Origin: Citrus sinensis
Taxonomy: Eukaryota; Streptophyta; Magnoliopsida; Sapindales; Rutaceae
Reading direction: 5' to 3'
DNA: 64,000 bases
Assembly (NCBI RefSeq): GCF_022201045.2
Contig: NC_068557.1
Location: 3,658,001 to 3,722,000, forward strand
Shown: piece by piece, positions 1 to 64,000 of the stretch
Layout of the letters: each line of letters starts with the position of its first letter
Position numbering within the stretch: position 1 is the first letter of the stretch
Made by a program: the position numbers and the translations under genes
Notes under the pieces: model-generated
The model's input: only the letters and a program-made list of their open reading frames with translations
Told to the model about the DNA's origin: nothing
Databases searched by the model: none

Positions 1-30
1 TTTCAATTACTTAATAAGCCAGAATACGTG

Positions 31-180
31 TTCTGAGCAGCTATAAGATCTTGTTGTATAATTTGTTTCCATGCTTTCATATATGTACTAGAAATAACCA
101 CAATATTCTGAGCAGCTATACGATCTTGTTGTATAATTTGTTTTCATGTTTTCATATATGTACTGGAAATAAGCACAATG
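31..180. repeat. Two-copy tandem repeat, 75-bp period
   Basis: Positions 31-105 and 106-180 are near-identical tandem copies, each starting TTCTGAGCAGCTATA and differing at only a few bases. Short open frames across them are a by-product of the repeat and are not called as genes. Confidence 0.85.
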
Positions 181-1900
181 TTTTAATTGTGCACATAATT
201 AATAAGCTAGTTGTCTTTTTTTTTTTTTATTAAATATGGGTGCCGCCTCTATTATTATATCACTTATCCAACCTATGGTTACCAGCTAGAGTTTGTTAAA
301 TTTAATTGGACCGCCTAAGGTTACAAAATTGAATGAGCGTTTAATTTGGGTGTGATGGGTTGGGTTGAGGGGTTATGGTTAAAAAAATAATAAAACATAA
401 ACTCACTATATTGCTTCATTTACAAAAATGAACATAGTGACAGACTTATGTTAGTTTGGGGAAGCCAGGCCTTCCCAAGTTGAAAAACAATTCGAGATAA
501 GATTCATAATTTAAGTTTATCCAATAATTTAGAGATTCCGTATTTTGACTTTCTAAATTTACATTTTTTTTAAATTCTGACCTCCAGAATAAAATTGAGC
601 ACATGTTTCACATATTTTCTTAGACCATTATCACTATCATACTATCTTAATTGGTCTATTTAAAATAAATATGCGTTTGTCAAGATTTTATTAGATAAAC
701 ATACGGATGAGGTGGAATTCCGATTGCATCTAGAAATTTCTCTCGAGAATGGATACGAGCATACTAGAAATGGGAAAAATTCTTTCTCATCCCTGTGGTT
801 TCATGCATTAACCCATTTTATCCTTACTTTTTAAACAATAGCCCAAAATATCATTTCGTTAACTCATTGTTAGTTGAATGTTATTTGTTAGTAATTCGTT
901 AAGGGTAAAAAAGGGTTTTCCATCAAAGAGAAAATTAGAAAAATAAGTAAAAGTTAACATTTAACTAAAAATGATTTTATCTAATCCCACTAAATAGGAA
1001 ATACCGAAAAAAATATGAAAAACTTCTATTTCAAGCCATTTTTTTTCACTTCTTCCTATTTTGAAGGCATGAAAGCCCTATAAACCCTAGATCACAATTT
1101 TCTTCTTCATCTAAGTATACTCTCTAATTGCATTGTAAAATGACTTGAATTGAGTTGAAGATAAAAAAGATATTCCGCACATGCAAGCACATAAAAGTGG
1201 GTGGTATTTTTGAGTTTTTCTTCCAATGATTTAATATATTATGTCAATTACAGTTTGTTCCTTATGACAATTATTTAATGGCTATATCAAACTATATCAT
1301 CGTTGACTTCATTTAAGAAAAAGTTAATGAATTTTGCATACTTTGTAGTCTTATTTAATTGTGTAAAAAAATTATTTCAATTAGTTTGTATCACTTTAAT
1401 GAAAAATCCTATTTTGCCCTCAATAAATTATTAGTTAACGGCTTTACACTAAATTACTAGTTAACGGCTTTACACTAACGGTGAGTTAACGAAAGGATAT
1501 TTTAGGTTATTATTTAAAAATTATGGATGACATAGACTATTGCATCAAATCCTAAGGATGAAAAAGGCTTTTTCCTTACTGAAAACCAACAAAATTCTAG
1601 TATATTTTTTTTTCCATTTAGTAATTTATTTTTTATCCTCGTCTATAATTGACTTTTAAAATTCTAATGACACATGAAATTAAATTAGTAGCATTGGATG
1701 ACTGTTTTTCAGATAACTAACAATTAAATTCACAATTCTCAACTTTCTTTTTTGAGAGACATGAAAGTCAAGGATAGACAACAGGAACTGGAACTCTCTA
1801 CTACTCATCTTATAGCTTTCGCCTGAACAAAACACATGGATATGATGAATAGTTGATAAAAGCAGAATTAATAAAAGAATAACATCTTAGCTATGCAAGA
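181..1900. other. AT-rich intergenic DNA, no gene seen
   Basis: No frame with coding character, no RNA gene and no clear transposon end was recognised. The motif TTAGTTAACGGCTTTACACTAA occurs twice in near-tandem around 1431-1475, with related GTTAACG words around 855-905 and 1480-1490, so an old inverted-repeat element is possible but its ends could not be set. Confidence 0.5.
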
Positions 1901-1910
1901 CTAATAATGC

Positions 1911-2009
1911 ACACGTGGCAAGATCCGCATGACTCATGTTCTCTCTTTACAAGAAATTTAAAGTAACAAAACCTGCCGATCTGAAGTGGATAATACCAAT
2001 ATCCACGTG
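1911..2009 (+). promoter_or_regulatory. Two G-box/ABRE-like CACGTG motifs upstream of the lipid-transfer-like gene
   Basis: CACGTG occurs at 1912-1917 (within ACACGTGGCA) and at 2004-2009 (within ATCCACGTGA), about 200 and 110 bp before the ATG at 2120. CACGTGGC is the classical ABA-response/bZIP core in plants, so regulation by ABA or stress is a reasonable inference. The palindromes also occur by chance and binding is not shown. Confidence 0.45.
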
Positions 2010-2119
2010 AATTAGACACCAAGATTCTCGTGTGCTCTCATTCTTCTTCTCTATTTAGCATTAAAAATTAATTCAAAACCAAACCTGCATAAAAGCACTC
2101 TTAGAACTTTCACAAAAAT

Positions 2120-2794
2120 ATGAGCCCTAGGGTTTATATCTTGCCCCTTGCAATTCTAGTAATTGCCGGATTTATGGTATCCAAAAACCAAATAGTTTCG
2201 GCCAAAAGCTGCGGAGTCAATGTCTCAAACCTCGTGTCAGAGTGCCTCAGGTACGCTGGAAAAATAGGGCCACAGGAGCCGCCATCTCAAGGCTGTTGTG
2301 CTGAGTTGAAGACCATTGATGTTCCATGTGTCTGCAAGTTCCTCACCGATGATGTTGTGGAAACCATCAGTGACTTCATCAGCACAAAAAAGGCGGTTTT
2401 CGTGGCCAGATCATGCGGCATATATCTTTCACCTGGAACCCAATGTGGGAGTAAGTCCATATGTTTTTAAGGCTCAATAATTAATCAATGCTGTTGTAAT
2501 AACATTTTTATCGAACAATGATATTTGGACAAAAGGATAATTAAAGGATGACAAGATCACCATCAAACAACATCATTTTCTTTTTTCATTTTTTTAAATC
2601 ACTCTTTTATCCATCTATCATATATTGTGACTGATGACATATGAATCATTAATTAGTGCTTGTCTTGTTATAAGTCTCACTAAGTAATTGCAAGTTATTG
2701 GCATATTGTTATTATTTGTACCATATATTATTGGTTGATATTCTGATGTAATATATTTTCCACAGGCTTCACTATTCCTCCTGCACGAAAATGA
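2120..2794 (+). CDS. Lipid-transfer-like 8-cysteine protein, two exons
   Basis: Predicted small secreted protein of the LTP/2S-albumin-like superfamily, 119 residues. Exon 1 is 2120-2450 and exon 2 is 2766-2794, with donor GGGA|GTAAGT and acceptor CCACAG|GC. Splicing changes a frame that would end in SICF into one ending CGSFTIPPARK, the usual style of end for this family. Residues 1 to about 28 are a hydrophobic signal peptide. The mature part has all eight cysteines in the order C, C, CC, CXC (PCVC), C, C, which predicts four disulfides around a lipid-binding cavity. It is about 40 percent identical by eye to the copies at 34-61 kb, which lost exon 2, so this is the more complete relative. 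Two G-boxes lie upstream. Ligand and role are unknown; a DIR1-like defence-signalling role is only one possibility within the family. Confidence 0.85.
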
Positions 2795-5700
2795 GAAGCC
2801 ATGAAGTTTAAAGGCAGCTTAATTCTCATTAATTCGGCTATTGTTGTAATGAAAGATAATCATTTTATACCAAATGGTTCCTTGTAATTTCGATATTAAT
2901 AAGTATTAATTTTTCCTCTGGAGGAGAAATAATGACATATTTAGATAATGGATCCTAAATTATTTATCCTAAATTTCATCCTAAATAATGTGGCATATGA
3001 GGTGTCATTCATTAAGTTGTTTTTATTTTTTATTATATTCAGGTGAATTAATTGTATTTTCTCACCATTCAATTGATAAATACTATAATATTTAAGTAAA
3101 TTAATTATATTTTCTCGCCATCTAATTGATGAATGTCATATCATTTAAAATAAAATATTGAGATAACAATTCGGATGTGCAACGCTATATGAAAAAAAAG
3201 GATAGTTGTTGATTTAAAGAATCATGAAAATTGTGATCATTATTGTCATCAATATACGACATGTAAGAGCACTTAACGTGTACCTGTGGGTGTGTTAAAT
3301 CATTTGTTAAAGCCTTATCAAGCACAAATGCAAGATAAGGGAAAACGTGGACATCGAAATTATTGATGATTCAGAACTTTTAGATCTTGCTTCTCTATAC
3401 TTTGTTAATTTTATAAGTTTCATTAACTCAAATCGATTTCTGCTATTACTTTCATTAGTGGAAAGATGGTACGGGGCTTAGAACTTTAAAAGCCATCACC
3501 TCAATTTGATCTAAATCCTTCAATATGTCACCGATAGCTCAGATAACCCAGTAGATTTCAGTTCTGGCAGCTAAGGTGTTATAAAAAGTATGCTTTCTGT
3601 GTAAAATTGGTTATATTTGGTAAATTTTGATTTAATTAACAACTAATTAGGCAATGAATTGAAGATTTTCATGGACAAAGAAATTAAAGAGATTATATAT
3701 ATATATATAGTGAAGACAAAGTGAGGTTGCCACTAAAATTAAAAAAAAAAAGTGTGTGTAAATTAAGTATCTCGCCATATGATTAATATCGTTATTAGCT
3801 TTAGGTAATCTAAAATTGACTTTGGAGGCGAGGCAACGGAATTTTTTTGTGTTTTTTTTTTGTAAATTAATAAATTCCTTCCTCGACAAAATAATGTATA
3901 GATTAAATTAATGTTGGCTACTTGCCCTCCAAGGCAAGGCTTATAATATAACATATTAATATAATCTTCCATTTGAAGTCTGATTTTTTTTTTTTTTTTG
4001 GAGAATCTAAATTTTACAATGTTGGCCTTAGTAATTATCCTTAGAATATGGCGGTGAATATATCACTAAGTTGAGATGTTACAACCTATGAATTTACCAA
4101 ACATAAGACTCTCACTTATAGTTAATCACCATACAGTTTACTCAACCTTAAACTGAATCTGCTTCTCTTGAATAATTGCTACCCCTCTTAATCCACAATC
4201 CTCAAGGCACTTTACAAAGTGATCAATAACAATTCTTCAATTTTTCAATGTTTAGTGATTCAAGATCCACATAGACTCTCCACAAAGTAATCAATAGCAA
4301 TTCTTCAATTTTTCAATATTTACTGATTCAAGATCCACATAGACTCTCCATAGAGATGAAAAGAAGATAAGTAAATAAATCAACACAATATTATGTGCCA
4401 AATCCGGATTCTCTAGGGAGGAGGTCCAATTTTGCTTCTCTACTTTATGCTATGTGTTGCATACCTTCAATTGTGAAATATCTCTCTTTATATAGGCACT
4501 AGGGTTTCACAAAAATAGCAAGTCTTAAAAGATTTAAATTCTTTCCAAATAAGAGTTTCTTTCCTCTTATAATTCTTATGAATTGAAATAAGAATAAATA
4601 TGATCTTCTTGCCTTGCTTGTCTCCCAAGAAATATCTAGAACATTTAATGAACTTCCTGTTTAAACCAACTTCTTGCTCTAAATATATCTCATACGTTAA
4701 TTATAGAATCTCATCTTTAATTGACTTGCTAAATTAGACATCTAATTAAATTAGGAAACAAATATTCCTAATAAATTGGAATCTCACTTAATTAGAGAAT
4801 TAATAAATTAATCCCTATTACAAGATATGCAATAAATAAAATTTTAATTTAACTAGACTTGCCATAAGATGCCAACTCTATAAATAATGTACTTAACATA
4901 AATAAATAGTCCTAATATAAGAATAATTTTGCTATCGATCAAATTCAAAATTAAAGAAGATCTAAATGAATTGATTGTTTAAATAAAACTAAAATAATTT
5001 AAAGTTTCAAATTATAACATAACGAAAAGAAAAAATCTGACTTGTTTAGATTAATATATGAAAATTAACTAAAATTATGGAATTAATCAATGCAAAAGTT
5101 GAAACTTAAAAGCTTGGATAATTTGTCAAAATGTCCACCTCCAACTTGTATTTCATACCTTAACCTGAACAAAGACATATATAATTGAAATAAATAACAA
5201 ATAAAAATATTTATTCCAATAATACTATTTAGGTAGCTATATTTGTTTATTTACTTAGGCTATTTTTAATTATTTTCATTTTATATTATTACTAGAGAAT
5301 ATATAATGTGGTGTTAGTGTAACTGCTTTATTTACTAATAATGCCACATTTATAACTTTTAATATATTTTTAAAAATTAAATAAATACTATATTTTGTGA
5401 ATTTCTGGAATTTTACAGATTTACTCACGGACTATGAATTTTGAAAATTTCAATCAATCCAATCTACCAATTCATAGATTGAATTTTTGTGATACGAGTT
5501 GAATTTTTATGAATTGGACAGATTGAGTGGATTATACTGATTTTGAATACCCTACTTAAAGGATCAAAGTGTCATTCTTTCTTTTAATCTCATATACATA
5601 CATGTAGACTCATACATAAAATTAGTGAATATTAGTTGGTTCAACTGCCCACAAGAGTGATATTGCAATTAAAAAGAATCCATTGTTTAAGTAATTGCAC

Positions 5701-6065
5701 AAAAACAGTAATAGGTCAATTTTGCTGTGGTTATAAACGAAGGGCACCTATAATTAGAAGTAGCCTTTACACCTCATATCATATGACGTTCTGAGACTCG
5801 TATACCTTAATCAGAATTATCTCATTTGGATTATTACCTATACCGGATCATTAGCAACTGCGCAAGAACAGTCAAAAGTCAAATTTTCGCTAGAAATAGG
5901 CAATATTGCATGTTAATTGACAGCACACTTTCAGACACTCTTATGCATACCACACATTTCTTCCTTTTTTTTAGCTGCCTCTGTACTCTTGTCTATACAA
6001 TTAAATATGAGAACATAATTTGGATTGCTTCATTCAATCCTGAGGAAAAAAACTTGAATAAAAAA
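2795..6065. other. Intergenic DNA with low-complexity and LTR-like stretches
   Basis: No gene was found. An (AT)n tract lies near 3695-3710. From about 4000 to 4900 the sequence resembles an old LTR: it has a tandem duplication and a TATA-like TTTATATAGG near 4490, but no terminal TG/CA pair with a target duplication could be fixed. From 5826 an open frame runs in phase into the GH127 gene, but this stretch has no similarity to the family and is treated as upstream sequence. Confidence 0.5.
4214..4349. repeat. Two-copy tandem repeat, 68-bp period
   Basis: Two adjacent copies starting ACAAAGT(G/A)ATCAATA and ending CATAGACTCTCCA, with a handful of mismatches, lie inside an LTR-like AT-rich stretch. 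Tandem repeats of this kind are common in retrotransposon U3 regions, but the element itself is not proved. Confidence 0.75.
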
Positions 6066-9000
6066 ATGAAGGGAGTTGTATTCTCCAACGTGTTGATTTA
6101 CTTTCTGTTATGTAATTTAGCTTTTGCAAAAGAATGCGTAAACCTTTTCCCAAATAAGGCCGAGCTTGCATCCAGCACAATGAGAGCTAAACTCTCATCA
6201 ATAAATGATGAAGCCTGGAAGAAGGAGATGCTTTCTAGTTATCAATTGCGATCTCCAGCCAATGAAGGCCCGGAAGCATCAAAGTTTCAGGCTGCGGAAG
6301 AGAAATTTGATAACACAATGCTGAGGAACACGAATGCTACCGGAGATTTTAAATTGCCCGGGGATTTTCTAAAGGAAGTGTCATTGCATGACGTTAGGTT
6401 GCTTCCGAATTCTATGCATTGGCGAGCACAGCAGACGAATTTGGAGTATTTGGTGATGTTGGACGTTGATAGACTCGTTTGGAGCTTTAGAAAAACTGCC
6501 GGTTTGCCAACTCCTGGAGCCCCCTACGGAGGCTGGGAGGACCAGAAAATGGAGCTCCGAGGTCATTTTCTAGGTATATGTTAAGCTTCTAATTCATTCT
6601 TAATTTTGTTCAAGAAACGGTGAATTTTGAATTTAGCCTGTCCACTAGGATTTCGGCAAAATCCACTAGACTTTCTGCTTTATTTTTTATAACGTTCCGG
6701 TTTCTCTTTTGATCTAAACTTTTAACATATTGAAGGGCATTACTTGAGTGCGACTGCAATGGCATGGGCAAGCACTCGCAATGAAACTGTAAAACAGAAA
6801 ATGGATGCAGTAATGTCTGTTCTATCTGAATGTCAGAAAAAAATTGGAACCGGGTATCTCTCAGCATTTCCGAGTGAGTTTTTCGATCGCCTCGAAAACT
6901 TAGTATATGTCTGGGCTCCATACTACACCATTCACAAGGTTAAATTTTTACTAAATATTTGTTTTTTAATGATAAAAATCCATTCGTGGAATTAATGGAT
7001 AGCAATTTGGGATAAATTTTTGTTCTGATTTTTTTTTTTGGGGGACAGATCATGGCAGGATTATTGGATCAGTACACATTGGCTAACAATGGTCAAGCAC
7101 TGAACATAACAATTTGGATGGCTGATTATTTTAACACTCGTGTTCAAAATTTAATAGCTAGATCCAGCTTAGAAAGGCACTATCAAACGCTTAATGATGA
7201 AAGTGGTGGCATGAATGATGTCCTCTACAAATTGTACGGTATAACAGTAAGTAATTTGTATACATATATGAGAAAATTTTATCATTGTTGATAACTAATG
7301 AAAAAACAAATTCATCCTTAACTTTTATCTAAGAGATTTTTTTTTTCTTTTTTAATTGTTACTGTGGCCAGAAAGATCCAAAGCATTTGAAGCTGGCTGA
7401 ACTCTTTGACAAACCATGCTTTCTTGGACTTCTTGCAGTAAAGGTAAATTAAAATATCAACGAATAATTAAGTGGATGCATTTCTGTTCAAATAATTTGA
7501 TATTAAACCTTGATGAATGTTTTTATAGAATTTCTTATGGTTGCAGGCGGACAACATTGCAGGATTACATGCCAATACACATATCCCTCTTGTTTGTGGT
7601 GTGCAAAACCGATATGAACTCACTGGTGATGAGCAATCCATGGTAATCCAATTACTTCGACATACAAATTTGATCATCTAAAAGAGCCTTGCATTATTGT
7701 TTCAGTTGCTATATCTTTATTAAATAGGCTCTGCCATTTTTTTCCTGGGCTTCATTTAAGAAAGTATTACAAGCACAGTTCATGTTTGGTAATTGCCAGG
7801 CAATGGGGACTTTCTTCATGGACATTATAAATTCTTCTCACTCGTATGCAACAGGAGGAACATCACACCAGGAGTTCTGGTAATAAGAACAGAACTAATT
7901 TAGTTATAGTTTACATTTTGAACCTCTATGTATATAATTATATACCGTTGATTAATTTCCTAATTGATTTTCATCAATTAGGACGGATCCAAAGCGGATA
8001 GCAACCGCTCTATCTGCAGAGACTGAAGAATCATGTACAACCTATAACATGCTAAAGGTACGTATATGGCTTGTGAATTGTTGGAGCTGACGATAAATTT
8101 ATTGATTTAAGTTATTTTTAACATTTCATCCCTTTTGTAGGTGTCCCGGTATCTTTTTAAATGGACAAAACAAGTAACATATGCAGATTATTATGAACGT
8201 GCCCTAACGAATGGTGTGCTTGGCATTCAACGAGGAACAGAACCTGGAGTGATGATTTATATGCTTCCTTTATCTCCTGGAAGTTCCAAGGCTAAATCTT
8301 ACCATGGCTGGGGAGATGCATTTGACTCGTTTTGGTGCTGTTATGGCACAGGTCAGTGATTCATTGCCCTTAATGCTACCCACACCCCCCCCCCCCCCCC
8401 CCCCCCACCGGGGGGCTCTTGTTGCATCTAATTATGATTAACTTTCATATTTTCTTCTTGTTGCACACGTGTAGGAATTGAATCATTTGCAAAATTGGGA
8501 GATTCAATATACTTTGAACAGGAAGGAAAAGGTCCCGGTGTTTACATTATTCAGTACATATCAAGCAGTTTTGATTGGAAAGCTGGTCAGATTGTGATAC
8601 ATCAGAATGTTGATCCTGTCGTTTCATGGGATCAAAACCTTCGGATGGCACTCACATTCACTTCTAACAAGGTACACTGATTTCATTTATCTTTTCTGAT
8701 GGACTCTTGCCTAACGATGTGATTTTTTGGATCGAATGATCAAGTAACTAGCTAGAATCACTGAAAATGAAAACCTTAATCTTTATCTATACATGCAGGG
8801 GCCAGGGGTATCGTCTGTCTTGAATTTGCGTATACCATTTTGCGCAAATCCAAATGGTGCCAAGGCTACATTAAATAAAGATAATTTGCAAATACCATCA
8901 CCAGGTAAATCTCCTCTTTTACTGTTCTATTTTAACAAATCTATCTTAATTTAGAAACTAAGAAAAGAACACACCAAAAGCTTACATCATCATAATGATG

Positions 9001-9891
9001 CAGGCAATTTCCTTTCTGTGACTAGAGAATGGAGTCCTGATGACAAATTATTCATCCAGCTGCCAATTAATTTGCGGACAGAAGCCATCAAAGGTCTATA
9101 TTTTCATCCATAACTTGTCCTCTTTAAATTAACTTAAAAATGACTAATTGTTTTGTTCAGATGATCGGCCACAGTATGCGTCTCTTCAAGCAATATTTTA
9201 CGGTCCTTATCTACTTGCTGGATACTCCCAGCACGACCATGAAATTAAGACCGGATCAGTAAAATCTCTTTCAGAATGGATTACCCCAATTCCTGCATCA
9301 TACAATGCTGGCCTCGTTACTTTCTCACAAAAATCTGGAAACTCAAGTTTAGTCTTGATGAAAAATCAATCTGTTACAATGGAGCCCTGGCCTGCAGCTG
9401 GCACTGGTGATGATGCTAATGCAACATTCAGACTCATCGGGAATGACCAGCGGCCAATAAATTTCACTACCGTTAAAGATGTTGTCGGCAAACAAGTCAT
9501 GCTTGAGCCTTTTGAGTTTCCAGGAAAGCTTTTAATGCAGCAAGGAAATAATGACAGCCTCGTGATTGCAAATAATCCTGGAAATTCAGTTTTCCAAGTA
9601 AATGCTGGATTGGATGGAAAGCCTGATACTGTATCCTTGGAGTCAGTAAGTCGTAAGGGTTGCTTCGTGTTTAGCGATGTGAATCTTAAAGCTGGCACAG
9701 CCCTGAAGCTCAACTGCCAGCAACCGGATGATGGATTTAAGCAGGCAGCTAGCTTTGTAATGCAAAAAGGAATTAGTCAGTATCATCCTATCAGCTTTCT
9801 AGCAAAAGGATCAAACAGGAATTATCTCTTGGCACCATTGCTGAGCTTCAGAGATGAATCTTATTCTGTTTATTTCAACATTACTAATTGA
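6066..9891 (+). CDS. GH127 (DUF1680) beta-L-arabinofuranosidase-like protein, 12 exons
   Basis: Predicted secreted glycoside hydrolase of 855 residues. Exons: 6066-6573, 6736-6938, 7049-7246, 7372-7443, 7547-7642, 7800-7879, 7982-8057, 8141-8351, 8475-8671, 8799-8904, 9004-9093, 9161-9891; all junctions are GT-AG and the sum, 2568 bp, is in frame. The start at 6066 is chosen because a signal peptide follows (MKGVVFSNVLIYFLLCNLAFA); an in-frame ATG 80 codons upstream adds no family sequence. Family landmarks are GHFLGHYLSA across junction 1, APYYTIHKIMAG, HANTHIPLV, EESCTTYNMLK and FWCCYGTGIESFAK. In the characterised bacterial enzyme, the Glu and Cys of the EESC-type motif and the CC pair bind zinc, and the first Cys of that pair is the nucleophile; all are present. 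Likely substrate is beta-L-arabinofuranosyl residues on hydroxyproline-rich glycoproteins (inference). Intron 8 holds a 22-base C run. Confidence 0.93.
8385..8406 (+). repeat. 22-base poly-C tract in GH127 intron 8
   Basis: An uninterrupted run of 22 C is followed by ACCGGGGGGC, within the intron between 8351 and 8475. Such a run is prone to slippage and to sequencing or assembly length error. It does not touch coding sequence. Confidence 0.9.
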
Positions 9892-10571
9892 AAAGTTTGG
9901 ACAAGAGGCAACAATTTTTGAATGATTGGTAACTGTTGCTACCGAAAATTCTTGAATGATTCTTTTATGTGCATGCACTTTCTCAAAAGAAACATATCAT
10001 CAATTTTTTTCTCAATGCTATTTAGTTCGGATGAATACTGATATAGGAATGAAATTAAAGGAATATCTGCTGTACTTACAAACAAGATATATCTCTGCCT
10101 AGGTTTTAATTGAGAGTAACACACAGAGTACTCAGAAGGACTCGAAAGTCGAATCCATGATTCACCACTCGGCTATCCTCACTCCTCACCTGTCTCTCTC
10201 AGTTTCAATCGTCAACAACACTACCAGTACAACACTTGGCTCAATACCCATGTTGAACCATCCAACAGCTCAATTCCAATCTGTACAAATCGTACAATGC
10301 CCCAATAATTTAAGCCCCAGCCAGCAATTGTGGAGTCAATTGAATGTGGGTGTGAGGGTTACAGTTTATCAAGTAAAGGCAAGACTGGAGGGAGCGGTCA
10401 CAGGGACAGAAGGCTAGAGGGACCATGAACTTTGGTTTTTGCCAAACGCCAACGCGACATCGTTTTCCCAAACGTGGCTTTAATAACCCATTTAGCCTCG
10501 CCATTCACGTAACCCCACGCCCCCTTTTATTTTGTCATTGCATTAGTTGAATTACCCTGTTTAGTTTGAAG
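9892..10571. other. 3' flank of GH127 and unassigned sequence
   Basis: The first part will contain the GH127 3' UTR. A less AT-rich stretch at about 10115-10520 is open on both strands for up to 86 codons (10157-10417, +), but it has no recognised motif and strongly biased composition. No gene is called. Confidence 0.4.
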
Positions 10572-13310
10572 ATTGTTTTTTTCAATAAGCATACCACTCT
10601 ATGGTGGGGGGTTAGGCGGGACTCCTACTTGTCATTTAGAACAGATAATGAAAGATAGAAGGAGGGGGACAAAAACCAAAACCTCCAATCAAGAGAAAAA
10701 AATACAACAGAAAAAGAAAAGATTAAGACATAGACTAACATGAGAATTATAATAAAAATGACTAATATAGACGTTGATAATATGACTTACGATACTTGCG
10801 GTCGGCAAGTAATTTAAAGCCCTTTTTCGATTGATCGGCAATGCTAAAATCAGGGCTAAAGTCAACTCTCTCATAATTCTCAGGTGCAGACAAAAAGTGT
10901 TCGTTATTCGCTAGGTGCTCATCAGAACTATCATCATTATCAGTATGAGAATTATAATGCCTAAAATCTGTGCTGGAGGCTAGATGAAGATGTGGATTAT
11001 ACTCACCAATGCTCCGCAAGGGAGAAAGGCTTTGATCACGAGGTTCTCAGACCTTAGAATCATGAGTCGTGGCATCTTGGGTAATCGGCTCCTAAACGAA
11101 TGTAGAATTTGTAACATTAGCTCGATTCTCTGTAGGTTTGGTGGTCGGGGACCCTGCATCCGCAATTTGCTTAGTGATAGAAGGCTCAGGTTGTAGAGTA
11201 TCTGAGGGTTGTGGAGTATCTGACGTAGAACTTTTGACTTCTTACCATTTTTTACTCTGGTCTGCCAATTCCCACTAGGCCGCTGGGGACGGAGCTTCAG
11301 ATTGGCCACGTAATATGTCTCAATGGTATAGCCAAGGTGCTTGCAGGAAGCACATTAGAGTGGAATTTTCTCAAAAATTACACTTTGTCAAAATCCAGAA
11401 TCTCCCACACCGATTTATATTCGTGGCAACGGAGGTTCAGTGACATCATACTCCACTAATACCCTAGCTACAGAAGGGCGAGTTAAAGAGGTAGTAGCTT
11501 GATCAATTCGCAATGGCTTACCAATGGTTGATGCAATCGAAAATAATGCTTCCTTACAGTGCATGAAATTGACAGGCAGGTAAGGAAAAAATATCCATAC
11601 TGGGACTATAGGGGACTCCTCGGAACATCGAAAATCAGTTGTCCATTTAAAAATTCTTATGGCATTCCCATTAATGTACCATGTCTGCCTAATCCATAGG
11701 CGGGAGTAGTCCTCATCAACATCTAATTGAATTAACAGATGTCGATTATTTAAAAGAGACACCTTAGAATTTCCTTTCAATCTCAAAGTAGTAAAAAAAT
11801 TACGAATTAATTCCATACTAGGTCTATTGTAAGAAAATTTACCAACTAATGGGAGCTTGAAAGGAATGGCCATCGCTTAAATTTCTGCAGTGAAAAATTG
11901 CATGTTAGGCTCCCCTCCAACGAAGTGACGGTCTTCATCGAAATCGTCGAGCTGATTGGGCTGTTCATAATATCCACAAATGATTTTTTAATGGATTTGT
12001 TTTGATTAGGGACGGAATTCAAAACCGAGGCATAAGAGAGTGTGGACGTGGGTTGAGTGATATTTTGGATCATGGGAACATTTTGGGGGTTATTAAATTC
12101 GGAAGTGGGTTGGGCTTGCGTTTGCCGAGTGGGAGAGGCTGGTGGGGCATGGGAAATGCTAGTGGGGAACACACATGGGGAACACAATTCATGTGCTGCC
12201 GAAAGTGTCTCACGATCATGGGGGCTGCTGCACGCGTGCTGACTTTTGGGCTGGTCTTGGTTGGATGTTTGCTGCCCTTGGCTGGGTTCGGTGGAGGTTG
12301 CATGCGGCTGGCTTACGGTGGTTAACAGCTGCAGCTGGTGTTGAGCACTGTCCCGAGTGCTTGTTTGTGATTTGCATGGGGTTTTTTGGTGTGTGGGGGT
12401 TGTTTGTGTGGTGGTGATTGAGGCTGACTGGTGGTTGTACCTTGAACCGAATCTTGACATAAATGGCCATGGGGCACGGGCTGGTTTTGGGGGTGCATAA
12501 GGGCTGTGACAGCAGGTTGTGCATCTCCCGATTGGTCTTGTGTGGCTTGTGATGGTTGCGGGCTAGATGGTAATAAAGGCTTGGTTTGGTTTGAAGGTGA
12601 TGGTGGCTCGATGGTTGGCGGTTGATTGTCTATGTTTGCGGACGTTGGGGGCTGTTGGAGTTGGGTGGCTGGCGAATGACTCCTATACTTTGAGCGGGTT
12701 TGCCTTTGAGATCTCCTAAGAAAAGGAGGATCATTTCTGGAAGTGAGGGGAGGAGCTGGTGGTGGCTGGCTGCCATTACCGTTATCCGGCGAGTTCATGA
12801 GATCCGGCTCATCTTGAGCACTTTTTTCTTCCCCTTCTTCAAGTGAATGGAGGGGCGGTTGATTTGCTACCTCACGGCAGCCTTCATAGACATTTATGCC
12901 ACTATTAATAGGCTTTTCTTTTGTTCGCTTACGGCATTAGGTGTCGTTGAAGGTTGCTGAAGTTTCGAGAGAATATCGGCAGTGGAAGTAGGTGGTTGGT
13001 TTCCATGGGGTTAGATTTGAGATGGAGGGTCTGCATGGGAGTGGTTTGGAGAGATATGTGGTGGTTGTGTAGATGGATTGTGGACAGTTTGCCGCTGGAG
13101 AGGTTTGATTCGCGGTGGAGGCTGTTGGACGTCAGGTGGCGGGTCATTGGTGAATTTAGGGGGTCGTCTAAATGATTTCTTAGGAGGATTCAAACTCCTG
13201 TTAATTCGTTCTTCGGCGGAGAGGGTGGAAACTGGTGATGGCTGGTTGCCATCTCCGGTGGCCGGAGAGGCCATTAAGGCTTTTGGGGGGGGGGGGGGGG
13301 GGGGGGGCAA
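10572..13310 (-). mobile_element. LINE (L1-type) remnant: ORF1 region with DUF4283-like domain and decayed zinc knuckle
   Basis: Decayed non-LTR retrotransposon on the minus strand. From its 5' side it has a proline-rich segment (13310-13011, then 12798-12322 and 12460-11846 in shifting frames), a DUF4283-like domain (11873-11415; GRIWIRQTWY-like core and KPLRID) and a degenerate CCHC knuckle around 11360-11300 (CASCKHLGYTIE with Tyr where His/Cys are expected). A hydrophilic tail runs on to about 10760. Several frameshifts and stops separate these pieces, so it is not expressible as one protein. The sequence at about 10594-10680 (TGGGGGGTTAGGCGGGAC) matches the 3' end of the second LINE at about 56545, which supports a shared 3' UTR; the ORF2 (reverse transcriptase) part is missing here. 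A 23-base G run lies at the 5' end. Confidence 0.75.
13285..13307 (+). repeat. 23-base poly-G tract
   Basis: An uninterrupted run of 23 G sits at the 5' (right-hand) end of the LINE ORF1 remnant; on the minus strand it would encode polyproline. It is able in principle to form a G-quadruplex and is prone to length error. Confidence 0.9.
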
Positions 13311-14065
13311 GCATCTGTCGTCAATTTTTTATGTTGGTTGTTGGTTGCTGGCATTTTTTATGTCAAAAGAATGTAATTCCATAGAAACTTGGGACAGTGA
13401 AAACAAATATGATTTCGGGTGATAATTTAGGACGGACCATATCGAACAATTCAATGACAATGGAAGTGTGTCGTATGAAGTGGGGAAGCTAGGAATGTAC
13501 TTTAGTGAGGCTGATGAATTTTAGAGAATGAACTTGACCTCCTAGTGTTCTATAGGTTATATTACTTGCACTCAGTCAGGTATTTCATGAAATTTTCCAT
13601 TTTTGTTTTTGAGGACTATTGTGGCAGATAGGTTCGAGGGTACCTTGGGAGCTAGTCAATTTTGAGTTTTACGTCAATTAGCTGTGTTTATTACTTTTCT
13701 AAATAGAGTACTAGAATCACTGGGCTAAAATTCTTCTGGGCACTTTTCATCCGTTTTTGACAAGCATAGAGGAGGATGTTAAACTTCATTTGTGGACGGT
13801 TAGAATCTGAACTGAAGCTCAAATTAAAGCCATGAAACAAGCAGCCACAATATTGCAGGAAACTTCCTGTGAGCTATGTATAACCAATGACTCAGAGCCC
13901 GCGGGCATGGTTTGCTTGAAATTGGATTTAGGTGGACCAAAAAAAAAAAGAAAGGAAATGGGTATTTGATAGGATTACTTTCATTGCTAGCACAGAATGG
14001 GATTAATTCCTGGTTCTCAGTGCTTAGCGTGAAATTACTTAGTCATAGAGATCATTTTTGAGAAA
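13311..14065. other. Intergenic, nothing recognised
   Basis: No frame, repeat end or RNA gene was recognised. The stretch ends where sequence shared with 36352 onward begins (ACTGAGGAAGATCCTCCTAT). Confidence 0.5.
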
Positions 14066-14248
14066 AACTGAGGAAGATCCTCCTATCGAAATAGTTTCTC
14101 CTGTAGTCTATACTCTTTGTTTGATTATTTTTCTATTAAATATTCTCATTGAAATTTGTGTTTAATCTTCACTGATGCGAGGAGTTTTCCAAATGTGTCT
14201 CCTTTCTGTTGGTTCATTCCTTGATGACTCAGCTATCTCTTCTGGCAG

Positions 14249-14467
14249 CAACTGGGATTGGGAAAGATTGCATATCTGATAAATGCAGGGAAGATAGATT
14301 CTTATGACTTAATTACAATGAAAACTCTCAAGGTACTGGAACATCGCTGTTGCCGAATCTGTATCTTCCCATTCGTATGCTATGATGCATAGTGATTATT
14401 AACATTCCCATAGCATGCTGGAGCCATATGGAAGCATATAGAAGATGGAGTAAGAAAGATTGATTGG
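14249..14467 (+). pseudogene. Mitochondrial ribosomal protein L15-like exon fragments (copy A)
   Basis: Two short spliced-looking exons. 14249-14332 follows acceptor TCTGGCAG, reads QLGLGKIAYLINAGKIDSYD then LITMKTLK, and is followed by GTACTG. 14414 onward follows CCCATAG and reads HAGAIWKHIEDGVRKIDW. As I recall the plant mitochondrial uL15 family, the conserved wording is a GLGKIA-type stretch, INAGKID, LITMKTLKD, then GAIGKQI(E/K)DGVRL, so these are its middle exons. The GK of GAIGKQ is WK here and the second exon loses similarity after DGVR. No upstream or downstream exons were found, so this is a relic. The assignment rests on memory of the family. Confidence 0.65.
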
Positions 14468-15380
14468 TCGTCATTATTAACTTTTTTCAGGGTTTATTCT
14501 ATATACATGATCAGCTGAACTTGTTCTCTTTAACTTTCATAAACGCATTGACACAGTTTTTACTTTTTGATCATTGGATATCCCTGACTTTATGTTCATC
14601 GAGTTCTAAACTAGGGAATGCTGTTTGACTTACAACCTTAATAGCTAGGAAGGTTGTAACAAGGTGGCCACAATGCATTTTAACCACCGATTGCTTTCTT
14701 AGGGAAAAGAAAAGAAAGGAAAGATCTTAACCTCTCCCCCACAATTTGTGTTAATTGTCACTACTTCTTGTGATTTATTTTATATTTTAAATCACATTTG
14801 GTGACGGTTTCCAATTGCACAAGCCTACAGAAATCAAGTTGTACTTCTATTGTTTACAGAATTTTATTTCTGTTTATCATTCATCCTTGGCAATATCCTG
14901 ACAAGCAATGTCGTACTTTTTGCTTTTCATATTCTCAAAGTTGGTCACATCTTTTTATTTCAAATTGAAAGATAATAAATGCACGCTAGTTTTCTTTTAA
15001 TTAATGAATGAAAATTAATTCTCATTGGATAATCAATATATATTTGTTTTAGAGTCCTCAGGTGGACTTAACTTTTGGGGTTTTGGGTCCTCATTTGTTA
15101 TATTGGTTTGGTTCTTGAGGTAAATAAATCAAGGATTATAATATTGAGCATTCAATTTTCATGTCTGAAACTTCTAATATCCAAATTCACTCATGTAACA
15201 CAAGTACACTATTTTAAACCAATTAGTTGGTATCACGCTTCAGAAATTTTGTATTTCCAACTTATATACTCATGCAAGTTTTTGATACCCAAAAGACAAT
15301 GGTTCGATTTTTTCCTTCTGCCCCCTCCCCACTGTGTTGTCAAATCATCCATAAATTTGCTGCAATGCTCAGCCAGTGCA

Positions 15381-15765
15381 TGTTGAAAATAGCAGCTGTG
15401 AGAATTCAACAGCTGACTCTGATGACAAGCTGGCATGCCATCTCAGCTACACTCATTTGCAATCAGAATATGCAGAAGATTTACTGAGCTGGCAGAATGG
15501 AGCTACTGAAGAATCACAGCAAATAAGCATGCAAGGATTACGTTTCTAGAAGCTGAACATGATTGGCTAATATTTGTCATATTCACAGGTTGTTATTTGT
15601 GTGTTTACAAATCTTACCCCTTAGGCCAGCTGTCTCTTTATTCTTCTCTCTGTATATAAATGAACCTAAACTTGTAATCAATTATTCAAGTTGTTATCTT
15701 TTATAAAGCTTTTGTGATTTATGCTCTGCTTGCTGTTCATAAGCAATTTATAGCAAATTTTAACT
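15381..15765 (+). mobile_element. Solo LTR (385 bp) with 5-bp target duplication
   Basis: The element starts TGTTGAAAATAGC and ends TTTTAACT, with GTGCA directly on both sides (15376-15380 and 15766-15770). The paralogous site near 37665 is empty and reads CAGCCAGTGCAAAGG, which proves an insertion. A TATA-like CTGTATATAAATG at about 15650 fits an LTR promoter on the plus strand. The last base is T instead of the expected A, a likely point change. Similar LTRs occur in copia elements, but the class is inferred. Confidence 0.8.
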
Positions 15766-16133
15766 GTGCAAAGGTAATTTTATCAATGTAAGTGCTTGAA
15801 TTGTTCATTGATCTCGATCGCATTCGTCTTCTTCAGACAGCCATTTGCTGTGTCTTACAAATCATGCTGTGTTCACTAATTGAAGCAACTAGGAGTCAGC
15901 GTAGATCAGGATAATGACTTGTGTGGCATGGATACACACCTGAGACTTAATTGGTATACTTGTCCCATGTCAAGCTCAATGGAACCCTTTCAAATTTCAC
16001 TTTAGAATATGCTGTTGGTTTGTTTTTATTTTATTTTATTTTATCTTTCCACATCTAAAGATAAGGATTTAAATACAAAAAATTCAGCCTCACGAAAGTT
16101 ATACAAAAAGCTATTAATGAAATACATTCGAGA

Positions 16134-19100
16134 TTAACAATCACATTGATCAATCAAATACATGCCTTGTTTCATAAGTTCTGATATGGAAATTTCTTCA
16201 ACAACAGGTTTTCCCAATGGTGATTTCCCTATGAGAAATTCTTGAGATACGCGTTGCATGGTAGGTCGAGACTTGGGTTTTGACTGCAAGCATGCAAATG
16301 CAACTATTGAAACAAGAATAATATCATGAACAACCTTTCGATCAAGTGGAGATGGCAGACGTTGGTCTAAAATATCGATCAACCTAATCTTTCGTTCAGA
16401 TGATGGCGATAAAGATGAAAGAAGATCTCCTGGATGACTTCCCATTAATACTTCTAGTGCCACCACTCCAAAGCTATAAACATCACATTTCTCTGTCACA
16501 GCCATGGTGTATGCAAGTTCTACAACAAAATAGAACCCATTGTAGAATTTCTTTGCACAAGCAAGAAACAAAATATATATATATTTGATTCACTGTTTCT
16601 GGAAGCTTCTGCAGCAAGATATTTAAGAGATATCTAATTGATTTTTAAATATGTTCAATGCATAAACATGGGTAAGAAGCATGAAAAGAAGAGCTAAAGG
16701 TTACCTGGAGCGATATATCCATATGTCCCGAGCACTAGAGTTCTGTTGGAGGAATCTGGATGCAGGAGCCTAGCCAAACCAAAATCAGCAACAAATGCCT
16801 CTAGGTTTGAATTAAGTAGAATGTTATTGCTGGATATGTCGCGGTGAACAATTGGTGGCTTGCAGTCATAATGCAAGTAAGACAAAGCATGAGCCATACT
16901 CTTTACAATGTCCACTCTCTTAGTCCAATCCAGCTCAACAACTTCAACGTCATTGCGTAACACACAGAACAAGCTTCCCCACTCCATGTACTCATAGATC
17001 AAAAACATGCACTGGTTATGCAAACAAAAACCATAAAGCTTCACTATATTACGATGCCGTATTTGGGATAGTAGACGAGCTTCAGTTTGAAAACTTTCCA
17101 GGAAGGCTAGCTCCTCTGTCTCTGAACGGTGAAGTTTCTTCAAAGCGACTACTCTTCCACTAGACAATTGTGCTCTGTAAACGCTGCCATAACCTCCGGT
17201 TCCAATGCAATATTTGATGTGGAAATCCTCTGTCGCTTGAATCATCTCTTCAAATGTAATTCTACCATCATAATCCCATATTGAGAACTCATCAGCGCAC
17301 TTTTTCATTTCTCGGGTATTAGGATTAATTTTCTCATCCATTCGTCTGTGGACAAACAAGATTCCAAAAATTAAGGCAAGGAATGCGACCATGGGAAGAA
17401 TAATTGTAACCAAGGGAGTAACGATCTTTTGGTTTTTTCCTTTGTTGCCTTTAAAATGTTGTGTTTGGGGTGGTGGTGCATTTTCTGAAATAACTGGGTT
17501 TTCTACCTCTAGATTGTTTTCTGACCATTTTAATCCGGGCACTCTAAAGACAGATTTGGGGATCACGCCGGAGAGGTTATTCTTGGAAACGTCCACTTCA
17601 GAAACGTTTGGAATTTTTCCGAGTTGAGAAGGTATGGTGCCATTTATGAAGTTATGGCTTAAATCAAGTTGTCTCAGATGTATAAGGTTGCCTATCTCCG
17701 ATGGAATGCTTCCGCTTAAACTGTTGTGGTTTACTGCCAAGTTCTGTAACTGCGAGCAATTCATGAGTTCTGGAGGAATGGAGCTGTTGAGCTGATTATG
17801 ACCAAGATTCAAAGAGGTGAGGTTGGTTAAATAACCAATTGTTGGAGGAATGGGTCCAATTAGGTTGTTCCTATCAAGAGACAGAGAATCAAGATACTTC
17901 AGATTTCCGACTTCTCGAGGCAGCAGACCACTTAGTTGGTTTGAAGAAAGATCTAGAGATGTTAAGTAGGTTAAATTTCCTATGGTCGGTGGAATTGGAC
18001 CATCAAGTCTGTTGTGAGACAAGCGCAACTCATCCAACAAGTTTAAAAAACCAATGGTCGAAGGAATAGGTCCAGTGAGATTGTTCCTATTTAGAAGCAG
18101 AGAATCAAGATTCTTCAGATTTCCAACTTCTTTAGGCAGTGGACCAACAAGATTGTTGTAAGCCAAGTACAAAGTACTTAACTGATTTAAATGATAAAGC
18201 GTTGAAGGAATAGGCCCAGTTAGATTGTTATTATCCAGAAACAGAGACACAAGATTCTTCAGATTTCCAACTTCTTGAGGCAGCCGACCACTAAGTTGAT
18301 TTAAAGAAAGGTCCAAATGTGTCAAGTTAGTTAAATTACCTATGCTCGATGGAATTAGACCATCCAGTTTGTTGCCCTGCAACCTCAGGTCATAAAGATC
18401 CTTCAAATTCCCAAATTCTAATGGGATAGAACCATTGAGAATGTTATAAGACAGATTCAGTTCGAGAAGATCCCTCAAACTCCCGATCTCTGAAGGGATA
18501 GTACCTATCATATATATATATATACATGCAAATGATTAATTAATGATAAATGAGCAATATTATCCAGTACCGATAGGAAATTATTGTATATGCAATGAAA
18601 TTATATATAATAGTTACCTGTAAGACGGTTATAGGACAGGTCAAGCACTTTGAGTCTTGAAAGAGCACCAATTTCTGATGGTATCCTTCCTAACGAAAAA
18701 AAGGAAAAAAAAAAAAATGTGTATGATTAATTAATGATAAATGAGCAATATTATCCAGTACGGCTGGGAAAATAATGTGTATGCAGTGAAATTGTATATA
18801 ATGGTTACCTGTAAGACTATTGTTGGACAGGACAAGCTTCTCGAGTTTTGAAAGAGCACCAATTTCTGATGGCATCCTTCCGGAAAGAAGAGTGCCCCAA
18901 ATTCTGAAAGTTACGAGGTTGGGAAAGCAAGTGAAGTTGAGTTGGCTAAGCTCTGCTCCGGTGAAATTATTATCCATCTCGTCAGAACTTATCTCGACTA
19001 TGCTTCCTGCTGAATTGCAAGTGATTCCCATCCACTTGCAATGATCTGAAGTATAGTTGGCCGTCGCCCGACTGCTATTCCACCAGCCTGAATTAAGTAA

Positions 19101-19238
19101 AGCTTCCCTTTCTAACTTTATGGCTGACGATGCAGCAGATGCTGTTACAACTGCATTATCAGTTATAACAGGAACAATAATACTGCTTATAAAAGTTATA
19201 ATGACCACCAATTTTGAAATGGAGGAATCCGGTGCCAT
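16134..19238 (-). CDS. LRR receptor-like kinase A (MIK2/At1g35710-like), 4 exons
   Basis: Predicted plasma-membrane receptor kinase of 895 residues. Exons on the minus strand: 19238-18809, 18689-18618, 18504-16705, 16519-16134; the sum, 2688 bp, is in frame and all junctions are GT-AG. Domains: signal peptide in the first 45 residues, LRR N-cap (WWNSS...CKWMGITC), about 16 LRRs of 24 residues, transmembrane helix at about 529-553, and kinase at about 600-870. The kinase has the glycine loop [29 protein letters not shown] and, across the last intron, APE. It is an RD kinase with all catalytic residues. The start at MAPDSS is chosen because a TATA box (revcomp TATAAAAG, 19283-19290) lies about 45 bp upstream, which leaves little room for the in-frame ATG 13 codons earlier. 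Exon 2 is a single 72-bp LRR cassette. In Arabidopsis MIK2 senses SCOOP peptides; ligand transfer to this gene is not justified. Confidence 0.9.
18618..18689 (-). other. 72-bp single-LRR exon cassette of kinase A
   Basis: Codes one complete 24-residue LRR ([20 protein letters not shown] then NRLT) between phase-1 introns, so adding or removing it keeps the frame. It matches the cassettes of kinases C and D. Confidence 0.85.
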
Positions 19239-20800
19239 TTTTGTAAGTTTTTGGTTGATTAGATTCAGCGGGTGCATGCCTGCTTTTATAACTAAACATT
19301 AAGTTTGACAGCAACACTCAAATCATTTTTAGCCCGCGTTGAGCTTTCTGCCTCATCGTCAAAGTTGGCATGCGCGTTATCAAACACAAGAGTCAGTTGA
19401 GTTAATGTCTTTTTAGGCCACTAATTCCTATTTTTAATTAATTTCGCAAAGTAAAGGCTACATGTGATTCATATTCTAGCAACTTTCTATTTCTTTCTTT
19501 ACTTTTTAGTCCACTTTCCATTCTCCCAATTACTTTTCTAGAATGGAGGATTATATATATTCTAGTAACTTTCTTTTTCTTTCTTTTCCTTTTGGAACAT
19601 ACTTTATGCCCGAATTTAGACCCCGACCGAATTCCACCAAATTGTATTTGTTCTTTTCTTTTTTGTAATTTTTTTTTTCGCCTTTATATGGGTTCATTTG
19701 GGATTTATGTTCGGGGCGTATAGGCATAGCATTGCTCTTTACTTTGTGTCCACTTTCCTTCATCATCAAAATATTCGATAATGTCGGGAAATATTAAAAT
19801 TTGTTCTTAATTAACAAAGAATTAAGCCGACTACCATATTTCGCCAAAAGTCAAAGGAAAAATTTCCATTCTCCGGTACAACATATTCTATAATTTATAG
19901 TAATTGTCTATTTGGTAATGCGAACGGTTATTTACACTAAGCAATATTTTGAATATTTTGAGACCCAAGTCATACTCAATGCTAAAAATAAAATAAATAT
20001 TTTTTCTTCGTACAGAAAAAAATATAAATTACCAACATGTGATAGGAGTTCATCGATACTTATATCATTATCATCATCCAAACCTATATTTGCATCGTCA
20101 ATTTGTCGATCTAGAAATGAGACTAGTACCTATGTGCTTAATAAAAAAAATTATTAAAAAAATATTACCTTTCAAGTAATACATTATTTTGTTCTGTATT
20201 ATATACTAAATCAATGATGTATTCTAAATATATGTTCACCCTCAAGTGGTATCAGATATCTACATCTAAAATGATGTGTCTTAAAATTTAATGAGAAAAA
20301 TATACATATATTCTAAGGTTTGGGGAAATAACATGCATGAACCTTACCATATAATATAACTTTATGATCGCATTTTGGTGGATATTATGTAATTCGTTAA
20401 CTTTGTTGTCTTTTATATACTATATTAATGATGAATTCTAACTAAATGAAATTCACTCCCAAGTAGTGTCTGATATGGCCATATCCATGTGTCTTATAAC
20501 TTTACTGAAACAAATTTTGGGGAATTTAAGAATCTTTTTCTTTTTATTTTTATGAAAATTAATAATTCGAAGTAGCTGCCATTTTAGTTGTGTTTAAAAT
20601 TGATTGTCTTAAAAATTTGGAAAATATATGGGAAAATTTTCAAAATGATAAAAGGGATAATGTAGACTGTGAACTCATTAGTCGCCAATTATTTGAAACG
20701 CACGGCCAGGGGATGCCGTGTGATTAAACACGTGAGTAGAAAACTTTTCAGGTGACTGGCTTTTTCTGAGCCGACCACAAATTAAAGCAAAATTGGAGTC
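19239..20800. other. Upstream region of kinase A and AT-rich intergenic DNA
   Basis: The proximal part (to about 19550) is shared with the 5' flanks of B (25740-26040) and C (42245-42545) and contains the TATA box at 19283-19290. From about 19780 the sequence (revcomp and forward AT-rich words, TTAATTAACAAAGAATTA) matches the intergenic repeat at 42600-43200 and 52350-52960. No gene was seen. Confidence 0.6.
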
Positions 20801-21584
20801 AAGGTCTTGCAGACAAGGAAAAGAAGACGTGTGTGTACTGCGAGTTCACATTTGAGGGTTGACTGACAAATTTGTCCCTGTCAAGCTCGTCAAAGAAGCA
20901 CCTATAAATTTCACTTGAGAATATATATATTTTATATTTATCCAAAGTGAAGGATTTAATTAAACAAAATTCAGTCTCACGAATGTTAATATACCGAAAA
21001 AAGTTATACAAAAACCACTATCAAAATTTTGGATAATCTTGAGAAATTTTAAAATTTGTTCTTAATTAACAAAGAATTACGCCCAATACCATATTTCGCC
21101 AAATCTCAAAGGAAAATTTTCCATTTTTCCGGTACAATATTTTCTATAATTTACGGTAATTATTAATTGGTAATGCCAATGGTTTTTTACACTAAACAAT
21201 ATTTTCAGACCCAAGTCATACACAATGCTAAAACCAAAGTAAATATTTTTTTTCATTCGTACAGAAAAAATATTAATTACCAAGTTCATCAATACTTATG
21301 TCATTTATCATCATCCGAAGCTGTATTTGCATCATCAATTGTCGATCTACAAAAGAGAAATCAAAGATGTTAAAAATATTTCTAATAATAAAATAAAAAA
21401 TTAAATATAAAGACTAGTACCTAGGTGTTTGAATTAAAAAAATAATCATTAAAAAATATTACCTTTCAAGTGGTACATAATTTTGTTGTGTATTATATAC
21501 AACGTTAATAATGTATTCCAAATAGATGAAACTCACCCCCAAGTCCCAAGTAGTGTCCAATATGGTGATATCCTTGTGTCTTAC
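20801..21584. repeat. Intergenic duplicon block (shared with 27530, 34511, 43240, 53250)
   Basis: The non-coding block around ACACTAAACAATATTTTCAGACCC...ATCAATTGTCGATCTACAAAAG recurs at 21187-21370, 27850-28040, 34600-34790, 43255-43450 and 53625-53815. Short open frames recur with it only because the DNA is copied; they are not conserved as proteins. No gene is called. Confidence 0.8.
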
Positions 21585-22823
21585 AATTCCCATAGGATGC
21601 TAGAGCCATATGGAAGCATATAGAAGATTGATTGGTCGTGATTATTAACACTTTTGAAGGTTTATTCTATATACATGATCAGCTGAACTTGTTCTCTTTA
21701 ATTTTCATAAATGCATTGACACAGTTTTTACTTTTTGATCATTGGATATCCCTGACTTTAAGTTCATCGAATTCTAAACTAGGGAATGCTGTTTGACTTA
21801 CAACCATAATAGTTAGGAAGGTTATAACTAGATGGTCACAATGGTTTTCAATCACCGATTGCTTTCTTACGGAACAGAAAAGAAAGGAAAGATCATAACT
21901 TCTCCCCCACCAGCTTGTGTTAATTGTCACTACTTATTGTGGTTTATTTTATTTTTCAAATCACATTTGGTGACGGTTTCCAATTCCACCAGCCGCAGAA
22001 ATCAAGTTGTAATTCTATTGTTTACAGAATTTCATTTCTGTTTACCATTCATCCTTGTAATATCATAACAAGCAATGTCATACTTTTTACTTTTCATATT
22101 CTCAAAGTTCTTCAAATCTTTTTATTTCAAATTGAATGAAACATTAATTCTCATTGGATAATCAACATATACTTGTCTTACAGTCCTCAGGTGGACAACT
22201 TTTGGGGTTTTGGGTCCTCATTTGTTGTACTGGTTGGTTCTTGAGGTAAATAATTCCAGGATTCCTGATATTGAACATTCAATTTTCATGTCTGAAACTT
22301 CCAATATCCAAATTCACTCATGCAATACAACTACTCTATTTTAAATCAATTAGATGGTCTCAGATACAGATTTTGTATTTCCAACATAAAAAATCATGCA
22401 AGCTTTTGATACCCAAAAGACCATGATTGGATTTTTTCTTCTCCCCTCCTCTCCCCTGTATTGTCAAGTCATCCATAAATTTTCTGCAATGTCAGACTGT
22501 GCAAAAGGTAATTTTATCAGTGTAAGTGCTTGCATTGTTCATTTCTTCAGACAGCCATTTACTGTGTCCAACAATTCATGCTGTGTTCACTAATTAAAGC
22601 AACTACGAGTCAAGGTCCTTTTAAGTCGGGAAAATGACTAGGGTGGTGTGAATTCACACATGAAACTTAATTGGCATATTTGTCACTCGGCAAGCTCAAT
22701 GGACCCCTTTCAAATTCACTTTAGAATCTTTATTTATTCTTTAACCAAAGATAAGGATTTAAATACAAAAAATTCAGCCTCACGAAAGTTATACAAAAAG
22801 CTATTAATGAAATACATTCGAGA
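21585..22823. repeat. Kinase duplicon, downstream part (copy B), with an L15-like relic
   Basis: Shorter version of 14400-16133. The second L15-like exon begins at 21596 (GATGCTAGAGCCATATGG) and ends in a stop soon after EDGV would be expected (GAAGATTGA); the first exon is absent. Otherwise it is non-coding. Confidence 0.7.
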
Positions 22824-25739
22824 TTAACAATCACATTGATCAATCAAATACATGCCTTGTTTCATAAGTTCTGATATGGAAATTTCTTCAACAACAGGTT
22901 TTCCCAATGGTGATTTCCCTGTGAGAAATTCTTGAGATACGCGTTGCATGGTAGGTCGAGACTTGGGTTTTGACTGCAAGCATGCAAATGCAACTATTGA
23001 AACAAGAATAATATCGTGAACAACCTTTCGATCAAGTGGAGATGGCAGACGTTGGTCTAAAATATCGATCAACCTAATCTTTCGTTCAGATGATGACGAT
23101 AAAGATGAAAGAAGATCTCCTGGATGACTTCCCATTAATACTTCTAGTGCCACCACTCCAAAGCTATAAACATCACATTTCTCTGTCACAGCCATGGTGT
23201 ATGCAAGTTCTACAACAAAATAGAACCCATTGTAGAATTTCTTTGCACAAGCAAGAAAAAAAATATATATATATTTGATTCACTGTTTCTGGAAGCTTCT
23301 GCAGCAAGATATTTAAGAGATATCTAATTGATTTTTAAATATGTTCAATGCATAAACATGGGTAAGAAGCATGAAAAGAAGAGCTAAAGGTTACCTGGAG
23401 CGATATATCCATATGTCCCGAGCACTAGAGTTCTGTTGGAGGAATCTGGATGCAGGAGCCTAGCCAAACCAAAATCAGCAACAAATGCCTCTAGGTTTGA
23501 ATTAAGTAGAATGTTATTGCTGGATATGTCTCGGTGAACAATTGGTGGCTTGCAGTCATAATGCAAGTAAGACAAAGCATGAGCCATACTCTTTACAATG
23601 TCCACTCTCTTAGTCCAATCCAGCTCAACAACTTCAACGTCATTGCGTAACACACAGAACAAGCTTCCCCACTCCATGTACTCATAGATCAAAAACATGC
23701 ACTGGTTATGCAAACAAAAACCATAAAGCTTCACTATATTACGATGCCGTATTTGGGATAGTAGACGAGCTTCAGTTTGGAAACTTTCCAGGAAAGCTGG
23801 CTCCTCTGTCTCCGAACGGTGAAGTTTCTTCAAAGCGACTACTTTTCCACTGGACAATTGTGCTCTGTAAACACTGCCATAACCTCCGGTTCCAATGCAA
23901 TATTTGATGTGGAAATCCTCTGTCGCTTGAATCATCTCTTCAAATGTAATTCTACCATCATAATTCCATATGGAGAACTCATTAGCCCCCTCGGTCATTT
24001 CTCGGGTATTAGGATTAAATTTCTTATCCTTTCGTCTATGGACAAACAAGATACCAAAAATTAAGATTGCGAAAATAAATGCCACCATAGCAAGAATGAT
24101 TGTGACCAAGCGAGTGACGATCTTTCGCTGCTTCCCTTTGTTGCCTTTGAACGGTTTTGCTTGGGGTGGCGGTGCATTTTCTGAACTAGTTGAGTTTTCT
24201 AACTCTAGATTATTTTCTGACACTATCAATTTGGGAATTATTCTGACAGATGCAGGGACAACGCCGGAGAGGTTATTCTTGGAAAGATCCACGGCAGAAA
24301 TATTTGGAATATATCCTAGTTGTGAAGGTATCGTGCCATTTATGAAGTTATGGCTTAAATCAAGTTGTCTCAGATGTGTAAGGTTGCCTATCTCCGGCGG
24401 AACGATTCCGCTTAAAGTGTTGTGGCTTAATACCAAGTTCTGTAACTGCGAGCAATTCATGAGTTCTGGAGGAATGGAGCTGCTGAGCTGATTGTAACCA
24501 AGATTCAAAGAGGTGAGGTTGGTTAAATAACCAATTGTTGGAGGAATGGATCCAATTAGATTGTTCCCATCAAGGGAGAGAGAATCAAGATACTTCAGAT
24601 TTCCTACTTCTCGAGGCAGCAGACCACTAAGTTGGTTTGAAGAAAGATCCAGAGATGTTAAGTTGGTTAAATTTCCTATGGTCGGTGGAATTGGACTATC
24701 AAGTCTGTTGTGAGACAAGTCCAACTTTCCCCCCAAGTTTAAATAACCAATTGTCGAAGGAATAGGTCCAGTGAGGCTGTTTCTATTTAGAAGCAGAGAA
24801 TCAAGATTCTTCATATTTCCAACTTCTTTAGGCAGTGGACCAACAAGATTGTTGTAAGCCAAGTACAAATTACTTAACTGATTTAAATGATAAAGCGTTG
24901 AAGGAATAGGCCCAGTTAGATTGTTATTATCCAGAAACAGAGACAGAAGATTCTTCAGATTTCCAACTTCTTGAGGCAGCCGACCACTAAGTTGGTTTAA
25001 AGAAAGGTCCAAATGTGTCAAGTTAGTTAAATTACCTATGCTCGATGGAATTAGACCATCCAGTTTGTTACCCCGCAACCTCAGTGCATCAAGATCCTTC
25101 AAATTCCCAAATTCTAATGGGATAGAACCATTGAGAATGTTATTAGACAGATCCAGTTCAACGAGATTCCTCAAACTACCGATCTCCGCGGGGATAGTAC
25201 CTATCGTGTGTATATATATGCATATGATTAATTAACGATAAATGAGCAATATTATCCAGTACCGATAGGAAATTATTGTATATGCAATGAAATTATATAT
25301 AATGGTTACCTGTAAGACTGTTATAGGGCAGGGCAAGCTCCTCGAGTTTTGAAAGAGCACCAATTTCTGATGGTATCCTTCCGGAAAGAAGAGTGTACGG
25401 AATTATGATACTTTCGAGGTTGGGAAAGCAAGTGAAGTTGAGTTGGCTAAGCTCTGCTGCGTTGCCATTATTATCCATCTCGTCAGAACTTATCTCAGCT
25501 ATGCTTCCTGCTGAATTGCAAGTGATTCCCATCCACTTGCAATGATCTGAAGTATAGTTGGCCGTCGCCCGACTGCTATTCCACCAGCCTGAATTAACTA
25601 AAGCTTCCCTTTCTAACTTTATGGCTGACGATGCGGCAGATGCTGTTACAACTGCATTATCAGTTATAACAGGAACAATAATACTGCTTATAAAAGTTAT
25701 AATGACCACCAAGTTTGAAATGGAGGAATCCGGTGCCAT
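22824..25739 (-). CDS. LRR receptor-like kinase B (MIK2-like), 3 exons, no LRR cassette exon
   Basis: Predicted receptor kinase of 873 residues. Exons on the minus strand: 25739-25310, 25200-23395, 23209-22824 (2622 bp, in frame). Exon 1 ends in LTG and splices directly to [12 protein letters not shown] of the large exon through a 109-bp intron, so the 72-bp cassette seen in A, C and D is absent. Layout is otherwise as in A: signal peptide, LRR N-cap, LRRs, a transmembrane segment two residues longer ([19 protein letters not shown]) and a complete RD kinase ([32 protein letters not shown]). The ectodomain carries B-specific changes ([20 protein letters not shown]). Exon 4 and the kinase are nearly identical to A, which suggests recent duplication or gene conversion. 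TATAAAAG (revcomp) lies about 45 bp upstream of the ATG. Confidence 0.9.
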
Positions 25740-26321
25740 TTTTATAAGTTTTTTGTTGATTAGATTCAGCCAGTGCGTGCCTGCTTTTATAACCAAACAT
25801 TAAGTTTGACGGCAACACTCAATCATTTTTAGCCCGCGTTGAGCTTTCTCCCTCATCGTCAAAATTGGCATACGCGTTATCAAACACAAGGGTCAGTTGA
25901 GTTAATGTCTTTTTAGGCCACTAATTACTATTTCTAATTAATTTCGCAAAGTAAAGGCTACATGTGATTCATATTCTAGCAACTTTCTATTTCTTTCTTT
26001 ACTTTTTAGTCCGCTTTCCATTCTCCCAATTACTTTTCTATTCCAGTAACTTTACTTTATGTCCACTTTCCTTCACCATCAAAATATTCGATAATGTTGA
26101 GAAATATTAAAATTTGTTCTTAATTAACAAAGAATTAAGCCGACTACCAGATTTCGCCAAAAGTCAGAGGAAAATTTTGCTTTAATTTGTGGTCGGCTCA
26201 GAAAAAGACATTAACTCCACTTTAATTTGTGGTCGTTGCTCATGTGAAGGCCAATTTTGCCAGTCATACATTGTTCACTTTTTAAAACTTTTCAGGTCAC
26301 TGGCTTTTTCTGAGAGTTCAC
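25740..26321. other. Upstream region of kinase B
   Basis: Contains the TATA box (revcomp TATAAAAG near 25784-25791) and sequence shared with the upstream regions of A and C up to about 26170. No other gene was seen. Confidence 0.6.
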
Positions 26322-27513
26322 TGATGGGTGTCGAAGCCAACAAAAATAAATTCCTACTCTAAATAAATTGTGTATAGTGATTGAGCAGGGTCGTGTCCAC
26401 AGAGATCGGCAATTATTTAAATCCTTTTGAAACGTAAAACGTAAAATGGGGGAATTGTTGACAATAATAAAAATCAAATTAAAAATAACAAGAATGCAAA
26501 TTAAAGTTGTAATTCAAATTGGAGAAAGCTCTGGTTGAAGGAATTAACTCAGCTTGATTCGACTACTGATCATTGATTCAAATATAGATTATTATTACTC
26601 ATGAATAGACCAGTTATAGCTACTGAGACCCTTTAATAGCCAATCTCTCCTTAACTAGTCGATAACCAAGGTACGACCGTTGGTTATTTCCCTAATCAAT
26701 AGACAACCCTAGATACGATCATAGAATTTAATCAATTGACAGCCTGAAAAACCAGAGAGACCCAAATCCTAATCAACACATATGATGATTCATTTAAATT
26801 AGATTGTTTATTCTCACAACACAACTCTCTACTATGTTATTTGTCACAAACATTAAATTCTTCATACGATGAATCCTTTAATTGACAATAGATTAAGTTG
26901 ATAATAAAATAGTGGCCAATTACCTAATTAACAAACATAATCATGAAAATAATTCAGAGAATAAACAAATACCCAAAAAGTAATAAAACAATTAAAGCAC
27001 AAGAAAGATCTCACAGTAGTGATGAATCAAAGCTTCATTAACCTTCAACCAGAAAAATGGGTTTAGTTCCTCATAGAGAGAAGAGAAAAATTAGATCTAG
27101 GGTTTCTTTTTCTCCAATCCAAAAATCCCCCCTTTTTCACAATTGATTCCTCCCTTAAATACTCTCTCTCTCTTCTCTTTTAGAGTTCTATTTAAAATAA
27201 AATACTAATATCTAAAATATTAAATTCGTAATTACAAAAATAGCCAAAAATATAAAACACGTTAAACTAAAAACTGCAGGTCCGCAATTGACAGCACGCG
27301 CCCACGCCTTATCAACAAAGTTCTTCTGCCGCTCATAATTTCTCCAAGGGAACAATCATCCCTAAACATCATCTTGTAGCTCAATTTTATCACCAATCAA
27401 TAGAATTGCACCTACAAAAGTAAATCACAGGTAAATCACTATTATTAAATGCAAAACATCGATATTAAGGGAAGTAAACAATGCAAAACTAGTGCATAAA
27501 TTGCACTCTAACA
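26322..27513 (-). mobile_element. Solo LTR-like insertion (1.19 kb) with 5-bp target duplication
   Basis: The element begins TGATGGGTGTCGAAGCC and ends GCACTCTAACA, with TTCAC on both sides (26317-26321 and 27514-27518). The flanks join up as GAGTTCACATT in the paralogous site near 20841. Read on the minus strand it starts TGTTAGAGTGCAA, the usual look of an LTR 5' end, so the minus orientation is preferred. No coding sequence was seen inside. A TRIM or LARD fragment is an alternative, but no internal second terminal repeat was seen. Confidence 0.7.
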
Positions 27514-27518
27514 TTCAC

Positions 27519-30129
27519 ATTCGAGGGTTGATTGACATATTTGTCCCTTATCAAGCTCGTCAAAGAAACACCTATAAATTTCACTTGAGAATATATATAT
27601 TTTATATTTATCCAAAGTAAAGGATTTAATTAAACAAAATTCAGTCTCACGAATATTAATATACCAAAAAAAGTTATACAAAAATCACTATCAAAATATT
27701 GGATAATCTTGAGAAATTTTAAATTTTTTTCTTAATTAACAAAGAATTATTCCCAATACCATATTTCGCCAAATCTCAAAGGGAAAATTTTCCACTTTTT
27801 CAGTACAATATTTTCTATAATTTACGGTAATTATCTATTGATAATACTAATGGTTTTTTACACTAAACAATATTTTCAGACCCAAGTCATACACAATGCT
27901 AAAACCAAAGTAAATATTTTTTTTCCATTCGTATGGAAAAATATAAAATACCAAGTTTATCAATACTTATATCATTTATCATCATCCGAAGCTATATTTG
28001 CATCATCAATTGTCGATCTACAAAAGAGAAATCAAAGATGTTAAAAATATTTCTAATAATAAAATAAATAATTAAATATAAAGACTAGAATCTAGGTGTT
28101 TGAATTAAAAAAAATCATTAAAAAAAATTACCTTTCAAGTAGTATATAATTTTGTTGTATATTATATACTAATACTACATTAATGATGTATTCTAAATAT
28201 TGAAGTTCACTCCCAAATGGTGTTTGATATCTACATCTGAATGTGTCTTACATATTTCAAGAGAAAATTCTACCTATATTCTAAGGTTTGAGGGAAATGA
28301 CACGCATAAACCTTGCCTTGCAGCATAACCTCGTGATTGCATTTTGCTGGATATTTTATAATAAATTAATTTCGTTGTCTATTATATACCATATTAATAG
28401 ATGAAACTCACTCTCAAGTAGTGTCCAATACGGCGATGTCCATGTGCCTTACAATTTCACTGAAACAAATTTTGGGGAGGTTTTAAGTTCCTTTTTTCGT
28501 TTATATTTATATTTATGAGAATTAATAATTCTAACCAGCTGTCATTTTAGTTGTGTTTAAAATTGATGTTTCAAAAATCTGGAAAAAATAGATGGAAGAA
28601 TTTTCAGATGATACCCCCGTCAAAGGGATAATGTATACTGACACGTTTAAACATTTGAGCTCGTCAGTCGCCAATTACTTGAAACCCACGGCCACGTCTA
28701 TTAGACAATTTGAAAAAAAATAAAATAAAACTTGTGCATTGCGGATTCACATGAGGCTTAATTAATCGGCATATATGTCACTTGTGAAACTCAAAGGACT
28801 GCCAATTCATTCACGTTAGAAAAGTTTTTTTTTTTTTAATTACAAGACAAGGATTTAATCAAACAAAATTCAGTCTGATGAAATTTATACAAACTACTAT
28901 CAGCAAAATACATTCAAGATTAACAATCACATTAATCTAGCATCTTTTCTTTTTTTCTCATTTCTCTTTTTCTTTCTTTACTTTTTAGTCCGCTTTCCTT
29001 TCTCCAAATTACTTTTCTTGATTTTCCACCAAACACATCAAAACATTGGACCACCTTGGGAGTCCAGAAATATTAAATTTTTGGAGTCCACAAAAAAAAA
29101 GATATTTTTGTCATAATTTGTAGAATTTTGTTCTTCTATCATTTTCCTAAATTTATTGAGAAGACCAAATATCACCATATTTAATCAAAAGTCATATAGA
29201 ATTTTTTTTTATATTTTATTATACAAAAATGACGACTGCTCTTAAAAGTTTAACAAAGCAATTTTTTAATTATTTTATTTAACTGATTATCCAAATTTGA
29301 ATTCTAGATGACTCTGACCTTAAAACCAGATGTGGGCTATTCACATCCCCCATCTGTCCATTGAAAAGGGCAAATTTTGTTTTCAACCAAGCAGCCCCCT
29401 TGTGGCTTGTATCGATGTACGTTTAACATTGTCGCTCTAATTTGATCCTAACATGCGCTAATGCAAAACGATATGCAATGGAACTTTGTGAACTTACGGT
29501 AACAATTTGTTTTAACTTATGCATAATACTTAACTAACCAGTCAAATAGTGTCAAATAAAATTTTAGTATTTGGTTAAGAGACCACAAGAGTTCGTAAAT
29601 ATTGTTTTTTTTTTACCAATTAAGAAGATTAAAATGAACGGCACATTTTGTACAGAATTAATATGTGTATTTAAATTTAACAATATAGTGGGCTTTTTCA
29701 AATTTCAAATGTTTAGATGGGGCTAAATGCCTAAATCACAACTTTTCTTATTATTTTCATTGAATCATCAGAACTCTGAACAAATTTGAAAATATTTTCT
29801 GAGTCTCTTCTTCAACATTTAGTTTATACTTCAACTGACCATTAGAAGCAATTCAGTTTCTGTACGAGTTAGAAAGTAATTACAATCAATATTTGTGTAC
29901 TTCAGAATTTGAACCTTAATGAGCAATTAACCAAGAGTTGTTAATTTCTCTTCCTTTCCAAAATTCTGTTAGAATTGTCAATTGTTACGGCATATGGGTG
30001 TAAAGATTTTCTGATAATAAAAGTTAAAATTATGGGGTTGGTTTTTATAAGAATTTTGGAGGCGTGTAAGAAGCCCCACTCTACTCATAAATGAAGCCAT
30101 GACTTGGAGTAATGGAATACAGAGCCCAT
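27519..30129. repeat. Intergenic duplicon (shared with 43240-44734 and 53250-55866)
   Basis: Non-coding sequence copied two to four times in the window. The part from 29000 on matches 54800-55866 closely and runs across the Mutator-like insertion into 32227. Short frames such as 29978-30214 (-) are copied with it and differ by stops between copies, so no gene is called. Confidence 0.8.
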
Positions 30130-31002
30130 TAACCCTAAGGAAAATGCTAAGTAGCGAGAGGGATGAGAGAAGGACGACAGAAACGGCAATTTTTCCTGTC
30201 GTTTCTCCTCTCATTTCCTCTCACTCTTTAAACATAAAAAAAATAAAAGAAATGATAAATGAATAAATAAATAGCGTTGGAATGCTTTGCTCCCTCTTTC
30301 ACTTTTTCACTTCCCCACGATTTCACTTGCCTCTCTCCTTGACTTTTTCATTTTCCCCTAGGTGAAACTTTCCTCTCTCTTTCACTTTCATTTTCCTCCA
30401 TTTTCGTCAGTTCTCACGCAGCTTCACTTTCAGGCTTCTTCTCACGCAGCTTCACGACCTCCTCCCTCTTCCCCTCTCTCGGTTCTCTCGGCAAAGATTA
30501 AGTGAGCAGTGGCTTTTTTCAGATTGTTCTTTTTGTTTTAATTTTTTGTTATGTGAAAGCTCTGGCGTGGAATTTAAGTGTATTGTGGAAGTTAAGTTTT
30601 TTTTTTTTTGGTATTGTTGCTGGATCTTGTTGTAATTTAAGCTTCTGGAATTTAAACAATGTAAATTTTGTTGCGGGTTATGTTATGAATTTTGTTTTAT
30701 TTCAACTTTGGTGTTTATGTTGTGAATTTTGTTGCGGGTTATGTTATGGTATGCAGAATTTATTTCAATACTATTTATTTTAGAAATTTTGGTGGGTCTC
30801 GTTGGAACCTCCGATTTTGTTGCAGGTTATGTTATGAATTTTATTTTATTTGGTGTTTATGTTGTGAATTGCCGTCATATGTTGTGGGTTATATTACGCC
30901 ACTTGCGAACAAATGAAGTCTTGCCATGAAATAAGAATTAATAGCCAAAAGAAAGATGATCAAGACTCTACATCCTGTTCCACATACATAATTGCAAGCT
31001 AC

Positions 31003-31335
31003 CATTAAAGAGTGCCTGCTTAGATGAAAGATATTTCAAATTTTCTGTCGATAATGATTTAAATGGTGAGCTCTTCCCATAGTAACGATGTTCAAGTGAA
31101 ACCACAGCTGCTCCAAACTTCTTTGCCAGAACCTGCCCAATGATACATGTGTCCAAATACTATTCCAGCCACTCAACAATAACCATGAATGTTCTTTTTT
31201 TTTTAATTACATTAGTTAAGGATACAATTAAAACTTACACCAAGATAATCATTTGGTATGCCATCGCAAGTATATTCACCACAAATCCTCAAAAAAATAG
31301 GTCCATCCGGAGATCGAAAGTGGTCAAGTAATTCA
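31003..31335 (-). pseudogene. Captured exons of an S28 (prolyl carboxypeptidase-like) serine peptidase
   Basis: Two exons on the minus strand with intact splice signals. About 31335-31239 reads ELLDHFRSPDGPIFLRICGE then YTCDGIPNDYLG and ends at donor GT|GTAAG. 31132-31003 follows acceptor GGGCAG and reads [20 protein letters not shown] then [19 protein letters not shown]. The EHRYYG-S-PF and LKYLSS-QAL wording is typical of plant S28 peptidases (thymus-specific/EDA2-like). The catalytic Ser, Asp and His regions lie further on in the family and are absent. This is therefore a transduplicated fragment, not an enzyme gene. It may be transcribed, but nothing here shows that. Confidence 0.8.
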
Positions 31336-31726
31336 TCGAAAGTGGTCAAGTAATTAAAAAAAATGCTTCATTTAATAATTTATCAGGAGGATTTTAAAAA
31401 ATCTACTGCTGTAAAAAAAAAATGGAAAAATTAAACTATCGAGTAATTCAGCATATTCAGAGATACATACATAGAAAAAAAAAATGGGGAAGAAAAGAGA
31501 AAAATGGAATTTAGGAAATATGAATAACTTTAGAGGAATAGGGAGAGAGAGGGGCCGGTTACATAAGGTGAGAAACGATCGAGAGAATGTCTTTGCTAGT
31601 GCAAAGCCGAGAAAAAAAACTACTAGTGCAAAGCCTTCCCCTTCGTTAAAGAACTTTAGCCGAGAAAAAAAAAATTACTAGTGCAAAGCCTTCCCTTTTT
31701 GTACGAAGCAAAGGTAATCAAGAACT

Positions 31727-32030
31727 TTAGCCGTGAGGGATCTGGAAGCGTGAGGCACGCCGGAAGCCGTGAGGGAGCTTCTGGAAGTGTGAGGCACGCC
31801 GGAAGGAAGCCGTGAGGGATTTGGAAGCGTGAGTCACGCCGGAAGGAAGCCGTGAGGCATCTGGAAGCGTGAGGCACGCCGGAAGGAAGCCGTGAGGGAT
31901 CTGGAAGCAGGAAGCCGTGAGGGATCTGGAAGCGTGAGGCACGCCGGAATCCGTGACGGAGCTTCTGGAAGCGTGAGGCACGCCGGAATCCGTGACGGAG
32001 CTTCTGGAAGCGTGAGGGAGAGAAGCTGGT
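31727..32030. repeat. GC-rich minisatellite inside the Mutator-like element
   Basis: About seven or eight irregular repeats of the word group GCCGTGAGGGATCTGGAAGC / GTGAGGCACGCCGGAA, with unit length varying between about 34 and 50 bp. All reading frames across it stay open on the minus strand, which explains long overlapping frames with repeated SRLPA/HASR peptides. These are not called as genes. Confidence 0.85.
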
Positions 32031-32226
32031 GAGGGAGAGAGGAAGAGTGAGGACTGGAGACAAAATGATAAATTTTCCACTGCACGAAGTGATAAAAGCA
32101 ATCTTTCTTTATTATTTTTTATTCATTCTTTAGCGAGAGGAACGAGGAGCGAAACGACAGGAGAGAATGCCGTTTCTCTCGTCATTCTCTCGTTCCTCTC
32201 ACTACCTAGCAGCACTCTAACCCTAA

Positions 32227-33090
32227 AGGCCTTAAACTAACCCAAGATGCTTTAAAGTGATAATTAAGATGTGAGACAAGCTCGCTCTATCACTAAAGCT
32301 GTAAAGCATGTTTGGTTTATTATGCGTTGTGAGCCCATCAATTTTTTAAGTTGTGTACTTTTGCATTTCATCGAATGTTTGGTTTATTATACGTTGTTTT
32401 CAAGGTCGTTGACAATCAACGGGGCAATACCGACATAGATAGTCCTAGCCTCCTAGGCGCATGGAAGCATGGAAGATGCTAGTTTTGTAGTGAGAGTAAA
32501 AGAATTGAGCTTGAAACTATTTTTTTGCTGATATTTTTAATGAAACGCTTCAAAGAAAACATAGATGGAGGGAAGCAAAATGGTTGAAGTTAGCAAGCTG
32601 TGTAGTGAGAACTGGAGGCACATCAAGCATGAATAGAATGTGCGTGTGTGTTAATAAAGCGAGGATTGATTCAGGCTGGCAAAAGTACTCTTCATAGTCA
32701 TTGTCAGTGTAGTGTAGTATGCCTTTATTCTTAACTAGATTTTAGTCCTTATCTCCCCCAAGATTCGACCACAGGTGGTTAGTTATAGAAAGTTATTTCA
32801 AAATCACTCAGACAAACTTCTAGTGATAATTGAACTTAAATTTAACTTTAATATCTTATTAGAAAAGTTCAATATGGCTTTAATAGAGTGGGAAACATTT
32901 ATTTTCCCCAAGGAAAAATGCATAATAAGTTCTTTTACATAGACTCCATAACCAAATTAGACAAGTAAATTATCAATGACAGAATTAAGAGCTTGGTTTA
33001 ACAAGGTCAGCATGAAGAAACTACAAATTTGAGGTTAAAAATCAAGAAATGGAGGCCAAAACATAAGATTTTCAAAGAATGACTAGATTT
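32227..33090. repeat. Duplicon block shared with 55867-56508 and 59363-59668
   Basis: Non-coding. It is collinear with the 55.9-59.7 kb copy, which is interrupted by a LINE where this copy reads AGTTATAGAAAGTTATTT (about 32787-32805). No gene was seen. Confidence 0.8.
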
Positions 33091-33771
33091 TGTTAGGAAA
33101 TTGAACTTTCTCCCAAGATCACTTTAAGCAATTTGTCAAGCAACAAATTAACAAAAAATTTAAATGAAGAATACAACAATCACACAACATAAGATTTACG
33201 TGAAAAACTCTAAATTCGGAGAAAAATCACGGCCGTTGTCAAGAGACAACCAGAGAAAAAATATTCACTATGTGGAAAATTATTACAACCACACTCTCAG
33301 AAATAATTTTCTTTCACCCAAACCCCAAATACATAATTTCGAGAAATATTCCTTAACAAAGCAAACTCGTAATACCCATATTGAAGGAGGAGGAGCCAAA
33401 CTCTCCTTCAATATAACTACATATTTAAAAATATTTCTCTCCCATGTTGGAAGCTCTCAATGCTTCTCTTACATTTTCTTGCTTCTCAAATTTTTGGATG
33501 CCAAGCTCTCAAATGAGAGCTTCCTTTTATAGGCAAAATTTTGCCTAAAATCAATCTATTTTTTCAACATTCAATAGCCACCATTCAACATTCAAAATAG
33601 TTTTGGCCACTTCCAATTACTTTTCAAAATTCTCGGCCACCTCCCATTTGAATTCAAATGATGTCTTTTAATTTGACTTTTCAACTTTCTTTTTTAATCA
33701 ATTTTCAACAATCTCCACCTTAATTAAAAAAAAATTCATAACCACTACTACAAAACACTATCTTCAGATTT
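33086..33771 (-). mobile_element. LTR (33091-33710) with short internal tail, copia-like
   Basis: 33091-33710 starts TGTTAGGAAATTG and ends ATTTTCAACA, as an LTR should. The next bases, ATCTCCACCTTAA, are the complement of a polypurine tract (TTAAGGTGGAGAT), which places the element on the minus strand with this as its 3' LTR. After a further 56 bp (33711-33766) the host sequence resumes. GATTT occurs on both sides (33086-33090 and 33767-33771), matching the single GATTT in the empty copy near 59662. A full element is not present. Confidence 0.7.
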
Positions 33772-34302
33772 CAATTAGATCCCAGGGAACATTAACCCAA
33801 TTTACTGCTTATTGTAGACCTCTTTGTTTACATGAATTAATGTTTAATAGCCTTTAGGATCTCAAGCTTGACCCTTACAACTACATATGAGTTCATTTAA
33901 TTAATAATTTGTACGTATTAGCAGCTAGTGAAGGAGAAAATGCCCGTGACCAGTGCATTAGTTTTAAAGAAATCCGGAGACAAAGAGTTGTTCTGATTAT
34001 TTTATAATTTTTTTTTTTGCACATGACACACTATTCAAGACAATGTCCATGTGGTGTGAAGGCCAAAATCCCCCGTGAACCTGGCAATTATTGTCTTTTT
34101 TAGCATTTTAAAAAAATCAGTTTGTATTTAAATTACTATTTGATCGATTAAAATTTGAATAACTTTACAGCTACCCACGAATTTTTTAACCATAATTCCC
34201 AGCTTCCCTTTTATATATATATCGGCATCAGCTGATCAGCATGAATTAAGAGTTCATAACCAAACTGAAATAGATATCCAAAGTTTAGAGTTACTGAGAA
34301 AT
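33772..34302. other. Upstream region of lipid-transfer-like copy 2
   Basis: Shared with 59669-59811 plus 60783-61159, and from about 33974 with 47813-48135. It contains a TATA-like TTATATATATAT at about 34211-34222. The paralogue at 59.8 kb carries a hAT insertion that this copy lacks (GTATTAGCAGCTAGTG, about 33916). Confidence 0.75.
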
Positions 34303-34806
34303 ATGAGTTCTAGGATTTATTTTATGCTCGTCGCGATATTTACTGTCGCTGGAGTTTTTCAATTTTCCGGCGCAGTTTCCGGCGCACAACATTGTGGAAT
34401 GAATACAAATGTTCTTGGCCAGCATGTATCACAATGTGAGAAATATGTGTTGAAATCGGGGCCGAAGATTCGGCCATCTCCTGGTTGTTGTGCGGTTGTG
34501 AAGAAGGTTGTCGCCAAATCTCGAAGGAAAATTTTCCATTTTTCCAGTAAAACATATTCTATAATTTACGGTAATTATCTATTAGTAATGCTAATGGTTT
34601 TTTACACTAAACAATATTTTCAGACCCAAGTCATACACAATGCTAAAAATAAAGTAAATATTTTTTCCATTCCTACAGAAAACATAAAAATTACCAAGTT
34701 CATCAATACTTATATCATTTATCATCATCCGAAGCTATACTTGCATCATCAATTGTCGATCTACAAAAGAGAAATCAAAGATGTTAAAAATATTTCTAAT
34801 AATTAA
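34303..34806 (+). pseudogene. Truncated lipid-transfer-like gene (copy 2), chimeric reading frame
   Basis: The first 208 bp (34303-34510) match the intact copies at 48136 and 61160, including the signal peptide and the first four cysteines (C, C, CC). At 34510/34511 (AAGAAGGTTG|TCGCC) the sequence jumps to the intergenic repeat CGCCAAATCTC-AAGGAAAATTTTCC found at about 21098 and 53540. The open frame runs on to 34806 as non-homologous residues. The CXC motif and last two cysteines are lost, so the fold cannot form. One surviving difference is FSGAVSGA for FSGQVSGA. This is a recombination breakpoint between two duplicons rather than gradual decay. Confidence 0.85.
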
Positions 34807-36137
34807 ATATAAAGACTAGTACCTAGGTGCTCGAATTAAAAAAAATCATTAAAAAATATTACCTTTCAAGTAAGAAATAATTGTGTTGTGTATTATATAC
34901 TACATTAATGATGTATTCTAAATAGATGAAGTCCGCTCCCAAATGGTGATTGATATCTATATCTAAATGTGTCTTATATATTTCAAGAGAAAATTTTACC
35001 TATATTCTTAAGGTTTGGCGGAAATGACATGCATGAACCTTACCTTACAATATAACCTCATGATTACATTTTGCTGGATATTATATAATAAATTAATTTC
35101 ATTGTCTATTATATTCTATATTAATGATGTATTCCAAGTAGATGAAACTCACTCTCAAGTAGGGTCCAATATGGCCGTATTCATGTGTCTTACAATTTCA
35201 CCGAAACAAATTTTGGGGGGGTTTAAGTTTCTTTTTCCTTTATATTTATATTTATGAGAATTAATAATTCTAACCAGCTGTCATTTTAGTTGTGTTTAAA
35301 ATTGATGTATCAAAAATCTGGAAAATAGATGGAAGAATTTTCAAATGATACCCCCGTCAAAGGGATAATTTAGACTGACACGTTTAAACATTTGAACTCG
35401 TCAGTTGCCAAATACTTGAAACCCACGGCCACGTCTATTAGACAATTTAAAAAAAAAAGAAAACCAAAGAATCATGTGCTGGGAATTCACACATGAGGCT
35501 TAATTAATCAGCATATATGTCACTTGTGAAACTCAAAGGACTACCAATTAATTCACGTTAGAAAAGTGTTTTTTTTTAATAATTTTTTGAATTAAAAGAC
35601 AAGGATTTAATCAAACAAAATTCAGTCTGACGAAATTTATACAAACTACCATGAGCAAAATACATTCAAGATTAACAATCACATTAATCTAGCATCCTTT
35701 TTTTCCTCCTTTCTCTTTTTCTTTCTTTACTTTTTAGGCCGCTTTCCTTTCCCCAAATTACTTTTCTTGATTTTCCACAGAACACATCAAAACATTGGAC
35801 CACCTTGAGAGTCAAGAAATATTAAATTTTTGGAGTCCACAAAATCAAATTTTTGGAGTCCACAAAAAAATTAAATATTTTTGTCATAATTTGTAGACTT
35901 TTGTTCTTCTATCATTTTCGCAAAATTTATTGAGAAGACCACCATATTTAATCAAAAGTCATATAGATTTTTTTTTTATATATTTTTTATGATGCACAAA
36001 GGACGAATGTTCTTAAAAGTTTAACCGAGCAATTTTTTAATTATTTTATTTAATTGGTTATCCAAGTTCGAATTCCAGATGACTCTAACCCTAAAACCAG
36101 ATGTGGGGTACTCACATCCCCCATCTATCCATTGAAA
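34511..36137. repeat. Intergenic duplicon block (shared with 27700-29370, 43240-44500, 53540-55160)
   Basis: Non-coding copies continue to about 36137 (ATCCATTGAAAA), where this copy switches to unrelated sequence. Short frames inside, such as 35015-35257, are not conserved between copies. Confidence 0.75.
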
Positions 36138-36350
36138 ATATGGTTGGCAAAACCTCGGGTCGGGTCCGGGTATCGTAATGACCGGACCTGACCCAAATGC
36201 ATAGATTCCCGGGTTGGGTTGTGCCGAGCTTTAATCCGGGTACCCAGATTTTATATTTTTTAATATTATATGTGTATTTTTTTTTTTTGGTAATTGTATA
36301 AGTTTTAACTTTATTTTAATAAAATTTGACATGAAAATATGAACTTTAAG
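36138..36350. mobile_element. Possible truncated transposon end (hAT-like)
   Basis: TATGGTTGGCAAAACCTCGG followed by GC-rich GGGTCGGGTCCGGGTA...GGGTTGGGTTGTGCC resembles the subterminal regions of plant hAT elements. It lies exactly at the junction between the intergenic duplicon and the kinase duplicon. No second end and no target duplication were found. Confidence 0.35.
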
Positions 36351-38029
36351 GACCTGAGGAAGATCCTCCTATCAAAATAGTTTCTCCTGTAGTCTATACT
36401 CTTTGTTTGATTATTTTTGTATTAAATATTCTCATTGAAATTTGTGTTTAATCTTCACTGATGCGAGGAGTTTTCCAAATGTGTCTCCTTTCTGTTGGTT
36501 CATTCCTTGATGACTCAGCTATCTCTTCTGGCAGCAACTGGAGTTGCGAAAGATTAGATATCTGATAAATGCAGGGAAGATAGATTCTTATGACTTAATT
36601 ACAATGAAAACTCTCAAGGTACTGGAACATCGCTGTTGCCGAATCTGTATCTTCCCATTCGTATGCTATGATGCATAGTGATTATTAACATTCCCATAGG
36701 ATGCTGGAGCAATATGGAAGCATATAGAAGATGGAGTAAGAAAGATTGATTGGTCGTCATAATTAACTTTTTTCAGGGTTTATTCTATATACATGATCAG
36801 CTGAACTTGTTCTCTTTAATTTTCATAAACGCATTGACACAAATTTTACTTTTTGATCATTGGATATCCCTGACTTTATGTTCATCGAGTTCTAAGCTAG
36901 GGAATGCTGCTGGACTTACTACCTTAATAGCTAGGAAGGTTGTAACAAGGTGGCCACAATGGATTTTAACCATCGATTGCTTTCTTAGGGAAAAGAAAAG
37001 AAAGGAAGATCTTAACCTCTCCCCCACCCATTTGTGTTAATTGTCACTACTTATTGCGATTTATTGTATATTTTAAATCACATTTGGTGACGGTTTCCAA
37101 TTGCACAAGCCTACAGAAATCAAGTTGTACTTCTATTGTTTACAGAATTTTATTTCTGTTTATCATTCATCCTTGGCAATATCATGACAAGCAATGTCGT
37201 ACTTTTTGCTTTTCATATTCTCAAAGTTGGTCACATCTTTTTATTTCAAATTGAAAGATAATAAATGCACGCTAGTTTTCTTTTAATTAATGAATGGACA
37301 TTAATTCTCATTGGATAATCAATATATATTTGTTTTAGAGTCCTCGGGTGGACTTAACTTTTGGGGTTTTGGGTCCTCATTTGTTATATTGGTTTGGTTC
37401 TTGAGGTAAATAAATCAAGGATTATAATATTGAGCATTCAATTTTCATGTCTGAAACTTCCAATATCCAAATTCACTCATGTAACACAAGTACACTATTT
37501 TAAACCAATTAGTTGGTATCACGCTTCAGAAATTTTGTATTTCCAACTTATAAACTCATGCAAGTTTTTGATACCCAAAAGACCATGGTTCGATTTTTTC
37601 CTTCTGCCCCCTCCCCACAGTGTTGTCAAATCATCCATAAATTTGCTGCAATGCTCAGCCAGTGCAAAGGTAATTTTATCAATGTAAGTGCTTGAATTGT
37701 TGATTGATCTCGATCGCATTCGTCTTCTTCGGACAGCCATTTGCTGTGTCTTACAAATCATGCTGTGTTCACTAATTGAAGCAACTAGGAGTCAGCGTAG
37801 ATCAGGATAATGACTTGTGTGGCATGGATACACACCTGAGACTTAATTGGTATACTTGTCCCATGTCAAGCTCAATGGAACCCTTTCAAATTTCACTTTA
37901 GAATATGTTGTTGGTTTGTTTGTATTTTATTTTATTTTATCTTTCTACATCTAAAGATAAGGATTTAAGTACACAAAATTCAGCCTCACGAAAGTTATAC
38001 AAAATGCTATCAATGAAATACATTCTAGA
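36351..38029. repeat. Kinase duplicon, downstream part (copy C), with L15-like relic
   Basis: Near-identical to 14066-16133 without the solo LTR. The L15-like exons are at 36535-36618 (QLELRKIRYLINAGKIDSYD then LITMKTLK) and 36700 onward (DAGAIWKHIEDGVRKIDW). In this copy the first residue of the second exon is D, as expected for the family, whereas copy A has H; copy A in turn keeps GLGKIA better. Neither copy is a working gene. Confidence 0.75.
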
Positions 38030-41000
38030 TTAACAATCACATCGATCAATCAAATACAACCCTTGGTTTATAAGTTCTGATATGGAAATATCTTGAACAG
38101 CAGGATTTCCCAATGGTGATTTCCCTGTGAGAAATTCTTGAGATATGCGCTGCATTGTAGGTCGAGACTTGGGTTTTGACTGCAAGCATGCAAATGCGAC
38201 AATTGAAACAAGAATAATATCCTGAACAACCTTTCGATCAACCGGAGGTGGCAGACGCTGGTCTAAAACATCGATCAACATAATCTTTCCATCAGAAGAT
38301 GACGATAAAGATGAAAGAAGATCTGCTGGATGACTTCCCATTAATACTTCTAGTGCCACTACTCCAAAGCTATAAACATCACATTTCTCTGTCACGGCCA
38401 TAGTGTAGGCAAGTTCTACAACAAAATTGAACCCATTGTAAAATTTCTTTGCACAAGTAAATAAAAGTAAGAAAGAAACATTTGATTCTCTGTTTCTGAA
38501 AGCTTCTGCACCTTGATATTTAAGAGGCATGTGATCAATTTTTAAATATGTTCAATGCATAAACATGGGTAAGAAGCATGAAAAGAAGAGCTAAAGGTTA
38601 CCTGGAGCGATATATCCATATGTCCCGAGCACTAGAGTTCTGTTGGAGGAATCTGGATGCAGGAGCCTAGCCAAACCAAAATCAGCAACAAATGCCTCTA
38701 GGTTTGAATTAAGTAGAATGTTATTGCTGGATATGTCGCGGTGGACAATTGGTGGCTTGCAGTCATAATGCAAGTAAGACAAAGCATGAGCCATACTCTT
38801 TACAATGTTCACTCTCTTAGTCCAATCCAGCTCAACAGCTTCAACGTCATTGCGTAACACACAGAACAAGCTTCCCCGCTCCATGTACTCATAGATCAAA
38901 AACATGCACTTGTAATGCAAACAAGAACCATAAAGCTTCACTATATTACGATGCCGTATTTGGGATAGTAGACGAGCTTCAGTTTGAAAACTTTCTAGGA
39001 AGGCTAGCTCCTCTGTCTCTGAACGGTGAAGTTTCTTCAAAGCGACTACTCTTCCACTAGACAATTGTGCTCTGTAAACGCTGCCATAACCTCCTGTTCC
39101 AATGCAATATTTGATGTGGAAATCCTCTGTCGCTTGAATCATCTCTTCAAATGTAATTCTACCATCATAATTCCATATGGAGAACTCATCAGCGCACTTG
39201 GCCATTTCTCGGGTATTAGGATTAAATTTCTCATCCCTTCGTCTGTGGACAAACAAGATTCCAAAAATTAAGGCAAGGAATGCGACCATGGGAAGAATAA
39301 TTGTAACCAAGGGAGTAATGATCTTTTGGTGTTTTCCTTTGTTGCCTTTAAAATGTTGTGCTTGGGGTGGTGGTGCATTTTCTGAAATAATTGGGTTTCC
39401 TACCTCTAGATTGTTTTCTGACCATTTTAATCCGGGCACTCTTAAGACAGATTTGGGGATAACGCCGGAGAGGTTATTCTTGGAAACGTCCACTTCAGAA
39501 ACGTTTGTAATTTTTCCGAGTTGAGAAGGTATGGTGCCATTTATAAAGTTATGACTTAAATCAAGTTGTCTCAGATGTATAAGGTTGCCGATCTCCGATG
39601 GAATGCTTCCGCTTAAACTGTTGTGGCTTAATACCAAGTTCAGTAACTGCGAGCAATTCATGAGTTCTGGAGGAATGGAGCTGTTGAGCTGATTATAACC
39701 AAGATTCAAAGAGGTGAGGTTGGTTAAATAACCAATTGTTGGAGGAATGGGTCCAATTAGGTTGTTCCCATTGAGAGACAGAGAAGCAAGATACTTCAGA
39801 TTTCTAACTTCTCGAGGCAGCAGACCACTCAGTTGGTTTGAAGAAAGATCTAGAGATGTTAAGTTGGTTAAATTTCCTATGGTCGGTGGAATTGGACCAT
39901 CAAGTCTGTTGTGAGACAAGTCCAACTCATCCAACAAGTTTAAATAACCAATGGTCGAAGGAATAGATCCAGTGAGATTGTTCCTATTCAGAAGCAAACG
40001 ATCAAGATTCTTCAGATTTCCAACTTCTTTGGACAGTGGACCAACAAGATTGTTGTAAGCCAAGTACAAAATTCTTAACTGATTTAAATGATAAAGTGTC
40101 GAAGGAATAGGTCCAGTGAGGCTGTTTCTATTTAGAAGCAGAGTCTTAAGATTCTTCATATTTCCAACTTCTCTAGGCAGTGGACCAACAAGATTGTTGT
40201 AAGCCAAGAACAAAACTCTTAACTGATTTAAATGATAAAGTGTTGAAGGAATAGGCCCAGTTAAATTGTTATTATCCAGAAACAGAGAGTCAAGATTCTT
40301 CAGATTTCCAACTTCTTGAGGCAGCCGACCACTAAGTTGGTTTAAAGAAAGGTTCAAACTTGTCAAGTTAGTTAAATTACCTATGCTCGATGGAATTAGA
40401 CCATCCAGTTTGTTACCCTGCAACCTCAGTTCATCAAGATCCTTCAAATTCCCAAATTCTAATGGGATAGAACCATTGAGAATGTTATTAGTCAGATCCA
40501 GTTTGAGAAGATTCCTCAAACTCCCGATCTCCGCGGGGATAGTACCTATCGTGTGTATATATATGCATATGATTAATTAACCATAAATGAGCAATATTAT
40601 CCAGTACCGATAGGAAATTATTGTATATGCAATGAAATTATATATAATGGTTACCTGTAAGACTGTTATAGGACAGGTCAAGCTCCTCGAGTTTTGAAAG
40701 AGCACCAATTTCTGATGGTATCCTTCCTAACGAAAAAAAGGAAAAAAAATAATGTGTATGATTAATTAAGGATAAATGAGCAATATTATCCAGTACGGCT
40801 AGGAAAATAATGTGTATGCATTGAAATTATATATAATGGTTACCTGTAAGACTGTTATAGGACAGGACAAGCTCCTCGAGTTTCGAAAGAGCACCAATTT
40901 CTGATGGTATCATTCCTGAAGACAAAAAGGAAAAAAAAAAATATATATATATATATAATGATAAATGAGCAATATTATCCAGTACGGCTAGGAAAATAAT

Positions 41001-42244
41001 TGTATGCTGTGAAATTATATATAATGGTTACCGGTAAGATGGTTACGAGACAGGTGAAGCACTTGGAGTTTTGAAAGAGCACCAATTTCTGATGGCATCC
41101 TTCCTAAAGAAAAAAAGGAAAAAAAATAATGTGTATGATTAATTAATGATAAATGAGCAAATATTATCCAGTACGGCTAGGAAAATAATGTGTATGCATT
41201 GAAATTATATATAATGGTTACCTGTAAGATTGTTATAGGACAAGACAAGCTCCTCGAGTTTCGAAAGAGCACCAATTTCTGATGGTATCATACCTGAAGA
41301 CAAAAAGGAAAAAAAACAATATATATATATATATATGATTAATTAATGATAAATGAGCAATATTATCCAGTACGGCTAGGAAAATAATGTGTATGCATTG
41401 AAATTATATATAATGGTTACCTGTAAGACTGTTATAGGACAGGACAAGCTCCTCGAGTTTTGAAAGAGCACCAATTTCTGATGGCATCCTTCCTGAAGAA
41501 AAAAAGGAAAAAAAAATAATGTGTATGATTAATTAATGATAAATGAGCAAATATTATCCAGTACGGCTAGGAAAATAATGTGTATGCATTGAAATTATAT
41601 ATAATGGTTACCTGTAAGATTGTTATAGGACAGGACAAGCTCCTCGAGTTTCGAAAGAGCACCAATTTCTGATGGTATCATTCCTGAAGACAAAAGGAAA
41701 AAAACAATATATATATATATATATATATATGATTAATTAATGATAAATGAGCAATATTATCCAGTACGGCTAGGAAAATAATGTGTATGCAGTGAAATTA
41801 TATATAATGGTTACCGGTAAGATGGTTACGAGACAGGTCAAGCACTTGGAGTTTTGAAAGAGCACCAATTTCTGATGGTATCCTTCCGGAAAGAAGAGTG
41901 CCCCAAATTCTGAAAGTTACGAGGTTGGGAAAGCAAGTGAAGTTGAGTTGGCTAAGCTCTGCTCCAGTGAAATTATTATCCATCTCTATAGAGCTTATCT
42001 CAACTATGCTTCCTGCTGAATTGCAAGTGATTCCCATCCACTTGCAATGATCTGAAGTATAGTTGGCCGTCGCCCGACTGCTATTCCACCAGCCTGAATT
42101 AACTAAAGCTTCCCTTTCTAACTTTATGGCTGACGATGCAGCAAATGCTGTTACAACTGCATTATCAGTTATAACAGGAACAATAATACTGCTTATAAAA
42201 GTTATAATGACCACCAAGTTTGAAATGGAGGAATCCGGTGCCAT
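38030..42244 (-). CDS. LRR receptor-like kinase C (MIK2-like) with six LRR cassette exons, 9 exons
   Basis: Predicted receptor kinase of 1063 residues, the longest of the cluster. Exons on the minus strand: 42244-41815, 41683-41612, 41492-41421, 41293-41222, 41103-41032, 40915-40844, 40726-40655, 40545-38602, 38415-38030 (3192 bp, in frame; every junction GT-AG). The six 72-bp exons each add one 24-residue LRR. The large exon is 144 bp longer than in A through an internal two-LRR duplication (39950-40237). The transmembrane segment and kinase are intact: [32 protein letters not shown]. The last exon differs from A/B at several sites (VLDQRLPPPVDRKV). The exon model rests on splice consensus and phase only; use of all six cassettes in one transcript is predicted, not shown. 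Confidence 0.85.
39950..40237 (-). repeat. Internal 144-bp tandem duplication coding two LRRs (kinase C)
   Basis: Two adjacent in-frame 48-residue units, 40237-40094 and 40093-39950, both start YHLNQLR and share [15 protein letters not shown] or REVGN, and LLLNRN. Kinases A, B and D have one such unit, so this is a gain in C. Confidence 0.9.
40655..41683 (-). repeat. Tandem array of six exon+intron units, each coding one LRR
   Basis: Each unit is about 188-200 bp: a 72-bp exon plus an intron that starts GTAACCATTATATATAA and ends near CTTTTT(T)-TTC-TTAG or CTTTTTGTCTTCAG. Exon sequence alternates in transcript order: GMIPSEIG (41612), GRMPSEIG (41421), GMIPSEIG (41222), GRMPSEIG (41032), GMIPSEIG (40844), GRIPSEIG (40655). 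Introns alternate as well: those before most GM-type exons carry an (AT)n tract. This points to growth by a two-unit, about 390-bp repeat. Confidence 0.88.
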
Positions 42245-44734
42245 TTTTATAAGTTTTTGGTTGACTAGATTCAGCCAGTGCATGCCTGCTTTTATAACCA
42301 AACATTAAGTTTGACGGCAACACTCAATCATTTTTAGCCCGGGTTGAGCTTTCTCCCTCATCGTCAAAATTGGCATACGCGTTATCAAACACAAGGGTCA
42401 GTTGAGTTAATGTCTTTTTAGGCCACTAATTACTATTTCTAATTAATTTCGCAAATTAAAGGCTACATGTGATTCATATTCTAGCAACTTTCTATTTCTT
42501 TCTTTACTTTTTAGTCCGCTTTCCATTCTCCCAATTACTTTTCTATTCCAGTAACTTTACTTTATGTCCACTTTCCTTCACCATCAAAATATTCGATAAT
42601 GTTGAGAAATATTAAAATTTGTTCTTAATTAACAAAGAATTAAGCCGACTACCATATTTCGCCAAAAGTCAAAGGAAAATTTTCCATTCTCCGGTACAAC
42701 GTATTCTATAATTTATAGTAATTGTCTATTTTGTTATTTATTTTGAGACCCAAATAAAGTAAATATTTTTTTCTGCGCACAGAAAAAAAATATAAATTAC
42801 CAGCGTGAGATAGGAGTTCATCAATACTCATATCATTATCATCATCCAAACCTATATTTGCATCATCAATTTATCGATCTAAAAATGAGACTAGTACCTA
42901 TGTGTTTGATTAAAAAAAATCATTAAAAAATATAACCTTTCAAGCAATACATAATTTTGTTGTGTATTATATACTAAATTAATGATATATTCTAAATAGA
43001 TGACGTTCACTCTCAGGTTGTATCAGATATCTACATCTAAAATGATGTGGCTTATAATTTAATGAGAAAAATATACACACACTCCAAGATTTGGGGAAAT
43101 AACGTGCATGAACCTTACCATACAATATAACATTATGATTGCATTTTGGTAGATATTTTGTAATTCATTAATTTTGTTGTCTATTTATATACTATATTAG
43201 TGATGAATTCTAAATAGATGAAAGTCACTCTCAAGTAGTGTATGATAATGCTAATGGTTTTTTACACTAAACAATATTTTCAGACCCAAGTCATACACAA
43301 TGCTAAAACCAAAGTAAATATTTTTTTTTCATTCGTACGGAAAAATATAAATTACCAAGTTTATCAATACTTATATCATTTATCATCATCCGAAGCTATA
43401 TTTGCATCATCAATTGTCGATCTACAAAAGAGAAATCAAAGATGTTAAAAATATTTCTAATAATAAAATAAAAAATTAAATATAAAGACTAGTACCTAGG
43501 TGTTTGAATTAAAAAAAAATCATTAAAAAAAATTACCTTTCAAGTATTATATAATTTTGTTGTATATTATATACTAATACTACGTTAATGATGTATTCTA
43601 AATATTGAAGTTCACTCCCAAATGGTGTTTGATATCTACATCTGAATGTGTCTTACATATTTCAAGAGAAAATTCTACCTATATTCTAAGGTTTGAGGGA
43701 AATGACACGCATAAACCTTGCCTTGCAGCATAACCTCGTGATTGCATTTTGCTGGATATTTTATAATAAATTAATTTCGTTGTCTATTATATACCATATT
43801 AATAGATGAAACTCACTCTCAAGTAGTGTCCAATACGGCGATGTCCATGTGCCTTACAATTTCACTGAAACAAATTTTGGGGAGGTTTTAAGTTCCTTTT
43901 TCGTTTATATTTATATTTATGAGAATTAATAATTCTAACCAGCTGTCATTTTAGTTGTGTTTAAAATTGATGTTTCAAAAATCTGGAAAAAATAGATGGA
44001 AGAATTTTCAGATGATACCCCCGTCAAAGGGATAATGTAGACTGACACGTTTAAACATTTGAACTCGTCAGTCGCCAATTACTTGAAACCCACGGCCACG
44101 TCTATTCGACAATTTGAAAAAAAATTTTCAAAGAATTGGTAATTACAATTTGAAAGCCTTTAAAAGAATTGGGTTAAAATTGGACCATCTTGAGAGTCCA
44201 GAAATATTAAATTTTTGGAATCCACAAAAAATTAAATATTTTTGTCATAATGTTGTAGACTTTTGTTCTTCTATCATTTTCACAAATTTATTGAGAAGGC
44301 CAAGTACCACCATATTTAATCAAAAGTCATAAAGAATTTTTTTTATATATTTTATTATGCAAAAAGGACTACTGTTCTTAAAAATTTAACCGAGTGATTT
44401 TTTAATTATTTTATTTAACTGATTATCCAAGTTCGAATTCTAGATGACTCCGACCCTAAAACCAGATGTGGGCTATTCACATCCCCCATCTGTCCATTGA
44501 AAAGGGCAAATTTTGTTTTCAACCAAGCAGCCCCCTTGTGGCTTGTATCGATGTACGTTTAACATTGTCGCTCTAATTTGATCCTAACATGCGCTAATGC
44601 AAAACGATATGCAATGGAACTTTGTGAACTTACGGTAACAATTTGTTTAAACTTATGCAGACTACTTAACTAACCAGTCAAATACAGTGTCAAATAAAAT
44701 TTTAATATTTGGTTAAGAGACCACAAGAGTTCAT
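42245..44734. repeat. Upstream region of kinase C and intergenic duplicon
   Basis: The proximal 300 bp is shared with the A and B upstream regions (TATA box as revcomp TATAAAAG near 42290). After about 42600 the sequence matches 19780-20500 and 52350-52900, and after about 43240 it matches 27840-29600 and 53620-55380. It is broken at 44734 by a GC-rich retroelement. No gene was seen. Confidence 0.75.
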
Positions 44735-47535
44735 TGTTGATGCGAGATTCTGGTTACGCCTTCCAACGACCAGGATGTCTGCTCGATCAACCTCACCTCG
44801 ATCAGGATCTCTCCTCGTACGCTTTCTTCTCTAAGTATCCCTGCGTCCACAGAATCAGGTCAGAGCACGCCGGTTGTTTTCCCGGCGTAAACCCTCCGAC
44901 GCTCAAGTCAGATATGAAGGTTCTAGGAACGCTTGCCACGGATCTTATGGCTTTTCACTAATCTCAGACCTTCGAGTTCTCTCTTTTCTTAGTTCAAATA
45001 GCAAAAAATCTAACCCTTTTACCTTTGTTGGCTACCTTTTTATAGGCTTCCTCTGAGTCCCGATCTTCCGCAGTTTACGCCCGTTATTCTCCCCACCCTC
45101 GGATGTGGATGCCCCATTGTCGTCATTGTGGGCAAATGGAGATGGACCTCGTGCCTTGATTCTCGGATAGGAAGGCACATCTTGCCAACTGCCGTTGACC
45201 GGGTCTCCTCGCCTCGACCCTTAGCAGAAATGACCTTATGCCTCTAGCAGGAATTCGACCTCGCGAATGGCATATTCGTGGACGAGGAGAATATTCCTGC
45301 TCGCAGAACTCCGCCACCAAACACCTGCTCATCACGTCTGGTCTCCTCGATGTATTTCCCTCAAACACCGGTCCCCCAGTTTCTGGTGTTGGGTAATGTA
45401 ATGGATCAGCAGTAGAAACTTAATAGCTCTTGCTCGCGTGGGACTGGAAAAGGCTGCCAAGAGTCGTGTCGCATTTAATTGCGGATGAGGTGAGGTGGCA
45501 GAGATCTACCCCTCCATTTGAATTTCAAACTTACGGTTACAAGGTTCTCGGAATACGCGTCATTAAATGCTGGCAGCCCAAGAGTTTGCTTCTCAGTAAG
45601 AAAAACCTAAAATCCTCAAACACGAACTCGCCTTTTTCTCTCTTCTTGTCTCTCCGGCGAACGAAACTCGGCATTACAGCTTTCATCGCTGTCTCTCTCT
45701 GACCGAGTCCCCGCTTCAGGTATTTCTTCTATTTTCTCAGTTTTGGTTAGTTGTAGATAATTTCTTTTCTCTTTACTTGGGTAGTAGTTGCTGGTGGTGT
45801 TGTGGTTAGAGCTTAGGGAATGTCGAAAGGCAAAGAGAAGATCATTGAGGTTGACAACGATGAGTTGGACTTCCTGCCTAGTCTGCTCACCGATTCTGCT
45901 TTTGACCCCGGGATCCCCTTAGAGCCCATTAAATCTAGTGTTGGCACTAGCGCTAGGAGGATGTCCCCTAGGGATGGCAATGGGGAGGGGAGGGGAGGGG
46001 ACCAATCTCCCCATACCCATCCCCGATATTTTGTTATGTCCCCGTCCCCTCCCCGTCCCCGTCAGAATTACTTAAGTGAATCCCCATCCCCTCCCCGAAT
46101 ACTAACAGGGGATCCCCGAGGGTCCCCGGTCCCCGAATAATTAATAGTCTAATACATTTTTTTTTTCGATTTTAAATTAATCATATTAAAATAAAAAATT
46201 CAGATAAAAATAAAGTTCAAAATATATCTTGCATTAATATTGATCCATTTCAAAGTCACATTCAAAAATATAAATTATTAAAATAATTATCTTTGTCAAT
46301 GACTCAATCTTCATAATCCTACAATAAAAAGAAAAAAAAATATTTTTATATCGACAATAAAATAAATGTAGATACTTAATTAATATTTTTAATAAAACTA
46401 TTTACCTCCTGCTCCTCCAGTTCTTCCTCGAGAAATGTGGCAAATTGAGAGCTAACCTCAGATTTCAAACCTAAAACAATGAAAATGATATAAGTAACGT
46501 AACTTATAAGCGCAAATATTAATAACTGTATAATATAATTACAATGTAAAATAAACTCATACTGCTATTGTAAGCTCGTAACCAACTTTGACAGCATATT
46601 AAGGCCTCCAATGTGCTTGGATGAAGTTTGTTACGGTGTGAGCTCACAACTCTACCACCGGTGCTAAAAGCTGATTCAGAAGCAACTGTTGTAATTGGAA
46701 TTGCCAAAATATCTCTAGCAATTCGAGCTAATGTAGGATACGAATTAGGATTAGAACTGTTGTAAATTATAATTAGGCAGCTCTCTCCTGTATCATTGTG
46801 GTTTGGATTAAAAATTTAAGACTTTAATTAGTTAATTAAGTTTAAAAGTTTAATAATATAACTATTTTAATATTTATTATTTTTAACAATATTTATAATT
46901 TTGTTATTTATTTATTAGTAATTTTAAAAATAAAAATAAAATTAAAAATTAAAATGGGGAAATGGGTAGGGGATGGGGATTCCACCTCATCCCCGTCCCC
47001 TCCCCGAATAAAAAATTGGGTAAAAAATTTTCCCCGTCCCCTCCCCGAATAAAAAATTGGGTATAAAATTATCCCCGTACCCTCCCCGAATGGGGAAAAT
47101 CCCCGAGGGTACCCGTCCCCGTGGGGATTTTTGCCATCCCTAATGTCCCCCCAAACAACCTCCATGAGCGGAAGTAGTGGTGAGGAGGGACCTTCTGGCT
47201 CGGAAGACACCCTAAGTGCGGATCAAGGGGGTGATTCTGGTGAGGGATCTTCACCGGGAACCCCGCGATCAGAAGGGGGTACAACAGTTGGAGGTAGAGC
47301 CTTGTCGCAGGATTATGCTATTGACTACATGACCTGCACGACTACATTCACCGAGCTGGATGACCTCCGACTTAGGTATAGTATTCCTAGTGAAATTCTT
47401 CTTAAGGTCCCAGGAAAGAAAGATACGCCTAGCCGGCCTCCTAGGGGGTATGTTACCCTGTTTCTGGAAAGCTTTAAGTCTGGGCTGAAGTGCCCCTTGC
47501 AACCCTATTTTGCTAAAATACTACAATACTTGTAA
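44735..47535 (+). mobile_element. Truncated gypsy-like retroelement: LTR-like leader and gag-like N-terminal frame, split by a hAT
   Basis: Base composition jumps at 44735 from AT-rich duplicon to GC-richer sequence starting TGTTGATGCGAGATTC; the uninterrupted paralogous site is near 55380 (GAGTTCATAAAT). An LTR/leader-like stretch runs to about 45810. A frame then opens at 45820 (MSKGKEKIIEVDNDELDFLP) and, after the hAT at 45969-47142, continues in the same phase from 47143 to 47535. Its wording (DLRLRYSIPSEILLKVP; YVTLFLESFKSGLKCPLQPY) resembles the N-terminal part of plant retrotransposon gag-like proteins. It ends abruptly near 47520, where copia-LTR-like sequence follows. No protease, RT or integrase was seen. 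The family call is from memory of such proteins. Confidence 0.6.
45961..47150 (-). mobile_element. hAT transposon copy 1, non-autonomous, with transposase C-terminal relic
   Basis: The element is 45969-47142 (1174 bp), flanked by the perfect 8-bp duplication ATGTCCCC (45961-45968 and 47143-47150). Ends are the 12-bp inverted repeats TAGGGATGGCAA and TTGCCATCCCTA, followed by C/G-rich subterminal GGGGA repeats. On the minus strand about 46750-46519 reads PTLARIARDILAIP then VASESAFSTGGRVV and NKLHPSTLEALICCQSW, the hAT C-terminal dimerisation region. A further exon-like piece, about 46470-46395 (LKSEVSSQFATFLEEELEEQ), follows. The catalytic part is missing. It sits inside the gag-like frame at 45820-47535. 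Confidence 0.92.
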
Positions 47536-47812
47536 CTCTTTTTCACTAGTAAAATATTTCCTTTTGTCTTCGCCCGTGGATGTAGGCTAAAAGCCGAACC
47601 ACGTAATTTCTAGTGTCCTCTATTGTGCTTGTTCTTTATTTTTCTTCCAATTTTACTTTAGCTGCGTGTCTGCTTCACCCACCAATTTCCTAACATCATG
47701 TGCACCTTTCACTTTCACTCCTAGATTAGCTACTGGATTTACAGCTGGCTTGATTCCAGCTGGCACTCCAACGTGAGTTGCATGAGGTTCAGCTTCATCA
47801 GCTAATTCAACA
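47536..47812. other. LTR-like scrap and short coding-like stretch
   Basis: 47540-47660 (TTTTTCACTAGTAAAATATT... GTGGATGTAGGC) resembles the end of a copia LTR. On the minus strand 47812-47661 is open for 50 codons and reads ELADEAEPHATHVGVPAGIK then PAVNPVANLGVKVKGAHDVR and KLVGEADTQ. The composition looks protein-coding, but I do not recognise the family. At 47813 the lipid-transfer duplicon begins. Confidence 0.45.
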
Positions 47813-48044
47813 GAGACAAAGAGTTGTTCTGATTATTTTCTAATTTTTTTTTTCACATGAGACACCATTCAAGACAATGTCCATGTGGTGTGAATGCCAA
47901 AATCCCCCGTGAACCTGGCAATTATTGTCTTTTTTAGCATTTTAATATAATCAGTTGTATTTAAATTACTATTTGATCGATTAAAATTTGAATAATTTTA
48001 CAGCTACCCACGTATTTTTTAACCATAATTCCCAGCTTCCCTTC

Positions 48045-48052
48045 TATATATA
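48045..48052 (+). promoter_or_regulatory. TATA box of lipid-transfer-like copy 3
   Basis: TATATATA lies about 85 bp before the ATG at 48136 and is conserved in position in the copies at 34211-34222 and 61067-61077. It explains why the in-frame ATG at 48052, which overlaps it, is not taken as the start. Confidence 0.6.
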
Positions 48053-48135
48053 TGTCGGCATCAGCTGATCAGCATGAATTAAGAGTTCATAACCAAACTG
48101 AAATAGATATCCAAAGTTTAGTGTTACTGAGAAAT

Positions 48136-48471
48136 ATGAGTTCTAGGATTTATTTTATGCTCGTCGCGATATTTACTGTCGCTGCAGTTTTTCAATTTTC
48201 CGGCCAAGTTTCCGGCGCACAACATTGTGGAATGAATACAAATGTTCTGGGCCAGCTTGTATCACAATGTGAGAAATATGTGTTGAAATCGGGGCCGAAG
48301 ATTCGGCCATCTCCTGGTTGTTGTGCGGTTGTGAAGAAGGTTGATGTGCCATGTGTGTGCAAGTTTGTAACAAAGCAGATTGAAGAAATTGTAAGCATTG
48401 AGAAGATGGTTTATGTGGCCAGGTCATGTGGCATAAAGATTTCTACCGGGACAAAATGTGGAAGTAAGTAA
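48136..48471 (+). CDS. Lipid-transfer-like 8-cysteine protein (copy 3)
   Basis: Predicted secreted protein of 111 residues. The signal peptide ends near FSGQVSGA|QHCG. The mature part has all eight cysteines in LTP order: QHC, QC, CC, PCVC, SC, KC. The gene-proximal relative at 2120 splices after CGS into a second exon coding FTIPPARK; here the donor-like GGAA|GTAAGT is kept, but no matching acceptor and second exon follows before the kinase duplicon joins at about 48660. The frame therefore reads through to CGSK and stops. It differs from the 61160 copy by only a handful of residues (R/K4, V/T10, A/G16, K/T near CVC, T/A near the end). Likely role is extracellular lipid binding; tissue and ligand are unknown. 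Confidence 0.85.
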   Translation: MSSRIYFMLVAIFTVAAVFQFSGQVSGAQHCGMNTNVLGQLVSQCEKYVLKSGPKIRPSPGCCAVVKKVDVPCVCKFVTKQIEEIVSIEKMVYVARSCGIKISTGTKCGSK

Positions 48472-49411
48472 ATAACATTCCTCGTGCAATTACCAATAAA
48501 TTCTATTAAGAATGATAATGCACATCTCAAATAGTATCTCGACTTTATTTCTCATAAGTGATGCGACATTTATCTGTAAAATAATAATATAAACTAATAA
48601 GTAATTTTAGAGGTTCATGAAACTGGCATTCAATTGATGATCATATATCATCTCAGTATTTTCATATTCTCAAAGTTCTTCACATCTTTTTATTTCAAAT
48701 TGAAAGATAATAAACGCACTCTAGTTATCTTTCAATTAATGAATGAAACATTAATTCTCATTGGATAATCAACATATACTTGTTTTAGAGTCCTCAGGTG
48801 GACGACTTTTGAGGTTTTGTGTCCTTTTTTGTTATACTGCTGGTTCTTGAGGTAAATAAATCCAGGATTCCTGAAACTGAGCATTCAATTTTCGTGTCTG
48901 AAATTTTCAATATCCAAATTCACTCATGCAATACAACTACACTATTTTAAATCAATTATATGGTTTCAGTTTCAGATTTTGTATTTCCAGCATAAATAAT
49001 CATGCAAGCTTTTGATTCCCAAAAGACCATTGCCCCCTCTCCCCGCATTTTCAAATCATCCATAACTTTTCTGCAATGTTCAGCCTGTGGAAAGGTAATT
49101 TTATCAGTGCAAGTGCTTGCATTGTTCATTTCTTCAGATAGCCATTTGCTGCGACTAAAAATTCATGCTGTGTTCACTGATGAAGGCAACTAGGAGTCAA
49201 CGTCTATTTAGATCAGGAAAATGACGTGTGTGGTGTGAATTTACACATGAAATTCAATTGGCATATTTGTCACTTGTCAGGCTCAATGGACCCCTTTCAA
49301 ATTTCACTTTAGAATATTTATTTATTTTTTATCTAAAGATAAGGATTTAATTACACAAAATTCAGCCTCACGAAAGTCATACAAAATGCGATCAGTGAAA
49401 TACATTCAGGA
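48472..49411. other. Intergenic between lipid-transfer copy 3 and kinase D
   Basis: To about 48655 it matches 61496-61680; from there it is the downstream part of the kinase duplicon (copy D), matching 14930 onward without the L15-like relic. No gene was seen. Confidence 0.75.
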
Positions 49412-49522
49412 TTAACAATCGCATTGATCAATCAAATACATCCCTTGGTTTATAAGTTCTGATCTGGAAATTTCTTGAACAACAGATTTTCCCAGCGGTG
49501 ATTTCCTTGCGAGAAAATAACA

Positions 49523-49698
49523 GCAACTAGCTATTTAAGAGATATTTTATTAATTATAATTGACATTTAGTGTATAAAATTTCTTACAAGTAAATAACAG
49601 TTAGAAAAAGAAACATTCGATTCACTGTTTCTGATAGCTACTGCAACTAGCTATTTAAGAGATATTTTATTAATTATAATTGACATTTAGTGTATAAA
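49523..49698. repeat. 56-bp direct repeat at the kinase D deletion
   Basis: GCAACTAGCTATTTAAGAGA and its continuation to TGTATAAA occur at 49523-49578 and again at 49643-49698 (spacing 120 bp). The shorter word AAATAACAG also occurs at both 49515 and 49592. The first copy abuts the truncated exon, so the repeat was made by, or together with, the deletion. Confidence 0.85.
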
Positions 49699-51651
49699 CA
49701 TGAGAAAGAATCATGAAAAGAAGAGCTAAAGGTTACCTGGAGCAATATATCCATATGTCCCGGCCACTACAGTTCTGTTGGAGGAATCTGGTTGCAGGAG
49801 CCTGGCCAAACCAAAATCAGCAACAAATGCCCCTAGGTTTGAGTTAAGTAGAATGTTATTGCTGGATATGTCGCGGTGAACAATTGATGGCTTGCAGTCA
49901 TAATGCAGGTAAGACAAAGCATGAGCCATACACTTTACAATGTTCACTCTCTTAGTCCAATCAAACTCAACTGCTTCAACATCATTGCGTAACACACAGA
50001 ACAAGCTTCCCCTCTCCATGTACTCATAGATCAAAAACATGCACTTGTTGTGCAAACAAAAACCATAAAGCTTCACTATATTACGATGCCGTATTTGGGA
50101 GAGTAGACGAGCTTCAGTTTGGAAACTTTCCAGGAAAGCTGGCTCCTCTGTCTCCGAACGGTGAAGTTTCTTCAAAGCGACTACTTTTCCACTGGACAAT
50201 TGTGCTCTGTAAACACTGCCATAACCTCCGGTTCCAATGCAATATTTGATGTGGAAATCCTCTGTCGCTTGAATCATCTCTTCAAATGTAATTCTACCAT
50301 CATAATTCCATATGGAGAACTCATTAGCCCCCTCGGTCATTTCTCGGGTATTAGGATTAAATTTCTTATCCTTTCGTCTATGGACAAACAAGATACCAAA
50401 AATTAAGATTGCGAAAATAAATGCCACCATAGCAAGAATGATTGTGACCAAGCGAGTGACGATCTTTTGCTGCTTCCCTTTGTTGCCCTTAAACTGTTTT
50501 GCTTGGGGTGGTGGTGCATTTTCTGAACTAATTGAGTTTTCTAACCCTAGATTATTTTCTGACACTTTCAATTTGTGAATTCTTTTGACAGATGCAGGGA
50601 CAACGCCGGAGAGGTTATTCTTGGAAAGATTCACGGCAGAAATGTTTGGAATATTTCCCAGTTGTGAAGATATCGTGCCATTTATGAAGTTATGGCTTAA
50701 ATCAAGTTGTCTCAGATGTGTAAGGTTGCCTATCTCCGACGGAGAGATTCCGCTTAAAGTGTTGTGGCTTAATACCAAGTTCTGTAACTGCGAGCAATTC
50801 ATGAGTTCTGGAGGAATGGAGCTGCTGAGCTGATTATAACCAAGATTCAAAGAGGTGAGGTTGGTTAAATAACCAATTGTTGGAGGAATGGGTCCAATTA
50901 GATTGTTCCCGTCAAGAGACAGAGAATCAAGATACTTCAGATTTCCAACTTCCCGAGGCAGCCGACCACTAAGTTGGTTTGAAGAAAGAACCAGAGATGT
51001 TAAGTCGGTTAAATTTCCAATGGACGATGGAATTGGACCATCAAGTCTGTTGTGAGACAAGTCCAAAATTTCCAACAAGTTTAAATAACCAATGGTCGAA
51101 GGAATAGGTCCAGTGAGATTGTTCCTATTTAGAAGCAGAGAATCAAGATTCTTCAGATTTCCAACTTCTTTAGGCAGTGGACCAACAAGATTGTTGTAAG
51201 CCAGGTACAAAGTACTTGAGTGATTTAAATGATAAAACGTTGAAGGAATACGTCCAGTTAGATTGTTATTATCTAGATACAGATACACAAGATTCTTCAG
51301 ATTTCCAACTTCTTGAGGCAGCCGACCACTAATTTGGTTTAAAGAAAGGTTCAAACTTGTCAAGTTAGTTAAATTACCTACGCTCGATGGAATTAGACCA
51401 TCCAGTTTGTTACCCTGCAACCTCAGTTCATCAAGATCCTTCAAATTCCCAAATTCTAATGGGATAGAACCATTGAGAATGTTATTAGTTAGATCCAGTT
51501 TGAGAAGATTCCTCAAACTCCCGATCTCCGCGGGGATAGTACCTATCGTGTGTATATATATGCATATGATTAATTAACGATAAATGAGCAATATTATCCA
51601 GTACGGCTAGGAAAATAATGTGTATGCAGTGAAATTATATATAATGGTTAC

Positions 51652-51723
51652 CGGTAAGATGGTTACGAGACAGGTGAAGCACTTGGAGTTTTGAAAGAGC
51701 ACCAATTTCTGATGGCATCCTTC
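51652..51723 (-). other. 72-bp single-LRR exon cassette of kinase D
   Basis: Codes [20 protein letters not shown] then NHLT between phase-1 introns. It is base-identical to the cassette at 41032-41103 in kinase C. Confidence 0.85.
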
Positions 51724-52271
51724 CTGAAGAAAAAAAGGAAAAAAAATAATGTGTATGATTAATTAATGATAAATGAGCAAATATTATCCAGTACGGCTAG
51801 GAAAATAATGTGTATGCAGTGAAATTATATATAATGGTTACCTGGAAGACTGTTATCGTACAGGTCAAGGTCCTCGAGTTTTGAAAGAGCACCAATTTCT
51901 GATGGTATCCTTCCGGAAAGAAGAGTGCCCCAAATTCTGAAAGTTACGAGGTTGGGAAAGCAAGTGAAGTTGAGTTGGCTAAGCTCTGCTCCGGTGAAAT
52001 TATTTTCCATCTCTATAGAGCTTATCTCGACTATGCTTCCTGCTGAATTGCAAGTGATTCCCATCCACTTGCAATGATCTGAAGTATAGTTGGCCGTCGC
52101 CCGACTGCTATTCCACCAGCCTGAATTAACTAAAGCTTCCCTTTCTAACTGTAAGGCTGACGATGCATCAGATGCTGTTAGAACTGCATTATCAGTTATA
52201 ACAGGAACAATAATACTGCTTATAAAAGTTATAATGACCACCAAGTTTGAAATGGAGGAATCCGGTGCCAT

Positions 52272-54800
52272 TTTTATAAGTTTTTGGTTCATTAGATTCA
52301 GCCAGTGCGTGCCTGCTTTTATAACCAAACATTAAGTTTGACGGCAATATTTCCTGCTTTTATAATTTTTACACTAAGCAATATTTTCATGCCCAAGTCA
52401 TACTCAATGCTAAAAATAAAGTAAATAATGTTTTCTGCGCACAGAAAAAAATATAAATTACCAGCGTGAGATAGGAGTTCATCAATACTTATATCATTAT
52501 CATCATCCAAACCTATATTTGCATCATCAATTTATCGATCTAGAAATGAGACTAGTACCTATGTGTTTGATTAAAAAAAATCATTAAAAAATATTACCTT
52601 TCAAGCAATACATAATTTTGTTGTGTATTATATACTAAATTGATGATATATTCTAAATAGATGAAGTTCACTCCCAAGTGGTATCAGGTATCTACATCCA
52701 AAATGATGTGTCTTATAATTTAATGACAAAAATATACATACACTCCAAGGTTTGGGGAAATAACACGCGTGAACCTTACCATACAATATAACCTTATGAC
52801 TGCATTTTGTTAGATATTTTGTAATTCATTAATTTTGCTGTCTATTATATACTATATTAATGATGAATTCTAAATAGATGAAATTCACTCCCAAGTAGTG
52901 TATGATATGATGATATCCATGTGTCTTATAACTTTACTGAAATAAATTTTAGGGAGTTTAAGTATCTTTTTCTTTTATATTTATGAGAATTAATAATTCA
53001 AACTAGCTGTCATTTTAGTTGTGTTTAAAATTAATTGTCTTAAGAATTTGAAAAATATATGGAAATTTTTTCAAAATGATAAAAGGGATAATGTAGACCA
53101 ACACGTTTAAACATGTGAACTTATTAGTTGCCAATTATTTGAGACGCACAGCCAGGGGATGCCGCGTGATTAAACACGTGAATAGAAAGCTTTTCCGGTC
53201 ACGGGCTTTTCTGAGCCGACCATAAATTAAAGGAAAATTGGAGTCAAGGTCTTGTAGACCAGGAAAAGAAGACGTGTGTACTGCGAGTTCACATTTGAGG
53301 CTTGATTGACATATTTGTCCCTTGTCAAGCTCGTCAAAGAAGCACCAATAAATTTCACTTGAGAATATATATATTTTATATTTATCCAAAGTAAAGGATT
53401 TAATTAAACAAAATTCAGTCCCACGAAAGTTAATATACCGAAAAAAGTTATACAAAAACCACTATCAAAATATTGGATAATCTTGAAAAATTTTAAAATT
53501 TGTTCTTAATTAACAAAGAATTACGCCCAATACCATATTTCGTCAAATCTCAAAGGAAATTTTTCCACTTTTCCAGTACAACATTTTCTATAATTTACGG
53601 TAATTATGTATTGGTAATGCTAATGGTTTTTTACACTAAACAATATTTTCAGACCCAAGTCATACACAATGCTAAAACCAAAGTAAATATTTTTTTTCAT
53701 TCGTACAGAAAAAATATAAATTACCAAGTTACTTATAGCATTTATCATCATCCGAAGCTACATTTGCATCATCAATTGTCGAATGTCGATCCACAAAAGA
53801 GAAATCAAAGATGTTAAAAATATTTCTAACAATAAAATAAATAATTAAATGTAAAGACTGGTACCTAGGTGTTTGAATTTAAAAAAAAAATCATTAAAAA
53901 ATTATCTTTCAAGTAATATATAATTTTGTTGTGTATTATATACTACGTTAATGATGTATTCTAAATAGATGAAGTCCACTCCCAAATGGTGTTTGATATC
54001 TATATCTGAACGTGTCTTATATGTTTCAAAAGAAAATTTTACCAATACTCTTAAGGGTTGGGAGAAATGATATGCAAGAACGTTACCTTGCAATATAACC
54101 TCGTGATTGCATTTTGCCGGATACTATATAGTAAATTAATTTTGTTGTCTATTACATACTATATTAATGATGTATTCAAAATAGATTAAGCTTTACTCTC
54201 AAGTAGTGTCCAATACGGAGATTTCCATGTGTCTTACAATTTTACTGAAACAAATTTTGGGGAGTTCAAGTTTCTTTTTCCTTTATATTTATATATATGA
54301 GAATTAATAATTCTAACCATCTGTCATTTTAGTTGTGTTTAAAATTGATATATCAACTATCAAAAAAGAAAAAAGAAAAAAATTGATGTATCAAAAATAT
54401 GGAAAATAGATGGAAGAATTTTCAAATGATACCCCGTCAAAGGGATAATGTAGATTGACACGTTTAAACATATGATCTCGTCAATCGCCAATTACTTGAA
54501 ACCCACGGCCACGTTTATTAGACAATTTAAAAAAAAAAAAAGATTTGTGTACTGCAGATACCTGTGAAACTCAAAGGACTACCAATTAATTCACGTTAGA
54601 AAAGTGTTTTTTTGTTTAATTAAAAGACAACGATTTAATCAGACAAAATTCAGTCTGACGAAATTTATACAAACTACCATGAGCAAAATACATTCAAGAT
54701 TAACAATCACATTAATCTAGCATCCTTTTTTTTTCTACGCCTTTCTCTTTTTCTTTTTTAACTTTTTAGGCCGCTTTTCTTTCTCCAAATTACTTTTCTT
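52272..54800. repeat. Upstream region of kinase D and intergenic duplicon
   Basis: Only about 65 bp of the kinase upstream region is kept (TATA as revcomp TATAAAAG near 52317) before the sequence jumps at about 52350 to the intergenic block. A, B and C keep about 300 bp. The remainder matches 19900-21500, 42720-44100 and 27530-29000. No gene was seen. Confidence 0.7.
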
Positions 54801-56508
54801 GATTTTCCACAGAACACATCAAAACATTGGACCACCTTGAGAGTCCATAAATATTAAATTTTTGGAGTCCACAAAAAAAATAAAATATTTTTGTCATAAT
54901 TTGTAAACTTTGTTCTTTTATCATTTTCACAAATTTATTGAGAAGGCCAAATATCACCATATTTAATCAAAAGTCATATAGAATTTTTTTTATATATTTT
55001 ATTATACAAAAAAGACGATTGTTCTTAAAAGTTTAACCAAACAATGTTTTAATTATTTTATTTAACTGATTATCCAAGTTCGAATTCTAGATGACTCCGA
55101 CCCTAAAACCATATGTGGGCTATTCACATCCCCCATTTGTCCATTGAAAAGGGCAAATTTTGTTTTCAACCAAGCAACCCCTTTGTGGCTTGTATCGGTG
55201 TACGTTTAATATTGTCACTCTAATTTGATCCTAACGCGCGCTAATCCAAAACGATATGCAATGGAACTTTGTGAACTTACGGTAACAATTTGTTTAAACT
55301 TATGCAGACTACTTAACTAACCAGTCAAATAGAGTGTCAAATAAAATTTTAATATTTGGTTAAGAGACCACAAGAGTTCATAAATATTTTTTTTACCAAT
55401 TAAGAAGATTAAAATGAACGGCATATTTTGTACAGAATTAATATGCGTATTCAAATTTAACAATATAGTGGGCATTTTAAAATTTCAAATGTGTAGATGG
55501 GGCTAAATGCCTAAATCACAACTTTCCTCATCATAACTCTGAAAATTCAAATTTGAAAATATTTTCTGAGTCTCTTCTTCATCATTTAGTTTATACTTCA
55601 ACTGACCATTAGAAGCAATTCAGTTTCTGTACGATCATGCAAAAGGGTTAATTAGCAATTTACCAAGAGTTGTTAATTTCTCTTCCTTTCCAAAATTCTG
55701 TTAGAATTGTCAGTTGTTACGGCATATGGGTGTAAAGATTTTTTGATAATAAAAGTTAAAATTATTGGGTGGGTTTTTATAAGAATTTTGGAGGGGTGTA
55801 AGAAGGTCCACTCTACTCATAAATGAAGCCATGGCTTGGAGAAATGGAATACGGAGCCCACTAACCTTAAAGGCCTTAAACAAACCCAACATGCTTTAAA
55901 GTGATAATTAAGATGTGAGACAAGCTCGCTCTATCACTGAAGCATGTTCGGTTTATTATACGTTGTAAGCCCATCAATTTTTGAAGTTGTTTACTATTGC
56001 ATTTCATCTAAAACCTGTATTTGGTTTATTATACGTTGTTTTCAAAGTCGTTGACAATCGACGGGGCGATACCGAAATAGATAGTCCTAGCCTCCTAGGC
56101 GCGCGCGCGCAAAAGAAAAAAAAAAGGATAATGTATTACAAGATCACTGATGCATGGAAGATCCTAGTTTTGTAGTGAGAGTAAAAGAATTGAGCTTGAA
56201 ACTATTTTTTTGCTCATTTTTTTAATGAAACGCTTCAAAGAAAACATAGATGGCGGGAAGCAAAATGGTTGAAGTTAGCAAGCTGTGCAGTGAGAACTGG
56301 AGGCACATCACGATTCACGCATGAATAGAATTTGTGTGTATGTGTGTGTGTGTGTGTGTGTTAGTGTTAATAAGCCGAGGATTGATTCAGGCTGGCAAAA
56401 ATATTATTCATTATCATTGTCATTGTAGTGTAGTATACCTTTATTCTTAACTAGATGTTAGTCCTTATCTCCCCCAAGATTCAACCACAAGTGGCTAGTT
56501 ATAGAAAG
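54801..56508. repeat. Duplicon copy 2 (shared with 29000-30129 and 32227-32800)
   Basis: Collinear with copy 1 at 29.0-32.8 kb but without the Mutator-like element. It carries a (GC)n tract near 56100-56109 and a (GT)n tract near 56335-56360 that are shorter or absent in copy 1. Non-coding. Confidence 0.85.
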
Positions 56509-59362
56509 CTTCTTTTTTTTTTTAATTTAAAACCACCAGAGTGGTGGGGGGTTAGCCGGGACCCCTACCTGTAATATAAATCTAAAAATGAATCAGATAC
56601 AAAGGAGGGAGACATGAGATACAAGAAAATGATAAAATCCTAACGTCTGACACAAGGGATTGCATGGGTATCCAAGTAAAGAATACCAGATAAGCCTTTG
56701 AGAAGCTCCCGAGGAGATTAAAAACGTCGGCTAGTCCAATGAGTGCACGCTCAGTTGGCTAGAAAATCAGTAGCAAAAGTAGCCTCGCAAAGAACATCTC
56801 TCACCTAATTGGGGAATGACGTTACCAAACGACACACCCAGCGCAGAGAATAACAATACTCCCATCGTAAAGGACCATGGGTGTGAATTCATGACACCAC
56901 CGTAGTCGAGTCTGACTCAACCTCAAGCACTGAATACCCAAGCTGAATGGGAAGCTCCAAACCCTTGCACACCGCCATGAGCTCAACATATAAGATTGGC
57001 TTGTAGCCTAAAAAGGATCCAAAAGCCGCTAAAACCACACCCCGGTGATCCCGAAGAGTACCCCCGGAAGCAGCCATCTTAGGGTTGCCCCTAAAGCAAC
57101 CATCCACAATCAGCTTAGCCACCCTTAGGGGCGGCCTCGTCCAAGCAACTAGACGAATCGCCTCTTAGGGGGAGTCATAACTCGCAAGCCCTCCGCAATA
57201 CGAGAACCCAAAACTCCCCTCAGTTGAAGAGGCTTGAATCCAAAAGCAGAACTAGCGAGCCTGAGATCAGAGTCGACTTGATAGATAATCGCATCAGTGG
57301 AGAAAGACTATGAATTAAACCGGAAAGCATTTCGGGCCTTCCAAATTTGCCACAAAAAGCATGGCAGAAGGACCCGAGATGATTTCGAAAGGGTGCACAC
57401 TGTCTCCAAAATAAAAGTAAAGCACGGGGAGATAGAAAACCAAGCTCTCACATCCCCAGGATTCGCTGGTAGTGAACCTAAATATGATTGGCCCGTGGAC
57501 AATTCACAAACAGGTGCCGAGAAGTCTCAACAACCCACCCACAAACGCACTAAGAAACTATAGAGAAACCCCTCGAGCATAAGGCATCATTAGTAGCTAA
57601 GAATCCGTGTAGTAGTTACTAGAGGAAAAAAGAAACTTGTAATGGGATATGCCTCTGCCAAATCATCGAGAAAAGTTCATCCATCGGCCTAGAGCACCGT
57701 ACAAGCTCTCAAGCAGTCCGCAAGTGAAACGTACCGTCAGGGGTAAGGTCATAACGAATCAGGTCAGGATTCCCACTAGAAATAAACACTAATAGGATCT
57801 GCTCAATAATAGATAAAGGCAAAACATCCTCCAATTTGCCTCTGTCCCAGACTGTACCCTGCCAAAAGAATGAGACCGGCACTGACGAAGCCGCTGTAGG
57901 GTTATAAAAAAATAGAGGGCAAGAACTCAGCCAACAATCACACCAGAAGCTATAATCTCCACTCCCAATGAGCCAATGCACATGAGGTCTAGTCGTGCAA
58001 CGAATCTTACAAAGGCGTCTCTATAGAGGAGAGGCAAGACAGCGAAACTGGATCAGGCTCGGATGCGTAGATCTGCAATACTTGGACTTCATATAGGAAG
58101 CGCATAACGAACTCTGCTAACAAAATTGTCACCAAAGTTTAATCTCAAAAGCCTCCTCCATATCATCAAAAGATCGTATGCCAAGGCTACCCTCATCAAC
58201 TGGATAACAAACCTTCGGCCATCTACACCAGTAGATCCGGCGCCTTCCCTCAGAATCACCCCATAGGAATTGGGTGAACAATTGCTCTAGGCACTGAACT
58301 ACCATTACAAGAGGACGAAGGACGTGAAATAAGTGCAGGGGCATAGAGGATAACACATGGCGAATGAGGACCAGCTTCCCACAAAAAGAAAGCAGACGGT
58401 TATCCGAACCGAAAATCTTATCCCTGACCTTACGGGCTGTGTCATCAAAATGGGAGATCTTTAGGTGCCCGAGATAAGTAAACAGAAGCCGACGCTGCTG
58501 AAAACTAGTAACAGAGTGAACAAGGGCATGGCGAGAGGCCGAAGCCGACTTCCTAATGTAGGAGTTACTCTTGTCCTGGTTAATCAACTGCCCCGAGATC
58601 GCCTCATAATGGTGCAAGAAATCCATAAGCTGCTGTAAGCTAGGTTGGTTCCCATTTGCAAAAATAATAATATAATCCGCAAAGCTCAAATGGGAATTAG
58701 AAGTAGGTGCGGTTGAACAATACCGAACCGAGGGATATGGAGAATACAAATATCAAATTCTCGAGAGAAAAATTCTGCAACAATAATAAACAAGCACGAG
58801 GAAAGAGGATCACCTTGCCGAAGACCCCTCAGGGACTGGAAGTATCCTTGACTGACCCTATTCACAAGTACTGAAAACCAAGGGCCGTAAATCACTCGCC
58901 GAATCAAAGAAATCCAATGCTCCGAGAACCTAAAACAGCGAATCATCTGAAGAATAAAAGGCCATGACATATGATCGTACACCTTGGCCATATCTAATTT
59001 TAGCACCACAGTGTTCCCTCGAGTACGGCGATTAAGATCTTGAACGAGCTCCTGAACCAGGAGCACGTTATCATGAATCACTCAACCAGGAACAAAGCCA
59101 TTCTGAGTAGGAGAAATAATGCGAGGTAGGAGAGAGGACAATCTCTAGACAAGCAACTTGGTAAGGACCTTGTTGTTCACGTTACAAAGACTAATCGGAC
59201 GGAAATCAGCCCAAGAATCTGGAGAAGCCTTCTTAGGCAGAAGGACCAATAAAGTACTTTGGAAACCCTTGGACATAGCCGAACCTCTGAAATAATCGAG
59301 GACAACATCTAACAAGTCACGGCAAATGATGTCCCAACACGACTGATAGAATCTGCTAATTA
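56509..59362 (-). mobile_element. LINE (L1-type), 5'-truncated, with decayed ORF2
   Basis: Non-LTR retrotransposon on the minus strand, inserted in duplicon copy 2; the empty site is near 32790. The poly-A end appears as T(11) at about 56512. Degenerate target duplications are AGTTATAGAAAG (left) and AATTATATAAG (right). Domains in order: reverse transcriptase (about 59340-58129: WADFRPISLCNVN, VVLKLDMAKVYDH, GLRQGDPLSS, FADYIIIF), a zf-RVT-like region (57981-57300: GSGDYSFWCDCW) and RNase H (57122-56889: VDGCFRGN, ASGGTLRDHRG, ELMAVCKGLEL, LEVESDS). Stops near VLTKLLV and FVPG and several frameshifts break it. The catalytic FADD is FADY, so it is dead. Confidence 0.88.
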
Positions 59363-59811
59363 TATAAGTTATTTAAAAATCATTCGGACAAACTTCTAGT
59401 GACAATTGAACATAAATTTAACTTTAATATCTTATTAAAAAAGTTCGATACCACTTTAATAGAATGGAGAACGTTTATTTTTCCCTAGGGAAAATGCACA
59501 ACAAGTTCTTTTACATAGACTCCGTAACCAAATTAGACAAGTAAATAATCAATGATGGAATTAAGAGCTTGGTTTAACAAGGTCAGCATGAAGAAACTAC
59601 AAATTTGAGGTTAAAAATTTAGAAATGGAGGCCAAAACATAAGATTTTCAAAGAATGACTAGATTTCAATTAGATCCCAGGGAACAATAACCCAGTTTAC
59701 TGCTTGTCGTAGAACTCTTTGTTTACATGAATTAATGTTTAATAGCCTTTAGTATCTCAAGCTTGACCCTTGCAGCTATCTATTAGTTCATTTAATTAAT
59801 AACTTGTACGT
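59363..59811. repeat. Duplicon copy 2 continued (shared with 32800-33090 and 33767-33915)
   Basis: Resumes exactly where the LINE entered and lacks the LTR present in copy 1 (site ACTAGATTTCAATTAG near 59656-59671). Non-coding. Confidence 0.8.
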
Positions 59812-60782
59812 ATTAACAGTAGGGATGGCAATGGGGAGGGGAGGGGAGGGGACCAATCTCCCCGTACCCATCCCCGATATTTTACGTATGTCCCCGTCCC
59901 CTCCCCGTCCCCGTCAGAATTACTTGAGAGAATCCTCATCCCCTCCCCGAATAATAACAGGGGATCCCCGAGGTCCCCAATCCTCGAATAACTAATACAT
60001 TTTTTTATTTTCGATTTTGAGTTAATCATATTAAAATAAAAAATTCAAATAAAAGTAAAGTTCGAAATATATCTTACATTAATATCCATTACAAAAGTCA
60101 TATACATTAAATTAGTAAGTAACGCAGCATGCAAGGGATACAAACTTCTTTTACAAACTATCATGAGCAAATTAATAGTCTAATACAAAATTGTTACAAA
60201 TAAAATCGAATTTAGATTCAAAATTAACTTTTACAATGGTGGCGTGGGCACTTTATAAATGTGGGCTATAAATACAATAATTAAATCGGAGCAAATCAAG
60301 AGCAAATATTAGATTAGATTAGAATAGAGTAGATATTAAAATTGTGATTCGCTGTGGGCAATAATAACATCTATAAATAAATAAAAAATAGATTTAAGTT
60401 TAAAATATTTAAAGAATATTAAAATTAAAAAATTTTGGGCTAATAGAATCTACTCGGTCTTTTTAATGGCCTAAATAAAAATTTAGGACTTTAATTAGTT
60501 AATTAGGCCTAAAAGTTTAATAATATAAATATGTTGATATTTTTTTATTTTTACCAATATTTATAATTTTATAATTTAAATTTTATAATTTATTTACGAG
60601 TAATTTAAAAAAAATTAAAAATTAAAATGGGGAAATGGGTAGGGGATGAGGATTCCACCTCATCCCCGTCCCCTCCCCGAATAAGAAATTGAGTATGAAA
60701 TTATCCCCATACCCTCCCCGAATGGGAAAAATCCCCGAAAGTACCCGTCCCCGTGGGGATTTTTGCCATCCCTAATTAACAG
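59812..60782. mobile_element. hAT transposon copy 2, non-autonomous
   Basis: The element is 59820-60774 (955 bp), flanked by the perfect 8-bp duplication ATTAACAG (59812-59819 and 60775-60782). It has the same 12-bp inverted ends and the same C/G-rich subterminal repeats as the copy at 45969-47142. The middle (about 60130-60480) is different AT-rich sequence with no transposase. Duplicon copy 1 at about 33914-33925 (GTATTAGCAGCTAGTG) is the empty site. Confidence 0.92.
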
Positions 60783-61159
60783 CTACTGAAGTAGAAAATG
60801 CCTGTGACTAGTGCATTAGTTTCTTTAAAATCCGGAGACAAAGAGTTGTTCTGAGTATTTTATAATTTTTTTTTTCACATGAGACACCATTCAAGACAAT
60901 GTCCATGTGGTGTGAAGGCCAAAATGCCCGTGAACCAGTCAATTTTTGTCTTTTTCAGCATTTTAATATAATCACTTTGTATTTAAATTACTATTTGATC
61001 GATTAAAATTTCAATAATTTTACAGCTAACCACGTATTTTTTAACCATAATTCCCAGCTTCCCTTCTATATATATAAGTCGGCATCAGCTGATCAGCATG
61101 AATTAAGAGTTCATAACCAAACTGAAATAGATATCCAAAGTTTAGCGTTACTGAGAAAT
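60783..61159 (+). promoter_or_regulatory. Upstream region of lipid-transfer-like copy 4
   Basis: Matches 33926-34302 and 47813-48135. The TATA-like TATATATATAA is at about 61067-61077, roughly 85 bp before the ATG. The conserved block includes GTCGGCATCAGCTGATCAGC just after the TATA box in all three copies. The hAT copy ends only about 385 bp upstream of the start codon. Confidence 0.6.
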
Positions 61160-61495
61160 ATGAGTTCTAAGATTTATTTTATGCTCACCGCGATATTTAC
61201 TGTCGCTGGAGTTTTTCAATTTTCCGGCCAAGTTTCCGGCGCACAACATTGTGGAATGAATACAAATGTTCTTGGCCAGCTTGTATCACAATGTGAGAAA
61301 TATGTGTTGAAATCGGGGCCGAAGATTCGGCCATCTCCTGGTTGTTGTGCGGTTGTCAAGAAGGTTGATGTGCCATGCGTGTGCACGTTTGTTACAAAGC
61401 AGATTGAAGAAATTGTAAGCATTGAGAAGATGGTTTATGTGGCCAGGTCATGTGGCATAAAGATTTCTGCCGGGACAAAATGTGGAAGTAAGTAA
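61160..61495 (+). CDS. Lipid-transfer-like 8-cysteine protein (copy 4)
   Basis: Predicted secreted protein of 111 residues, nearly identical to the copy at 48136. The signal peptide (MSSKIYFMLTAIFTVAGVFQ) ends near VSGA. All eight cysteines are in LTP order. One change lies between PCVC and the next helix (CVCTF for CVCKF). Like copy 3 it ends CGSK by reading into a donor-like GTAAGT, and no second exon was found downstream. Two near-identical intact copies and one truncated copy in 27 kb indicate recent duplication. A role in extracellular lipid binding or defence is inferred from the family only. Confidence 0.85.
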   Translation: MSSKIYFMLTAIFTVAGVFQFSGQVSGAQHCGMNTNVLGQLVSQCEKYVLKSGPKIRPSPGCCAVVKKVDVPCVCTFVTKQIEEIVSIEKMVYVARSCGIKISAGTKCGSK

Positions 61496-62414
61496 ATAAC
61501 ATTCCTCGTGCAATTACCAATAAATTCTATTAAGAATGATAATGCACTTCTCAAATAGTATCTCGACTTTATTTCTCATAAGTGATGCGACATTTATCTG
61601 TAAAATAATAAGATGAACTAATAAGTAATTTTATAGGTTCATGAAACTGGCATTCAATTGATGATCATATATCATCTCAGTATTTTCATATTCTCAAAGT
61701 TCTTCACATCTTTTTATTTCAAATTGAAAGATAATAAACGCACTCTAGTTATCTTTCAATTAATGAATGAAACATTAATTCTCATTGGATAATCAACATA
61801 TACTTGTTTTAGAGTCCTCAGGTGGACGACTTTTGAGGTAAATAAATCCAGGATTCCTGAAACTGAACATTCGTGTCTGAAACTTTCAATATCCAAATTC
61901 AGTCATGCAATACAACTACACTATTTTAAATCAATTATATGGTTTCAGTTTCAGATTTTGTATTTCCAGCATAAATAATCATGCAAGCTTTTGATTCCCC
62001 AAAAACCATTGCTCGATTTTTTCTTACCCCTTCTACCCCCTCCCCCCGCATTTTCAAATCATCCATAACTTTTCTGCAATGTTCAGCCTGTGGAAAGGTA
62101 ATTTTATCAGTGCAAGTGCTTGCATTGTTCATTTCTTCAGATAGCCATTTGCTGCGTCTAAAAATTCATGCTGTGTTCACTGATGAAGGCAACTAGGAGT
62201 CAACGTCTATTTAGATCAGGAAAATGACTTGTGTGGTGTGAATTTACACATGAAATTCAATTGGCATATTTGTCACTTGTCAGGCTCAATGGACCCCTTT
62301 CAAATTTCACTTTAGAATATTTATTTATTTTTTATCTAAAGATAAGGATTTAATTACACAAAATTCAGCCTCACGAAAGTCATACAAAATGCGATCAGTG
62401 AAATACATTCAGGA
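61496..62414. repeat. Kinase duplicon, downstream part (copy E)
   Basis: Matches 48472-49411 closely, with a short deletion at about 61838 (GACGACTTTTGAGG then GTAAATAAATCC). No gene was seen. Confidence 0.75.
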
Positions 62415-64000
62415 TTAACAATCGCATTGATCAACCAAATACATCCCTTGGTTTATAAGTTCTGATATGGAAATTTCTTGAACAACAGATTTTCCCAGCG
62501 GTGATTTCCTTGCGAGAAATTCTTGAGATATGCGTTGCATTGTAGGTCGAGCCTTGGGTTTTGACTGCAAGCATGCAAATGCGACTGTTGAAACAAGAAT
62601 AATATCATGAACAACCCTTCGATCAACTGGAAATGGGAGACGTTGGTCTAAAACATCGATCAACCTAATCTTCCGACCAGATGATGACGATAAGGATGAA
62701 AGAAGATCTGTTGGATGACTTCCCATTAATACTTCTAGTGCCACTACGCCAAAGCTATAAACATCACATTTCTCTGTCACAGCCATAGTGTAGGCAAGTT
62801 CTGCAACAAAATAGAACCCATTGTAGAATTTCATTGCACAAGTAAACAACACAAAAAAAAAAAAGAATAATCATTTGATTATCTGTTTCTGAAAGCTTCT
62901 GCAGCTAGATATTTAAGAGATATCTGATTGATTTTTAAATACAATCAATGTATAAACATGAGTAAGAAGCATGAAAAGAATAGATAAAGGTTACCTGGAG
63001 CAATATATCCATATGTTCCCACCACTAGAGTTCTGTTGGAGGAATCTGGATGCAGGAGCCTAGCCAAACCAAAATCAGCAACGAATGCCTCTAGGTTTGA
63101 GTTAAGTAGAATGTTATTGCTTGATATGTCGCGGTGAACAATGGATGGCTTGCAGTCATAATGCAGGTAAGACAAAGCATGAGCCATGCTCTTTACAATG
63201 TTCACTCTCTTTGTCCAATCCAACTCAACTGCTTCAACATCATTGCGTAACACACAAAACAAGCTTCCCCTCTCCATGTACTCATAGATCAAAAACATGC
63301 ACTTGTTGTGCAAACAGAAACCATAAAGCTTCACTATATTACGATGCCGTATTTGGGACAGTAGACGAGCTTCGGTTTGGAAACTTTCCAGGAAAGCTGG
63401 CTCCTCTGTCTCTGAACGGTGAAGTTTCTTCAAAGCAACTAGTTTTCCACTAGACAATTGCGCTCTGTAAACGCTGCCATAACCTCCGGTTCCAATGCAA
63501 TATTTGATGTGGAAATCCTCTGTCGCTTCAATCATCTCTTCAAATGTAATTCGACCATCATAATTCCATATGGAGAACTCATTAGCCCCCTCGGTCATTT
63601 CTCGGGTATTAGGATTAAATTTCTTATCCTTTCGTCTATGGACAAACAAGATACCAAAAATTAAGATTGCGAAAACAAATGCCACCATAGCAAGAATGAT
63701 TGTGACCAACCGAATGACGATCTTTCGCTGCTTCCCTTTGTTGCCTTTGAACAGTGTTGCTTGGGGTGGCGGTGCATTTTCTGAACTAGTTGAGTTTTCT
63801 AACTCTAGATTATTTTCTGACACTATCAATTTGGGAATTCTTCTGACAGATGCAGGGATAACGCCGGAGAGGTTATTCTTGGAAAGATCCACGGCAGAAA
63901 TGTTTGGAATTTTTCCGAGTTGTGAAGGTATCGTGCCATTTATGAAGTTACGGCTTAAATCAAGTTGTCTAAAAAATATAAGGTTTCCTATCTCCGATGG
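62415..64000 (-). CDS. LRR receptor-like kinase E (MIK2-like), cut by the window edge
   Basis: The last exon is 62800-62415 (386 bp, complete) and the large exon runs from 62995 past 64000. Visible protein: the end of the LRRs (from [16 protein letters not shown]), juxtamembrane spacer, transmembrane helix ([19 protein letters not shown]) and a complete RD kinase ([32 protein letters not shown]). It is closest to B and D in the ectodomain-spacer part ([18 protein letters not shown]). It has its own changes in the last exon (RLPFPVDRRV, SKPKARP, FLARKSPLGK). This last exon is the intact counterpart of the one deleted in D. The number of LRR cassette exons cannot be seen. Confidence 0.9.

Follow-up and report, generated by a model that had tools for sequence, protein, structure and literature searches.

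Exons that each encode a single leucine-rich repeat (LRR) have been described in rice LRR kinases, where they are 72 nt long and bounded by symmetric introns, and where exon duplication and shuffling have been proposed as the source of tandem LRRs (PMC3050792). The rice introns described there are in phase 2, split the first Leu of the xxLxLxx motif and occupy highly conserved positions (PMC3050792). LRR genes of Tetrahymena carry tandem arrays of 90-bp exons, uniform in phase and variable in number, which have been attributed to unequal crossing over; these arrays are in phase 2 and are found in thousands of genes, some of them fused to a protein kinase domain, and retrotransposon involvement has been proposed (PMC6564038). 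In human NLRs such as NLRP3, LRR exons are modular and can be skipped in frame, and skipping of one has been demonstrated (PMC6642158). Among the titles and abstract openings of open-licence PMC articles we recognised no recent one-LRR exon array in a plant receptor kinase, the nearest case being that of rice.

The window analysed here, a 64,000-nt stretch of the Citrus sinensis chromosome 2 assembly, holds a tandem cluster of paralogues, one of which is the intact gene for kinase C, a MIK2-like LRR receptor kinase. It lies on the minus strand, as do all other features given below with coordinates. Exon 1 (41815..42244, 430 nt) is open from its ATG, encodes the signal region, the N-terminal cap and the first LRRs (the last of these at 41886-41815), and ends in phase 1 at GTAACC. 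The large exon (38602..40545, 1944 nt) carries the remaining LRRs, the transmembrane segment and most of the kinase in an open frame, and the last exon (38030..38415), open to the stop, encodes the kinase C-lobe. The large exon exceeds its counterparts in kinases A, B, D and E by 138-144 nt, and TRF identified within it an in-exon repeat (39954..40331) with a period of 144 bp, or two LRRs, in 2.6 copies. The spliced frame is open and its predicted product of 1063 aa is identical across all residues, those of the large exon included, to P0001, a protein deposited for the same contig. Precomputed Pfam accessions assign kinase and LRR domains to P0001, and the HRD and DFG motifs of a Ser/Thr kinase are present in the kinase C translation. 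Deposited relatives carry the name MIK2 (MDIS1-interacting receptor-like kinase 2), and Arabidopsis MIK2 and kinase C both combine an LRR ectodomain with a kinase. The kinase C ectodomain aligned with MIK2 ectodomain PDB chains in one stretch; GSO1 and FLS2 chains scored higher, but across several stretches. We use 'MIK2-like' for the citrus genes as a family name only; for Arabidopsis MIK2 itself, characterised by perception of SCOOP, one study reports that no orthologue was found outside Brassicales (PMC11331138).

Between exon 1 and the large exon of kinase C lie six exons of 72 nt (40655-41683), hereafter cassettes, each encoding one LRR of 24 residues, preceded by AG, followed by GTAACC and flanked on both sides by phase-1 introns. 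A sequence-only reading of this DNA had described six such 72-bp exons, each a whole LRR, with GT-AG ends and phase-1 introns on either side, and this holds. That reading had also assigned the cassettes to alternating GM and GR sub-types, and we found the same order: C1 (41612..41683), C3 (41222..41293) and C5 (40844..40915) are of GM type, C2 (41421..41492) and C6 (40655..40726) are of GR type, and C4 (41032..41103) is GR by its residue 2. With phase 1 on both sides, each cassette is symmetric and any number of units keeps the frame, again as had been claimed. The seven introns of the array are all in phase 1, measure 109-131 nt and interrupt the Gly codon before xIP. From alignment and informative columns, the terminal intron (40546..40654) is of a type with a TA/AC-rich acceptor (t-type), and the six introns that precede it have a pyrimidine-rich acceptor (i-type). 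Reading through any of the seven introns leads to a stop after GNHYI. In an AlphaFold2 model of P0001, built from a 14-row alignment (mean pLDDT 80.1, pTM 0.56), the LRR solenoid runs unbroken through the array, with block pLDDT values of 89-97 over residues 141-290. A search of 74 kb (the window plus L036) for AG/72/GT windows with an in-phase LRR returned 14 on the minus strand and none on the plus strand; the 14 are the nine cassettes of this cluster and the first LRR of each of five large exons.

The cassettes resemble the rice exons described in PMC3050792 in being 72 nt long and encoding one LRR each. They differ from them in that the introns are in phase 1 at the Gly before xIP, not in phase 2 at the first Leu, in that the repeated unit includes a near-identical intron, and in that unit number varies between close paralogues. 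With the Tetrahymena arrays described in PMC6564038 they share tandem LRR exons of equal length, a uniform phase and a number that varies among relatives; since its units are 72 nt and in phase 1, the citrus array works like the Tetrahymena system without being a member of it. Nor are the units tandem within a single exon, as they would be in an in-exon LRR VNTR. The NLRP3 type, as far as the exons are described in PMC6642158, has no tandem array of near-identical units of the citrus kind.

The sequence-only reading had proposed that the array grew by a two-exon unit of about 390 bp. TRF does report a period of 390 bp (3.5 copies, 91% matches, score 2230) beside a single-unit period of 189 bp (6.9 copies, 87% matches, score 1935), and when unit order was permuted, none of the 10 ways of dividing the units 3+3 did better than the odd/even split, for exons and introns alike. 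This supports the dimer pattern, but the support is statistically weak, as 72 of 720 orders, the result obtained for each, is the minimum attainable. Cassette C4 departs from the pattern: its exon is 100% identical (72/72) to the D cassette, 97.2% to the last LRR of C's own exon 1 and 84.7% to C2 and C6. An alignment-dependent TA insertion common to kinase C introns 0 and 2 only also misfits a simple dimer. The alternation stands, and growth by two units with it in part; with unit 4 replaced or converted, the array is not a simple tripled dimer.

The cassette counts of kinases A, B, C, D and E are 1, 0, 6, 1 and 1, in accord with the single cassettes in A and D and their absence from B noted earlier. 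The cassette of A (gene 16134-19238) lies at 18618..18689 and that of D at 51652..51723, both of the form AG/72/GT in phase 1-1; that of E lies at 64987-64916 in coordinates continued beyond the window, which holds 62415..64000 of a gene running to 65535. Kinase B (gene 22824-25739) has a single t-type intron (25201..25309), and D, which lacks most of the kinase C-lobe, looks damaged. All nine cassettes resemble exon-1 LRRs (64-70 of 72 positions) and not the first LRR of the large exon (39-44 of 72). The number of ALSKL/ALSRL repeats is one in B and in outgroup genes of chromosomes 1 and 5, two in A, D and E, and seven in C. The exon-1 LRR of B is closest to C6 (97.2%) and its intron to C's terminal intron (99.1%), so that, judged from these similarities, the cassette-free state of B may be a loss instead of ancestral. 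The second intron of D (51543..51651) is a mosaic, i-type at five informative columns and then t-type at twelve, with one switch, and it carries i-derived bases at columns 101 and 116 as polarised by outgroups. This suggests that D is at least partly the product of exchange. We had considered single-cassette genes as an ancestral stage, and for D the recombinant intron argues against this; A and E may stand nearer to an initial stage. Whole genes are mosaics too: within one gene, the nearest relative of exon 1 is not that of the large exon, and partners change along the genes. Deposited proteins of other Citrus also differ in cassette number.

For the relatives outside this cluster, we examined 900 nt downstream of 30 exon-1 loci, the best of 112 matches. 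Six loci were excluded, either because the end of exon 1 was not found (L046, L063, L065, L067) or because the downstream LRR acceptor was not found (L057, L060). Eight of the remaining 24 belong to two array clusters, and the other 16 are informative outgroup loci, none of which has a cassette. The outgroup introns of chromosomes 1 and 5 have TA-rich acceptors, as does the terminal intron of kinase C. Short-open-frame hits on C7 and C9 (labels of DNA, not of cassettes) raised the question of a third array; in the one 1.8-kb stretch of C7 that was read, there was no LRR-sized tandem repeat, but there was an exon of 144 nt that encodes two LRRs and shares the phase.

The other cluster, on chromosome 6, comprises five MIK2-like genes that carry a different array, with a 183-bp unit present in one to four copies per gene and in two or more copies in four of the five. 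All seven cassettes tested, from three genes with L068 and L070 omitted, resemble the first LRR of the large exon (59-65 of 72) and not exon-1 LRRs (35-39 of 72); these best-match counts rest on the exon-1 LRR of L072, the per-column profile of L071 exon 1 being misaligned (taken 4 nt late). The in-frame donor of L071 exon 1 is GC. Several of these genes look damaged: L072 has stops, a unit of L070 has a stop and one unit of L068 lacks its AG. When one array intron from each chromosome was compared by blastn, six short matches were returned, the best (E 0.005) covering 19 bases on the opposite strand. The introns sharing only short matches and the tested cassettes resembling opposite flanking LRRs, the two arrays look to have arisen independently, as far as sequence comparison can tell, and we judge it unlikely that both descend from one old array; a very old shared array with units overwritten afterwards would still be compatible with these comparisons.

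Together, the differing counts, the recombinant D intron, the identity of C4 with the D cassette and the mosaic genes support growth, loss and transfer of cassettes by unequal or ectopic exchange, and with it the earlier suggestion that unequal exchange alters ectodomain length. We consider it probable that cassettes have been gained, lost and traded in this way from a phase-1 intron at an LRR boundary, and that kinase C grew to six. Gene conversion alone could account for the C4 identity and the mosaic genes, and the units might be old, kept alike by conversion and now static in number. Conversion cannot by itself make zero, one and six units in close paralogues, however, and the outgroups have none; moreover, introns C1 and C3 are a single substitution apart and the D intron joins two intron types, and so we regard this account as unlikely.

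The array could instead be a splicing device, in which individual cassettes are included or skipped to give receptors of varied length, and their common phase would leave any subset in frame. Three deposited isoforms were found for locus C, from gene models that are possibly ab initio in part: one of 1063 aa with all six cassettes, and two of 746 and 687 aa with none. P0028, an E-like model, uses an AG inside the cassette. The two shorter isoforms enter acceptors within the large exon, lose part of it and break the LRR register, and none of the three contains one to five cassettes; skipping of single cassettes, which the sequence-only reading had allowed for, therefore finds no example among them. 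The donors are alike (GTAACC), and by eye the cassette acceptors look no weaker than the large-exon acceptor. We accordingly give the splicing device a low probability.

That the array was expanded or mis-joined during assembly is very unlikely. If this is the published Valencia assembly, its source data are PacBio continuous long reads, a type prone to errors in short repeats, but the same description gives a corrected-read N50 of 42 kb, against about 1.3 kb for the array (PMC9832951); the units differ from one another by substitutions and indels, and array-like units are also present in the chromosome 6 genes. Insertion of intron copies at existing LRR boundaries, with no repeats added, is weaker still and scarcely credible: in all five large exons G/GT in this phase comes after the first LRR, and in the chromosome 6 genes it is the initial large-exon LRR that the cassettes resemble, but LRR number climbs with cassette number (one ALSKL/ALSRL in B, two in A, D and E, seven in C), and successive exons are near-identical, as are their introns.

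Gain by unequal exchange would have begun from the cassette-free state of the outgroup genes, with an intron after exon 1 at a repeat boundary, in phase 1, within the codon of the conserved Gly of LxG-xIP. Because this intron sits at a repeat boundary, in-register duplication of a flanking LRR together with the intron would give a 72-nt exon and keep the frame. The first chromosome 2 cassette would have been a copy of the last LRR of exon 1, and the array of kinase C would have expanded to six through unequal exchange, partly in two-unit steps. Units were probably shifted and deleted later, as cassettes and tandem paralogues exchanged sequence or converted one another. The chromosome 6 cluster would have followed a separate, parallel course, with the initial large-exon LRR as the copied repeat. 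This model leaves unexplained the source of the pyrimidine-rich i-type acceptor; derivation from the coding sequence before the last LRR of exon 1 was unconvincing in a comparison by eye. The spliced kinase C receptor would have a longer LRR solenoid, which may re-space or widen its ligand surface.

The citrus array is apparently a phase-1 variant of the known one-LRR exon arrays that has evolved twice. We further propose, tentatively and at somewhat short of even chances, that a phase-1 intron at an LRR boundary makes MIK2-like genes generators of receptor length, and that two or more citrus clusters acquired arrays from it, each on its own and with the copied LRR on opposite sides, their units still being gained, lost and traded between neighbouring genes. 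Repeat gain and loss in LRR receptors is mostly reconstructed from genes that are old and diverged. Here, two clusters in a single genome still show recognisable units, intervening introns and recombinant junctions; the genes belong to a crop, and their family is related to receptors that perceive peptide signals. The model of frame-neutral length change is directly testable through cassette counts in citrus haplotypes. If such genes are indeed still generating receptors of new length, cultivated citrus should be polymorphic for the number of cassettes, and that number may tune how ligands are recognised.

The five tandem MIK2-like receptor kinase genes were modelled on the minus strand (A, 16134-19238; B, 22824-25739; C, 38030-42244; D, 49737-52271 as far as modelled; E, 62415-65535, in coordinates continued beyond the window). 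All share a 430-nt exon 1 and a large exon of 1800-1944 nt, which encodes the majority of the LRRs and of the kinase as well as the transmembrane segment, and the last exon is 386 nt in A, B, C and E. Exon 1 and the large exon are separated by a varying number of cassettes, 72-nt exons of one 24-residue LRR each: six in C (C1-C6), one each in A, D and E, and none in B. Every cassette is flanked by AG at its 5' side and GT at its 3' side, all modelled introns are phase 1, and spliced kinase C gives 1063 open codons identical at every residue to the deposited Citrus sinensis protein P0001; the exon anatomy proposed in the sequence-only reading (six cassettes in C, one in A and D, none in B) was borne out. 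When read through, all seven introns of the C array reach a stop after GNHYI, and no unspliced frame of at least 150 aa spans the array; the first intron of kinase E is stop-free in the read-through frame. We infer that the contig is part of the phased, chromosome-level Valencia assembly, described in PMC9832951 as built from PacBio continuous long reads and annotated by BRAKER and Mikado with 80 RNA-seq sets.

In the 49200-49750 region, the large exon of kinase D ends, like those of the other genes, in ATTGCTCCAG followed by GTAACC; 3' of it, the greater part of the last exon (kinase C-lobe) is missing and a repeated intron piece is present, and D looks truncated. The plus strand encodes three small cysteine-containing secreted proteins that resemble one another and look LTP-like by eye (34159-34806, 47992-48471 and 61007-61495 in the ORF list). 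They alternate with the minus-strand kinases C, D and E, and protein and kinase may have multiplied together as one block while the cluster grew.

Thirty exon-1 loci were examined, 24 of which had a readable exon-1 end plus a downstream LRR acceptor or array. None of the 16 readable loci outside both array clusters (chromosomes 1, 4, 5 and 8, chromosome 2 at 2.6 Mb and chromosome 6 at 25.2 Mb) carries a cassette, and TA-rich acceptors in the chromosome 1 and 5 introns resemble the terminal intron of the window cluster, together suggesting that cassettes are probably the derived state. All nine window-cluster cassettes match exon-1 LRRs at 64-70 of 72 sites (best of five genes), but the large exons' first LRRs at just 39-44.

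A second array is found in five genes at 11.41-11.60 Mb of chromosome 6 (L068-L072), which share 45-47% identity with kinase C in exon 1. Their repeat is 183 bp, a 72-nt exon plus an intron usually of 111 nt, with TRF copy numbers of 3.1, 4.0, 2.1, 3.1 and 3.0 in L068 to L072. Before the large exon, L068 has four units (one without AG and with GC 3' of the unit), L069 three, L070 one with a stop inside, L071 two with GC as the in-frame exon-1 donor, and L072 two with stops downstream. The seven cassettes tested here, from L069, L071 and L072, all match large-exon first LRRs at 59-65 of 72 sites and exon-1 LRRs at 35-39. Since chromosome 2 cassettes resemble exon-1 LRRs and chromosome 6 cassettes the large-exon first LRRs, these comparisons suggest that arrays arose twice at the corresponding intron, with opposite flanking LRRs copied. 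A further match to the 183-bp unit on chromosome 6 (11515604-11516167; 86% across the entire 367-base query) probably marks a sixth array gene. Another unit, a relic without AG, lies 5' of the L069 gene (reverse-complement position 2501). Another LRR gene, L073 (chromosome 7, 17229901-17231700), has a 144-nt phase-1 exon of two LRRs and no LRR-sized tandem repeat; phase-1 introns at LRR boundaries are not restricted to MIK2-like genes.

TRF resolved the C array at periods of 189 bp (6.9 copies, 87%) and 390 bp (3.5 copies, 91%). Introns 0, 2 and 4 precede exons of the GM sub-type and introns 1, 3 and 5 those of the GR sub-type (named by residue 2), and the odd/even split ranks best among ten possible, for exons and introns alike (72/720 orders each, unit-order permutation). 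The two-exon growth unit of about 390 bp proposed earlier holds to this extent, but two features speak against a clean dimer: the C4 exon, which has 11 differences in 72 sites to C2 and as many to C6 yet is 97.2% identical to kinase C's own exon-1 LRR, and a TA insertion present in introns 0 and 2 and absent from intron 4 in this alignment. The array appears to be a two-unit pattern later overwritten by exchange or conversion.

Footprints of exchange extend to the paralogues. The single cassette of kinase D is identical to C4 (72/72), and D's second intron switches once, from i-type states (the type with a pyrimidine-rich acceptor) at five informative columns to states of the terminal t-type at the following twelve; adjacent columns within the acceptor are not independent. 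At two of the five, columns 101 and 116, the chromosome 1 and 5 outgroup introns carry the t-type base, and D therefore shares derived i-type bases there, although D's intron ends in a TA-rich acceptor. Nearest partners among A-E also shift along the gene: over exon 1 minus its last LRR, A is closest to E (dS 0.013; A-D 0.019) and C to D (0.026), and over the large exon A is closest to C (0.050; A-E 0.168) and B to D (0.081). Gene conversion could explain the C4-D identity and the partner differences; alone, it leaves cassette number unchanged. Only the large exon of C, 138-144 nt longer than its paralogues', holds an in-exon 144-bp repeat of two LRRs (39954-40331, TRF), so the C ectodomain grew by two different routes.

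C has 21 strict LRR cores versus 12-14 in A, B, D and E, and the AlphaFold2 model of P0001 is one unbroken solenoid with a strand every 24 residues through the array (pLDDT blocks 89-97 over residues 141-290; whole protein 80.1, pTM 0.56). Among 14 units, the nine cassettes and five exon-1 LRRs, variable positions of the repeat are 2-4, 12, 14, 15, 17, 19, 20, 22 and 24. Positions 14, 15, 17, 19 and 20 are the x of xxLxLxx, on the concave face, which often contacts ligands. Pairwise sums for the seven C units give a (Nd/Ns)/(Sd/Ss) of 0.64, with too few sites to claim selection.

In deposited gene models from 90%-identity clusters, where P0001's cluster has six other members, the C. x aurantiifolia proteins P0016 and P0017 have one GM cassette and none, respectively; the huyou model P0081 has two cassette-like LRRs and begins within the first, and the D-like clementine model P0128 splices exon 1 straight to the large exon. 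Two isoforms, P0122 (746 aa) and P0121 (687 aa), join C exon 1 to acceptors within the large exon (first exonic bases 40026 and 39849, minus strand), with predicted lengths exact, skipping all cassettes and several further LRRs. Corresponding internal acceptors occur in models of A and E (P0125; P0124, plus P0123 from another contig). No isoform with a partial cassette set was among the best matches listed in protein searches.

The underlying principle is already known. Rice LRR kinases are described in PMC3050792 as having 72-nt one-LRR exons like the citrus cassette, but between phase-2 rather than phase-1 introns, with exon duplication and shuffling as the proposed source; Tetrahymena has, according to PMC6564038, LRR-exon arrays like that of kinase C, but there the exons are 90 bp and the introns phase 2, and the arrays are ascribed to unequal crossing over. 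Judged against the open-licence PMC literature, where absence does not mean unpublished, what is new within the papers searched is the intron phase and position within the repeat, the near identity of the introns, the exchange with paralogues, and the fact that arrays began twice, separately, in a single plant genome.
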